Assembly (NCBI GenBank): GCA_964017185.1
Contig: OZ024874.1
Span: forward strand, 35,998,721-36,062,720
Direction: 5' to 3'
Source: Rugalucina vietnamica
Lineage: Eukaryota > Mollusca > Bivalvia > Lucinida > Lucinidae
Length of the DNA: 64,000 nt
The translations under genes and the position numbers were made by a program. Under the pieces are notes generated by a model. That model was not told where the DNA came from and searched no databases. It worked only from the letters and a program-made list of their open reading frames with translations. Below, piece by piece: positions 1 to 64,000 of this stretch (its first letter is position 1; every line of letters starts with the position of its first letter).

Positions 1-739
1 TTATATGTACATGTATATACTGAAAAAAAAAGTTTAAACCACAAAAAGGTTGGATTATGTCAGTATTTATGAGCAGTTGGGACTTCAGTGTCAGTGAGCA
101 TGTAAAACGTTTTAAAACCTCGAGACCTGGCACTTACCTTTACTTCTGGGGTGCACGTTCTTTCCAGGCCACAATAAACGGGGACCAAAAGACAGCAGGT
201 TATGCCAAAATACTGTAAATAATCGAGGACGCCTCTTTTCATTCTCGAAACGAACTGAAAAAAAAAGAAAAAATGTACTCTCACTTTGTACATGAACTCT
301 TGTTATTGGCCATCAAAGAGTCTGACGCCCGATCCACCGGTGCAACACTGGTCTGTCTTTTCGTAGGGGCAACAGCTTTTTCGCAGAATAAACGAGCCCG
401 CAACGCATAGACAAAGAGTAAATGGCACATTTTAGCGGATGTTTTCGATTTGGAAGATGTATCATAAGCTTCTGATTCTGATTATATGCATGCAACATGC
501 GTTACGGACTAATGCAACTATCTTACATTTTGCTGGGATATGAATTTTCTCCTGGAAACCATATATTTAATTACAATAATGAATCTCCTCTGACAGGTGA
601 GTCAAAATCCTGTCATTTTGGTATCAAATCGATATGAAATTCTGATTTCGTGACTCTATTTCGACGGTTAATTGTTTAATTTTTATTGCTGACATAGAGA
701 TTAACGTCCAAAAAGATTTTACCAAACATTTTTGAAATG
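1..739. other. Non-coding AT-rich sequence, nothing recognised
   Basis: No coding frame with recognisable similarity is present; the longest frames (60-77 codons on the minus strand) are low-complexity or chance. No repeat family shared with the rest of the window was seen here. It ends at a poly-A run. Confidence 0.5.

Positions 740-770
<31 letters not shown>
740..770 (+). repeat. Poly-A run (31 nt)
   Basis: An uninterrupted A run directly precedes the split palindromic element that begins near 782. It could be the tail of a degraded retroposon, but no SINE or LINE body was recognised upstream. Confidence 0.9.
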
Positions 771-772
<2 letters not shown>

Positions 773-781
773 CTAGAATTA

Positions 782-2666
782 TATAGAGGATCTTACACGA
801 GTGGTCATTTCATATGAAATTTATTAAAATAGTGTTTTCTGAGGAAAACTATGTCCCCCAACTGTTTAGTAATTGAAGTTTAGTTACCTTGTGATATGAA
901 GTTTTTCTATGGAAGACACCATGCCCATCTTGTTCTGTATGGTGTGGTAGTTTAAACTTGTTTTGGACCCTGTCTAAAATTAGGTCACGATCACCAAATT
1001 CTTATAAACTCACAACAATGCTTCTGTGCAAGTTTGGTTAAAATCCATCAATTGGTTTACAAGTTATCGCGTCCGAAAGACTAATTACAACAGTTATGAA
1101 CTAGTGACCTTGGAAATTAGGTCAAGGTCACAACAATTTTATCAACTCTGAGCCTCCTCCCAACAATGCTTCTGTGCAAGTTTGGTCAAAATCCATCAAT
1201 TAGTTTACAAGATATCGTGTCAGAAAGACTAATTTCAACAGTTTTTGACTAGTGACCTTGGAAATTAGGTCAAGATCACCAAGATCTTATCAACTCTGAG
1301 CCTCCTCTCAACAATGCTTCTTCTGTGCAAGTTTGGTCAAAATCCATCAATTAGTTTACAAGATATCGTATCGGAAAAACTTATTTCAACAGTTTTTATA
1401 GACTCGTGACCTTGAAAATTAGGTCAAGGTCATCAAAATCTTACCAACTCTGAGCCTCCTCCAACAATGCTTCTGTGCAAGTTTGGTCAAAATCCATCAA
1501 TTGGTTTACAAGATATTGCATTGGAAAGCCTAATTTCAACATAGTATTTTCTGAGGAAAACTATGTCCCCCCAACCGTTTAGTAATTGAAGAGTAGTTAC
1601 CTTGTGATATGAAGTTTTTCTATGGAAGACACCATGCCCATCTTGTTCTGTATGGTGTGGTAGTTTCAACTTGTTTTGGACCCTGTCTAAAATAAGGTCA
1701 CGATCACCAAATTCTTATAAACTCTGAACCTCCTCCCAACAATGCTTATTTGCAAGTTTGGTTAAAATCCATCAATTGGTTTACAAGATATTGCGTTGGA
1801 AATACTAATTTCAACAGTTTTTATGGACTCACAACCTTGAAATTAGGTCAAGGTCACCAAAATCTAATTAACTCTGAGCCTTCTCGCAACAATGCTTCTG
1901 TGCAAGTTTTGTCATAATCCAACATTTTTTATGGACTAGTGACCTTGAAAATTAGGTCAAGGTCACCCAAATTTAACCAACTCTGAGCCTCCTCCCAAAA
2001 ATGCTTCTGTGCAAGTTTGGTCAAAATCCATCAATTGGTTTACAAGATATTGCATTGGCAAGACTAATTTTAACATTTGTTATGGACTCGTGACCTTGAA
2101 AATTAGGTCAAGGTCACCAAAATCTAATCAACTCTGAGCCTCCTCTCAACAATGCTCTTGTGCAAGTTTGGTCAAAATCCATTCATTTGTTCAGAAGATA
2201 TCGCGTCGGAAAACCTAATTTGATCAGTTTTCATTGTCTGGAGACCTTGAAAATGAGGTCAAGGTCACCAAAATCTAATCAACTCTTTCCCCCGCCCAAA
2301 CATGTATCTTTGCAAGTTTGGTCAAAATCCATCCACTGGTTCAAAAGACATTGCGTCGGAAAGAAGCTACTAGACGCCGACGCCGACGCCGACGGGATCC
2401 GCATCCTTCGGTTGGGGGGACATAATTAAACGAGCCTTCGGCGAGTTTAATAAATTTCATACGAAATGACCACGAGTGTAAGATTCGTTTTATCATATGA
2501 CTTTTAAAATAGGATTTTATCGCCTTCGAAGTTGACATATTTTCAATGAAAATTTACATTGTTGTTACGGACGTCGTCAATGACGTTACGTATTCCCGCA
2601 AAAGTGTTAATACACGTGTGGTCACATGATTTTTATGACATGACGTTATCGACGCCGTCGAAATGA
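782..2666 (-). mobile_element. Palindromic MITE split by a pearl-like insertion
   Basis: The pieces 782-828 and 2425-2666 together match, in reverse complement, the ~293 bp element at 14401-14693. The left piece starts TATAGAGGATCTTACACGAG. The right piece resumes at the hairpin centre (AACGAGCCTTCGGCGAGTTT) and ends near TATGACATGACGTTATCGAC. The element is built round a ~90 bp near-perfect palindrome. It has no coding capacity. The intervening 829-2424 is a separate insertion flanked by ATTAAA. Superfamily is not assigned. Confidence 0.75.
829..2424. mobile_element. Pearl/BIV160-like element with ~150 bp tandem repeats
   Basis: Nine copies of a unit containing GCAAGTTTGGTCAAAATCCA start near 1028, 1176, 1327, 1477, 1752, 1902, 2011, 2162 and 2312. 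Spacing is mostly 148-151 bp; one unit is shortened to 109 bp and one interval is interrupted. A head sequence (imperfect hairpin beginning ATAGTGTTTTCTGAGG, then ACTATGTCCCCCAAC) occurs at 829 and again at 1541, so head and repeats have been partly duplicated. The right end GTTGGGGGGACATA is the inverted counterpart of the TATGTCCCCCAAC near the left end. ATTAAA occurs at 823-828 and 2425-2430, consistent with a 6 bp target duplication. This architecture (ends flanking ~150-160 bp core repeats) is known from bivalve pearl elements; family identity is inferred. Confidence 0.75.
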
Positions 2667-3176
2667 AGCCACAATGTCAAATTTTCTTCTCGATTAGACT
2701 TTGCAAGCACCTTTCAGAGGAGATTCAATATATATATAGTATATCTGTGGTTTTCATGTACCTATCTCAGCAAAAAAGATTTCACGATTTTGATATTGCC
2801 ATTTCGCTGATTGGTCACTGTAGAAAAAATTTAGCCGAAATGAGCGGGTGACTTGCGTGATTTCAAATCCAAGCGGAGACCGGCATTTTTGTCTTTTAAA
2901 CAGCAAATACATGTATCGTCACTTTTCTGCCCATACCCCCAAATACACACCCTAGCCCTGGCAGCATACAGAAGCTGTCGTGGTAGAAAAATACTTGAGC
3001 TCGAATTTATCAGGCAAGCTACTCTGTAGAGACCTGTAAAGTTTGTCCAGCTACCGTGTAGACTCGTGGATTTTGACTATTAAGAAACCGTGTAGACGTA
3101 GACTTTTGATACCGCGTAAGAACCATAATACTTTTGATGTCATCATTCTCCATTGTTGTTTATTGATGTCACCAAG
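2667..3176. other. Non-coding interval
   Basis: No gene, tRNA-like sequence or shared repeat was recognised. The 62-codon frame at 2663-2851 has no recognisable features. Confidence 0.4.
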
Positions 3177-3218
3177 AAAGTTTCTTTGCATGTTAAGGTT
3201 GATATCCAAGTGATGAAA

Positions 3219-3930
3219 TATAGATTTTTAAAATTTCCCCCTTTTTGGTCAAAAATGCGTTTTTTACCCAAAAATCGGGGGAAAAAAATGTTTTTGGCTG
3301 AAAATGATGTATGATGTTGGTTGGTGAAAAAGCAAATTCAAATCTGATCACTACAGCTGCGTTAAGTTATTAACATACCCCTCTGATATTCAGAAATAAA
3401 TTGACAGCTCTTCATGATTTTGAACAATCTCTCACTGTCAACAAATGGACAACTGGATTAATTTGTTTATATATTTTGTTAAGTATGAGTGTAAATATTT
3501 ACTCTGTATATAAAACTTCCATATGTTGTGATTTTGTTTAGTATTCATGAAAGAATAACCATTTTTGTGCTAAGGCTGAAAATGTGTTGTCTTTATGAGC
3601 ACTATTTACAACACCCTGATTTTCATTCAATGTGCATCTTAGAATTTCGTGGTTAAGCGGTTGTTACAATATAAAATTAAGCACGTCAGTGTTATTTTGC
3701 AAGAAAACTAATATCCCACAAGGAAGGTTGTACAACGAAAGCTTGCTAGTGGATTTCTTCTTGAGGTAAGCATGTCTTAAAGCACTATGGAGTCACCTCT
3801 GCCAAAACGTGGGTTGGAATTTCATCATACAGTTTCATGATTTGTTTTCTTGACACTGAATTTCCGATTTTTGGGTAAAAAAAAAACGTATTTTTTTACA
3901 AAAAAAGGGGGGAACTTTAGAAATCTTTAT
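3219..3930. repeat. Internal inverted repeat (~60 bp arms)
   Basis: Left arm around 3222-3280 contains TTTTTTACCCAAAAATCGG. The right arm around 3863-3930 is its degenerate complement (CCGATTTTTGGGTAAAAAA onward, then GGGGGGAACTTTAGAAATCT). It may be an independent element inserted in, or a subterminal part of, the surrounding 3177-5164 unit. Confidence 0.55.
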
Positions 3931-3968
3931 TTTATACTACAGTGAAAACCAATGTATATCAAAACTTG

Positions 3969-4102
3969 ATAAAATTGGCATTTTCATTGATATGAAATTT
4001 CACTGATATCAAATCTCACTGACATCAAAAGTCACATAAAATTGGCATTTTCATTGATATGAAATTTCACTGATATCAAATCTCACTGACATCAAAAGTC
4101 AC
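3969..4102 (+). repeat. 67 bp tandem duplication
   Basis: Two adjacent, apparently identical copies (3969-4035 and 4036-4102) start ATAAAATTGGCATTTTCATT and end ATCAAAAGTCAC. The unit itself holds degenerate TTTCACTGATATCAAA sub-repeats. Confidence 0.85.
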
Positions 4103-5431
4103 TAGTGACTGATATCAGCCTATATCTTCACTGTAGATTTTGGATTACTTCTGACGTTTCCATTTACTTGACGTCATTAAATGTGTCTCACTTCAAAAAT
4201 TCAAAAGCCTATAACTCCGTTATTTATGAACGAAAACATAAAGTGTGGGTATTCATTTTCTCAGTTAGAACGTAAGGAACAATGTGGTAGCAAAATTATT
4301 TGTGTTTTCAATTTTTTTTGGAATTTGCATTTTCACCGCCTGCCTTGTGAATTGGAAAATGCCCGTGTATTGTATTAAATAAAAAGAATTTTTTTTTTCC
4401 GGTAAATACCAAATATAGTTGAGCCAAGATCTGATAAAAGGGGTCTTATGGCAGAAAAACAAAAAATAAGATATTAATTACATATGAAAGACCAAGTTTC
4501 TCTGAGTATTTCCTGAAAATTTGAAGCGATTATCTTTACAAATAGCAAAGATATGAACATTGCAAAGTGTACAGTTGATGCAATCTAAACATGACATCAT
4601 AAAACTATTGATGACGTTTGTATGTTGATGACGTTAACGTCTTCAAATCACTGTAATTAAAAGGAGGTAAGACTAAAATTTTTGAAATTCTATGTGTTTC
4701 TTGAAGTTTAACATCTATACTACTGCACAGACTATGCAATAGGTACGAACTTACAAACTGTTTGATAAAACATGCAAAACAAAAGGCGTACCTGGTTTTT
4801 AAAATGAGGGTAGTCCTTTTGGTGCAATGGTTGCCATGGCAACATACATGGTACAAATAACGTCTGACCATAAGAAAAGTATAAAATAAGTATCAGAACA
4901 TGCCAAATATCTTAAATTTACATGATTTTTAAATTTTAATAGCATAAAATGTACTTGAATGCCCGAAGACACCTTTTACCAGATCCGCGCTCATTTCATC
5001 TCGTGAGTTGAAAACATTAACATTTTCACTCGTGCTGCGCACTCGTGAAAATTCTGATGTTTTCAACTCACTCGATGAAATATATTTGGTAGTCACCTCA
5101 AAAAAGCAAATATTCTCTATATATTCATCACTTGGATATCAACCTTAACACGCAAAGAAACTTTTTGATGATAAAATGTTTCTTGCAACCAGTGTAAGGG
5201 AAAATGTGTACCCCACACACTTGGTTTTGTGTTAGGGCAAATTTTAGGCGTGCATGTGTTCGGACCCATGTGTTGAAAACATGAAGAAAGAGAATGTTAT
5301 CAAACTTTCAATTTTCTTTACACGGATAAATGTCCTTTACATATATGTAAGAATTGTGTAAATATGTTGGATTTAGCCACCCAGGCAAAATACTGAAAAA
5401 GTGATCCTTATCAAACTTTTAGTAGTATATA

Positions 5432-5822
5432 TAAGAACAGAGAACAGTACGATACAGGAAATTATATAAACAAACAGAATAAGCGTATAAAAATCGGTCG
5501 TGCCGCGACCGGGAATCTATAAACCTTTGACGTCATTTTCGCTAATTTAGCGGCCTATTATTTACCGCCATAGGCGACCTTATCATTTCGATTCTTTTTA
5601 TAACCTACGGACGGCGGCCATTTTTATTCTATTTATGTTTGCTTTTTATTTATTTTATTAGATATACACACGCTCTACTGCATCGGGAATAAGTATTTCA
5701 AGAAACAGAGAACAGTACGATACAGGAAATCACATAAACAAACAAAATTGGCGTAGGACCGCCTATGGCGGTAAATAATAGCCCACTAAATAGCGAAAAT
5801 GACGTCAAAGGTTTATAAATGC
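5432..5822. repeat. Foldback with direct-repeat borders
   Basis: A segment at 5518-5576 (TATAAACCTTTGACGTCATT through CCGCCATAGGCG) is inverted at 5759-5820. Two direct copies of AACAGAGAACAGTACGATAC-type sequence lie at 5434-5486 and 5702-5752, each followed by AGGAAAT..ATAAACAAACA. The segment ending TCGGTCGTGCCGCGACCGGG (5494-5513) recurs near 29802-29821. Non-coding; likely a non-autonomous element or a composite of two copies. Confidence 0.6.
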
Positions 5823-7014
5823 TGAAATAGGCGTACAGGATCGGAAAGGCCGAGGTGGTGCCCGGAATGCAGGAGATATATATAAAGTAGAGAAATAGTT
5901 TTATATATATAAGTCAGGTAAGAGAAATAAGCGGATAGTCTTTCGTTGTACTTTTTTTTCTGTAAGCGCTTTCACAGCTTCATGGCTGATCTTTAGACAT
6001 AACAAGAAATGATGACGTTTAATTAAACGTAACGTAGAAACCAATCAAAACAAACGTTACGTTTACGTCTTCAGCTAAATATTTTGCCGTATTATAGCAC
6101 ATTGCGTAAAGGCGTTTCCCGCCGTTGTTATTACGTTAACTTGAGTGCGATAATTTTCTACTGAATTCTTGCGAGCTTTGCATGTTTGTACTACTTACAA
6201 GAATTCAGCGACTATCGCTGTCCCAATCTAGGGTCCATCAAATGGAACAAACATGTTTTCTTTAAACAAAATCGTCATCTATTAAATAAATGCAATACTT
6301 ATATTGTGGTATCAGTGAACATTCCGGGATTTATGAATAGACTATTTCAAGGGGAACTACCCTAGAAATTAGAAGTATATCTTTTTCACATACATGTATA
6401 AAATGCCGACATGTATTGCATAAACATGATAAACATACGATTTAGCATATTTTCTGCGTACCTTATTCTGTAATCTTAAAGTGTGCTAAACGGCGACGAT
6501 AGATATGTGGTCCTTACTAATTTAGTTAATGTAACCAACTATGCATCTGCCTCACTAGTTAGTTTGATTGGTAGGGCGCTCGCATTTGAAGTGACAGAGA
6601 CCCGGAGTTCATCGCTTGTGACTTTTTGTGGTGACAACAAGAAACTTAAAATTATCAAATCTTACATCAAATGTCACAAGATTGAGACAAGCTTTTATAC
6701 ATTACAGTTTTGATGATGTGCAGTAACGATGCATAAAGTGTAAGCCGTCTATTATAGCAGAATCAGAGAATAAGCGTCGAAAATAATATTAATATAGTTG
6801 AGAATGTACATCGTGCTAGCAAAATTTGTGTTTTTCGCCCTTGCGTATTTAACTTTAGGTGATGCGTGTATATCATGTCAAGATTTTTATTATGCGAAGA
6901 AGTCAAAGTTAAGTCAAAGTAAGATATTTAATTTACGTGTCACCTAATGTACAAAGCACAATAAAACACATCATATGCATGCATGTATATGAAAAGTACT
7001 ATAAACTACTCTAA
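5823..7014. other. Non-coding AT-rich interval
   Basis: No gene was recognised. It contains short CpG-bearing palindromic stretches such as GACGTTTAATTAAACGT (6013-6029) and one tRNA-like relic described separately. Confidence 0.4.
6550..6625 (+). other. tRNA-like SINE relic (degenerate)
   Basis: The stretch TAGTTTGATTGGTAGGGCGC resembles a tRNA D-arm/A-box, and about 35 bp later GACCCGGAGTTCATCGC resembles a mutated T-arm/B-box. The arms do not form a complete cloverleaf, so this is not a functional tRNA gene. Probably the head of a tRNA-derived SINE; the body was not delimited. Confidence 0.35.
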
Positions 7015-7305
7015 TTATTACCGATCGTTCCAAGTCCATACTTCTGTTAGGGTTCTAAATTATTATTTGATGTTTTGGTGTTATCTATTTTTGTGCTGTT
7101 TGCACCTTATGTACCTTTTCGTATTTTAGTTACATGTAAGTTAGGGTAACTGAGTGGCCGCCTGTTGGGAAATAGCTGCTTACTCGGCTAACAATATTTT
7201 CCCTTTGTATAAGTACCTTATTGTCAATTTCGTTTTTCCCACCTTGGGTTTTAGAGTGGGAATTTATGAATTCCTGATCATTGCCTACTTTTACCTTTCT
7301 AAATA
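7015..7305 (+). repeat. ~290 bp interspersed repeat, copy in front of LINE-A
   Basis: Starts near CCGATCGTTCCAAGTC and ends TTGCCTACTTTTACCTTTCT just before the ATG of the PHD frame. Related copies lie at 8824-9113 (+), 15479-15715 (+), 17185-17270 (+, partial) and 56577-56935 (-). It contains no coding frame. Here it sits where a LINE 5-prime leader would be, so it may be the native leader of LINE-A or a promoter-bearing element captured by it. Confidence 0.7.
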
Positions 7306-7306
7306 G

Positions 7307-7666
7307 ATGAACCCGGGCCCTAGATTTCAGTGTCGCTTATGTAAAAAATACTGTAAGGCAGCTGATCAGGTAGTAGAATGTGCAGATTGTGAAAAGCGTT
7401 TCCACGCATCATATGCCAACCTTGGAAAGGAAGAATTGCAAGAATTAGAATCTGGTATTGAATCTTGGTATTGTTCAAACTGCAAGGCTGAGTGTAGCCT
7501 TTGCAGTGGTTTAGTTCTCGATTGCCACAAAGCAGTTCAGTGTGACAAATGTGATATGTGGGTGCACAATGACTGCTCTTTTCTATCCGATTCACAATAT
7601 GAAACAATGCAAAACACAAACTGTACTTGGATTTGTCCAAAATGTGATTTCTTCAATTTTTTCTGA
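7307..7666 (+). pseudogene. LINE-A PHD-finger module, copy 1
   Basis: 119 codons from ATG. Two PHD-like zinc fingers are visible. Finger 1 uses C9, C12, C25, C28, H33, C56 and C59, but has Y36 where the family expects cysteine after H-x2. Finger 2 is complete: C63, C66, C79, C82, H87, C90, C110, C113, with W85 and W108 at the usual aromatic positions. In related LINEs such fingers belong to the N-terminal part of the polyprotein and are thought to bind chromatin or nucleic acid. The stop after the final phenylalanines is probably a frameshift, because the downstream endonuclease reads on in another frame. Confidence 0.8.
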
Positions 7667-7771
7667 CTCTTTTTTGACGAACAGTTAAACTTGGAAAGTT
7701 TTCCCACCTTGGGTTTTAGAGTGGGAATTTATGAATTCCTGATCATTGCCTACTTTTACCTTTCTAAATAG

Positions 7772-8131
7772 ATGAACCCGGGCCCTAGATTTCAGTGTCG
7801 CTTATGTAAAAAATACTGTAAGGCAGCTGATCAGGTAGTAGAATGTGCAGATTGTGAAAAGCGTTTCCACGCATCATATGCCAACCTTGGAAAGGAAGAA
7901 TTGCAAGAATTAGAATCTGGTATTGAATCTTGGTATTGTTCAAACTGCAAGGCTGAGTGTAGCCTTTGCAGTGGTTTAGTTCTCGATTGCCACAAAGCAG
8001 TTCAGTGTGACAAATGTGATATGTGGGTGCACAATGACTGCTCTTTTCTATCCGATTCACAATATGAAACAATGCAAAACACAAACTGTACTTGGATTTG
8101 TCCAAAATGTGATTTCTTCAATTTTTTCTGA
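7772..8131 (+). pseudogene. LINE-A PHD-finger module, copy 2
   Basis: Protein identical to the copy at 7307, including the tyrosine at position 36. This copy is directly followed by the endonuclease part (after a frameshift near the terminal stop), so it is the one in original linear context. Downstream, a different frame reads RFNPLG and then into the endonuclease start. Confidence 0.8.
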
Positions 8132-8177
8132 CTCTTTTTTGACGAACAGTTTGAAGGTTTAATCCACTTGGAAACAG

Positions 8178-8424
8178 TGATAAAACTAAGTCCTCAGCAC
8201 CCTCAACTTTGACAAGCAAAAGCAAGTTTATTGGTGGGTTGAAATGTTTCAGTATAAACATCAACAGCATTAGAGGTAAAAAGCTTGAGTTGTTGGCTTT
8301 CATTGATCTTCATGAACCTCAGATTGTAGCGATTCTAGAAACAAAGATTGACAGTTCTATTTCAAGTTCAGAATTGTTTCCGGAAACTTTCCCATATAGT
8401 GTACAGGAAGGACAGAACTCTTGA
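8178..8424 (+). pseudogene. LINE-A endonuclease, N-terminal part
   Basis: The frame contains SININSIRGKKLELL (the N-x-R motif of AP-like endonucleases) and VAILETKID (catalytic glutamate motif). It runs out of frame near 8400, where one base seems missing: the sense continues in another frame as VYRKDRTLDGGG. Upstream in the same frame a serine/threonine-rich linker joins it to the PHD module. Confidence 0.8.
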
Positions 8425-8823
8425 TGGTGGTGGTGTCATGTTACTTATTCACAAGGATATCCCACACATGCCAATAACAGAATTAGAAAATAAGTCAGAA
8501 TCAGTTTGGGTAAAAGTATTCGCTAATAAAACCGCACATTTTGTTGCAAGCTGGTATAGGCCACCCCATAGTGATGAAAACTTGACACCTTTGGAAGACC
8601 TACAGAAATTTGATACTTTGTTCAGAGAGCAGCTTAACAAAATTAGGGATAAACATAAAGGAAATAAACCCCCCTCAGTTCATGTTCTAGGGGATTTCAA
8701 CTTTGGAGATATTGTTTGGCCGGACAGACACAATAAATGTGGGTCACCATTGAGTAGGATTGAAGGTCAAATTTTGGTTGACATCATTAATGATCATGGA
8801 TTTGATCAATTAGTCCACTTTAG
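8398..8823 (+). pseudogene. LINE-A endonuclease, central part
   Basis: Reads GGGVMLLIHKDI, ASWYRPP and VHVLGDFNFGDIVWPD, the Y-R-P and G-D-F-N motifs of the endonuclease/exonuclease/phosphatase fold. It stops when the ~290 bp insertion begins after LVHF. The C-terminal catalytic part resumes beyond the insertion. Confidence 0.85.
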
Positions 8824-9113
8824 TTACTGATCGTTCCAAGTCGATACTTCTGTGGTGGTTCTTTTTGTTTTATGTCTTGGTGTTTAAAAAAATTTTCGTG
8901 CTGTTGGCGCCTTATGTATGTTTTCATATTTTTAGTTAAGTTAAGGTAACTGAGTGGCCACCTATTGGGAAAATAGCTGCTCATTCGGCTTACGATTTGT
9001 TTCATGGTATATGTACCTGATTGTTAGTTTGGTTTTTTCCCACCTCGGTTTTTGGAGTGGGAATCTTTTTCTGATTGCGCCTTTTCCTGATCTTTGCCTA
9101 CTTGTACCTTTTC
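8824..9113 (+). mobile_element. ~290 bp repeat inserted in the LINE-A endonuclease
   Basis: Begins near GTTACTGATCGTTCCAAGTC and ends TTGCCTACTTGTACCTTTT. The left flank encodes LVHF and the right flank PTRERNTLDLIIT, which together make a continuous endonuclease segment, so this block was added. The target duplication is no longer than a few T residues. Same family as 7015-7305. Not an intron: the conserved PTR residues lie beyond its right edge but before the only plausible AG acceptor. Confidence 0.8.
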
Positions 9114-9706
9114 CCTACCAGAGAAAGAAATACTTTGGACTTGATTATCACTTCTCTTCTCAATCAGTTTGTAGATGTTCACTCCCCAGATTGTCTCAGT
9201 GATCATGATATTGTTTCTGGAACGCTGAAGATTGTTATTCCCCCCATTAAGAAACCTCGGAGGAAGGTGTATCGGTACCAGAAAGGTGATTATGAATCTA
9301 TGAGGGCAGAAACATTAAAATTTGCAAAAGAAAAGTATTTCAATGGCTACTCGGATACCCGTTCGGTTCAGGAAAATTTCAGTCTTATTACATCTTTCAT
9401 TCAGGACTCGGAAGATAAGCATATCCCATCAAAAACAAGTCGCTCTGTCTCTTCTGTCCCATGGATAACTCCTGAGATAAGGAGGAAGATTCGCAGGAAA
9501 AATATAACTCATGCAAAAGCTAAGAAAACTGGAAGTGCAAAAATTAGATCTAAATTTGAAAACTTAAGCAGGGAAATCAAAGCTGATATAAGGAAGCAGC
9601 ATGACCTTTATGTCAATAACTTGGTAGGGGACGTTAAGGCTAATCCCAGGGATTTTATAGGTATATCAATAGTCAGAGGAAAGATACCCAAGGCATTCCC
9701 CCTTTG
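9114..9706 (+). pseudogene. LINE-A endonuclease C-terminus and linker
   Basis: Encodes PTRERNTLDLIIT and CLSDHDIVSGTL, where SDH is the last catalytic triplet of the endonuclease, then a basic linker (KKPRRKVYRYQKGDYESM, VPWITPEIRRKIRRKN). It ends in a stop at 9705 and the sense continues in the overlapping +2-shifted frame, indicating a small indel around 9700. Confidence 0.85.
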
Positions 9707-10294
9707 AAAAAGAAAAACGGAAGTGGTATTGCTCAATCATATTTCGAAAAAGCAGAAGAATTTAATGGACAGTTCACAGATGTATTCACTAAAACGGTAC
9801 ACACCCAAGTCCCACTTCTGGATAGGTCGGCCCCATTCATGGATGAAATTGTTGTTACAAAGGAAGGAGTAACAAAACTCCTTAAAGGTCTGAACCCATC
9901 TAAAGCCTTAGGACCTGATGAACTCCATCCTAGAGTCCTAAAAGAATTGGCAAAAGAATTAGGACCTGTATTTGCACATCTCTTCCAACAGTCAATCAAT
10001 ACGGGTGAAATCCCCAACGAATGGTCACTTGCTAATATTTGCCCACTTTTCAAGAAAGGTGACAGGTCCCTTGCTTGTAATTACCGCCCAGTTTCCTTGA
10101 CTTGTATTCCTTGCAAACTTCTAGAACATATTGTCTGCTCAAATATCATGGGTAATCTTTTGTCGGACAAACGGAAATGGCATAGTTGTGAAACTCAGTT
10201 GATTACAGTAGTAAATGATTGGGCAAAAATATTGGACAAAAAGGGTCAGGTTGACACTTTTATTTTGGACTTTGAAAAAGCTTTTGACACATGA
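9704..10294 (+). pseudogene. LINE-A reverse transcriptase, fingers and motif A
   Basis: Reads LNPSKALGPDELHPRVLKEL, NEWSLANICPLFKKGD, NYRPVSLTCIPCKLLEHIV and then FILDFEKAFDT, with the motif A aspartate retained. Around 10165 the expected QHGFRxGxSCETQL segment is shortened to KWHSCETQL, implying a small deletion. The frame ends shortly after AFDT because of an indel. Confidence 0.9.
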
Positions 10295-10670
10295 ACTTCT
10301 TAAAAGCAAATGTTTAGTTATGGTATAGGTGGAAAGACATTGGAATGGATAAATGCTTTTTTGTGTTTCAGGCAACAAAGGGTTGTAGTTAATGGTGTTA
10401 AATCTGACTGGGCCCCTGTTGTGTCTGGTTGTGTCTGGTGTCCCTCAGGGCACCGTTCTCGGTCCATTGTTGTTCTCCTTGTACATAAATGACATACCCG
10501 TTGGCATTGACTCTCAAATCAGGCTTTTTGCTAATGACTGTGTTTGTTACCGTGAAATTAGAACAGTAGAAGATACATTGAAACTTCAGAGAAACTTTAG
10601 GGAGCTGGGCCCGAAAATGGGGCATGAGATTTCAACCTGTCAAATGCAACGTGATGCAGCTGACAACTAA
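10295..10670 (+). pseudogene. LINE-A reverse transcriptase, palm motifs B and C
   Basis: Encodes GIGGKTLEWINAFL, then VSGVPQGTVLGPLLFSLYI (motif B) in a shifted frame. A 10 bp direct repeat (TGTGTCTGGT twice at about 10421-10440) explains that frameshift. The catalytic box, normally F/YADD, reads FANDC: the first aspartate codon is AAT. The copy therefore lacks a required metal-binding residue. Confidence 0.85.
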
Positions 10671-11340
10671 GCGGATAAATAAAATTGAGGACTCGTACAC
10701 ACTCGAGGGAACGGTATTGGAAAATGTTGATAGCATTAAATATCTAGGTGTAACAATTACAAATGACCTCAAGTGGAATACCCATATCAATAATATCTGT
10801 ACTAAAGCCAACAGAACACTTGGATTCTTGAGGAGAAACTTATTTTCTTGCCCCCAAAATGTTAAAGAAGCAGCTTATAAAGGACCGGTGCGCCCAGTCC
10901 TGGAATATGGAAGTTCTGTTTGGGATCCTCATACTAAATGCCTCCAGGAGGAATTGGAAAAGGTACAGAATCGTGCCGCTAGATTTGTAACTAGGAATTA
11001 TACTTTCGAGGAAGGTAGTATGACTGGCATTCTTGAACAACTCAAATGGGAATCTCTCAAGAAAAGGAGGACGGATAATCGACTTATATTACTATACAAA
11101 GGTCTGAAGGGTAAAGCCAGAATACCTACAGATGACCTTATCCCAAAGACTAGGCGTTGTAGAAATAGCCACTCCATGGCATTTCAGCTTCCATCTGCTA
11201 GTATAGAGGCCTATAAATGTAGTTTCTTTCCCCAGATTATCAAGGACTGGAATGACCTCCCTGACTCTCTGTTTTCTACTGCTGAAATGTCAGATGATTG
11301 TGTGTCCAAGTTCGCTTCACTCGTGCGTTCAAGGGACTAA
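10624..11340 (+). pseudogene. LINE-A C-terminal region
   Basis: 238 codons open to a natural-looking stop. Starts with FQPVKCNVMQLT and continues VDSIKYLGVTITNDLKWNTH (thumb motifs), ALEKVQNRAARFV-like LEKVQNRAARFVTRNY, and a WNDLP near the end. This C-terminal domain is typical of CR1/L2/Jockey-group elements. It is the best-preserved part of the copy. Confidence 0.9.
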
Positions 11341-11425
11341 TTTCTCCCCCATCCGAACCCCCTGGTGAAATAATGTCATTTGGCGTGACACCAGTAAACT
11401 ATTCAGATTCAGATTCAGAGATATA
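11341..11425 (+). repeat. LINE-A 3-prime tail
   Basis: Short untranslated tail ending GTAAACTATTCAGATTCAGA, i.e. a few copies of a 6 bp TTCAGA unit. CR1/L2-group LINEs often end in short tandem repeats rather than poly-A. A similar sequence occurs at 54537-54571 and 63504-63539. Confidence 0.7.
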
Positions 11426-11483
11426 AACACGATATATATTATACAATTATTGACTTCAAAGAGGTAGATATATAGAGATTATC

Positions 11484-11600
11484 ATATGACAATTTTCATA
11501 TCGTACCTCGTATCAACCCGAGAATCCCGTATCAGCCCGAGACTCTCGTATCAGCCCGAGGGCTGTGGGTACGATATGAAAATTGTCATATCGTAATCTT
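11484..11600. repeat. Small foldback with CCCGAG sub-repeats
   Basis: GACAATTTTCATATCGTACC at 11487 is inverted at 11571 (GGTACGATATGAAAATTGTC). The loop carries three copies of a ~20 bp CGTATCAGCCCGAGACTC-like repeat. Non-coding. Confidence 0.7.
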
Positions 11601-11903
11601 TTTATCATATATTTTAATTCATGACCATTTTTTCCCTTTCTTTGTTTTATTTATTTTATTTTACTTTATTTTATTGTATTTTATTTTGTTTATTTTATTT
11701 ATTTATTTTGACATACCGCCAAAACGTGCAGTAGAGCGCATATTATTTCCACATTAGCACAAATCGAAAATTCATCTCGACATGACAAAATACTGTTGCC
11801 TGTGGCATAAAACCACAATCCAAACATATCTAAAATGCCTGCGGTACACTACCAAATGAACTCAATACAATAGGAGCCGAGTGCTCCGAATATAATTTTA
11901 TTA

Positions 11904-12029
11904 GCCAATCATTTGGTGATACGGCTTTTTCTCCCTAGGGATGATATGGGTCACGTGGGTATGTGAGCCAATCATTTGGTGATATGGCTTTTTCTCCCAA
12001 GGGAGTGATATGGGTTTTATCAATTTTTG
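11904..12029 (+). repeat. 63 bp tandem duplication
   Basis: GCCAATCATTTGGTGATA starts at 11904 and 11967, each followed by GGCTTTTTCTCCC and a GATATGGGT motif. The second copy has a few substitutions and an insertion. Confidence 0.75.
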
Positions 12030-12150
12030 AACGGATACGGCTTTCGAGATACTGTGCCGCGATACGTGAACGTAACTCTTGTCGGTATCGCATATGCAAA
12101 AAGAGCATGTTTTGTAGTAAATATATGATAAATCCTTTTATTATATGGCA

Positions 12151-12874
12151 AGTGATGAAATATAGAGAAATATGTATTAAATATAACCAATATTTGAAAA
12201 AGTTATATTTTCACATGTGAAAATATAAAAAATTTATATTTTCACATGTGAAAATATAAGATTTGGAAATACGCAAATTACGATTCCACCGTTTTATTTC
12301 TAATTTATACATAACTAAATTTTATAATCTATGCTATTGTTGACGCAATGAACGTTCACACACAATAGCGACGTAATGACGTGACGTAATGACGTCATTT
12401 AAGATTTTGACGTCATATGCTTTAGCGCGCAACGTTACAATGACTACATGCAATATAATAAAAAGAAAATTCAAGTTTTTGTCGTGAATATGAGTTTTAT
12501 TTCATCTCGTGAAGTGATGAAATATAGAGAAATATGTATTAAATATAACCAATATTTGAAAAAGTTATATTTTCACATGTGAAAATATAAAAAATTTATA
12601 TTTTCACATGTGAAAATATAAGATTTGGAAATACGCAAATTACGATTCCACCGTTTTATTTCTAATTTATACATAACTAAATTTTATAATCTATGCTATT
12701 GTTGACGCAATGAACGTTCACACACAATAGCGACGTAATGACGTGACGTAATGACGTCATTTAAGATTTTGACGTCATATGCTTTAGCGCGCAACGTTAC
12801 AATGACTACATGCAATATAATAAAAAGAAAATTCAAGTTTTTGTCGTGAATATGAGTTTTATTTCATCTCGTGA
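12151..12874 (+). repeat. 362 bp tandem duplication
   Basis: Copies 12151-12512 and 12513-12874 start AGTGATGAAATATAGAGAAA and appear identical along their length, including TATTTTCACATGTGAAAATA hairpins and a GTAATGACGTGACGTAATGA stretch. A diverged third copy lies at 29140-29500. The unit has no coding capacity. Confidence 0.9.
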
Positions 12875-12979
12875 AGTGAAAAATTATATATTTCATGAGT
12901 GCCGAAGGCACTCATAAAACATAAAAAATTTCACTTCATTCAATGAAATAAAACTCATATTCAAGACAAAAACTTGAAT
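12831..12979. repeat. Palindromic end of the 362 bp element
   Basis: ATTCAAGTTTTTGTCGTGAA at 12831 is mirrored by the sequence ending AAAACTTGAAT at 12979, with arms of ~70 bp round the centre GAGTGCCGAAGGCACTC. The copy at 29450-29605 has the same design. The CCGAAGGC centre recalls that of the 14401-14693 MITE, so the two may belong to one superfamily. Confidence 0.75.
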
Positions 12980-13343
12980 ATCCTCTACATATCTACCGAA
13001 ATTGAAGTCCATAACTGTTTTGTTATATGACTTTTCAAGTGTTTTAATGTTTATCTTATAACAAATAAACAAACAAAATCATATCAGATGTTAAGTATTA
13101 AAGGCTAGATAATGAGGAACAATTGATTATGCTTGAAAGATAATTTTGTTAGTTCTTAATAAAACATATGTTATGGGTACTCCTAAGAAACACCATGATG
13201 AGGCAATTCCAATGGGTACCAACAACATAGGTTCTTATGACAAATAAACAAAATTATCCCTTAATTATAACCAAATACACCTCATTATCTAGTGCTTTGT
13301 TTTTGACAGAGAAAATGAGAAATGAAAACCTGAAATGAGTTCA
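12980..13343. other. Non-coding interval
   Basis: AT-rich sequence between elements; no gene or shared repeat seen. Confidence 0.4.
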
Positions 13344-13372
13344 TACGTGGGGTGATCGGAAAGTACGTATAA

Positions 13373-13972
13373 AGCCTAGTTTAGACGGTGTGCTTTTACA
13401 TATATGCTTTTGTGCATATGTGCTAAGCATACCGTCTAAATTGAGATTTTTACTGCTATGCTTTAGCACATCTGCTAAGCATACGGAATAGAACTTGCTC
13501 TATCCTTATGCTAAAAAGCATACGCTTTTGGCCAATCAACAGAGAGTTCAATGGGGTTAATTGCTTTTTCAACCTCAGCAAGACCTGATAATGCCACAGA
13601 GGTATAATTAGTGTACCTGTCTTTGAAGAATTTTACATTTGTACATGTATGTTTACTTTGTTCAATAATGAGTTCTAATAAAAAACTAATGAGCCAGAAT
13701 TAAAATGACAGAAGAACAGACATTTAAAATAAAAATATACGCTGCCACTGCTCATAAGCATGTGCAATAAACAACATGCAAATTGGAACCATGAACATGT
13801 CCTCAGTCTCCATTCTTGTTTTGCAACACAGACAATTATAAATATCCAGGTAAATGGAGGGAAAATCAGAACATATGTGCTCTCAGCATACTGTGTAAAC
13901 GGAAAAGCATATGTGCTTTTTTAGCATATATGCTTTAGCACAGATGCTAAAGCATACCATGTAAATAGGCCT
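13373..13972. mobile_element. 600 bp nested TIR element
   Basis: Ends AGCCTAGTTTAGACGGTGTG and, inverted, AGGCCTATTTACATGGTATG (22 bp, 15 matching). TAA flanks it at 13370-13372 and 13973-13975. Removing it restores GTATAAAAATGTTG, exactly as in the related element at 15715. The subterminal regions are packed with TATGCTTTAGCACA-like motifs in both orientations, as expected of transposase-binding sites. No coding frame. Superfamily unassigned. Confidence 0.75.
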
Positions 13973-14400
13973 TAAAAATGTTGCCTTTACTTCATCTTTT
14001 GTTATTTCGAGATGAAATTCCATCAAATAATGCAGCAATATATATGCAATTAATCCATTGCAATAACGCATGCATAAAACGCGCACGTGCGTTGCAGCTG
14101 TCGTTATGGAAACACCGCCTAACATTATGAGGCGCAACGTAACGTCGAATTTTTATTTTTATTTCAAAATACTTGTCAGTTCAAAGTATTGTAACACCCG
14201 TTTTGATTGCGTATGCCCACATTTTACTTAATACTCATTAACTGCAACGTACACGGCTTATATTTGTAAAGTTACGAGGTTATTTATCGAATGGATTTGT
14301 CTGTAGAGTCTTGCAAATACCGACTGTGTCAAATAGACAAAACTGTTAAGATTTTCGAAAATGTTGCATTTTCGGGAAGTCATTATTTTAAAAGTATTTA

Positions 14401-14693
14401 TCATATGACGTCGCCGTGTTCCAGTGGATAACGTCATGTCATAAAAATCGTATGACCACACGTGTAATAACACTTTTGCGGGAATACGTAACGTCATTGA
14501 CGACGTCCGTAACAACAAGATAAATTTTCATTGAAAATATGTCCACTTCGAAGGCGATGAAATCCTATTTTAAAAGTCATATGATAAAACGAATCTTACA
14601 CTCGTGGTCATTTCATATGAAATTTATTAAACTCGCCGAAGGCTCGTTTAATAAATTTCATATGAAATGACCACTCGTGTAAGATCCTCTATA
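14401..14693 (+). mobile_element. Palindromic MITE, intact nested copy
   Basis: Absent from the corresponding place in the copy at 15715, so it is an insertion. TATTTA occurs at 14395-14400 and 14694-14699, a candidate 6 bp target duplication. A ~89 bp palindrome (14595-14683) centred on CTCGCCGAAGGCTCG has arms matching essentially throughout. The left half holds CGTGTTCCAGTGGATAACGT and CpG-rich ACGTAACGTCATTGACG. Confidence 0.75.
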
Positions 14694-15478
14694 TATTTAA
14701 TGCAAGCTCGAAATATATCTATTCTTGACATTGTCTCTACTACTTATAGTTTATGCCAGTCTTTTATCATTTCGTTAAACATCGGCCAGAAAGCAAGGTA
14801 TTGAATTTATGTTTACAAAATGAAATCGACGTTTTTGCATATTTTACGCTAACCTGTTGCATTCAATTTCACCGTATTAGTAGATAAAGCATCAGAATGC
14901 CGCACGTTTTCGAAAAATGGTCAAATAATGTTAGAAAATTAGTTTCCATAAAAAAATGTCGACCAACTTTCCCAACCTCACCAAATACACTAACAAAGTC
15001 AACCCAGGGGTACAGGTGCGGCGGGTCACGTGAAGTGACGTCATTACGCTGCCTCGTGCATGAACGTCTGACGTCATTGTTTTAAAATGAGAATGGCATT
15101 TAAATACAAAAGGACAAATGTTTATTCGGACTAAATTTCATATCAATCGGTTGACGCAAACTTATTTAACAGCATTTTTATACGTACTTTCCGATCACCC
15201 CTCGTAGTTATTTATAGCTGACTGGCAGGTTTTAAACACATACGCCCATGTTGATTTCATGCTGGTGCTATTTTTGGGTACTCAGGAGCGTAATATAGAT
15301 TTTGGAGGTTAATAGAAAACCTGTCAAAATAATTATATTCATCAGTTTGGTCTGGTTTCAGAGAAATATAAGGATTTATTAATACTGAATGAGCCAATCA
15401 GGAGACAGGAATTCCTTCAGTCATATAACAAATATATATATCGTTGTCCAGCTAAAATCGTTGATACAGAAAACGTCT

Positions 15479-15715
15479 TCTGATCGTTCCAAGGCGATTC
15501 TTCTGTTGTGGTTCCATTTGTTTTATGTTTTGGAATCGAATTTTTGTGCTCACGTTTGAACCTTATATACGTTTTCATATTTTTATTTAAGTTCGGGTAA
15601 CTTGTGTACGTTTTCATATTTTTTTTTATTTTTAAAAGTTCGGGTAAGCCGAGCGAGCAGCTACATGTATTTGGAAATAACTGCTCGCTCGGCTTACGAT
15701 ATGTTTACTAAGTAC
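15479..15715 (+). repeat. ~290 bp repeat family, diverged copy
   Basis: Starts TGATCGTTCCAAGGCGATTC and retains GTTTTCATATTTTTATTTAA and the GGCTTACGATATGTTTA segment. A short internal stretch (CGTTTTCATATTTTT) is duplicated, and the right third is lost at the junction with the mariner-like element. Confidence 0.65.
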
Positions 15716-17172
15716 GTGGGGTGATCGGAAAGTACGTATAAAAATGTTGTCATTTCTTTAGCTTTTGTTATTTCGAAATGAAATTTCATCACATAATATT
15801 TACATTTTTATTGCAGTTACCCTAGATGAAAGTAATTTTCTTGATGTTCTTCATTTCCCAATGAAAAACATTAAGATCTAGAGGACACGCCTATGGGCGG
15901 GGATACGTCAAAACAAGTGACGTTGTTTGTTTACTTTTGTTGGCGTGACGTCGGCCGCGTACCGCCATGACGTTAAGCGCGAAATTTGACGTTTTGGCTG
16001 TTCCAAAATTACGTTAAGTCGGATTTAATGTCAAATAACATGAAAATGTGCGATGATATGTGCAATCAAAAATCTGATGCTCGATTGATATTGTAAAATG
16101 TAAATATAAGTATTGAAATTCAGATTTTAGCTGTCACTGGATGATGAAAAACATTAGTTGTTTTAATGTCTCCGAGAAGCCCGAATCACAGACATTAAAA
16201 CAGTTTTTCATCATCCAGTGAAAGCTAAAATCTGAATTTCAATGCTTAAATGCAGCAACATATATGCACTTATTCCATTGCAAACATAAGCCGTGTACTG
16301 TAGTTAATAAGTATTAAATAAAATGTGGACATACGCAATAAAAACAATACTTTGAACTAAGATGCATTTTGAAATTAATAAGAATAAAGCTACGACGTTA
16401 CGTTGCGCCGCATAACGTTGAGCGGTGTTTCCATAACGACAGCTGCAACGCACGTGTGCGTATTATGAAATCCTCGCAAGCAGTGTACGTTGTAGTTAAT
16501 AAGTATTAATGTGGACATACGCAATCAAAACGGCTGTTACAATAAGTTCCGAGGATTTTTATCGAATGGATTTGTCTCTAGAGTCTTGCAACTAAATACC
16601 GACTCTATCAAATAGACAGAACTGTTAAGATTTTCGACAATGCTGCTTTTTTGCCAAGTGATTTTTTAAAAGTATATATTTTACTGCAAGCTCGAAACTT
16701 TTTTATTCTTGACATAGTCTCTACTAATTATAATTTATGTCAGTCCTTTTATCATTTCGTTAAACAACGGCCAGAAAACAAAGTATTGAATTTAAGTTTA
16801 CAAAATGAAATCGACGTTCTGGTATATTTTATGCTAACCTGTTGAATTAAATTTCACCTTATTAGTAGATAAAGCATCAGAATGCCGCATGTTTTCGAAA
16901 AATGGCCAATTAATGTTAGAAATTATTTTTCATTTAAAAAATGTCGACCAACTTTCCCTAACCCTAAAACACACTAACAAAGTCAACCCAGGAGTACAGG
17001 TGCACCGGGTCACGTGAAGTGACGTCATTACGCTGTCTCGTGCATGAACGCTGTTGTTTTAAAATGACAACAGCACTTAATTACAGAAGGATTAATGTTT
17101 ATTCGTACTAAATTTCATATCAATCTATTGAGGTAAACGTATTTTACAGCATTTTATACGTATTTTCCTATC
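15715..17172. mobile_element. Mariner-like non-autonomous element, copy 2
   Basis: The left end CGTGGGGTGATCGGAAAGTA is the same as at 13346 and is preceded by TA. The right end near 17155-17172 (TTTATACGTATTTTCC) is decayed. The interior matches copy 1 except for an added block at about 15830-16250 and for 16275-16465, which lies in inverted orientation relative to copy 1 (14060-14260). Confidence 0.65.
16113..16245. repeat. Inverted repeat with ~55 bp arms
   Basis: TTGAAATTCAGATTTTAGCT (16113) is mirrored by AGCTAAAATCTGAATTTCAA (ending near 16243). The arms include GGATGATGAAAAAC and TTTTAATGTCT, and the loop contains GAAGCCCGAATC. Part of the extra block present only in mariner-like copy 2. 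Confidence 0.75.
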
Positions 17173-17184
17173 TAATTTACTTTT

Positions 17185-17270
17185 TCCTACCTCGGTTTTT
17201 GGAGTGGTAATTTCTTTCTGTTTGTGCCTTTTCCTGATCATTGCCTACTTGTACCTTTTTCTTCTTTCTA
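17185..17270 (+). repeat. ~290 bp repeat family, 3-prime end only
   Basis: CCTACCTCGGTTTTTGGAGT followed by GATCATTGCCTACTTGTACC matches the right third of the family. It may be the right third lost from the 15479 copy, split off by insertion of the mariner-like element at 15715; the order and orientation fit. Confidence 0.65.
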
Positions 17271-18535
17271 AAACGGATTTACAGGTTTTAGCAACGGTTT
17301 TTACAACATCTACACGTATAAATTAAACACAATTTTCTCATCATCGTTTAAAAGGTTAAATTGAGGATAGAAATGTGTATTTTCATTGGACATTTCAAGC
17401 TGCATGTCTTCATATAGCAGACAATGTAATAAAAATGGTTTTCAGATTCTACAGAATCACGACAGTTAAAACATGTTCTTTGGTTCACCGCCAATGTTCA
17501 CGACGACCCGTTTCTAGTCGCAGGAGCCCAGCACGAAACTTTGCCAAAGCACTACGCCAAGACAATAGCTTTTTCAGTATTACTTATGACTCTGATTCAA
17601 AGTTTTGTTTGAAAGTTCTTTGAAAGTTCTTTATACGTTTAAAATTTATTATGGCCTTCTTGCGCGATTAAGTTCATTCTTCCATGACTGTATATAATGC
17701 ACGTATGATATGCATTTTCACAGGTTAATATAACGTTTTTCAAATCATGTTGAGTACCATCCAAGAAATGTGTACAATTTATATTATCCAAGTGTTTCTT
17801 TAGTCTGTAATTCCACTTTTAGGTCCATTCATATACGGGGCAAATGATAAAAAATGGTACTTCAAAAATAAAACCTTTAAAACGTATTGGTTCGGGAAAT
17901 GTATTTGAAGCCTACACTAAGACAGTACTTTTAAAAATCTTTAATAAAGAGGTAATTTTCTATGGAATTCGTGAACGTGTTCCCGGAGGCACAAATGCAG
18001 AGAAAACCACTGTCTTGGAAATAACTCGAGAATCAGATCAGTCCCTACATTCCCACTTACAGGATTTGAAGAGGTCGATCTGGGATCTTCGCTGCTAAAG
18101 TTTATTTGAATAAAATCCGTTAAAGGGAGAAAAGTGAAAAAGTCTAACTTGGAAGCGAAAGAAAAGTGCATTCCATTTACGCGTGGAATCATAAAGTCAC
18201 GTGGATTCCCCACACTGAGCATTATACTTTCGTGATTCATGGAAACTGAAAATCAAATTTTATGTCATAAGGTCGATTTCTATCCGGAAAGGCTCATTTA
18301 TATAGCGAAGAAAAAAAGAGAAAAAAGAAATTCTGAACGGGTGTGTAAGATCAGAATTATTTAGCGAAACTACAGGGTAACGTTTTACCGGTGTTGGGAC
18401 CGCTCCACCATCCGCAACGTTGGACAGGGTGATAGTACTATTGAGTACATGTATTGATGTATTACTACGCGGTGTAAAGTTGTGGTTATTTTATTGAAGA
18501 CGAATTTCATTGTTTTATAAATTACTAAGCTTTAA
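17271..18535. other. Non-coding interval
   Basis: No recognisable gene. Frames of 82-99 codons occur on both strands at 17375-17623 and 17844-18240, but their products have no recognisable motifs. LINE-B may extend leftwards into this region as untranslated leader; no boundary is visible. Confidence 0.35.
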
Positions 18536-18570
18536 TTGCAACTATATTTTCGTGTCAGAAAGACAGTTGT

Positions 18571-19025
18571 GATGAGTGTATCTTCAGGAAAACGGAAAAC
18601 CGAGGAGGATTTGGTTGATTCTGTGAAAAAAGTAAAACAAAGTGGAAACGTTGAAACAAAGGACTCAAACCAAAACAATATGGCGTCGACCTCAAGGGGA
18701 CTATGTTTGTGCCTCCAGGTATAAAATTACTCTTCTCCAACCTCTCGCATGACATTCAATCTTCCCACGATAAACTCTCAAAGCGATTAGATTCATTAGG
18801 GGAAGATTTGCAAGGCAAAATCAAGGAACTAGTTTCTGTGGCTATAAAGGCGGATAAGCTTCGGACTGAGTACAGTGTTGAGATAAACTCACTGAAATCG
18901 AAGGTAGCCAACCTATAAAAGTCGTATGCCGAAGTAGTGAGAGATAACGGTATGTCAAATGCGGCGGCCTTTGAAGAACGCAAGAAGCGTATCGTAAGGG
19001 GAATTCCATGTGGTTGAACTGAGAC
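18571..19025 (+). pseudogene. LINE-B ORF1, N-terminal part
   Basis: First frame: MSVSSGKRKTEEDLVDSVKK, basic and lysine-rich. After a frameshift near 18705 the sense continues with FVPPGIKLLFSNLSHDIQSS and a heptad-like acidic/basic helix (KLSKRLDSLGEDLQGKIKEL, YSVEINSLKSKVANL), suggesting a coiled coil of about 60 residues. After a stop at 18916 it reads SYAEVVRDNGMSNAAAFEER, similar to the linker before the RNA-binding domain of LINE ORF1 proteins. It breaks off at the 19026 insertion. Confidence 0.65.
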
Positions 19026-19397
19026 TGCCTAACGGCTATATTCTCTTCCGCCACTCAAACTCAAACTCAAACTCAACTCGCGAGAGTATGGTTGGAGTAT
19101 GAGTCGAGTGGGATTAACTTGAGTGTGAGTGGAGTATAGATTTGGTATGCACAACAGTCACTCGACCCTCACTCACAGGAGTGTCAAGTTGTCCTATTAA
19201 AACAAAGAAATTTGACATCTTATGGTCATTTGATCTTATTTATTCTATGTAACATCAAATAAGCAGTAAAGACTTTGACTAGACACCGCATCTTGTGGTG
19301 AGTTGTTATAATTTTTCGATGTGCACGCTTGGTATCGTATTTACTCATACTCATTCCTTTTTATTGTTTTTGTTTGCTCGTTTAGTTTTTCTGTGTT

Positions 19398-19430
<33 letters not shown>

Positions 19431-19480
19431 TTGTTTGTTTATTTGTCTTTCTGTTCTGTGTTGCCCTCTCCTTCTTTCTT

Positions 19481-19538
<58 letters not shown>

Positions 19539-20022
19539 GGGATGGGTGTGCGTGGGGGTGAGTCTGTGACAGCGATATCTAGCGTAAAGACACAAACATG
19601 TCTGCATTTTGCTGTAAAATGTTGACCACCCACTAAAATATGGATCATCACTTTTCATGTTCTAAATAGTCGTAAATGACATGCCTTGAGAAAATTGAAA
19701 TTTGTTCTGGAATTCGCGACCCCTCTCAATGTACGATTTGTCCCAACCATGAAGCTTCGTCCATGCGATGTATGTAAACTGCTATCATTGGCTGTCTTCG
19801 AAGAAAATATGGAAAAAATGGGTCCAAACATTTTCGAGTAGCGCTCGAGTGAGGTGTCACCTACACTCAGCGTTTACTCGAAATTCGAGTTGAGTACGAG
19901 TGTGAGTGGGACATGTGCATACCAAATCGAACAGTTATGTGCTCACACGAGTGACTGATCAGATTATCTTAATGAGTTTGAGTGGAGTATGCCTTGAGTG
20001 TAGGTTGAGAATACAGCCGTAA
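19026..20022. mobile_element. ~1 kb inverted-repeat element inside LINE-B ORF1
   Basis: The left end around TAACGGCTATATTCTC is mirrored by GAGAATACAGCCGTAA at the right end. A second inverted pair inside reads GATTTGGTATGCAC (about 19139) and GTGCATACCAAATC (about 19914). The subterminal parts are rich in ACTCAAACTC, CTCGAGT and GAGTGTGAGTG motifs. It separates two halves of the LINE-B ORF1. No coding frame apart from microsatellite readthrough. The target duplication is not clear (GAGAC/GAGTC nearby). Confidence 0.65.
19397..19535 (+). repeat. (CT)n microsatellites
   Basis: Two CT tracts, about 19397-19428 and 19485-19535, separated by a T-rich spacer. All serine/leucine or arginine/glutamate frames across this stretch are artefacts. 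Confidence 0.95.
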
Positions 20023-20037
20023 GAGTCACAGGACAAT

Positions 20038-20373
20038 GTGATGGCCCTTGTTCGAGATGGGTGTAAGCTGTCTGATGTCAAGGTCACTCGGACAGAAAGG
20101 AAATTCTCAAGGGGCAAAAAACCGGGACCTATTATTGCTACAATTGAGACTTTTGAGCAGAAGCAAAAACTGATGAAAACCAAAAATGCCCTGAAAATGT
20201 TGACAAGTATAAAAAGTATATACATTGAAAATGATTATGCCCCCGAGACACGCAGCACAGACTCAAACTTGCGTACGATTTTGAAAGAAATCGGCAAAAA
20301 TAAACAGTATCATGTTGCGGGAGGGAAGATATTTTCAGTCAGACAGGATAACGGTAATAACGGTCGCGATTAG
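20038..20373 (+). pseudogene. LINE-B ORF1, C-terminal part
   Basis: 111 codons: VRDGCKLSDVKVTRTERKFS, KKPGPIIATIETFEQKQKLM, LKMLTSIKSIYIENDYAPET, then SNLRTILKEIG and GGKIFSVRQDN. The basic strand-helix pattern and final short segment resemble the RNA-binding and C-terminal domains of LINE ORF1 proteins. This is inference from the residue pattern. Confidence 0.55.
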
Positions 20374-20413
20374 GTTTGTGTGCGCCTGGGCTGTCGTTGG
20401 TCGTTGAAAGACA

Positions 20414-20879
20414 ATGAAAATAAACTTTTTCAAGAGCAAACTGTTATACAATTGTTATGTATTTTGTGTCGTCGAGACTTTTTTGAAAAATAAGGAGGTC
20501 CTACAGGTGGAGGGATACACGTTTATTTGTCATAATAGGGGACATCTTCATAAAAAAGCGAAACGGGGTTCTGGGGGGCGTGGGCGTGTTTGTGCGTAAC
20601 ACCTTATTGAACATATTCAACGTTACAGTTCTCGATGATTCTGTTGAAGACATTTTATGGATTAAACTCTTGCATCTAGAAAATGTTCAGTCAGAAAACA
20701 TAGTTTTATGTGTCGCATATCTTCCCCCCTCTGATTCTGTACGCAACAATGACCCTGACGCTTTCTATACTGTTCACTGCTTGAACAGGTATATACCTTT
20801 GAAAACGAGGGAAAACTGTTCGTTTGCGGTGACTTTAACTCTCGAGTTGGAGATGATAGTGACTATATCGAGGGCGTAG
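20414..20879 (+). pseudogene. LINE-B endonuclease, N-terminal part
   Basis: Reads SKLLYNCYVFCVVETFLKNK (the glutamate of VETF is the expected catalytic residue), VEGYTFICHNR and then, after a frameshift near 20575, GVGVFVRNTLLN, EDILWIKL and VLCVAYLPPSDS. The segment between the N-x-R motif and VVET is shortened. Another frameshift follows before GDFNSRVGDDSDYIEGVDD, which can be read near 20830-20883. Confidence 0.75.
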
Positions 20880-20958
20880 ATGATGTGAAAAGTCGAAATA
20901 TTAATGGATTACACCTCTAATGGGAATGGTGACCTACTGATATATTTTATCGTGGACT

Positions 20959-21441
20959 GTGGACTCGTGTATGCTTAACGGTCGAATTGGCATTAACGAC
21001 TTTACTCATGTGTCGCACCGGGGACGGTCAGTGGTCGATTACGTGTTTATGCCGTATGAACAGTTATTGGGTGTGGAAAATTTTGAGGTGTGTCTAATGA
21101 CTGAACTTGCTGAAAAGCTTAACATGCAGGGTAACAGTAAAATTCTTGATCATTCCCTTCTCTTGTGGATTACCCCTTTGTTGTCTCATGAAGGTAACGG
21201 TGACGATGTACCTTCACAAACACAGAATTCATCGAACCATATAATAAAACCTATTTATAAGACTTCAAATATTCCTAGCTGCTTTTTGAATAATGAAGCA
21301 GATATGCCACATATTAACGATGCTATAAACAGACTTGAGTACAATTTGCAGCAACAAAATGACGTTAATAACGCTTATGATCAACGTTTGCAAAATTGGT
21401 CACTGATGAAATGGAGAAAACATTGCCAATACGAAATATAA
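20959..21441 (+). pseudogene. LINE-B endonuclease C-terminus and linker
   Basis: 160 codons. RIGINDFTHVSHRGRSVVDY, then VFMPYEQL and ILDHSLLLW (DH of the last endonuclease motif). The remainder is an unstructured linker rich in N and Q, then WRKHCQYEI. Confidence 0.75.
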
Positions 21442-21531
21442 ACGAACGCTTGTCTTGCCCAAAAACGAAATATAAACCTTATTGGTGTGATGAGTTACAG
21501 ACTGCTTGGGATCTAGTCCGCGCTAAGGAAC

Positions 21532-21834
21532 GTGCGTAGTTACGGTCTACAGGAAATCAGTCTGAGAAAGGTAGGCTCAGAAACGCTTATATTGGTGAAA
21601 GAAAAAACTTTTGATGAATTGCATCGGCGATCGAAACGGAACTATCAAAGTACCGAACAAGATTGTTTAAAAGAATTATTTAGCGATCATGAGACACGAA
21701 ACTTCTGGAAATATATCGGTAAAATTGGACGGCACAATGACAGAAAACCAAGTATTCCCATGGAGGTAGTGGACGACTGGTCGTGTGTCTACGAATACGG
21801 ACGATGTTCTCTCACGTTGGAAAACGGACTATGA
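21532..21834 (+). pseudogene. LINE-B pre-RT linker
   Basis: Contains KEKTFDELHRRSKRNYQSTE and DHETRNFWKYIGKIGRHNDR, the basic helix and FWKYI motif normally found upstream of the RT in this kind of element. Ends in a frameshift. Confidence 0.6.
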
Positions 21835-21949
21835 ATTTCTCGAGAAGCCAAATACGAACAGTTTAACGACGCTCACCTAAGAGACATTCAGTCTAGTTTA
21901 CGTGACAACCAATACACAGGAGTGCATAACGTTGATGTTTCTGTCTTAA

Positions 21950-22438
21950 ATGCGGAAATATCAAAAAGTGAAATTGAGAAGAGTAATTCTTAGAGCAAAA
22001 TTACGTAAAGCCGCCGGCTTAGATAATATACCCGCGGAAGTCTTACGGAACCCCGTTTGTGTTGATTTATTGTATAAAATTATTAGACACTGTTTCAACA
22101 TGGGTACAGTCCCGCGCGATTGGAATAATGGACTGATCAAGCCTATACCCAAGTCAGACGGGAAAGATCCACGGGATCGTCTAAGATATACGGGTATAAC
22201 GTTAATCTCAATTCCGTGTAAGATATATGCCGATATTTTGAACATTAGACTGTCAAAATGGATTGAGGATAACGATTACCTAGTTGAGGAGCAAAATGGG
22301 TTTAGACGTAATAAGTCATGTAAGGAACATATTTACTCTTTGGATTCTGTTGTTGAATTCTTTTCTCTACTTTTGCCTGTTTTGTGGACGCTTAAAAGGC
22401 GTTTGACACTGTTAATCGAGACTGTTTGTGGTACAAAT
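21950..22438 (+). pseudogene. LINE-B reverse transcriptase, fingers and broken motif A
   Basis: LRKAAGLDNIPAEVLRN, FNMGTVPRDWNNGLIKPIPK, YTGITLISIPCKIYADILNI and VEEQNGFRRNKSCKEHI are well preserved. Motif A lies in a shifted frame near 22375-22430 and reads TFACFVDA, stop, KAFDTVNRDCLWYKL: a lysine codon has become TAA next to the catalytic aspartate. The sequence then jumps to YDNVKCAVKVND, so a block of the palm is deleted at about 22438. Confidence 0.85.
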
Positions 22439-22835
22439 TATGACAATGTCAAATGCGCGGTTAAGGTCAACGATGTCATTACTCCCTTTCTTGACGTCAT
22501 TCTTGGGGTAAAACAAGGCTGTAAGCTTTCGTCAACGTTATTCGCAATTTATATTCATGATCTTGCTGAGGAAATCAAGTCTCTAAATTGTGGTTTAGAA
22601 ATACATTGTCAAAGTACTTGCTCCAACAGAAGAATCATTACAGCTAATGTTAAATAAATTAAATGAATGGTGTGCTAAATGGCGACTATTGATTAATCAA
22701 GAAAAAACACAGATCGTGCATTTCAGACCTGTATCTATACAGAAAACGCAATATAACTTTGTATGTGGTGAATTAGCTTTAGAAAAGAAACGTCAACATA
22801 AAAGTACCTTGGCTTGTGGTTTCATGAGCATTTAG
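22439..22835 (+). pseudogene. LINE-B reverse transcriptase, palm and thumb; YADD box deleted
   Basis: VILGVKQGCKLSSTLFAIYI is motif B. The frame then runs NCGLEIHCQS, and directly in another frame LAPTEESLQLMLNKLNEWCA, the sequence normally just after the YADD box. The catalytic box itself is missing: a short deletion around 22612 also shifts the frame. WRLLINQEKTQIVHFRP follows. Confidence 0.85.
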
Positions 22836-23039
22836 ATATGAAATTTGCGGTAAACGAGTTAACGAAGTCAGCAAGTCGTGCTCTTTCTGCTTTGTACACA
22901 TTTTTTTTAAATGTTGGAGGTATGGACTATGACGTTTTTTGTAAGCTTTATGAATCGTTGGTCGAGCCAGTGTTGTTTTATGGTGCAAATTTGTGGGGAT
23001 TATCTGAACAGAAAAAAGAAAATACGGTGCAGAATAAAG
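22814..23039 (+). pseudogene. LINE-B C-terminal region, left part
   Basis: FHEHLDMKFAVNELTKSASR, CKLYESLVEPVLFYGANLWG and ENTVQNK. The frame is cut by the foldback element at 23040. Codons continue in phase at 26707. Confidence 0.85.
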
Positions 23040-23089
23040 TATGGAACGCCAAAGCTATCTGATGGTAAGGAATAAAAACATTTGATGCA

Positions 23090-23460
23090 TCATCGTCATT
23101 ATATCCTGCTCACATTTGATTATATGTTGTATAGTGTGCATTATATGATGAGAAAAGTCCATTATATGTTGGACCAGGTTCTTTATATTATGAAAAGTTT
23201 CATTATATGATGAGTAAACATCTTTATATTATGGTAGACTTACATTATATGATGGGTAAACATCTTTATATTATGGTAGACTTACATTATATGCTGATAC
23301 AACCTCATTATATGATGTGACAACTACATTATATTATGGGCTATTGTCTTTATATGCATCAAGTTCATTATATGGTTCGATAACTTCATTATATGCGCAA
23401 ACTTCATTATATGAGCAAACTTCATTATATGATGTGACAACTACGTTATATGATGTGGAC
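23090..23460 (+). repeat. CATTATATGATG-type short repeats, left arm
   Basis: Many degenerate units of ~12-25 bp containing CATTATATGATG or CTTTATATTATG. The same block is inverted at 26283-26650 in the right arm. The frames translated across it are artefacts. Confidence 0.85.
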
Positions 23461-23542
23461 GATTTTGCGAGAAGAAGAATTACATTGACACCGTTTAGAG
23501 AGTTATTGTATACATGCCGGGACTACCGGACATACTGCTGAT

Positions 23543-23543
<1 letters not shown>

Positions 23544-23636
<93 letters not shown>
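23544..23636 (+). repeat. (TATC)n microsatellite, left arm
   Basis: About 23 TATC units; the right arm carries the inverted TAGA/GATA tract at 26136-26202, about 16 units. Flanked on one side by (ATC)n. Confidence 0.95.
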
Positions 23637-23638
<2 letters not shown>

Positions 23639-23921
23639 CACAATCATCATCATCATCATCGTCATTATGATATATCATCATCAATATCGATCATCATCAT
23701 CATCATAATCGAAAGTAGTATAGAGGGTGGATTTTTAATCTACTTTCATGGTCGCCTGGTGTTGTTCGGTTGTTCAAGATGGCGGCCTCAATGGGACCGA
23801 TATTGCGCAATGTTTCGTAAGATCCACGAATCATTCTATTTCCGTTTCCATGCCACTTTCGATCCGGTTTCTTATTGGCATTTTAAGAACGGCTAGCGCC
23901 ATCCTGGCCACCACTCGCAGA

Positions 23922-24870
23922 CTTCCAGGATACCGGTGCCAATTAGATTAAGCTTAGATTTCGACTCCCAATACCCTCCCGAGTCGAAAGCGTCGGTCTG
24001 CGACACTACCAGACCACTCGCAGACTTCCAGGATACCGGTGCCAATTAGTTAAAGCTTAGATTTCGACCCCAAGACCCTCCCGAGTCGAAAGCGTCGGTC
24101 TGCGACACTATCAGACCACTCGCAAACTTCCAGGATACCGGTGCCAATTAGTTTAAGCATATATTTCGACTCCCAAGACCCTCCCGAGTCGAAAGCGTCT
24201 GTCTTCGACACTACCAGACCACTCGCAGACTTCCAGGATACCGGTGCCAATTAGTTTCAGCTTAGATTTCGACCCCCCAAGACCCTCCCGAGTCGAAAGC
24301 GTCGGTCTGCGACACTATCAGACCACTCGCAGACTTCCATGATACCGGTGCCAATTAGTTTAAGCATATATTTCGACTCCCGTAACCCTCCCGAGTCGAA
24401 AGCGTCGGTCTGCGACACTATCAGACCACTCGCAGACTTCCAGGATACCGGTGTCAATAAGTTAAAGCTTAGATTTAGAATATCAAGACCATCCCGAATC
24501 GAAAGCGTCGGTCTGCGACAATATCAGACCACTTGCAGACTTCCAGGAGTCCGATGCCAATAGAGTAAAAGCCTGATTTGACCTCTAACCATATAACACG
24601 TGTTGAAATGGTCTGCGAGACGTTCTGACTACTCGCAGACTTCCAGGATTCCGGTGCCAATAGGGTAAAAGCATGATTTGACATTCTGAGATCCTATAAG
24701 ACCATTTGAGACGGTCTGCGAAACGTTTTGACTACTCGCAGACTTCCAGGATTCCGGTGTCAATAGAGTTAAAATCTGATTTGACCTTGTTAGACCCTAT
24801 AAGACCATTTGAATTGTCTGCGACAAGTTTTGACTACTCGCAGACTTCCAGGAATCCGGTGACACAACTA
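23922..24870 (+). repeat. ~102 bp tandem monomers, left arm (10 copies)
   Basis: CTTCCAGGATACCGGTGCCA starts near 23922, 24025, 24127, 24228, 24334, 24438, 24540, 24640, 24743 and 24844. Each unit also carries CCCGAGTCGAAAGCGTCGGT and TCTGCGACA. Units nearer the loop are more diverged. Period 100-106 bp. Confidence 0.9.
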
Positions 24871-25089
24871 TTGCTACCAAACCTTGACTATCGTTCGTCC
24901 AAATACACCTATATCCAATGTATGTAGCACACAACTGCGCATAAACAATATAATATACGGGGGTGGGGGTGGGGTTTTCGCTGAGTATGACAGTCACCGA
25001 AAAGTGTCAAATAGCCATTTTGTAGGGTGCGAGGAGTCAGAATGAGGAACTGGGGAGGCATGAAGATATAATAGCTCCATAAACTCCAA

Positions 25090-25840
25090 TCCGAGCTAAA
25101 TCCTGGAAGTCTAAGAGTGGTCTGATATTGTCGCAGACCGACGCTTTCGATTCAATATGGTCTTGAGAGTCAAAATCTAAGCTTTAACTTATTGGCACCG
25201 GAATCCCGGTAGTCTGTGAGTGGTCTGGTAGTGTCGCAGACCGACTATATCGACTCGGGAGGGTTTTGGGAGTCAAAATATATGCTTAAACTCATTGACA
25301 CCGGTATCCTGGAAGTCTGCGAGTGGTCTGATAGTGTCGCAGACCGATGCTTTCGACTTGGGAGGGTCTTTGGGTCGACATCGAAGCTTAAACTAATTGG
25401 CACCGGTATCCTGGAAGTCTGCGAGTGGTCTGGTAGTGTCGCAGACCGACGCCTTCGACTCGGGATGGTATTGGGGGTCGAAATCTAAGCTTAAGCTTAT
25501 TGGCACCGGTATCCTGGAAGTCTGCGAGTGGTCTGGTAATGTCGCAGACCGACGCTTTCGACTCGGGAGGGTCTTGGTAGTCAAAATATATGCTTAAACT
25601 AATTGGCACCGGTATCCTGGAAGTCTGCGAGTGGACTGATAGTGTCGCAGACCGACGCTTTCGACTCGGGAGGGTCTTGGGGTCGAAATCTAAGCTTAAA
25701 CTAATTGGCACCGGTATCCTGGAAGTCTGCGAGTGGTCTGGTAGTGTCGCAGACCGACGCTTTCGACTCGGGTGGGTATTGGGAGTCGAAATCTAAGCTT
25801 AATCTAATTGGCACCGGTATCCTGGAAGTCTGCTAGTGGT
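25090..25840 (-). repeat. ~102 bp tandem monomers, right arm (8 copies)
   Basis: Inverted copies of the left-arm monomer (CCTGGAAGTCTGCGAGTGGT) at about 25103, 25204, 25308, 25411, 25515, 25617, 25717 and 25820. Two fewer copies than the left arm, so copy number has changed independently in the arms. Confidence 0.9.
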
Positions 25841-26133
25841 GGCCAGGATGACGCTAGCCGTTCTTAAAATGCCAATAAGAAACCGAATCAGATATCGAAA
25901 GTGGCACTGAAACGGAAATAGAATGATTCGTGGATCTTACGAAATATTGCGTAATATGGGTCCCATGGAGGCCGCCATCTTGATCAACCAAACAACACCA
26001 GGCGACCAGAGAAGTAGATTAAAAATCCACCCTCTATACTACTTTCGATCATGATGATGATGATGATCGATATTGATGATGATATAACATCATGACGATG
26101 ATGATGATGATGGTGATGATCGATCATGATCAT

Positions 26134-26135
<2 letters not shown>

Positions 26136-26202
<67 letters not shown>
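26136..26202 (-). repeat. (TAGA)n microsatellite, right arm
   Basis: Mirror of the TATC tract at 23544-23636, with fewer units. Confidence 0.95.
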
Positions 26203-26203
<1 letters not shown>

Positions 26204-26706
26204 ATCAGCAGTATGTCCGGTAGTCCCGGTATGTATAAAATAACTCTCTAAACGGTGTCAATGTAATTCTTCTTCTCGCAAAATCGTCCACATCATATAA
26301 CGTAGTTGTCACATCATATAATGAAGTTTGCGCATATAATGAAGTTTGCGCATATAATGAAGTTATCGAACCATATAATGAACTTGATGCATATAAAGAC
26401 AATAGCCCATAATATAATATAGTTGTCACATCATATAATGAGGTTGTATCAGCATATAATGTAAGTCTACCATAATATAAAGATGTTTACACATCATATA
26501 ATGTAAGTCTACCATAATATAAAGATGTTTACTCATCATATAATGAAACTTTTCATAATATAAAGAACCTGATCCAACATATAATGGGCTTTTCTCATCA
26601 TATAATGCACACTATACAACATATAATCAAATGTGAGCAGGATATAATGACGATGATGCATCAAATGTTTTTATTCCTTACCATCAGACAGCTTTGGCGT
26701 TCCATA

Positions 26707-26826
26707 ATAAAGCGTGCAGATACTTTTTGGGACTTGGCAAAAACGCTTCGAATCTTGCATCACAGGGCGACATGGGCTGGTCTAGCTGTGCACATAAACA
26801 GAAGATAGAGGCATGCAGATTATATC
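26707..26826 (+). pseudogene. LINE-B C-terminal region, right part
   Basis: Reads ACRYFLGLGKNASNLASQGD then MGWSSCAHKQKIEACRLYL in the phase that continues VQNK from 23033. It ends abruptly near 26826, where the unclassified family seen at 38160 begins, so the 3-prime end of LINE-B is missing. Confidence 0.85.
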
Positions 26827-26834
26827 TTTAAGAT

Positions 26835-27030
26835 CGTACGTACACCTGATAAAAGTTTCCTTTTAAAAGGAAAGTTTGTCCAGTACTTAAAATAGAAAAC
26901 AATAAAGCGAAATCGCTAAAAGGCATGAACATATTCATATATATGGTATTTCGTACAAGAAAATTAGTTTTTGTTTGCTTTTGCGAAATCAAACGAATAT
27001 TGTTATTTTTAGGAATGGGTATAAAAAAAA
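26835..27030 (+). repeat. R38 family fragment
   Basis: AAGTTTCCTTTTAAAAGGAA, then GTCCAGTACTTAAAATAGAA and ATTCATATATATGGTATTTC, matches the left end of the repeat at 38160 and the complement of 50080-50215. Confidence 0.7.
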
Positions 27031-27715
27031 TCAAAGGACAGTATATGAATGGGTATAAAAAGTCAAAGGACAGTATATGAATGGTAGATCAGCTGGCTAA
27101 CCTGCACTCCGATACACTTCGTGACCTCGCTCCTCTCTCGTGACAGCTTAGCATTAGTTGCCTTTAAACTATGGTCGAACAGATTATGGATTTCGTAAGA
27201 AGCTTATAGCTGCTTTATTTGGTGAGAATTATTAGAATTTTTCGTATGCTTTGTTAGAAAATGCAAAAATCTATGTGATATTTTCCACAGAAAACATGAT
27301 GTATTTTATTAATCTGCGTATCTTTACATCTAGAATATGTAAAAACTAAGTCCTATCAGTCAGAAAAGATATAACATAACTTAATTTTCAATTTATTTGG
27401 CGTCTTGGATGATTTTTCGTTTTCGACCCAGGGCTCAATACATGTCATTTCCGTCGGTATGGAGAGGTCTAACGGAATACCGATGGAAATATTCTGTCTA
27501 TATAAATGGGTCAATATTTTGATCAATCAAGTATATGAATGGGTCTATTTTTTTAATGATCAGGTATATGATTGGGGTAGGTTTCAGAAATTTGGGCCAC
27601 CCACACATACCACACATACCACAATTACCCCTTAGTTACCCTCCCCCCACCCACCCCCACCCCATTCCCCCAAAGTTCTCGATATCAATTATCATTTCGA
27701 TGACATTAAAAGATG

Positions 27716-27810
27716 AAACACACACACGAATAAATGTTTCTAGTTTTAGCGTCACAGTATCTGTAAACGAGTCCTTCGGCAACATATACATACTTTTGGT
27801 TATTCGTCCG
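27716..27810 (+). repeat. Dispersed repeat shared with 37105-37200
   Basis: CAGTATCTGTAAACGAGTCC then TTCGGCAACATATACATACT and TTTTGGTTATTCGT correspond to the same words at 37148-37201. Unclassified. Confidence 0.65.
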
Positions 27811-28589
27811 CTTCTCTGGCTTTATCGGATCATCATTACTTCGCGCCGTTTTGACGCCATTTTGATTTAATTATGACGTCAGCTATCCCATAAGTCACTT
27901 CACCTTGACGTTAGACGGTGTAACGTCATTTCAACGCGTTCAAAACGTAACAAACATATGTAAACATTTGCGATACAGTCAAAAGTTTGGCGGGATTCTT
28001 TCAGTGCAATGGTGGAAAAGTCAAAGAAACTGAAGGTTTAAAATAATTTTATAGATCAGCTCTAGTGCGCGAGTAATATATCACTGTTTGTCGGTCAGTT
28101 GTACGCAGATACCGCGCAGAGCTGCGTGCTCTTGATTTGCTCTGCTTTACAGAGCTGATCTATTTCTAAAATAAATGTAGCTGAACAATTCGAAACAAAT
28201 TTGAGTTGGAAAAAAAGTTATTTAGATCTTAAATTTTTGGCTGCTTTAATCCAAAAAGAGGATGTGAGGGTATGGCGTCACTACCACACGATCCAAATTC
28301 AAATATCAACCACTGTTATGTAGAATGTTCATTCAATGCAATGAATCTGTTCAATTTTTACGTGTGAACATACTGCAAATATGCTGTTTTCAGTTTTGGT
28401 CACGTGACTAGCTAAATACAAAGGCGGCCACCGAAGACTGTCATTGTGAATTGTAAAAACTTGTCATATTTATAGAACCCTTTGCTATATTTACATAAAG
28501 ATGGTGTCAAAATGTATTTCTCATTGACCACTTTCTTCTGAAACAAAAATCAATCCTTCTTAGCATATTCCTTTAAAATGGGTATAGTA

Positions 28590-28760
28590 CCATTCATTGA
28601 CAAGGGTCTAGTTGCAACATCCTTGTCCAGTACTTCCGTACTGAGTAGGTTTTATATCACTGCCCAGTACGGCGGATGTCGTTATAACACTGTTAAAGAG
28701 AGAGTTATCCTTATTTGTTTTAAAAGCTATTTTAAGCTAAATATAAATAGACTAATATAT
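28590..28760 (+). repeat. Dispersed repeat inverted at 36930-37060
   Basis: Contains TTTATATCACTGCCCAGTAC and AAGCTATTTTAAGCTAAATA. The complements appear at 36940-37055 (TTAGCTTAAAAT, CCGCAGTGATATAAA, GTACTGGGCAGTGATAT). Unclassified. Confidence 0.6.
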
Positions 28761-29032
28761 GTTTTAACATATTTTGTCAATTAACTACACATAATAAGTC
28801 CTTTTCATGGTCTAATTCATAATAAGAGTAATATATAATAATAGTATTTTTTATATCTTAATTTTATTCGATGACGTTCATGTGAAACATTCACGGTCTA
28901 TAAGAGTAAATGTACATGTAGTCTTCGACTTTAAACCCACCTGCATAAAGTAAAATTTGAAAGTGAAGGGTATATAAATTACCTGTTTCAACTGTATTCG
29001 AAAGCGAGATACCTATTAGTCTAGCAGATTAA

Positions 29033-29827
<795 letters not shown>

Positions 29828-30216
29828 TGGATATATATCTCAGTAAACGATTTTTGATTGTTTGAATTAATGCTTTACGTCCCAGTCAACAGCCAATGTC
29901 ATGTCGGGACGTTGCCTCTACTTTATGGGACTTTTACCCAAAAATGTCATGACATCCAACAAGTGCTTGAAATATGCATCCAAGGTATGAAGGGTTTGAC
30001 TTTAAACCACTTTTCCTGGGCAAGCTCTGAGCGGATAACCAGTAATCAGATGGTCAGTCAGTAGCAAAGAAGCTTTGCCTGGAGACACAAGCAGCCCATC
30101 TATTTCTTTAGGCCACAATGGGCAGGGGCCCCAGTAAACGATGTTTCAGTCATTGTCGGACAAAGCTGAGACTCTAGTTGTTAGTTTTAGGCATGAAAGG
30201 ACACATGCATGCGCCC

Positions 30217-30290
30217 CATTTTCCACCCCTCGGTTTATGGAGTGGGAATTTCTAATTGCGTCATTTTTTGATTACCTCTCTATCATGCTT
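30217..30290 (+). repeat. ~290 bp repeat family, short fragment
   Basis: CCACCCCTCGGTTTATGGAG then TGGGAATTTCTAATTGCG resembles the right third of the 7015/8824 family. Confidence 0.5.
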
Positions 30291-30466
30291 CCTAAGATCA
30301 GACATGGAAGATCTAGCAATCTAGCCCACCGCGCTCCCCTGATAAACAATTTAATTAAGATGCTTTTACGAATGCAAAACTAACACTTATGATGGATATA
30401 AATGTTCTTGTGAACATAAAAGTTCAATCGCCGTTTAGGATTTACCCCCCCCCCCCGCCCCTCCCC

Positions 30467-30700
30467 TTCTTTTTTCAAATCAGTTTCACGTCCCTTTCAA
30501 GATTATTTCAGCTCATATCAGAACGGTCAATCAGAAGGTGGGGCGAAAACGGGAGAACCCCGTGAAAAACCACCGGGCACACCCGCAAGCAGAACTTGGC
30601 TTCTCTCACATGTGACCAGAGCGGGCCTCGAACCCACACCAGACACAGCGGTGAGATGATCGAGTGATGAAGAAACTTAACCGCTCGGCCACGGAAGCCG
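30467..30700 (-). mobile_element. tRNA-derived SINE (type II tRNA head), copy 1
   Basis: On the minus strand it starts CGGCTTCCGTGGCCGAGCGG (A-box region of a serine/leucine-type tRNA) and has GTGGGTTCGAGGCCCGC (B box). A conserved body with GTTTTCGCCCC and TGAAATAATCTTGAAAGGGA follows, with an A-rich tail. CCTTCTTT flanks both sides as a possible target duplication. Copies 2 and 3 lie at 52747 and 53381. Transcription would use the internal RNA polymerase III promoter boxes. Confidence 0.85.
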
Positions 30701-30811
30701 TCCTTCTTTATTTGATTGTATGTATCGAGTCAACACTTTAACATGTTTTCAGCTATGTCTGGACAAAGCCTAACCATTATCGTTGTGAGTTAATGTTGCC
30801 TTGCTCAAGGA

Positions 30812-30898
30812 CACGACCTGGAAACCCCTAGTGAGAATCAAACTCCATACTTCTCTATTCGGAGTCCGGTGCTCTACCACAAGGCTATCGTGCTCCAT
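30812..30898 (-). other. tRNA-like sequence (SINE head)
   Basis: Minus strand reads GGAGCACGATAGCCTTGTGG then TAGAGCACCGGACTCCGAAT and GAGTTTGATTCTCACTAGG. D-arm, anticodon-like and T-arm segments are in tRNA order, but the acceptor stem does not pair. Most likely the head of a tRNA-derived SINE. Confidence 0.55.
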
Positions 30899-30936
30899 AA
30901 AGTTCTTATAAACAGCCGAGAAACAGGCATATACCG

Positions 30937-33900
30937 GGAACGGTGTGTTAGGGTATGTCGCTGTAGGTCTCTGCTGTAGGTCTCTACTGGGAACGTTGTG
31001 GTAGGGAATGGGTCGATATATCTACTGGGGACGGTGTGGTAGATTAAGGTGCTGTAGATCTCTACTGGGGACGGTGTGGTAGGTTATGGCGCTGTAGATC
31101 TCTACTGGGGGCGGTGTGGTAGGGTATGTCGCTGAAGATCTCCACTGGGGACGTTGTGGTAGGGAATGGGTCGATATATCTCTACTGGGGACGGTGTGGT
31201 AGATAAAGGTGCTGTAGATCTCTATTGGGGACTGTGTGGTAGGAAATGGCGCTGTAGATCTTTACTGGGGACGGTGTGGTAGGGTATGTCGCTGTAGATC
31301 TCTACTGTGGACGTTGTGGTAGGAAATGGGGCGAAAGATCTATACTGGGGACGGAATGGTAGGGTATAGTGTTGTAGGTCCCTACTGGGGACGATGCTGA
31401 AGAGAATGACACTGTATACTGGGGACGAAGTGGTAGGGTATGGCGCTGTATATCTCTTCTGGAGACGATGTGGTAGACTACCGCACTGTAGATCTCTGCT
31501 AGGTACGGTCCAGTAGAGTATGGTTTTGTAGATTTCTACTGGGGACGGTGTGGTAGGGTATGTCGCTGTAGATCTCTACTGGGGACCAATTAATAGAGTA
31601 GTTCGCTTGAAATGTCTACTTTGGACAGTGTGATAGGGTATGTAGCTGTAGATCTCTACTGGTGACGTTGTGGTAGGTAATGGGACGATAGATCTCTACT
31701 GGGGACGTTGTGGTATGGAATGGGACGATAGATCTTTACTGGGGACGTTGTGGTGGGGAATGGGTAGATAAATCTCTACTGGGGACGGTGTGGTAGATAA
31801 AGGTGCTGTAGCGCTCTACTGGGGACGGTGTGGTAGGTTATGGCGCTGTATAACTTTACTGGGGACGGTGTTGTAGAGTATGTCGCTGTAGATCTCTACT
31901 GGGGACGTTGTGGTAGGAAATGGGGCGATAGATCTCTACTGGGGACGGAATGGTAGGGTATGGTGTTGTAGATCCCTACTGGGGACAATGCTGAAGAGAA
32001 TGACACTGTATATCTCAACTGGGGAAGGAGTGGAAGGGTATGACGCTGTGTATCTCTACTGGAGACGGTGTGGTAGACTACCGCACTGTAGATCTCTACT
32101 GGGTACGGTCCAATAGAGTATATTGTTGTATATCTCTACTGGGGACGGTGTGGTAGGGTATGTCGCTGTAGATCTCTACTGGGGACGTTGTGGTAGGGAA
32201 TGTGACGACAGATCTTTTCTGGGGACGGTGTGGTAGAATATGGTGCTGTAGATCTCTACTGGGGACGGTGTGGTAGGGTATGGCGCTGAATATCTTTACT
32301 AGGGAGCGTATGGTAGGGAATGGCGCTGCAGATCTTAACTGGGGACGGTGTGGTATGGTATGTCGCTGTAGATCTCTATTGGTGACGCTGTGGTAGGAAA
32401 TGGGCCAATAGATGTCTACTGGGGACGGAATGGTAGGGTATGGTGTTGTTGATCCCTACTGGGGACGATGCTGAAGAGAATGACACTGTATATCTCTACT
32501 GGGGACGAAGTGGTAGGGTATGGCGCTGTATATCTATTCTGAAGACGGTGTGGTAGACTACCGCACTGTAGATCTCTACTGGGTACGCTCAAGTAGATTA
32601 TGGTTTTGTAGATCTCTACTGGGGACGGTGTGGTAGGGCATGTCGCTGTAGATCTCTACTGGGGACCTATTAATAGAGTAGTTCGCTTTAAATGTCTACT
32701 TTGGACAGTGTGATAGGGCATGTAGCTGTAGATCTCTACTGGGGACGTTGTGGTAGGTAATGGGACGATAGATCTCTACTGGGGACGGTGTGGTAGGGTA
32801 TGTCGCTGTAGATCTCTACTGGGGACGTTGTGGTAGGGAATGGGTCGATATATCTCTACTGGGGACGGTGTGGTAGATTAATGTGCTGTAGATCTCTACT
32901 GGGGACGGTGTGGTAGGGAATGGCGCTGCAGATCTTAACTGGGGACGGTGTGGTAGGGAATTGGTCGATATATCTACTGGGGAAGGTGTGGTAGATTACG
33001 GTGCCGTAGATGTCTACCGATAGATCTCTACTGGGGACGGAATGGTAGGGTATGGTGATGTGATCCCTACTGTAGACGATGCTAAAGAGAATGACACGGT
33101 ATATCTCAATTTGGGAAGGAGTGGTAGGGTATGACGCTGTATATCTCTACTGGAGACGGTGTGGTAGACTACCGCACTGTAGATCTTTACTGGGTACGGT
33201 GCAGTAGAGTATAGTGTTGTCGATCTCTACTGGGGACGGTGTGGTAGGGTATGTCGCAGTTGATCTCTACTGGGGACGTATTGGTAGAGTAGTTCGCTTT
33301 AGATGTCTACTTGTGACTGTGTGATAGGGTATGTTGCTGTAGATCTCTACTGGGGATGTTGTGGTAGGGAACGGGGCGATAAATCTCTACTGGGGACTGT
33401 GTGGTAGGGTATGTCGCTGTAGATATCTACTGGGGACGTTGTGTTAGGGAATGTGACGATAGATCTTTACTGGGGACGGTGTGGTAGAATATGGTGCTGT
33501 TGATCTCTACGGGGCACGGTGTGGTAGGATATGGCGCTGTAGAACTTTACTAGGGACGGTATGGTAGGGTATGTCGCTGTAGAACTCTACAGGGGACGTT
33601 GTGGTAGGGGATGAGTCGATATATCTCTACTGGGGAAGGTGTGGTAGATTACGGTGCTGTAGATGTCTACTGGGGACGGTGTGGTAGGTTATGGCGATGT
33701 AGAACTTTACTGGGGACGGTGTGGTAGGGTATGTCGCTGAAGATCTCTACTGGGGACGTTGTGGTAGGGAATGGGTCGATATATCTCTACTGGGGACGGT
33801 GTGGTAGATTAATGTGCTGTAGATCTCTACTGGGGACGGTGTGGTAGGGGATGGCGCTGCAGATCTTAACTGGGGACGGTGTGGTAGGTTGTGTCGCTGT

Positions 33901-36275
33901 AGATCTCTACTGGGGACGTTGTCGTAGGAAATAGGGCGATAGATCTATACTGGGGACGGAATGGTAGGGTATGGTGTTGTTGATCCCTACTGGGGACGAT
34001 GCTGAAGAGAATGACACTGTATATCTTCACTGGGGACGAAGTGGTAGGGTATTGCGCTGTATATCTCTTCTGGAGACGACGTGGTAGATTACCGCACTGT
34101 AGATCTCTACTGGGTACGGTCGACTCAAGTAAAGTATGGTTTTGTAGATCTCTACTGGGGACGGTATGGTAGGGTATGTCGCTGTAGATCTCTACTGGGG
34201 ACCTACTAATAGAGTAGTTCGCTTTAAATGTCTACTTGGGACTGTGTGATAGGGTATGTAGCTGCAGATCTCTACTGGGGACTTTGTGGTAGAAAATGGG
34301 ACGAAAGATCTCTACTGGGGACGTTGTGGCAGGAAATGGGTCGATAAATCTGTACTGGGGACGGTGTGGTAGATTATAGCGCTGTAGATCTTTACTGGGG
34401 AGGGTTTGGTAGGGTATGTCGCTGTAGATCTTTACTGGGGACATTGTGGTAGGAAAAGGGGCGATATATCTCTACTGGGGACGAAATGGTAGGGTATGGT
34501 GATGTAGATCCCTACTGGGGACAATGCTGAAGAGAATGACACTGTATATCGCAACTTGGGAAGGAGTGGTAGGGTATGACGCTGCATATATTTCTACTGG
34601 AGACGGTGTGGTAGACTACCGCACTGTTGATCTCTACTGGGTACGGTCCAGTAGAGTATAGTGTTGTCGATCTCTACTGGGGACGGTGTTGTAGGGTATG
34701 TCGCAGTAGATTTCTACTGAGGACGTATTGGTGGAGTAGTTCGCTTAAGATGTCTACTTGTGACTGTGTGATAGGGTATGTAGCTGTAGATCTCTACTGG
34801 GGATGTTGTGGTAGGGAACGGGGCGATAGATCTCTACTGGGGACGGTGTGGTAGGGTATGTCACTGTAGATCTCTACTGGGGACGTTGTGTTAGGGAATG
34901 TGACGAAAGATCTCTACTGGGGACGTTGTGGTAGAATATGGTGCTGTATATCTCTACTGGGGACGGTGCGGTAGGGTATGGAGCTGTAGATCTTTACTAG
35001 GGCCTGTATGGTAGGGTATGTCGCTGTAGATATCTACTGGGGACGTTGTGGTAGGGAATGGGGCGAAAGATCTCTACTGGGGACGGAATGGTAGGGTATG
35101 ATCCCTACTGGGGACGATGCTGAAGAGAATGACACTGTATATCTCTTCTGGGGACGGAGTGGTAGGGTATGGCGCTGTATAATTCTACTTGAGACGATGT
35201 AGACTACCGCACTGTAGATCATTAGAGTAGTTCGCTTTAGATGTCTACTGGGGACGGTGTGGTAGGGAATAGTTCGATAGATCTCTACTGGGGACGGTGT
35301 GGTAGATTATGGTGCTGTAGATCTCAACTGGGGACGGCGTGGTAGGCTATGTCGCTGAAGATCTCTACTGGGGAGGTTTTAGTAGGGAATGGGGCGATAG
35401 ATATCTACTCAGGACGGAATGATAGGGTATGCTGTTGAAGATCCCTACTGGGGACGATGCTGAAGAGAAAGACACTGTATATCTCTAATGGGGACGGAAT
35501 GTTAGAGAATGACACTGTATATCTCAACTGGAGACGGTGTGGTGGACTACCGCACTGTATATCTCTACTGGGGGCGGTCCAGTAGAGTATGGTACTGTAG
35601 ATCTCTTCTGGGGACGGTGTGGTAGACTACCGCACTGTAAATCTCTATTGGGGACGGTCTGGTAGAAAATGGTGCTATTGGGGACGGGGTTGTAGGGTAT
35701 GGCACTGTATATCTCTACTGGAGACGGCGTGGTAGAATACCGCACTGTAGATCTCTACTGGGGACGGTCCAGTAGAATTAAGGTGCAGTAGATCTCTACT
35801 GGGAACGATGTGGTATGGTATGTCGCTGTAGATCTCTTCTGGGGACGGTCCAGTAGAATTAAGGTGCTGTAGATCTCTACTGGGAACGATGTGGTATGGT
35901 ATGTCGCTGTAGATTTCTTCTGGGGACCTATTGGTAGAGTATGTCGCTTTAGATATCTACTGGGGACGGTGTGGTAGAGTATATTGTTGTAGATCCCTAC
36001 TGGGGACAATACTGAAGGGAATGGCGGTATATTTCTGTACCGGGGACGTTGTGGTAGATAATGGCGCTGAATATGTCTACTGGGACATTCTGGTAGGGTA
36101 TGACGTTGTAGGTTCTTCCTGGGGACGCTGTATATCTCTACTGGGGACGTTGTGGTATACTATTGCGCTGAAGAACCTCCTGGAAACAATGTGATAGAGT
36201 ATGGCGCTGTAGAACCCTACTGGGAATATTGCGGTAGATTGTGGCACTGTAGATCTCTACTTGGGACGTTGTAAC
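30937..36275 (+). repeat. 40 bp minisatellite, ~130 copies
   Basis: Consensus unit GATCTCTACTGGGGACGGTG followed by TGGTAGGGTATGTCGCTGTA. Units differ by substitutions and small indels. Variant types (ACGTTGTGGT, AATGGGTCGATA, GCTGAAGAGAATGACACTGT, TAGACTACCGCACTGT) recur in a similar order. The GCTGAAGAGAATGACACTG type appears near 31396, 31990, 32470, 33081, 34001, 34526, 35120 and 35459. This implies higher-order units of about 12-15 monomers. Frames across it are artefacts, since 40 is not a multiple of three. Confidence 0.95.
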
Positions 36276-38159
36276 GACATCATCCTTAAACCACTGATAG
36301 TTCCCCATTGAAGGATATAAATATAAAACTTAGATCCTTTAAGAGCAGTGAGCATATTAATGAGATTATGTTTAGGCTATTTTAAGCTCTTCAGAGAGCC
36401 TTTATGACATACTAACAAACAAACAAAACACTTAATAGGCACCCAAGTCGTTTATCATTAAATTTTGCATGTTGGAAAAACATTTTATCTAAATTGTTCG
36501 TTCAGGGTAACGCGGTCCCCTATCGATGATCGGACTCAGAACGAAAATGTCTTGGGTGAGAACCCAAATGGGAAGCAGGTATGAGGCCTTTCACAAAACA
36601 CTTTGAATCTTTAACACTGTTAACAACTTGAGCTCTTGCCCGACATGTCAGTGACTGAAACATCGTTGTCTGGGACGTTAATACACAAGCACACTGTCAC
36701 GACTGTATAAAAATGCATATCTGCTAGACTATCGCTGTGTCGATAAAAAATAAAATATATATATCTGCAGAATAAATATTATTTATTCTTATTGACTTGA
36801 ACAATTTTCAACTTGAACATGATTAAATGAAAACAAAAATAAAAAATCTATATACATGTAAAAATTGAACCACAAAAGGCACTCATTATGTAAGTTACAC
36901 TGTCAATATATGTTAACGATATATTTATAATTAGCTTAAAATAGCTTTTATAACGATTCTATTTATAATTAGCTTAAAATGACTTCTTCCGTACTCCGCA
37001 GTGATATAAACCGTACTCAGCAACGAAGTACTGGGCAGTGATATTGCAAGTAGACAATTCGTTCTCGATGAACTATCAATCATCGCATTTGAGGACATTT
37101 AAAAAAATGAAACACAAAAATAAACAAATGTTTCTACTGTTGGCCTAACAGTATCTGTAAACAAGTCCTTCGGCAACATACATGTACTTTTGGTTATTCG
37201 TAACTGTAAGCACAGTCCTCTTAAACCTGTGTTGTCTTTATGTTCTAGACGATTGTAACATTTCAGACTAGCTATGATTTTCAAATGCTGTCACATTCTG
37301 CTGGTACCGCTGAAGAGCATAATACATACCATGACATTCATGGCAGTTATCTGATTTTACCAGTACATCTCTGATAGCCTACATTGATAATGATAATTAA
37401 GTTACTTTATCAGAATATTAATTGACACGAAGACAGATCACATTACTCAGAATGGCATTTACCCAAAGCATATAAGGCATTACTCGATATCACTACTTCA
37501 AAATATCCTACTGTAAGAATTGAAATTGAAATTCACTTTTGCTTCACATCGAAGTCATTGAGTCATTCCAGACGAGTAAATGGTGACAAAAGAAGAGTCC
37601 TGACCGATTGCTTAATCATCAATTTATGAAAATTTGTGTGCAACCGTCCCATGAAAATTGCATGCGCGCTAAAAGCTGATAATATACTTAGAAAAATAGA
37701 AAAAGAAATAAGGATATCTGGTTTTTGTTGGATCTCTTTATTTTAATGAAATTTGATGCAGACTAGCTATGATACGATAGTTCTATATTTCTGCTGTTGA
37801 TCTGCATGTTTAATTTTAGTCACACTTCAATAACTCATGTACAATACAGTCCCAAATGGCATAACCCTCCATACCAAAAGTTCGCAAACATATGAAAATT
37901 ATAAACCCCATTCTCAGCGATTGTTTACCAAGAATGTTTGAGCGCAAAATCATGATTGACTCTCGTACTAAAGTTTGACATCAATTTTACTCGCCCTTGT
38001 CAATGTTTTACTGCCATTTTCTGCCATGAGCGTGCCTCCTGGGTGCATATTGAAAGGCATTGTATCGCATTTGTTTCGAATTATTGGTGGTATAGTGGCA
38101 TAAATGCTTTTCCATGGCCGCTTTTAAAAGGTAATCATTAGACTGAAAAGGGTTGCAAT
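36276..38159. other. Non-coding interval with repeat fragments
   Basis: Contains 36325-36400 (GATCCTTTAAGAGCAGTGAG, also at 60866 and 61241), the inverted partner of 28590-28760 at 36930-37060, and the partner of 27716 at 37105-37200. Otherwise AT-rich with no recognised gene. Confidence 0.45.
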
Positions 38160-40640
38160 AAGCAGAATCCAGTTGAAATAAAAGTTCCCTTTTAAAAGGA
38201 ATGGTTTGTCCAGTATTGAAAATAGAAAACCAAAAAGCGAAATTGCGAAAAGGCCTGTACATATATTCATATGGTATTTCGTCCAAGAGAGCTTGTCATT
38301 TTTTTTTCATTCAACAATTTCAGCATCTATTTGGTATCTTGAACTTTGTTCGCTGCATGACCTAAATGACCAGTTATCCTACAGCAGCATGACGCAACCT
38401 GTGTGAAACATTGCAAAAATTTCTAGAAGAATGAATCACGAATTTCGAAATGGGTTAGACTGTTCAGTGATATAATTTAAGCGAATCCCTTGATCGATTT
38501 GTCAAATCATGTGCTCCTCCAGTGAATGTTTCAATTGTCGCATTTATGGTGGTAGGCAGTTAGCAGCATTTTCTTTAATCCAGAATGTCAAGGATTTAGC
38601 CGTATCTGATCATAGCCTACTTGTACCTTTTCATTGGCTCTATTGCCAAATTTTAAAACATGCTTTGTAATATATTTTAAAACGCGCCACGAGACGCGTG
38701 TCCGCATTTTTTTCCAATCAGGTCCGACACAAACTAGCCTGTAGTTACAGAAGAAGGCAAAAAGCTTATTATGGATTATTGTTCTAGCCGTGACTAGCGA
38801 AAAAAACTGCGCCGATCAGCTGTGCTGTGTAAAATGCTTGTTTTGTCACGATGCTGCTGAAAACCTTTTCATAGATTTCTGATGCAATGTTTTCGTAGAA
38901 AGAGTTCTAGAATGGTCTGGACAAGGCTATTTCCATCCTCGGTGACCCAGGCGCGACCGATTACATTATAGTTCGACCAGCATTGTGAATGTAGGGTTCG
39001 AAAGTCAGTGCATCTGGGTGAACGAGGATTGCTATTTATAGCCATCATGAGTCGCGTCGTGTAAGCCGCACCGTGAGTAACCCTGCATTTAACATAATGC
39101 AAAAACAAAGTTTGTGTGTTAACTTCACCGTTGACCATCGCATGCAATGTTTTCGTAGAAAGAGTTCTAGAATGGTCTGGACAAGGCTATTTCCATCCTC
39201 GGTGACCCAGGCGCGACCGATTACATTATAGTTCGACCAGCATTGTGAATGTAGGGTACGAAAGTCAGTGCATCTGGGTGAACGAGGATGGCTATTTATA
39301 GCCATCATGAGTCGCGTCGTGTAAGCCGCACCGTGAGTAACCCTGCATTTAACATAATGCAAAAACAAAGTTTGTGTGTTAACTTCACCGTTGACCATCG
39401 CATTTGTTTTTCGCTTCACAGAAAGTATATCAATCTCCTTTTTAATTCCGGAATAGATCTGTTTCACCGCACAGTCTAACGCTGTTCAAAACTTGTGACA
39501 TGACACTGCGTCAAAATACTGCTCCGTAATTAATCCCCGTATCTTGTTCTTTTCCAAGTGCGTTATCATTTTAAACTGACGCAAACTATACACAGGGTGG
39601 TGTTTGTATAAGGTCATATTCATTTCGTTTTGGTGCTGCTTAATATGCATTTACCATAATTTACAGATTTCATTCTTATAATTTAAAAAAAAATAGCTAA
39701 TGCATTTCTAGGGTTACATAAACTAATGCATTGAAGCCGCATTATGAGAAAACTCGTTGTTTACAGATGCGAAAACAAATGCACAGATCAGCTGTGTAAT
39801 AACAAGCGTGTTCGTTTCCATTTCATGAACAGTGCAATTGCACTTTTTCTTAAATCCCAAAAGTCTAGCTTTAAACATTTTGTAGTCGTAGAGGCTGGTT
39901 TGTGTCGTACAGTTCGGAAACCTCAAAAACTTTTTTTTTCTCGTGAGAAGGCTGCTTGAGAGAATCATGGCCCTATGTCGCCGTCCAGTGTATAAATGTG
40001 TACCAGCAACGATATTAAGTCGTTGCATCAGACAGCTTTAATTCGTTGCGTCATGCCAACTTTCATAACGGAGATCGGAAACCCTTTATATCCAATTACA
40101 AAACAGATTTTGAAGATTTCAGTAAAAAGAAAAAGAATTTGAGCCACTGAGGCACAGCAAAAGAAAAAACAACTTTGGCTACATTGGGGCAACAAAACAC
40201 AGATCAGCTTACATTTAAAAGGTTGATCGGAGTAACCTTGATATTGGCAAGGTATAGTTTACTATTAAAAATGTTACTTCTGTCAATATTTTGTTTTGAT
40301 CTTTTTGTTATTCTTACATCATGTCTTTATTGTTTGTCTACTTTCATAACGAAAACGAATTGAGGTTAAGCAGAAGTCAAGGTAAGGTCAAAAGAGGATT
40401 AATATATTAATATATAGATATTGATGAAAACTCGCATGCGCAAACTATCACCGGATTTCCGTAAAAAACCGAATGAGAGTTTGTGTTTCGCAAAACACAA
40501 ACAAAAAGGTGCATGTGACTTTTGGAATCAATGGTTCCTACATTTGACGCGTTACTGTACCGAAACCAGTGATCCGTGTTCTCGTGTTTGCATTCTGACC
40601 GATTGCACAATTACTGCTCTATCAGATTTTTAAATTATTT
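38160..40640 (+). mobile_element. Unclassified large repeat R38, + orientation
   Basis: Left end AAGTTCCCTTTTAAAAGGAA; right part includes CCTCAAAAACTTTTTTTTTC, GAGAGAATCATGGCCCTATG and GCACAGATCAGCTGTG. Large segments correspond to 46790-47760 in reverse complement (e.g. 38466-38520 against 47505-47560; 39810-40010 against 46905-47075) and to 48400-50220 in the same orientation. No coding frame with recognised motifs and no clear terminal repeats. Could be a non-autonomous DNA transposon or a large retroposon. Confidence 0.6.
38882..39401 (+). repeat. 260 bp tandem duplication within R38
   Basis: Units 38882-39141 and 39142-39401 start ATGCAATGTTTTCGTAGAAA. Only two substitutions were noticed (GGTTCG/GGTACG, GATTGC/GATGGC). 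The corresponding R38 copies at 46.8 and 48.4 kb do not show it. Confidence 0.9.
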
Positions 40641-41072
40641 TGGTCTAGAGAATTACCTCCATTGCAATAAATGAGAAATAATGTCAATATCCCTCAATTG
40701 TTTTTCTAAGTATCTCAGTATTATCTATGGGTGCTTTTTGTATGTGAGCTAGAGAAGTAGGCTTGTCATTTGCTTGATTACTTTTCCTGTGGACGATTAA
40801 AGAGAATGTTGTTAATATGTGGTGAAAGCTTAATCTTTTCTAGTCTTTTGATTAGTATCAAAATTATTGCTCTCTGACACACGGTCATATAGTAAAATTA
40901 TTGCTCTCTGACACACGGTCATATAGTCAACATGGTACGGTTGTTTGCTTCGAAGCGTCCTCGTTAGCATCTTGGTTTCGAGTCTTCGTCGTATTTCTCC
41001 AATTCATAAGCTGTAGCAAACGGAGACCAGCACAACCGATGACGTTTTTAGAGAAAAACCTGGCTATGACGT
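40641..41072. other. Non-coding interval with a 34 bp tandem duplication
   Basis: ATTATTGCTCTCTGACACAC begins at 40863 and 40897 (period 34). Nothing else recognised. Confidence 0.6.
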
Positions 41073-41075
41073 TTA

Positions 41076-42310
41076 TGTTACGTCTACACCGGGCCACGTT
41101 CTCACTACGTCCTTACTACGTCCTAAAAAAATTAAGGACGTAGTGAGGACGTGGTACGGTCTTGTAGGACGTGGTAGGAACGTAGTAAGGACGTAGCGAG
41201 GTCTTGATGGACGCGGAGGTCTTGGTCAAATTTTGAACATGCTCAAAAGAAACGTGGCGAGGACGGGGTGGAATTAGAACGCAGTAAGGACGTGGTAAGG
41301 ACGTAGTAGGAACTTGTAGGACGTAGAAAGAACGTGGCGCAAACGTAGTGCGGTCTTCGTGGACGCGATGCAAATTTGTTGCAGACCATGAAGACCTCGC
41401 TACGCTTCTACTACGTCCTCGCTACGTCCTCGCTACGTCCATCAAGTTCTCGACAGGACCATACCACGCTTCTTGTACGTCCTTACCGCGTCCTAGAAGA
41501 CTGCACTGCGTTCTTATCACGTCCTAGCGGTTCCTAACACGTCCTTAGTAGGTTCTTATCACGTTCACACCAGGTTCGAACTACGTCCTCCACGTTTTAT
41601 TAATTTGGTTTTAATTGTCCCGTACCCTCAAGCAATTGCTTTCGCTTTTATTTAAATCATATCGAAATCGAAACATGAAATGAGAAGTACTCTCGCAACT
41701 TGCTCTCCTTCAAGGACATCATGCCTTACCTGGTGCACAGGCTGCACTTGTGCTATTTTACAGAAGGAGGAATAGAAGGACAAGATCTTGTTGGGTGCGA
41801 CCTTGACTATCAACTAAAAGAAGGCTTCAGTATGGGCATTACGACCGACTGCTAGCGGAGTTGAGGATAGAGGACCAGCAGTCGTTCTTCAATTTCATGC
41901 GAATGCCACCAGAAATGTTGTCCGCCCGTCATTTTCTTATTGCAATTTCAAGATGTTTCGCAACTTATCTGACACTTAATACACGAATGATTAATATATT
42001 TACATTTAGAACGTGCTGGAAACGTAGTTCGCGCGTGGTATGAACTGCTTGGTCTTTGTGAGGACGTAGCAAGGACGTAGTGGAAACGGGATGAACTTGG
42101 TGAGCGCGTATTGAGGACGTAGTGGAAACGTGAAGGACGTAGTAAGGACGTGGTGCGGACGTAATAAGGACGTGGCGGGGACGTAGTATGGACGTAGTGG
42201 GAACTTAGAAATCCGAAATTGTGTCAATTTGACCCCGTCCTCGCCACGTTCTTGAATTTTTAGAACGTGGTAAGGACGCAGTGAGAACGTGGTCCAGTGT
42301 AGACGTAACA
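41076..42310. mobile_element. PIF/Harbinger-like element, decayed
   Basis: Ends TGTTACGTCTACACCGGGCC and its near-complement GGTCCAGTGTAGACGTAACA, flanked by TTA at 41073-41075 and 42311-42313, the three-base target duplication of PIF/Harbinger. The long subterminal arms consist of degenerate ~9-12 bp GGACGTAGTRA and GAACGTGG repeats in opposite orientations (41100-41590 and 42010-42290). The middle contains a transposase relic. Confidence 0.8.
41747..41935 (+). pseudogene. PIF/Harbinger transposase N-terminal fragment
   Basis: In-frame reading gives RRRNRRTRSCWVRP, a stop (TGA at 41804-41806, probably from TGG), LSTKRRLQYGHYDRLLAELR and IEDQQSFFNFMRMPPEML. The W-V-R-P-W, hyphenated to Y-x-x-L-x-x-E-L and F-x-x-F-x-R-M motifs are the conserved N-terminus of HARBI1/ALP1-type transposases. 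The frame degenerates after about residue 60, and the DDE catalytic domain is absent. Confidence 0.75.
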
Positions 42311-42313
42311 TTA

Positions 42314-43090
42314 GGAAAATACCTGGCCATTGATTTGTTTCCGAAAGTCACGTGATACTATCGGAATAAGCTAAAATACTTTCTGTACTTACTGACAGTA
42401 TGTTTTTGTTTGTACAGTACAACGTTACATTTTTCTTCTCAAATTATTACATGTATTTGAAGCATCGAGTGATTGACACCTACGTCCGATATTGTAGGAT
42501 TTTGTCGGCAACAAAGAGGTTTCATGTTTTTTTTTTTCCATCAACTAAAACTATTTTAAGTTTTAACCAATATTGCCGAACTTCGTTTACCGTAATATTG
42601 CCGGACTTTCAATGCTACCTATTTTTAGATGGGAAAAGCTCTATGATAGACATCGTGCAAAGCCAAATGAAAGGTTCGGGGTCATTTCTATTATCTACAT
42701 CATCAGGGTGGAGCGCTCGACAGCAGCAGATTTCCACACGCAAAACCATTTAGCCCACCCAAACCATCCAGGACGGATACATCCTACAATTACAATGGAA
42801 GTAGCTTGAACATTGGCAGATGTATATAGCCTGAGCCCCAAATCTACTCTGTACCTTTAAAATCATGAAAATTACCTATAAATTTGAAAAGTTTACTGGT
42901 TACTCATGACTAAATGACAACCATTTACTAGAGGTTGTGGGTGGGGAATTTCTTGCACAAGCAAAATAACATTGGGCACGCAATCATCTGACATTTCGCA
43001 GTCAGAGTGAATTGATGCTCGTCCCACGTTTTCAAAGTACCCTCTCTCCCCGTTCTTGTATCACACTCTCGCCGTAGACTTTAGCATCTA
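42314..43090. other. Non-coding interval
   Basis: Contains frames of 117 and 78 codons (42400-42809) without recognisable motifs. No shared repeat seen. Confidence 0.35.
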
Positions 43091-43094
43091 TTCA

Positions 43095-43420
43095 CTGGAC
43101 AGACTCGGTGCTCAGTGATCTCAGTCAGTGATCATGAGTTTGTTTCTAGAACACTGAAAAGAAACCTAAGAGAAATGTGTATTCATGTATGCCATCGCTA
43201 CACGCAAAAGAGAATCTTCAGTTGAAAGCTGGTGTGTTTATATTAGAAAGATTTAGAGAGAAAAATCAGCTATTAAACTTGGTTACTCTGACGGACCAAG
43301 AAAATTTGAGTTTGATCACTTCATGTATTCAGCAATAAGACATCAAATCATAGTTGGTCAGTGTCCTCGGTCGGGACAGACAAAAATCATGCAAACAAAA
43401 GTGGCGCAAAATAATATTAA
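43095..43420 (+). pseudogene. LINE-A family fragment (endonuclease end and linker)
   Basis: AGTGATCATGAGTTTGTTTC corresponds to the SDHDIVS region, and further on GACCAAGAAAATTTGAGTTT reads DQENLSLITSCIQ, matching VQENFSLITSFIQ of LINE-A (about 9370-9410). A degraded solo fragment with several frameshifts. Confidence 0.65.
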
Positions 43421-44284
43421 AACTTACACACCCTGTATACCGTTGATGCAACCAAATTTGTTACGGTACAGATTGATGCAATGTTTCACGAAGGTAGGGG
43501 GAAATTGAGAACGGTAAGTTGACCATTAATTCAATTTTACAGGCATTAATGTTAGGATGTCTGGGCCGTGCCTTTGTGGGAAAACAAAGTAAGGATACCT
43601 TCATTTTTTGCCATAAGTAGTTTGTTAAAAAACCTTACCTTGAGACAGAAATTATAAATTTTATTAGTCGAAACCGCGGTATGGCCCATCACCTTTCTCA
43701 TTAATGTGTTCACTGCTCTTAAAGGAGTTTTAATTTTTATCATCCATTGAAGAAATACCATCAGATACACGAAAATTGATTATGTTTGCTAATTGCTCAA
43801 ATCCTTCATCACCGTTTGTCATTATCAAAGTTTCAATATAAACCGGAATCATTCCTTGTTTTATACCACCAAACAACAATCATGTATTCGAGCCTAGGTT
43901 GGATCGTTTGGGAAGCAACGTACGTCAGCTAGTTCATTGCCTTGCAACGTACGTCCAATGTGTTCTTTTAAAAAATGATGCTATCTACGGCGGATCTTTG
44001 GGCCAAAAATGATATTTCTTACGGCGGACACTTTTGCAAAATGAAAAGCATGTGACCGTTAAAGCTACAGTGAGCGGGGCTAAGTGATTTTTGCATATTT
44101 TTTCTGGCAGTCTTTCTTGTTTTCGTCTTCCACAGCTTCCAAACCTTTTTGTTTCGTTTTGCAATGACTTCAAACGTCCCAATTTAACATTTTCAGTCAT
44201 GTCGGACAGCGCCAACACTTCCTAGTTGTTTATCGGCACTGTGGGGACTTAAGTGTTTTTCCGTCAAGCAAACTACACGGTGTA

Positions 44285-44352
44285 GGTAGGTATCAAATCC
44301 AGAACCTCTCGTGGTGCCCTATTCTACCATTACGCCATCGCGCTCCCCACTT
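44285..44352 (-). other. tRNA-like sequence (SINE head)
   Basis: Minus strand: GGGGAGCGCGATGGCGTAAT then GGTAGAATAGGGCACCACG and GGTTCTGGATTTGATACC, resembling D-arm, anticodon arm and T-arm. Not a full cloverleaf. It lies in the centre of the 43428-45946 foldback element. Confidence 0.45.
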
Positions 44353-44571
44353 CCCAAAAACGAACTTATAAGATTTTCCATCAAATGGTTGTCTGTTAGC
44401 CCTAATATAAGTCTTATAATTCAGCATGACTGTTTTCATCAGAAATGTTGACATTATAAGCTTGAAACAGTTAACACACATACGCAGACACTCGACAAAT
44501 GTGACGTAGGTGTTGTATGCAATGATATATGTGTGTCACTGTCGGCATCAGATGATCTGGACATCCGGGCG

Positions 44572-44608
<37 letters not shown>
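44572..44608 (+). repeat. (GT)n microsatellite
   Basis: About 18 GT units in the foldback centre. Confidence 0.95.
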
Positions 44609-44611
<3 letters not shown>

Positions 44612-46232
44612 GCTTGTCAAAACTGTATGTTTTCATGCAATAGGGTTGTGTATCTTAGTGTTGTTTCGTGTGTTTAATTCTAATAGTAAGTTTAAGCAGC
44701 TAAATCTTGCTGAAAAGGCACGTTCTAAATTTCGTACCAGACCCTCAGGTGTAAGGAAAGGGAGTGTACGTGAGGGTCCCATGCACAGATCCAGAGATAT
44801 ATTTCACTCGGTACTCATTAAAATTTCTCGTTGCGCATTTTTTCTTGATAGCACAGGTAATGTACGCCTGAAATAGGTTTACGTATTTTGTGCTTACTCA
44901 TAGTGAACTAGCGCACAATGTAAAGTCTACAGAAGGTTCCCTGCACCTGAAAGTGATGGGTTGACTCCCCCGGCCATTGCTTACCCCGTCTCCCTAAAAA
45001 GGTACTTTGCACATGCCCAAAACTCCCCACCCCCACCTATAAAGTGCTTGCTCTGTAACTCCTCACAAATTATCACGAATGAACTATTCTCATGAACTAG
45101 CCGTTATCTCCCCCCCCCCTTTCCACAAACGCCTGGTAGGGACTCAACTATGTTTGTTGAAAATCAAAAGCAAGGTGAAAAAACATTCACATTGTGCAAT
45201 AAATCACCCATATAAACAACGAGCAAGAATATCGGGAGCTATGCTTGCTGCATTATGGAGAATATGTATAGGGTTATATAATTTGCATACACATGCAGAT
45301 TAATTTAAAAAATCAAATATTTTTATCCAAATTGATACTACAGCTGTCAATTCACAGCACAAAATGTTAAAAAAAAAATAAACATCAAAGTGTCCGCCGT
45401 AAGAAAAATCATTTTTGGCCTAAAGATCCGCCGTAGTTAGCATCATTTTTCAAAAACACCTCTTGTACGTAGGTAGTATCCAGGCAATGAACTCATTGAC
45501 GTACGTTGCTTCCCAAGCGATCCAACCTAGGTGTGTTAACACCATATTGTGCAAAAGTTTGCTTGAGTTCAGTATTGTCTTTTGGTGGTATGAAACAAGG
45601 AATAATTCCGGTATATAACGAAACTTTGATATTTACAAACGATGATGAAGGATTCGAATAATTAGCAAACGTAATCAATTTTCGTGTTTCTGGTGGCATA
45701 TTCCTTCAATGAAATTAATAATTTCTGACACAAGGTAAGCTTTTGTTACAAACTACTTATGGCAAAAACTGGAGGCATCCTTACTTTGTTTTCCCACAAA
45801 GTCATGACCCAGACATCCTCGCATTAATGCCTATAAAACTGACATGATCGTCAACTTATCGCTCTCCATTTCCCCCTACCTTCGTGAAATGTTGCATCAA
45901 TCTGTGCCGTAACATATTCAGTTGCATCAACGGTATACAGGGTGTTATAACTTAATAAAGATGACAACTTGAAACCATGAAACAGCAAGCGCGGGTTGCA
46001 AATAACGTGGTTGGTATATTGGAACCGAGGTATATTTAAACAGCTTGGCTCATCTGGATGCACAGTTAGTCAATATGCATTCGGCAAGTTACGGTTGTCG
46101 GATGAATGGACAAAATGGTTAGGATGAAGCGAGATAAACTGTGCTGTGCAAGCATCAGAAAGGACTAGAGGCTTCAAATGTTGCATTTAGAAAAAAAAAT
46201 CATTGTAAGTATTGTCTGCTAAAACAAAAATG

Positions 46233-46449
46233 CACGGGTGGGCATCAGGGGAGCTACCTCGAAAATGTGTTAACGCAAATTTGTTCCCACGCCACATCCG
46301 GGAACTGTCGAGGTAGTGGAAATCCCCATAATTGGAAGTACACGCAAAGGTGAGCTCTCGCTTTTTTGCTTTTTTTCTTTCAAGGGGCGCATTACTCAGA
46401 AATCGGCGTTAACACATTTTCGAGGTAGCTCCCCTGATGCCCACCCGTG
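46233..46449. mobile_element. 217 bp MITE with perfect 44 bp TIRs
   Basis: The TIR starts CACGGGTGGGCATCAGGGGA and continues through GCTACCTCGAAAATGTGTTAACGC; the right end is its exact complement over 44 bp. AAATG lies at 46228-46232 and 46450-46454, a 5 bp target duplication. The ~129 bp centre is unique and non-coding. Intact ends and target duplication point to a fairly recent insertion. Superfamily not assigned. Confidence 0.9.
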
Positions 46450-46789
46450 AAATGGTCTGAATACAGGAAAGATTTTTGCCCGTTTTCACATACAAACGAG
46501 ATAAGTTTTGTTCTGATGCAATTCATGATTTGGGTCATCACCAAAGAATCTGATGTTTCCCTGCGCACCTGTCATTTGTATCATCAGGGGATGGCGGGGA
46601 CACGGCGAGGCTATTGTGCCAGAATTTAACCTCCGATGAAGGAGGTGTGCCTGGATTTTAATTTCTCGCCAACATTTGTTTACTATATTTGTATTTTCTA
46701 CATTGAAACTATATTTGTATTTTTTAATTTCGTTTTTACAAATGTACCTGTACACTAATATGAAGAAATTCAAGCGTGTACCTCATTTT

Positions 46790-47760
46790 CTTTCATCAGA
46801 ACAACTATATATTAATCATGCCTCATCTGACCTTTGTACATGTACATACCTTGACTTCTGCGTAACCTCAAGTGATGCGACGGTTTAATATTGTTGCTGA
46901 TACACGTGTACCGGACGGCCACATAGGGTCATGATTCTCGCAAGTAGCCGCGTCACGAGAAACACACTTTTTGAGGTTTCCGAACATGTCCCACACAAAC
47001 CAGCCAGTACGACCACAAAACGTTTGAAACTAGACATTTGGGATTTAAGAAAAAGTGGAATTGCACTGTCCGTGAAATAAAAATAAAGGCGCTGCCTACA
47101 CAGCCGATCTGTGCATTTGTTTTCGCGTTTCTGTCTTTCGGGTTTAAAAAGGAGACTAATTAATTATATTTGTGATGAGAAAACAAATGTGATGACCAAT
47201 GGTGGAGTTACTGCACAGTCTTTAGTTTTGGATTATTTAGTAATTACGCTTCACGCCTGGTACAATCGTCCGAAATAAGCTTTTGGCCTTCTTCTGTGAC
47301 TGTACAATCTAGTTTGTGTCGTACCTGATTGGAAACAAAGCGGACAGGCTTCTAATGGCGCTTTTTAAAATTTTAGAATGCATATTTTGAAATTTTGCGA
47401 TTGAGCCAATTTGAAGATGACTAAAGACTTGACATTCTATATTTAAGAAAAAAAGCTGCTAACTGCCTAATCACAATTTATGCGATGAACTGAAACATTC
47501 AATTTATGAGCACATGATTTGACAAGTCAATCAAGGGATTCGCTTAAATTATATCTCTTGTACAGTCGAAAGCGTGATTCATTTGGCAAATGCCACTGCC
47601 TAGGTTGCGTCATACTGCCGTAGAATGACTGGTCATTTATAGGTCATGCAGCGAACAAGGTTTATCTACTAAAAAGATAATGAAATTGTTCAATTAGGCT
47701 TGAAAATAAAAGCTTTCTTTAAAAAGGAGTGTTTGCCCAGTATAAAAAATAGAATAGAAC
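46790..47760 (-). mobile_element. R38 family, - orientation, partial
   Basis: Reverse complement of parts of 38160-40640: the right edge near 47705-47755 (TTTCTTTAAAAAGGAGTGTT, GCCCAGTATAAAAAATAGAA) equals the R38 left end, and 46905-47130 equals 39760-40010. The 260 bp tandem segment and its surroundings are lacking here. Confidence 0.6.
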
Positions 47761-47805
47761 ATTTTACTACTGTCCATACACCTTCTTTAAGAAACTGCGT
47801 TTTTC

Positions 47806-48312
47806 AAAATCTCAATTTCCTGAAACACCTCAAGAAAAATATGACCATGTCTCTATTTTGCATTTCAAAAGTCTTATAAGGTGCCGCAAAAATTTGTGTG
47901 AAAATCGGGCAACAAATAAAACTTATGCCAAAAAATAATTTTGAATAGGGTGTTTTCCATTGTGAAAATGCCAGCAAAGGAGGTAACTATTTTGCCGAAA
48001 AAGAAAAGTAACTTCATTATTTTTCATTTAATATGCATGAAACCAAAAAATAGAACAAAAATGTATAACATACTTATAGCTGAAACCAAAATTCTTGTAC
48101 ATGTACTCCTCAAACTTTTGCTCTATTTTCAAGGAGTCTGGATTACTTCCCTTGCAAAAAGGCCACCTATTCAAAAATGATTTTTGGCATTTTTTCTTAT
48201 TAGTGAACCGATTTTCAAAATCTTTGCGGCACTTTTTACGACTTTTGGGTTGCAAAAAAATGACGTAGTCATATTTTCTTGAGTTGTTATAGAAAAGTGA
48301 GATTTTGAAAAA
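47806..48312. mobile_element. ~0.5 kb foldback element
   Basis: Arms of ~150 bp: TTCAAAATCTCAATTTCCTG and AAAGTCTTATAAGGTGCCGC on the left are mirrored by GCGGCACTTTTTACGACTTTTG and AGTGAGATTTTGAA on the right. Near the loop, GCCAAAAAATAATTTTGAAT pairs with ATTCAAAAATGATTTTTGGC. Arms are diverged at ~20% by eye. Non-coding. Confidence 0.7.
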
Positions 48313-48542
48313 AAAAAAAAAAGTTCTGAAAGATAGACAGTAGAAAACGACAATGACCAAAAATTATCAAATATCAGCATGATGAAACCCTAGATATCTG
48401 TTGAACTTTCTTATGAAATGTTCTCAGTACCGTTCTATTTCATTTAGAGATTGAGCCGCGTCGTAAAGTCAGTTGAGAAACCCTGCATTTTACCTCTGCA
48501 TTTGTAACCCTGCATTTTACAAATGCAAATGCAAATGCAAAT

Positions 48543-48544
<2 letters not shown>

Positions 48545-48583
<39 letters not shown>
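48545..48583 (+). repeat. Poly-A run (39 nt) after (AAATGC)n
   Basis: Preceded by four or five AAATGC units, then 39 A residues, within the R38 copy. Confidence 0.95.
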
Positions 48584-48584
<1 letters not shown>

Positions 48585-48959
48585 CACTGCGCGGTAGCTG
48601 CACGTTGATTTTCGTATTTGTTTCCCTTCACAGGCAATATTAGCAATCTTCTTTTGAAAGGAGAGAGGAATTATGATTTACGGCTTCGTATGCTTGAAAC
48701 CAGAATATGTATTGTCGTTTTTATTAACTAAAAAATAAAGCAAAACAGAAATCTGAAAAGCAGAAAGATCAGCTAAACATGTATATACGTCCTCGTCGTA
48801 CAAGTAGCAACAGAGGTATACAGTCCAAACAGTGTGTTCGACTTACAAATGAACCGTTGTACTGATATACTGCTTGCGATGTTTGTGACCAAGTCCTATA
48901 CAAACCAGCTTAAACAGTCACAGGGGTTAAACAGCAGTCACACATTAGCGTATAAGTGA

Positions 48960-49095
48960 AACGTGCGCCGGGCGTGTTGAAAAAGTAAAAAATTTCCACA
49001 TACGCCAGACGCACGTCGGAGACACGTCCAAGGCGCGTTAAGCGCGCGCTGGGTACGCTTGGTGTACGGCGCGCGTCGCTAAAAGTCGGCACGCG
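48960..49095. other. CpG- and GC-rich patch
   Basis: Dense CGCG and ACGCGC motifs (GGCGCGTTAAGCGCGCGCTG) in an otherwise AT-rich landscape. No gene, tRNA or promoter can be assigned. It is absent from the other R38 copies as far as seen. Confidence 0.5.
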
Positions 49096-49685
49096 TTTAT
49101 TTAAATTTATTTAAATGATTGTGTCATTAAGTTGTGTTCCTCTTGATTGTTGCATTGCACAGTTATTAATTGCATTTATATGTTTATGTTGGAGACACTG
49201 ATACGAGAAAGCTATTCTGCGTGGCGAAAACTATGACTCAACAACATAAAGCTACCGCTGTAAACTTATCAAAGACACAGAACAGCCAAACATACGAGTA
49301 TACGCTCTAATCGTAGCCAACTCAGACTAGTATATTTTTGTAAACTATGACACATACGCACACAGATACTTTGATATTCATTTCGCAACTCTTTCTAGGC
49401 TCATTAGTACTTCTCTTTGCTAAAACACATCTCGAGTTATAACTGAAAACCTGCTTTTTACATACGCGAAAAACAGAGCGCAGATCAGCTGTGCAATAAC
49501 TGCAACCCCGCTTCTTCTTAAATCTGAAATTTCTTAGCCTTCTTTGTGTCGAAACTGTTAGAAACCCCAATGAACGGATTTCCCCTGACGCAGCTCCTTG
49601 AGAGAATCATGGATTAACCTATGTGACCATCATCAGCAACAACACTATATGAGCCGCGTCATGAGAAAACCAGATTTTTGCCTAT

Positions 49686-49732
49686 GCGAAAACAAAGGCG
49701 CAGGAGCTAATTAACGCCTTTGTTTTCGCTAC
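49686..49732. repeat. Short hairpin in R38
   Basis: GCGAAAACAAAGGCG is mirrored by CGCCTTTGTTTTCGC with a ~15 bp loop. Confidence 0.8.
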
Positions 49733-50220
49733 TCGGATAGTGCAATATCTCTTCTACTCATAGCCAAAATATCATTTTGTGACTTTACAGGCCGATTTGT
49801 GTCGCACCTGATCCGAAACACCGGACCGGTTTTCTCGCGTCGCGGTTCATATAATATAGACTTTGCATCAGCTACTACTACAGCTTTTTGATTGTGTCGG
49901 TCATGTTCGGAAACCCCAAAGAATCATGACCCTGTGTGGCCTGCCAGTGTTAACATTTCACTATTATGTCATAAAAATGGAACATTTTAAAAGGTTACCA
50001 AGAAGTCAAGGTATGACCAATGGTCAAAACAGGATTTATATATGTATAAATATATACTCACTAGATATCCGTAATAAATCGACTTTATATATTTGCTGCA
50101 AACAACTAGTTCTCTCGGACGAAATACCATATATATGAATATGTTCATGTCCCGTCGCAATTTCGCTTTTTTGTTTTCTATTTTAAAAACATTCCTTTTA
50201 AAATGAAACTTTTTCCATAC

Positions 50221-52394
50221 CATTCTCTGCCCCGGGGATAAGGGACAAGGATTTTACCACAATTTTGACCCCGCAGTTCCGGGCTTTTCACAGAGCTTTA
50301 AAAATAAGAAAAATGAAACCCCGCTACATGTACATGTATTCCTGGTCGCAAAAAGGGTCGAAAAATTGAAATATTCTAGCTTGTTCCTGCAGAATCTAAC
50401 CAAATGCAGGCAAAAATGCATCCTTTAGCTCTCAAGATTTCAAGAGATGCAAATACTGATCACGATCTATTTCCTTATGAATGCGAGCAATAAATTTTAT
50501 CCTCTAAAACTGGCGAAGCTTTCCTTTTAATAGGAAATTTTATTTTCCAGATAATTTAAAATATGTAATTTCGCTCACTTGTGTAGAAAATGCTGTAGCG
50601 TTCGAAACAATATGTACATGCCCACTTTCATTTTACACATCAACCTGCCATTTATATTGGCATCAGAAAACACCGTTGCAGAATGTTTTCACTTTGACTT
50701 TACAGAATTATAACTTCCTGCTTTATGGCATCATAATATTTTCAATATACACCATTTAAAATCACTGCACAGGTTACGCATTTCATGATTTTCATATTTT
50801 GCAAATTGGATTATATGGTATATTCGCTGTAAATTGCTAAATTGGCAATTTAACAATTACGTCAGGTTTAAGCTGAAAGAGTGAAACAGTTTCTAACAGA
50901 GTTGTCCATCTCTATTTACTATATACCACAAGCTCTGATTTTACTTATTTTGAGGAAATGTAGCTTTCTGCAATCTAAATTTATTTATTAGTTTTCAATT
51001 ACAGGAAGCTGTGCAGAATTTGAACTTTTAACTGTCTAAAGTGAAAGGCCAACAAATTATTAGATTATTAAATAATAGGGAATAAAACAATGCAAGAAAA
51101 TTCAATATCACTAACTCTACAAAAACAGAAATGTAGTTTGTGAGTAGAAGTATATTGCTATAGAAACTAAGTCAAAAGTTATGAGTTACAACGTCTATCA
51201 AAACTTACCTAGTAAATAAATTTTTGTAAATAAAAGTTGCAGCACATAGTTACATTGTGGTATGGGCACCTCCTTTAACGGAATTTTGTGTTTCTTTCAT
51301 AAATCAAGGTTTTAGAGGATAGAAAATCCAAAATTACTATCAATGGAATTAGCAAAGATCAGATACAAAGCAGCATTAACAGTTTGGATCATCAGTCACA
51401 ACTGGACATGAAATTATGAGGCTCTGAAACTTCTATTCCTACTTTCATTCAGTTAATAAATTTATAACAAACAGGCGTAGCGATATGTTTACAGTCCTCA
51501 TAAAAATGCAATTTCTGTTTGTTAGAAAATAATTTTAACCTATATATTAACAAGGTTTAACTCGTATAAAATCGTTCTTCTAACCATTTTTTAAAAAATC
51601 AAACGTTATTGTATATGTTATGACATTTGCAGTGTCATAAGGGTGCCCCCCTTTAGAGATTAGATTATTTTAATCGCAATGATTAATTACATCATCCTAA
51701 AATGGTTGCATGGTTTAAATATAGCAAAGAACATATTCATAATTAACAAGTATCACTCTTCTGCTACAGATGCTGGTTTAGGAAAAATGAGTCGATGACA
51801 AGAATTAAAGAACAACCCTCGTATTTTCAAGACTAAACTACTGAGAAAAGCATGTACCGGTTGAGGACCTACCGAATGCCCGAATCGGACACTTCGACGG
51901 TTGAGCTATCGCTCTCAATCTGTAATTTGCAATTTTGTATTTGTTTCGCCACTCATCAAAATCTCACAAGAGGTAACATGTCAAAGTTAAAATACTGGTG
52001 ACAACTTTGTATGACAAGTGACGTCCGTTAAAAGTTTGATGCCGTCACATCACGTAGACTTCTTACTGAAATGAACGCACTGAAGTCGGTAGGTGCAAAA
52101 TATGAACAACAAAATATTTAGCAAACCCGATTAAGTTTGGTACCAAAATGTTCCTTATGTTCTAACTAAGAAAATGAATATACACACTTTATGTTTTCGT
52201 TCACGAATAAAAAAGTTATATGCATTTGGAATTCTGAAGTTGTGTGAAATTCTGAAGTAAATGGAAAAGGCAGAGGGAATCCAAAAATATTGTACATGTG
52301 AAAATATAAAATATAACCTTTTTTTTCACGTTATAAAATTTCAAATATATATTTGATAAATATTTCTCTAGATTTCATGACTTTGTTTATAATA
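50221..52394. other. Long AT-rich interval without recognised genes
   Basis: Only short frames. A further R38-like trace at 50521-50570 (CCTTTTAATAGGAAATTTTA) and a weak tRNA-like segment on the minus strand at 51850-51915 (GCGATAGCTCAACCGTCGAA, then TAGGTCCTCAACC) were noticed. This is the longest stretch of apparently plain sequence in the window. Confidence 0.4.
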
Positions 52395-52746
52395 AACATG
52401 TATATGGTCCCCGAGTGGGGGCAGGCAGCCTCTTGGATCCATTTTTTCCAGAATCATAAATCTTCAGTCCATTTGCCTATTTCCTTCAATTTTTTCCCTT
52501 CAAATGACATTTTGACAATTTCCCCAATTCAAATGCGTGGTTGACCTGCCGTGAAATAGTTCAAGGTCATACCAGGGTCATGATTTATATCAATTTAGTA
52601 GAACTCCTCTACCTGATGCTTCATGCCAAGTTTCAAAATCATAGGCCTGTTTGGTTCTGGAGAAGAAGATTTTAAAGGTTTTTGCTATTATTAGCCAAGT
52701 AGGCCATCTTGGTCATGTGACGAGTGTCACCATTTATATCAACTAT

Positions 52747-52987
52747 TTTTTTTTTCATTCAGTTTTACGTCCCTTTCAGGATTATTTCAGCTCATATGAG
52801 ACGGGCCAATCAGTAGGTGGGGCGAAAACGGGAGGACCCCGAGAAAAACCACCTGGCACACCCGCAAGCATGTGGTCAGAGCGGGGTTTGGCATGTGGTC
52901 GGGGGCTCGAACCCACACCAGACACAGCGGTGAGATGATCGAGTGATTAAGAAACAGCACTCTTAACCGCTCGGCCACGGGGGCCGC
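52747..52987 (-). mobile_element. tRNA-derived SINE, copy 2
   Basis: Minus strand: CGGCCCCCGTGGCCGAGCGG, then GTGTGGGTTCGAGCCCC, a body with CGTTTTCGCCCCACC and TGAAATAATCCTGAAAGGGA, and an A10 tail. It carries a rearranged stretch after the B box compared with copy 3 (AGCATGTGGTCAGAGCGGGG repeated). Flanked by a duplicated ATATCAACTA/ATACAAACTA motif. Confidence 0.9.
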
Positions 52988-53248
52988 CCATATACAAACT
53001 ATCGTTCCCCCTTCCTGACATGTTCAAATGACATTTTGACAATTTATCCCATTCAAATGCATGTTTGACCTGCCGTGAAATAGTTCAAGGTCATCCCAGG
53101 ATCATGATTTATATAAATTTTGTAGAACTCCTCTCCCTGATGCTTCATGCCAAGTTTCAATATCATAGGCCTGTTTGGTTCTGGAGAAGATTTTAAAGGT
53201 TTTTGTTATTATTAGCCATCGAGGCCATCTTGGTCATGTGACGAATGT

Positions 53249-53621
<373 letters not shown>

Positions 53622-54194
53622 CATAGATAAACTATCGTTCCCCCTTCCTATGGATACATGAAGTTTGGCTTTGATTGGCCAAGCGGTTTCAGAGAACAAG
53701 ATCTTTGAATATTATTACATATTATGGTATTAATATAAATGTATATTGCTCCGGGGTGGGCCAGACAAGCCACTGGGGTCTAATTTTTTTCAGAATCATC
53801 AATTATCAGTCAATTTGGACATTTCAGTCATGTTTTTCCGTTCAAATGACATTTTGACAATTTTCCACATTCATATGCATGGGTGACCTATGTTGACCTT
53901 GTCATAAAATAGGCCAAGGTCATCCCATGATAATGATTTATGTAAACTTCGTAGAACTCCTCTCTCTGGTGCTTCATACCAAGTTTCAAGTTCTGGAGAA
54001 GAACATTTTAAGGGTTTTGCTATTTATATTCTTGGTCATGTTACGTGGACCATTTATATCAACTTTCGTTTCCACTTCCTACGGATGCTCCATATGCAGT
54101 TTGGCTTTCATTGGCCAAGCGGATTCAGAGGAGAAGATCTTTGAAATGGTGGACGACGACGGGCGACGGACGGACGCCGGAGCATGGACACGAA

Positions 54195-54310
54195 ATCACT
54201 AAACAATCAGAACCACAACATAAGTATCGCCCTGGAACGATCAGTAATATAAGTTTACTGGAGGGGGGGGGGGTACTCTCTGCTTCTGAAGTGGTTCAGA
54301 TTGCCTAGAT
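54195..54310 (-). repeat. ~290 bp family, 5-prime part only
   Basis: Minus strand: GAACCACTTCAGAAGCAGAG, then ATTACTGATCGTTCCAGGGC and GATACTTATGTTGTGGTTCT. Matches the left end of the 56577-56935 copy, showing that the family extends upstream of the TGATCGTTCC point where other copies begin. Confidence 0.6.
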
Positions 54311-54428
54311 TTCAGGGTTATGCAAATTGTTAGATGTAAACGATCGAGATAACATCATTGGTAGATCACATGGTGGAATTTTTATTATATTGATCACCAT
54401 TGGTACCAATGGTACCATTGGTAGATCA

Positions 54429-55012
54429 CAATACACAGATCTATGCGCAGACGTATCACTGTTACAATTGTAATGAGCTGTTCGGCATTGCTAGGGGATA
54501 ATTTCCGACAGTCACAGCCTCTGGGGCGGAATTATTTTGGCGTTTCACCAGCAAACTATTCTGATTCACATCGCGTAAAACTGGTCCGAACCTTTACACG
54601 CCACCTCATCAGAACCGCCTCAGTCAGGCGAGGCGGTACAATCTATGTTTAATCAACTTAAGAAAAATAGGAGCGCACACATGTACGTCTACAGAAAGAA
54701 CGAAATCTTTACTGCATTTCTTTTACTGAGTGTATCAAGCATTTAAATAATCTACAAATATCTGTTTCCCGACAGAGCCGTCAGTTGAGACGGTATGAAT
54801 TAGAAGTAGAAGTAGTGGTACAACCTGCTCACCAAGTGTGAATGAAAGGTAGAATATATTTCGAAATTGCACTTTTGTGACAGCGAAACAATATTCATTT
54901 CGTCGCTTTATTGTTTACTTTTTTTCACTTTCAACATTGCTTGTCTTGCAGGGGTATACTATAAGCCCTGTTTGCAGCCAATTTCTTGTGTCCTCTGAAA
55001 TCTCTAAAATGT
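54429..55012 (+). repeat. Segmental duplication, copy 1
   Basis: From ATACACAGATCTATGCGCAG onward matches 63399-64000 almost completely, with a few small indels (e.g. around 54680 and 54778). Includes a GAACCGCCTCAG..GGCGAGGCGG near-palindrome and a possible splice acceptor (CTGTTTCCCGACAG). No protein family recognised. Confidence 0.85.
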
Positions 55013-56576
55013 TTTACTAGTAAATCACCTCTATAAACTAGCAGCAGACCAGTCTATTGGATTCTTTTTAAAGAAGCCAACTTGTATACTTTGACATTTG
55101 TTTAAACCTGCTCAGAATAATCTCCACCACGAGCAAGTCTAAGCAAATGAAAGAAAGACTACTTAATCTTACTTTGGGTTATTCAATTAAGATTACGTTT
55201 CGGAGACTGCAGTCTTCATAGAGTTTCTGATTTACTGAGATAACCACGTGACTTGCGGACAGTCACCGTTATCGGAACTCGCTACACTGTCCGACCCAAT
55301 CCAAGTTGCCAAAAACACCGCAAGGTGTGACCGTTTCACTTTGTCAATTTTCTTATTTTTATTCAAATTTTTGCTCGTATCGTGTGCGATAATGTGAATG
55401 TGAGTATTTTTGCTTGTAGTTCACGGCAACAGAATGTTTCCCTATACTGTAAAATGAATGAAAAATCTGCGACTCGATCATTTCAATTTAGACCTTATGA
55501 TCCAACAAGACTGAAATGGTGAATAAAATCAATATTACAGGGATATTTAAAGCATTGTTAATGTGGTTACAAACTAGCATATGTCCCTTCCCTTTCCAAC
55601 CATGGTTTAACAGGACATCACAGGATTTCTTTGATTTTGCATCAAAAATGGATGCACACCCACCCTGTGGATGACTTCTATACGCAATATTGTTCGTTTG
55701 CATTTTTTTTACTGTCCGCAATATCGTCATTGCATTTTACTTCTGTCCGCAATATTGTCATTAAAGCTCATATTAAAGTTTGCGTTAAAAACTAGGTGAG
55801 ACCTCAAAGTTTTCGACATTATACAATTGCTGCCTCAATGTTCAGGCTGGCACGAGGATTTTTTTTTCTTCTTCAGTTATGTTATTTCACTCATGTCAAT
55901 ACGAGGCAATAAATAGAATGGGCGAAAACGGGAATATCCTGAGAAAAAGCACAATATATGAGTACACTGTAGTGATTACGCAATCCATCACGTGTTAATT
56001 CATTTCGGAAAAAAGTGGGGGACAGAAAAAAAAAAGAAACAAAGCAGGCATAGTCCGACTTTGACCTTAGGCGCATCAACAGTCAGATGATTCCATGATG
56101 TGACACATGGAAGGCCGGGAAAGCTAATAATTTATACATTACGACTCGGTTTACGCACATTGTCCCAATCTGAACATAACCACTTATGAATGTCCAGAAA
56201 TGCAGATGGTCTTTCTCAAGATTGAGAGATAAATGTAGCCATCTGATTTACCTTTCACGCAACACGAAAACACGCCCATACAGCATTTTTTTCAGCTGTA
56301 GAACATGAAATTTTCCAGATTAAATTTTTTGATATTTTTTTTTTTGGCTCAAAACATAGATTGTGGGCACACGTTAGAACCGCCTCAGCGAGGCGGTTCA
56401 AACACATATCCATTACATATGTTTTTGAGCAAAAAAGTAAGAACCAGAGGACCAATGAGATTTTGTCTTTGATGAATGACCTTTGGCTAAGGCCATGTTT
56501 GCCAATGTCAAATGTAAACTTGACCTCAAATACTCACATAATTATGAATACTATAAACTGTCTGTATCTACTAAAA
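55013..56576. other. Non-coding interval
   Basis: Contains a decayed SINE body at 55863-55955 (GGGCGAAAACGGGAATATCC), several GTCCGCAATATTGTCATT motifs (55711-55760, with inverted relatives at 58985 and 59048), and a hairpin GAACCGCCTCAGCGAGGCGG at 56378. No gene recognised. Confidence 0.45.
56378..56400. repeat. GC-rich hairpin
   Basis: GAACCGCCT-CAGCG-AGGCGGTTC, a perfect 9 bp stem. The surrounding TTGGCTCAAAACATA / TATGTTTTTGAGCAAAA pair at 56345 and 56410 extends the symmetry. Related to the GAACCGCCTCAG motif in the segmental duplication. Confidence 0.7.
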
Positions 56577-56935
56577 AGGTACAAGTAGGCAAAGATCAGG
56601 AAAAGGCGCAATCAGAAAAAGATTCCCACTCCAAAAACCGAGGTGGGAAAAAACCAAACTAACAATCAGGTACTTATACCATGAAACATATCGTAAGCCG
56701 AATGAGCAGCTATTTTCCCAATAGGTGGCCACTCAGTTACCTTAACTTAACTAAAAATATGAAAACATACATAAGGCGCCAACAGCACAAAAAATTTTTA
56801 AACACCAAGACATAAAACAAAAAGAACCACTACAGAAGTATCGACTTGGAACGATCAGTAACACAAAGTTACTGGCGGGCTTAAACCGGTTTTACAGGTA
56901 CCTAACCTCACCCTCAGCTTCTGCAGTGGTTCAGT
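56577..56935 (-). mobile_element. ~290 bp repeat family, most complete copy
   Basis: On the minus strand: CTGAACCACTGCAGAAGCTG, CCCGCCAGTAACTTTGTGTT, ACTGATCGTTCCAAGTCGAT, then the whole body, to TTTGCCTACTTGTACCTTTT. It stands alone, with no PHD, endonuclease or RT sequence next to it. No tRNA-like head, no TIR and no A tail were seen. Confidence 0.8.
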
Positions 56936-57059
56936 GATAAACAAGAAATAAGAAATCATATTAAGAAAATACTAAACATTGATACCAGCGTTTAACATGA
57001 ATAACGGAAAGCAGAGTGAGCAGCTATTGAAGGTATTAGGTGGTCACAGTGATAACTTT

Positions 57060-57270
57060 CAGATCTTTCTGGCAATATTTGACCTTTCGGTTTAAATTAA
57101 CAGTTTAATAGATCAAGGTCAACCCAAGGTCATGATTTTTATAAACTATGAAGGGCCAGAGCCCAATGCTACATACCAAGTTTCATTGAAATTGGTCCAT
57201 CGATTCCAGAGAAGTTGATTTTTAAAGGATTTAACCACATATGGGCATGGCGGCCATCTTGGTCATGTGA
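57060..57270 (+). repeat. Solo pearl-like unit
   Basis: AGGTCAACCCAAGGTCATGA, ACATACCAAGTTTCATTGAA and GGCGGCCATCTTGGTCATGT follow the same order as the units at 52.4-54.2 kb. The last part recurs at 59398-59430. Confidence 0.7.
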
Positions 57271-59529
57271 CCAGATTACTCTTATATCATACTTAAGGCA
57301 CGTATGTGTGGTCACTGTATATACATGTTTGAAGATTTACCTGTATAAAAAGCATTTTTTTGTTGTCAACAATGTTACATTCTTTAGCATGCTTTATTAT
57401 GAGGCTGTTGAATATGCTGCAAATACATAGATTTGTGTGAAATGAGCGGTCAGCTCAGAGCAAGTGAGTCATTTTTCAGTTACTTCTGGGTTGAAATCGT
57501 GGAACCCATTTTTCTTAGCTTTTTGAAAAAATAAGCCAGATATTTCGATGTAGTCATTGACTTCAGTCATATATAAGAACCTGAAACAAAAGGCATGTCT
57601 TCTTTCAGCAAACAATAAGCGTACACGAGCCGACCCAAGTTACCCACTTTGAGAATTTTCCAAAATAATATGTTTACACTAACTTTTCCCAGAGAAATAC
57701 ATTTCCATGACCCCATAATAATCCTTAATTTTTCAGATTTTGTATCCTAGACATGTAGGCTTTGAAAATGCATTCCATTTTCCAGGAAATGGGTCCCACA
57801 AAAAACAGTTACATTTCCTATTCTAAACCAAGCTATTTAAAATTTTAAAAGGATAACTATATTGAGTCATTCCTAGTATCTGTGACGTCCATAAGCAATA
57901 AATGCACATTAGCATTTTGATTGACAGATGTAAAAAAAACAACAGTAGATGTCTGCTTAACATACCCCACCCACTCATGTCAATATTGATAAAGTCTCAA
58001 GGGCCATAGTACATTGCCATAACATTCATTTGATATTCGGTCAGCATTCTGGGTGGATTAACCATTTTATCTCCATTTTATGTGTGTTTTATAATTTTTC
58101 ACGAATAAATAAATTCAATGATTTAAATATTAGTATCAAGGTTAAATTGTTAAGTTCATGCATCTCTCTCAGACCAATTATAATATTCTAGAGCATTGGT
58201 GGGATATGAGTATTTTGTAAGTACACCCTATTACTTAGAATCGCATGAGAGGTGGGTGTGGAAACTATGTAATTATACATCATGCAAATGTTTTCTTGCT
58301 GAGGACAATTTTATGGCATTAAGGTGGTCCCTCTGACAATACCAACAGTCTTGAGAATAACATATGCAATACCTTGCAATGGATATAGTTTTCCCCTCGT
58401 TTTTCCTCACTTTTTGACATTTTCATTAATTTTCATGAATTTGCAAATGAAATAATTTTTACGACAGTACCAGGTCATCCATAAATTTGTCATATGATAT
58501 TACTGGTTCAATAACAAAGTGACACAATGACAGTTTGGGTCTATAATTAGTTAATTTATTGATTTTTTAAATATTTTTTGCCATTTTTCATGAAAATTAA
58601 TGAATATGCAAATAAGATAATTGGCATTTCTTACCAGAGGAAAAAGGGCTATGTGCAAAAAAAATCGCAAGAGATTCCCATTCGACATTGACTATAAAAG
58701 AGAATCGATCATTTTCTGATCATCACCACCGGCATGGAGAGTGGCTATATTTAGCTAGTTAATAGAAAAAAAAGAAACATTTGGGCTGTGAGCATAACCT
58801 TTGAACCACAGATCTTATTTTTAATTGTAAACGCCTCAGTGGCCTCAACTGAGACCAATGGAGAGGTTCTGTGGGAGAAAGAATTTTATAGCATCAATGA
58901 TCTCTATTCTACATGGATCGGCTTTTGAATATATTATTATCTCAACTTCAATCTCATAATGAGGTTTTTCTGTGTATTTGTATGCGCAATATTGCGGACA
59001 GTCCAAAACTCGACGTGAGCAATATTTGATTCCGTACAGTTTCAATATCGCGGACAGTCATGTGGCAAACACTGCGTAACAATCCTTGAAAACACTATTT
59101 TCTGAAGATTTGACCCAAATCCACGTGTTTTGTAATAGAGAATTGATTTAAAGTACATATATCCCTCATGAAAACTCGTTGACCACATTATTTTGAAAAT
59201 AAACAAGAGTCATTAAAAATCAGAATTTGTAAATTTGTCAAATCTATGCTACTTATCTATCTTTTTCTTGTATTTTCACATAATATAAAGCTTGTCCATA
59301 TTGCTCGAATAAAGAAATAACAAGTAGCCCAGGGGCAACGATCGCTCACCTGAGAGTCAACAAGTACAGTCATTGGACAAAGTAATTGGGTTTTTTACCA
59401 TATATGGGTATGGTGGCCATCTTGGTCATGTGACCTTGGAAACCTACTTACATCAGCAGAAGAGCTCTTGTCTGGATTGTGTATCCTCTTTTCTGCCATT
59501 TTGGTTCACTTGAAAAAATCATCTAACAA
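57271..59529. other. Non-coding interval
   Basis: A diverged direct repeat occurs at about 58420-58490 and 58580-58640 (TTCATTAATTTTCATGAATT against TTCATGAAAATTAATGAATA, followed by GCAAAT..GATAAT and TACCAG). No gene recognised. Confidence 0.4.
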
Positions 59530-61860
59530 GGTCAGAGTCCTATAATGACCCCCGGGGTGGGGCCATATTTGACCCCAGGGGCAAGATTGGCAGGATTTAT
59601 GTAGAGCTCCACATAACAATGTTGTATATCAAATATACAAGCTTTGTGTCATGCTGTTGCAGAGAAGATGTTTTTCATAAATTTTCATTATAAGTCTATG
59701 GTAGATAATGACATGCCTGGGGCGTGGCCTGTATGGACCCCAGGGGCACCGTTGGCAGCCTTTATAAAGGAGAGTATTATACATTGGTCCACACAACATA
59801 TGAAAGCTCTGGACCATATGGTTTCGGAGAAGAATATTTTTTTATGTTTTCCCATGACGCCCCCGGGTCGGGGCCCGTATGGACCCCAGGGGCACAGTTG
59901 GCAGGATTTATGAAGAGGACCACTATACATTGCTAAAAACAAAATATGAAAGAATTGGGCCTTGTGGTTTCGGAAAAGAAGATTTTTTAAAGTTTTTCCC
60001 ATGACGCCCTTAGGGTGGAGCCCGTATGGACCCCAGGGGCACGGTTGGCAGGATTTATAAAGAGGAACACTAATACATTGCTACAAACAAAATATGAAAG
60101 CTCTGGGCCTTGTGGTTTCAGAGAAGAAGATTGTTTTATGTTTTTCCCATGACGCCCCCGGGGCGAGGCCTGTATGGACCCCAGGGACACGGTTGGCAGG
60201 ATTTAAAAAGAGGACCACTATACATTGCTACTGACAAAATATGAAAGCTCTGGGTCTTGTGGTTTCGGAGAAGAAGATTTTTATGTTTTTCCCATTGTAA
60301 GTCTATGGGAGCTAATGACCCCCGAGGGCGGGCCCATTTTTGACCCCAGGGGCATGATTGGCAGGATTTATATAGAGGACCACTAAACATTGCCACATAC
60401 AAAATATGAAAGCTTTGGGCCTTGTGGTTTTGGAGAAGAAGATTTTTCTATGGTTTTCCCATGACACCCCAGGGGCGGGGCCCGTATGGACCCCAGGGGC
60501 ACGGTTGGCAGGATTTATAAAAAGGACCATTATACATTGCTACACAAAATATGAAAGCTCTGGGCCTTGTGGTTCTGGAGAAGAAGATTTCTTTATGTTT
60601 TACCCATGACTCCTCCGGGGCGGGGCCCGTATGGACCCCAGGGACACGTTTGGCAGGATTTATAAAGATGACCACTATACATTGCTACACACAAAATATG
60701 AAAGCTTTGGGTCTTGTGGTTTCGGAGAAAAAGATTTTTTTAAAGTTTTTCACATGACGCCCTCGGGGCGGGGCCCGTATGGATCCAAGGGGCACAGTTG
60801 GCAGGATTCATAAAGAGGACCACTATACATTGCTACTGACAAAATATGAATAAAATAATAGAACTGAGATCCTTTAAGAGCAGTGAACATATTAATGAGA
60901 AAGGGGATGGGCCATACCATGGTTTCGGCTACTTAAGCCTCTTCAGTGACCCTATAAATTGGCAACATGATCCCAATGAGAATTACTTTAATTTTCCATC
61001 TTTTAGCAAGATAGTCGATACAAAGACTATAATAATCGAAATGGGGCCAAATATATTAAATGTTGGTTAGAAAATGAATCTTAACCAATAATAATTTTCT
61101 GATTTCTCAGAATACCACCACTGATCTCAAAGGACCAAAAGAAAAATATAATCTGCACTATGGATGATGTAAGGGGAGACTTTTTAGGGCCGCCACACGG
61201 CACAACACCAGCTGCAGTAATAGCAAATAAAAATAGAACTGAGATCCTTTAAGAGAAGTGATCCTTTAAGAGCAGAAAGCTCTGGGCCTTGTGGTTTCGG
61301 AGAAGAAGATTTTTTATGTTTTTCCCATTGTAAGTCTATGGGAGCTAATGACCCCCGGGGCGGGGCCATTTTTGACCCCAGGGGCATGATTGGGAGGATT
61401 TATATAGAGGACCACTAAACATTGCTACATACAAAATATGAAAGCTCTGGGCCTTGTGGTTTCAGAGAAGAAGATTTTTTTTATGTTTTCCCCATGACGC
61501 CCCCGGGGCGGGGCCCGTATGCACCCCAGGGGCACCTATGGCAGGATTTATGAAGAGGACCACTTAACATTGCTACACACAAAATATGAAAGCTCTTGGC
61601 CTTGTGGTTTCAGAGAAGAAGATTTTTATATGTTTTTTTTTTCCATTGTAAGTCTATGGGAGCTATCCGTTGCCATTGAAACCACAGTTCTAATCCGACC
61701 TTTCACAACCTTTCCCCCTCCTCAATGATGCTTTATATAAAATTTGATCACGATTGGCCTTGTTGTCTTAGAGATATTTACGTTTGAAAATGTGAACGGA
61801 CAGACGGACGCACGCACGGACGGACGCACGGACGGCCGCCGGCTCAACCACTATACTATG
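59530..61860 (+). repeat. Second ~150 bp tandem array (pearl-like), ~12 units
   Basis: The unit has GGGGCCCGTATGGACCCCAG, GGCACGGTTGGCAGGATTTA, CTATACATTGCTAC, GCTCTGGGCCTTGTGGTTTC and GAGAAGAAGATTTTT. Starts near 59722, 59873, 60018, 60169, 60330, 60478, 60624, 60773, then after an insertion near 61350 and 61511. Spacing is 145-161 bp. The array ends in (GGACGGACGCAC)-type repeats at 61798-61840, as does the 52-54 kb array. Confidence 0.9.
60849..61277 (+). mobile_element. ~430 bp insertion in the tandem array
   Basis: Interrupts a unit between ACAAAATATGAA and AAGCTCTGGGCC. Near-direct repeats AATAGAACTGAGATCCTTTA lie at both ends (60858 and 61233), the second followed by an extra GATCCTTTAAGAGCAG. 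The interior has GGTTTCGGCTACTTAAGCCT and CACACGGCACAACACC. Its left end resembles 36325-36400. Unclassified. Confidence 0.65.
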
Positions 61861-62848
61861 ACCTGTCGCACGTTAATGACGTCGGTTTGAAAAAGATCCC
61901 ATCTACCCGCCTTCAAAATCCCATAAAAATGCGAAATATTAAGATATTTTGCTTCAAATTATACTAAATCAATCCTATTAAAATTTGTGTTCTTTTGGTG
62001 ATAACCATAGAATAATATCTTTTGTACTTTTATTGCCAAAAAAACACAGAAGTTATAGCCAAACGTCATTTTTACGCTGTCCCGCGTAACATTTGTTTGC
62101 ATCATAGAACAGGATTTGCCCATATTTTCGTGGCGCCAAATGATTGTCGTCTGCATTTTGGACGTGACGGAGCCATGTCATTTCCGATTTCGACAGAAAA
62201 AACAAGATGGCCTTCGGTAAGTTATAAAACTATGAAAATTCAAAGAAACGCGACTGCTGTTAACTGTCCCCATCAATTTCCTACAAAGGGGTTGTTGGAT
62301 GTGCACTTGATTTTGGAAGTGAAGATTACAATCTTATATGACGAATTTTTGCCAGAATAAAACGTTTATATCCTTATACCAATAGGCCGAATTTTAAACA
62401 ATTCAGGCTAAATCTTAATACAAATTACAGAATCTATATACACTTCTTGAAAATGTATATACACTTCTTGTACGTCATTTTAACAGAATATTTGAATATA
62501 CGGCTGATAAAACGGTGTGTTGGTGGTTTTTTAAAAATCTTTATCTGATTGTAAAATCTGTCATATGATACAAAAGAGTATACGAAATTACTCACAAATT
62601 CGAGGCATTATTAGAGTCGTCTTGTTATATAAACCTCAACGCGACAAAATGTACCTTCGGACATTCCGACATTACTAGTAGAAAGCAGCAAAAAGCTGAA
62701 AAATGATGTAATATACGACGTTTTAGAAATAACACTTTATTTGTTATCTTTGAACACTGGGCCACCAAATGAATGAGTTTTAAAACATGTTTATTTTCAA
62801 TATTTGGAGTTATCTGTCCTTGTTTTAGCCCAAAATACACATAATTTT
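61861..62848. other. Interval with a possible gene start
   Basis: Mostly AT-rich. At 62204-62222 the sequence AACAAGATGGCCTTCGGTAAGT combines a good initiation context, ATGGCCTTCG, and a consensus splice donor GGTAAGT. That would be a first coding exon of only MAF plus one base. Nothing else supports a gene here, and the downstream exon cannot be identified in the window. Confidence 0.2.
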
Positions 62849-63003
62849 GCTTTATCTGTTGGTTCCAGCTTACACATGCTTAATATTGGAAACTCATGTA
62901 ACCAAAAAAAAGAAGAAAAAAAAAACCCTGAGAGAAAAATCAATAATCCAAGAGAGGTATTTGCAATATTGATTTAAGTAAGCTGGGAACCAGTAGATAA
63001 AAC
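62849..63003. mobile_element. Small hairpin element (~155 bp)
   Basis: GCTTTATCTGTTGGTTCCAG with CTTAC is mirrored by GTAAGCTGGGAACCAGTAGA and TAAAAC; the inner TTAATATTGG pairs with GCAATATTGATTTAAG. The loop is A-rich. MITE-like. Confidence 0.65.
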
Positions 63004-63131
63004 TGATTTGGTGAATTCCCCGGGGGTAGGGACCCTGGTTACAAATGACTAGTGGATAACTCCTTTATAATATAGTCTCCGTACTTTGCTCAAAACTGTG
63101 TCAAAGATTTATTCGCACCGCTTGATCTTTT

Positions 63132-63385
63132 TGAGCATTCCGGTCATTTTCGAGAAGGCTATCGGAGTAACACGAGAGTAGAACACGAGTATCCCGAGTA
63201 ACAATCCTGAACAGCTCTAGTTACACCCGAGTTACTGCAATATGCATGCGCATCTACGTCATGTGCATGTGTATTACTGTAACTCGGGTGTAACTCGAGC
63301 TGTTCTGGATTGCTCTTCGGGTTACTCGGATAGCCTTCTCGAAAATGCTCTCCCAGTAACACGAGTAACTCGAGTAGGAATGCCA
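63132..63385. mobile_element. Palindromic MITE rich in GAGTTACTCG
   Basis: CATTTTCGAGAAGGCTATC (63145) pairs with GATAGCCTTCTCGAAAATG (ending 63347). The arms continue through CGAGTAAC, GAACAGCTC and TTACACCCGAGTTAC to a loop around GCGCATCTACGTCATG. Outer TGAGCATTCC and GGAATGCC extend the symmetry. A further direct GTAACACGAGTAACTCGAGT follows at 63354. Non-coding. Confidence 0.75.
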
Positions 63386-63398
63386 AAGTAATTTAAAA

Positions 63399-64000
63399 TA
63401 CACAGATCTATGCGCAGACGTATCACTGTTACAATTGTAATGCGCTGTTCGGCATTGCCAGGGGATAATTTCCGACAGTCACAGCCTCTGGTGAGGAATT
63501 ATTTTGGCGTTTCACCAGCAAACTATTCTGATTCACAATGCGTACATAACTGGTCCGAACCTTTACACGCCACCTCATCAGAACCGCCTCAGTCAGGCGA
63601 GGCGGTACAATCTATGTTTAATCAACTTAAGAAAAATAGGAGCGCACACATGTAATATGAATATTGTACATCTACAGAAAGAACGAAATCTTTACTGCAT
63701 TTCTTTTACTGAGTGTATCAAGCATTTAAATAATCTACAAATATCTGTTTCCCGACAGAGCCTCAGAGTCACAGTCAGTTGAGACGGTATGAATTAGAAG
63801 AAGAAGTGGTGGTACAAGCTGCTCACCAAGTGTGAATGAAAGGTATTTCGAAATTGCACTGTTGTGACAGCGAAACAATATTCATTTCGTCGCTTTATTG
63901 TTTACTTTTTTTTCACTTTCAACATTGCTTGTCTTGCAGGGGTATACTATAAGCCCTGTTTGCAGCCAATTTCTTGTGTCCTCTGAAATCTCTAAAATGT
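63399..64000 (+). repeat. Segmental duplication, copy 2 (runs off the window)
   Basis: Same sequence as 54429-55012 and continues to the last base. Differences noticed: GTGAGG for GGGCGG at ~63491, an insertion AATATGAATATTGTAC at ~63653, and CTCAGAGTCACA at ~63762. The left boundary lies just right of the palindromic MITE. Confidence 0.85.

Follow-up and report, generated by a model that had tools for sequence, protein, structure and literature searches.

At issue at this locus is what kind of mobile element has interrupted a LINE in the lucinid bivalve Rugalucina vietnamica, what moves it, and why its long, repeat-built arms have been kept. The stretch analyzed here (the window; 64,000 nucleotides, C6:35998721-36062720 in a 47-contig genome of 1.09 Gb) contains the element at positions 23040-26706 (3667 bp), flanked on either side by a 6-bp duplication, ATAAAG (23034-23039 and 26707-26712, plus strand). 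When the element is removed and one copy of the duplication is kept, the flanks give an open LINE frame (...VQNKACRYFLGLGK...), so the empty site is readable in phase, as the first-pass annotation had proposed; the upstream ORF of this host LINE (21950-22657, plus strand) has a weak RVT_1 match (E 3.5e-6, below the curated cut-off).

Read inward from either end, the modules come in the same order: a terminus (TATGGAACGCCAAAGCT), an AT-rich array of boxes, a TCTA/TAGA microsatellite, an ATC-rich stretch, a unique module of about 200 bp, ten or eight monomers of about 103 bp, and a 237-bp center. On the left (plus strand), the outer arm (23040-23525) comprises the 17-bp terminus (23040-23056), whose exact 17-mer was counted genome-wide, and 18 TTATAT boxes, mostly 21 bp apart, the first at 23099; inward of it lie a TCTA tetranucleotide array of about 23 units (23543-23637), a unique module of arm type 1 (197 bp, 23713-23909, including CAAGATGGCGGCC), and ten monomers (23910-24862). 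On the right (minus strand), the outer arm (26221-26706) again has 18 TTATAT boxes and the terminus, followed inward by a TAGA/GATA array of about 17 units (26134-26203), a unique module of arm type 2 (204 bp, 25841-26044, delimited by where the monomer array ends and with a 7-bp insertion relative to type 1), and eight inverted monomers (25100-25840). The center (24863-25099) has no tandem repeats, is present in other copies too, and is overlapped by no ORF of at least 120 aa; all ORFs of that length in the element run through the repeats and the unique module. Long inverted arms with tandem repeats around a center of 237 bp give the element the structure of a foldback, and the outer arms (23040-23612 versus 26134-26706) are 99% complementary over 573 nt. 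The inverted termini, the flanking ATAAAG and the mirror order of modules are as first annotated; the count of ten versus eight monomers also stands, with the monomer length changing from about 102 bp to a commonest period of 103 bp.

Long, repetitive arms whose outer parts are 99% alike might also be expected of a false inverted duplication made during assembly. We give this explanation practically no weight and reject it: the exact 17-bp terminus occurs 486 times in the genome (242 forward and 244 reverse; 0 for the reversed-pattern control), target site duplications (TSDs) are found at different sites, the two arms differ consistently module by module, and the window's insertion is assembled twice, the second time at L023, about 1.5 Mb away with collinear flanks that are 98-99% identical. 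The duplicated block on C6 corresponds to window positions 16193-27006, with 19033-20019 lacking a counterpart in L023, and is either a segmental duplication or an unpurged haplotype. When the flanks of the element were compared with the fetched sequences (the window and the loci), matches were confined to the window, L001 (the window itself) and L023, besides short right-flank matches within the window; no independent empty LINE site was seen in this set.

The first-pass annotation had suggested looking for other copies with the same termini and for a 6-bp duplication at their insertion sites, and both are present. Besides the 486 exact termini, a query with the 101-bp left end gave 700 first-look candidates, the best 40 of which were scored, all 40 matching at no less than 99%. 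These 40 places represent 35 loci besides the window, and among the 20 loci analyzed, 14 are two-ended and six one-ended (L009, L013, L015, L018, L020, and L027). Because L023 is the window's own insertion in the collinear second copy, there are 14 independent two-ended insertions including the window: eight have a TSD matching at 6/6 positions, three match at 5/6, and three are without a clear TSD (L016, four of six; L019, three; L011, two), compared with none at 6/6 and three at 5/6 among 182 mismatched (shuffled) flank pairs. All 15 two-ended elements have TATGG..CCATA at both ends (with a pattern allowing three edits), with single-end deviations in L010 (position 9) and L028 (position 17), a uniformity that is partly by construction, because the ends were located by pattern and the copies chosen by likeness to the window's left end. 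Among the first 100 listed 17-mer places, 56 form 28 head-on pairs within 12 kb, with sizes of 381-9550 bp (median 3684 bp), and 44 are unpaired. The element family is large and apparently young in this genome.

Several members depart from the common form. Short members with the same ends are found at C2:13646413-13646793 (381 bp) and C3:19509559-19510016 (458 bp), both known by coordinates alone, and at L016 (1234 bp) and L017 (1259 bp with a nested insert); these may be MITE-like derivatives. At L041, the single genome place where the 17-mer precedes different bases, there is what looks like a diverged foldback. L024 has an insertion of about 440 bp inside a foldback arm (its positions 615-1056), which is maybe another element with a 6-bp TSD, the flanking segments overlapping by 6 bp in BLAST coordinates.

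The ends and the TSD bear on the superfamily. As described in the accessible part of PMC10045372, TA..TA termini are found in every complete IS3EU family and a 6-bp TSD is usual, and GingerRoot, which groups with IS3EU, has a 6-bp TSD and mostly TA..TA ends; rust-fungal IS3EU elements have 6-bp TSDs and ends of the form TAYGG..CCRTA (PMC12730594, available in part). The TATGG..CCATA ends and 6-bp TSDs found here agree with IS3EU in both respects. We conclude that the element is probably a non-autonomous foldback DNA transposon of the IS3EU superfamily, moved in trans. The first-pass annotation had compared the element with Drosophila FB elements; the termini and the 6-bp TSD point away from kinship with these. 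TSDs are 7-8 bp in Galileo and the P superfamily and about 9 bp in Mutator and Drosophila FB elements, and the 6 bp seen here fits neither. Most described foldbacks belong to the P/Galileo or Mutator/FB lineages and share the architecture of long inverted ends made of tandem repeats (partial texts of PMC4079207, PMC3688188, and PMC3573991), but membership of the present element in one of these lineages is quite improbable, given its 6-bp TSD versus 8-10 bp in Tetris (PMC4079207) and a TATGG end that matches IS3EU (PMC12730594).

Placement in another group with 6-bp TSDs, such as a hAT6, Dada, Polinton-type or GingerRoot lineage, also seems unlikely. The termini of hAT elements and Polintons are unlike those of the element. 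An integrase gene in this genome with weak rve, rve_3, and chromodomain matches (L054), which we take to be Polinton-type, would speak for such a group, but the 3.4 kb at L054 has no close match to the element end (two matches at two mismatches, with 0.84 expected). From the portions available, hAT6 yields a 6-bp TSD (PMC12730594), and the TSD and ends of GingerRoot noted above (PMC10045372) are also in its favor; the ends alone cannot separate GingerRoot from IS3EU.

If the element is of IS3EU type, its transposase should be encoded somewhere. None was recognized by eye in the ORF lists of the copies read, and the enzyme therefore most likely acts in trans; the earlier statement that no transposase is visible thus holds for the copies read, and the mobilization in trans that it had taken as necessary is put here as the probable course. 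Ten ORFs were submitted to Pfam, the remaining listed ORFs being judged by eye: eight from loci with these ends (L009, L012, L020, two from L029, L030, L032, and L040) matched no family, and the other two gave a weak integrase plus chromodomain match (L054) and a weak reverse-transcriptase match (the window's LINE ORF). The full-length relative with the same ends and a transposase that the first-pass annotation had hoped for was not found in the copies read. The long copies L013, L015, and L024, examined for a nested autonomous element, hold retroelements by the look of their ORFs. The long pairs L029+L035+L036, L030+L037+L038, and L033+L039+L040, read whole, are foldbacks with nested inserts, and the 3.5-kb part of each of L031, L032, and L034 holds foldback pieces. 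A 384-aa candidate at C11:38.2 Mb was also rejected as a partner; it reads like a Polinton-type integrase and has no matching ends in 3.4 kb.

A different set of ends offers a candidate source. The sequence TATGGAACGCC followed by a base other than A occurs at 570 genome places versus 252 for the reversed control, and since about 252 chance matches are thus expected, unpaired places may be noise. T follows in 25 of the first 100 places listed, G in 74, and C in one. Those with T (CCT) include eight pairs that span 4542-7091 bp; four of these measure 4542-4601 bp (C1:42391273-42395856, C2:15669878-15674419, C2:36960907-36965507, and C2:36985557-36990134). Those with G (CCG) include seven pairs, of which one measures 53 bp and the other six 812-1005 bp. 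Sister families share the 11-bp end, with pairs of 4.5-7.1 kb and about 0.8-1.0 kb; from end coordinates alone, the CCT group is the likeliest autonomous group and the CCG group is read as a MITE group. Genome profile searches gave no match inside the eight CCT pairs among the matches listed for rve_3 (150 of 1874 candidates scored), rve (150 of 2747), IS481 (68 of 2990), and rva_4 (150 of 242). Many of the rve_3, rve, and IS481 matches lie in frames of >1000 aa, as in retroelements, and because these searches are crowded by long frames, an IS3EU gene could lie among the unscored candidates. For rva_4, none of the 134 matches from the best 150 of 242 candidates lies 5 kb or less from an end listed on C1, on C2, or in the part of C3 that the listing covers, as judged by eye. 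In the mechanism that we suggest, a DDE transposase encoded at some other genomic location, for which a sister family sharing the 11-bp end is a possible source, would bind the ends of the element, excise it, and insert it by staggered 6-bp cuts.

The rva_4 (PF24764) search also revealed inverted coding pairs 9-13 kb apart (C3:1767390/1776231, C3:40272126/40283686, C6:8285823/8299092, and C6:59342554/59353815), with equal scores in three of the four pairs; these may be large elements whose two arms each carry a transposase gene.

The outer arms carry a regular signal of their own. The left outer arm of the window has 18 TTATAT boxes; in 2000 base shufflings the average was 0.86, and no shuffled arm had more than 4. 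There are 14-18 boxes per arm across 23 arms. Over these arms, 274 of 370 box intervals are 21 bp, 60 are 18 bp, and 21 are 20 bp. The box is invariant across the 18 units of the window's left arm by construction, because the units were picked by the box; a C lies two bases ahead of it in 17 of the 18, and twelve of the fourteen remaining unit positions carry <1 bit each. Steps of 21 bp correspond to two turns of DNA and put the boxes on one helix face, where they could act as auxiliary transposase-binding sites. Several transposase-binding sites within the terminal inverted repeat (TIR) have been found in Galileo by footprinting and EMSA (PMC3688188, partial text); Galileo is of a different superfamily and, as far as the available text goes, has three mapped THAP sites versus the 14-18 phased boxes here.

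We compared arms after orienting copies by the unique module (L010, L012, and L024 were flipped), dropping L023 as a duplicate and L016, which is without a typed module; the comparison then covered 19 outer arms out of 23 and, for the unique module, 17 arms out of 19. The unique module has nine arm-diagnostic columns, seven of which are a single 7-bp insertion, and its type split was reached in 0/5000 permutations; paired unique modules are no closer than random ones (2762/5000; six copies). The outer module has no arm-diagnostic columns and a type split at chance level (3279/5000), and the two outer arms of a copy differ by 1.83% versus 2.55% for random pairing (3/5000 as low; eight copies). 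Because the unique module keeps two types on the same arm, the arms as wholes are old, and the simplest reading is a conversion between arms that covers the outer half-kilobase but does not extend into the unique module; acting within a copy, such conversion would keep the outer half-kilobase of the two arms alike. The signal, from eight and six arm pairs, leans on two copies: 12/2000 pairings are as low without L010 and 8/2000 without L019, and without both the values are 1.94% versus 2.12% (53/2000). Variants private to both arms of a copy occupy 11 columns in L010, six in L019, and one in the window, with events fewer than columns because adjacent indel columns were counted apart.

Shared ancestry or exchange between copies, instead of conversion within them, is a somewhat unlikely source of this likeness. 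It would sit well with outer arms that are only about 2% different across copies, with the small excess that is left without L010 and L019, and with the seven of ten copies that have no variant private to both arms, but it is at odds with the retention of two unique-module types on the same arm and with the private variants of L010, L019, and the window. Preferring conversion within copies, we tentatively propose, as a reading that is possible at best, that the outer half-kilobase serves an IS3EU transposase as a landing strip of many helically phased sites (up to 18 boxes in 21-bp steps) and is copied from arm to arm by conversion that ends near the tetranucleotide array, so that the functional ends stay matched as the inner arms drift. 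On this view, the foldback form would serve an element that lacks a transposase gene as a way to keep both of its long binding arrays the same. The authors of the Galileo study proposed exchange for long TIRs (PMC3573991, partial text).

Inward of the outer arms, CAAGATGGCGGCC is present in the unique module of both arms of the window (23775, plus strand; 25970, minus strand) and in other copies too, and AAGATGGCGGCC is exact in 17 of 19 arms. CAAGATGGCGGCC resembles a YY1 site, and the unique module may accordingly be a promoter or host-factor site. The ten monomers of the window's left arm comprise a close class (monomers 1-6), a diverged class (7-9), and an odd innermost one, and monomer counts and some spacings differ among copies. 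In the window, L025, and L028, the majority of monomers have a counterpart in another copy that is at least as similar to them as any monomer of their own copy, often at a similar position, so the arrays seem to be inherited with the element and to change length afterwards.

The foldback form combined with IS3EU-type ends appears to be what is new here, both parts being known separately. IS3EU and GingerRoot, including non-autonomous families, share the TA..TA (TAYGG..CCRTA) termini and 6-bp TSD (PMC10045372 and PMC12730594, in part), whereas foldback arms with phased boxes and 103-bp monomers belong to the present element. Tetris/DAIBAM of Drosophila virilis is likewise a non-autonomous modular foldback with tandem repeats of variable array length in its TIRs, but with an 8-10-bp TSD, a proposed Mutator affiliation, repeats of about 220 bp, and three structurally complete copies versus 486 exact ends here (PMC4079207, portion available). 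Galileo also has long, internally repetitive TIRs (PMC3688188 and PMC3573991, in part). PMC8268682, the single paper in the literature searched that mentions both IS3EU and foldbacks, types satellites as IS3EU and cites Tetris in its available part, which has no such element. Among the titles and abstract openings listed from the open literature on foldbacks in bivalves, mussels or molluscs and on IS3EU in clams or bivalves, no such element appears; the first-pass suggestion that the element is undescribed fits this literature, a scope that leaves aside Repbase, Dfam, and closed papers. To our knowledge, the tandem-repeat Helentrons and pearl elements of bivalves have no TSD. These too are mobile elements carrying satellite-like arrays, but they have subterminal inverted repeats and spread by rolling circle (accessible parts of PMC7492417 and PMC11136912).

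Foldback arms have been linked chiefly to relatives of Mutator and P (PMC4079207, in the part available), and a large IS3EU-ended family would mean that the foldback form arose in a further superfamily. Its hundreds of ends, two types of arm, and variable arrays supply enough copies, which Drosophila foldbacks lack, to test what maintains long arms built of repeats: a role as binding arrays, or conversion from one arm to the other. Elsewhere in the window, two-copy tandem duplications with 99-100% matches lie at 7234-8151, 12150-12879, and 38882-39403 (units of 465, 362, and 260 bp) and are either very recent or assembly duplications, and a degenerate 40-bp satellite (TAGATCTCTACTGGGGACGG...) extends over about 5 kb at 30973-36131.
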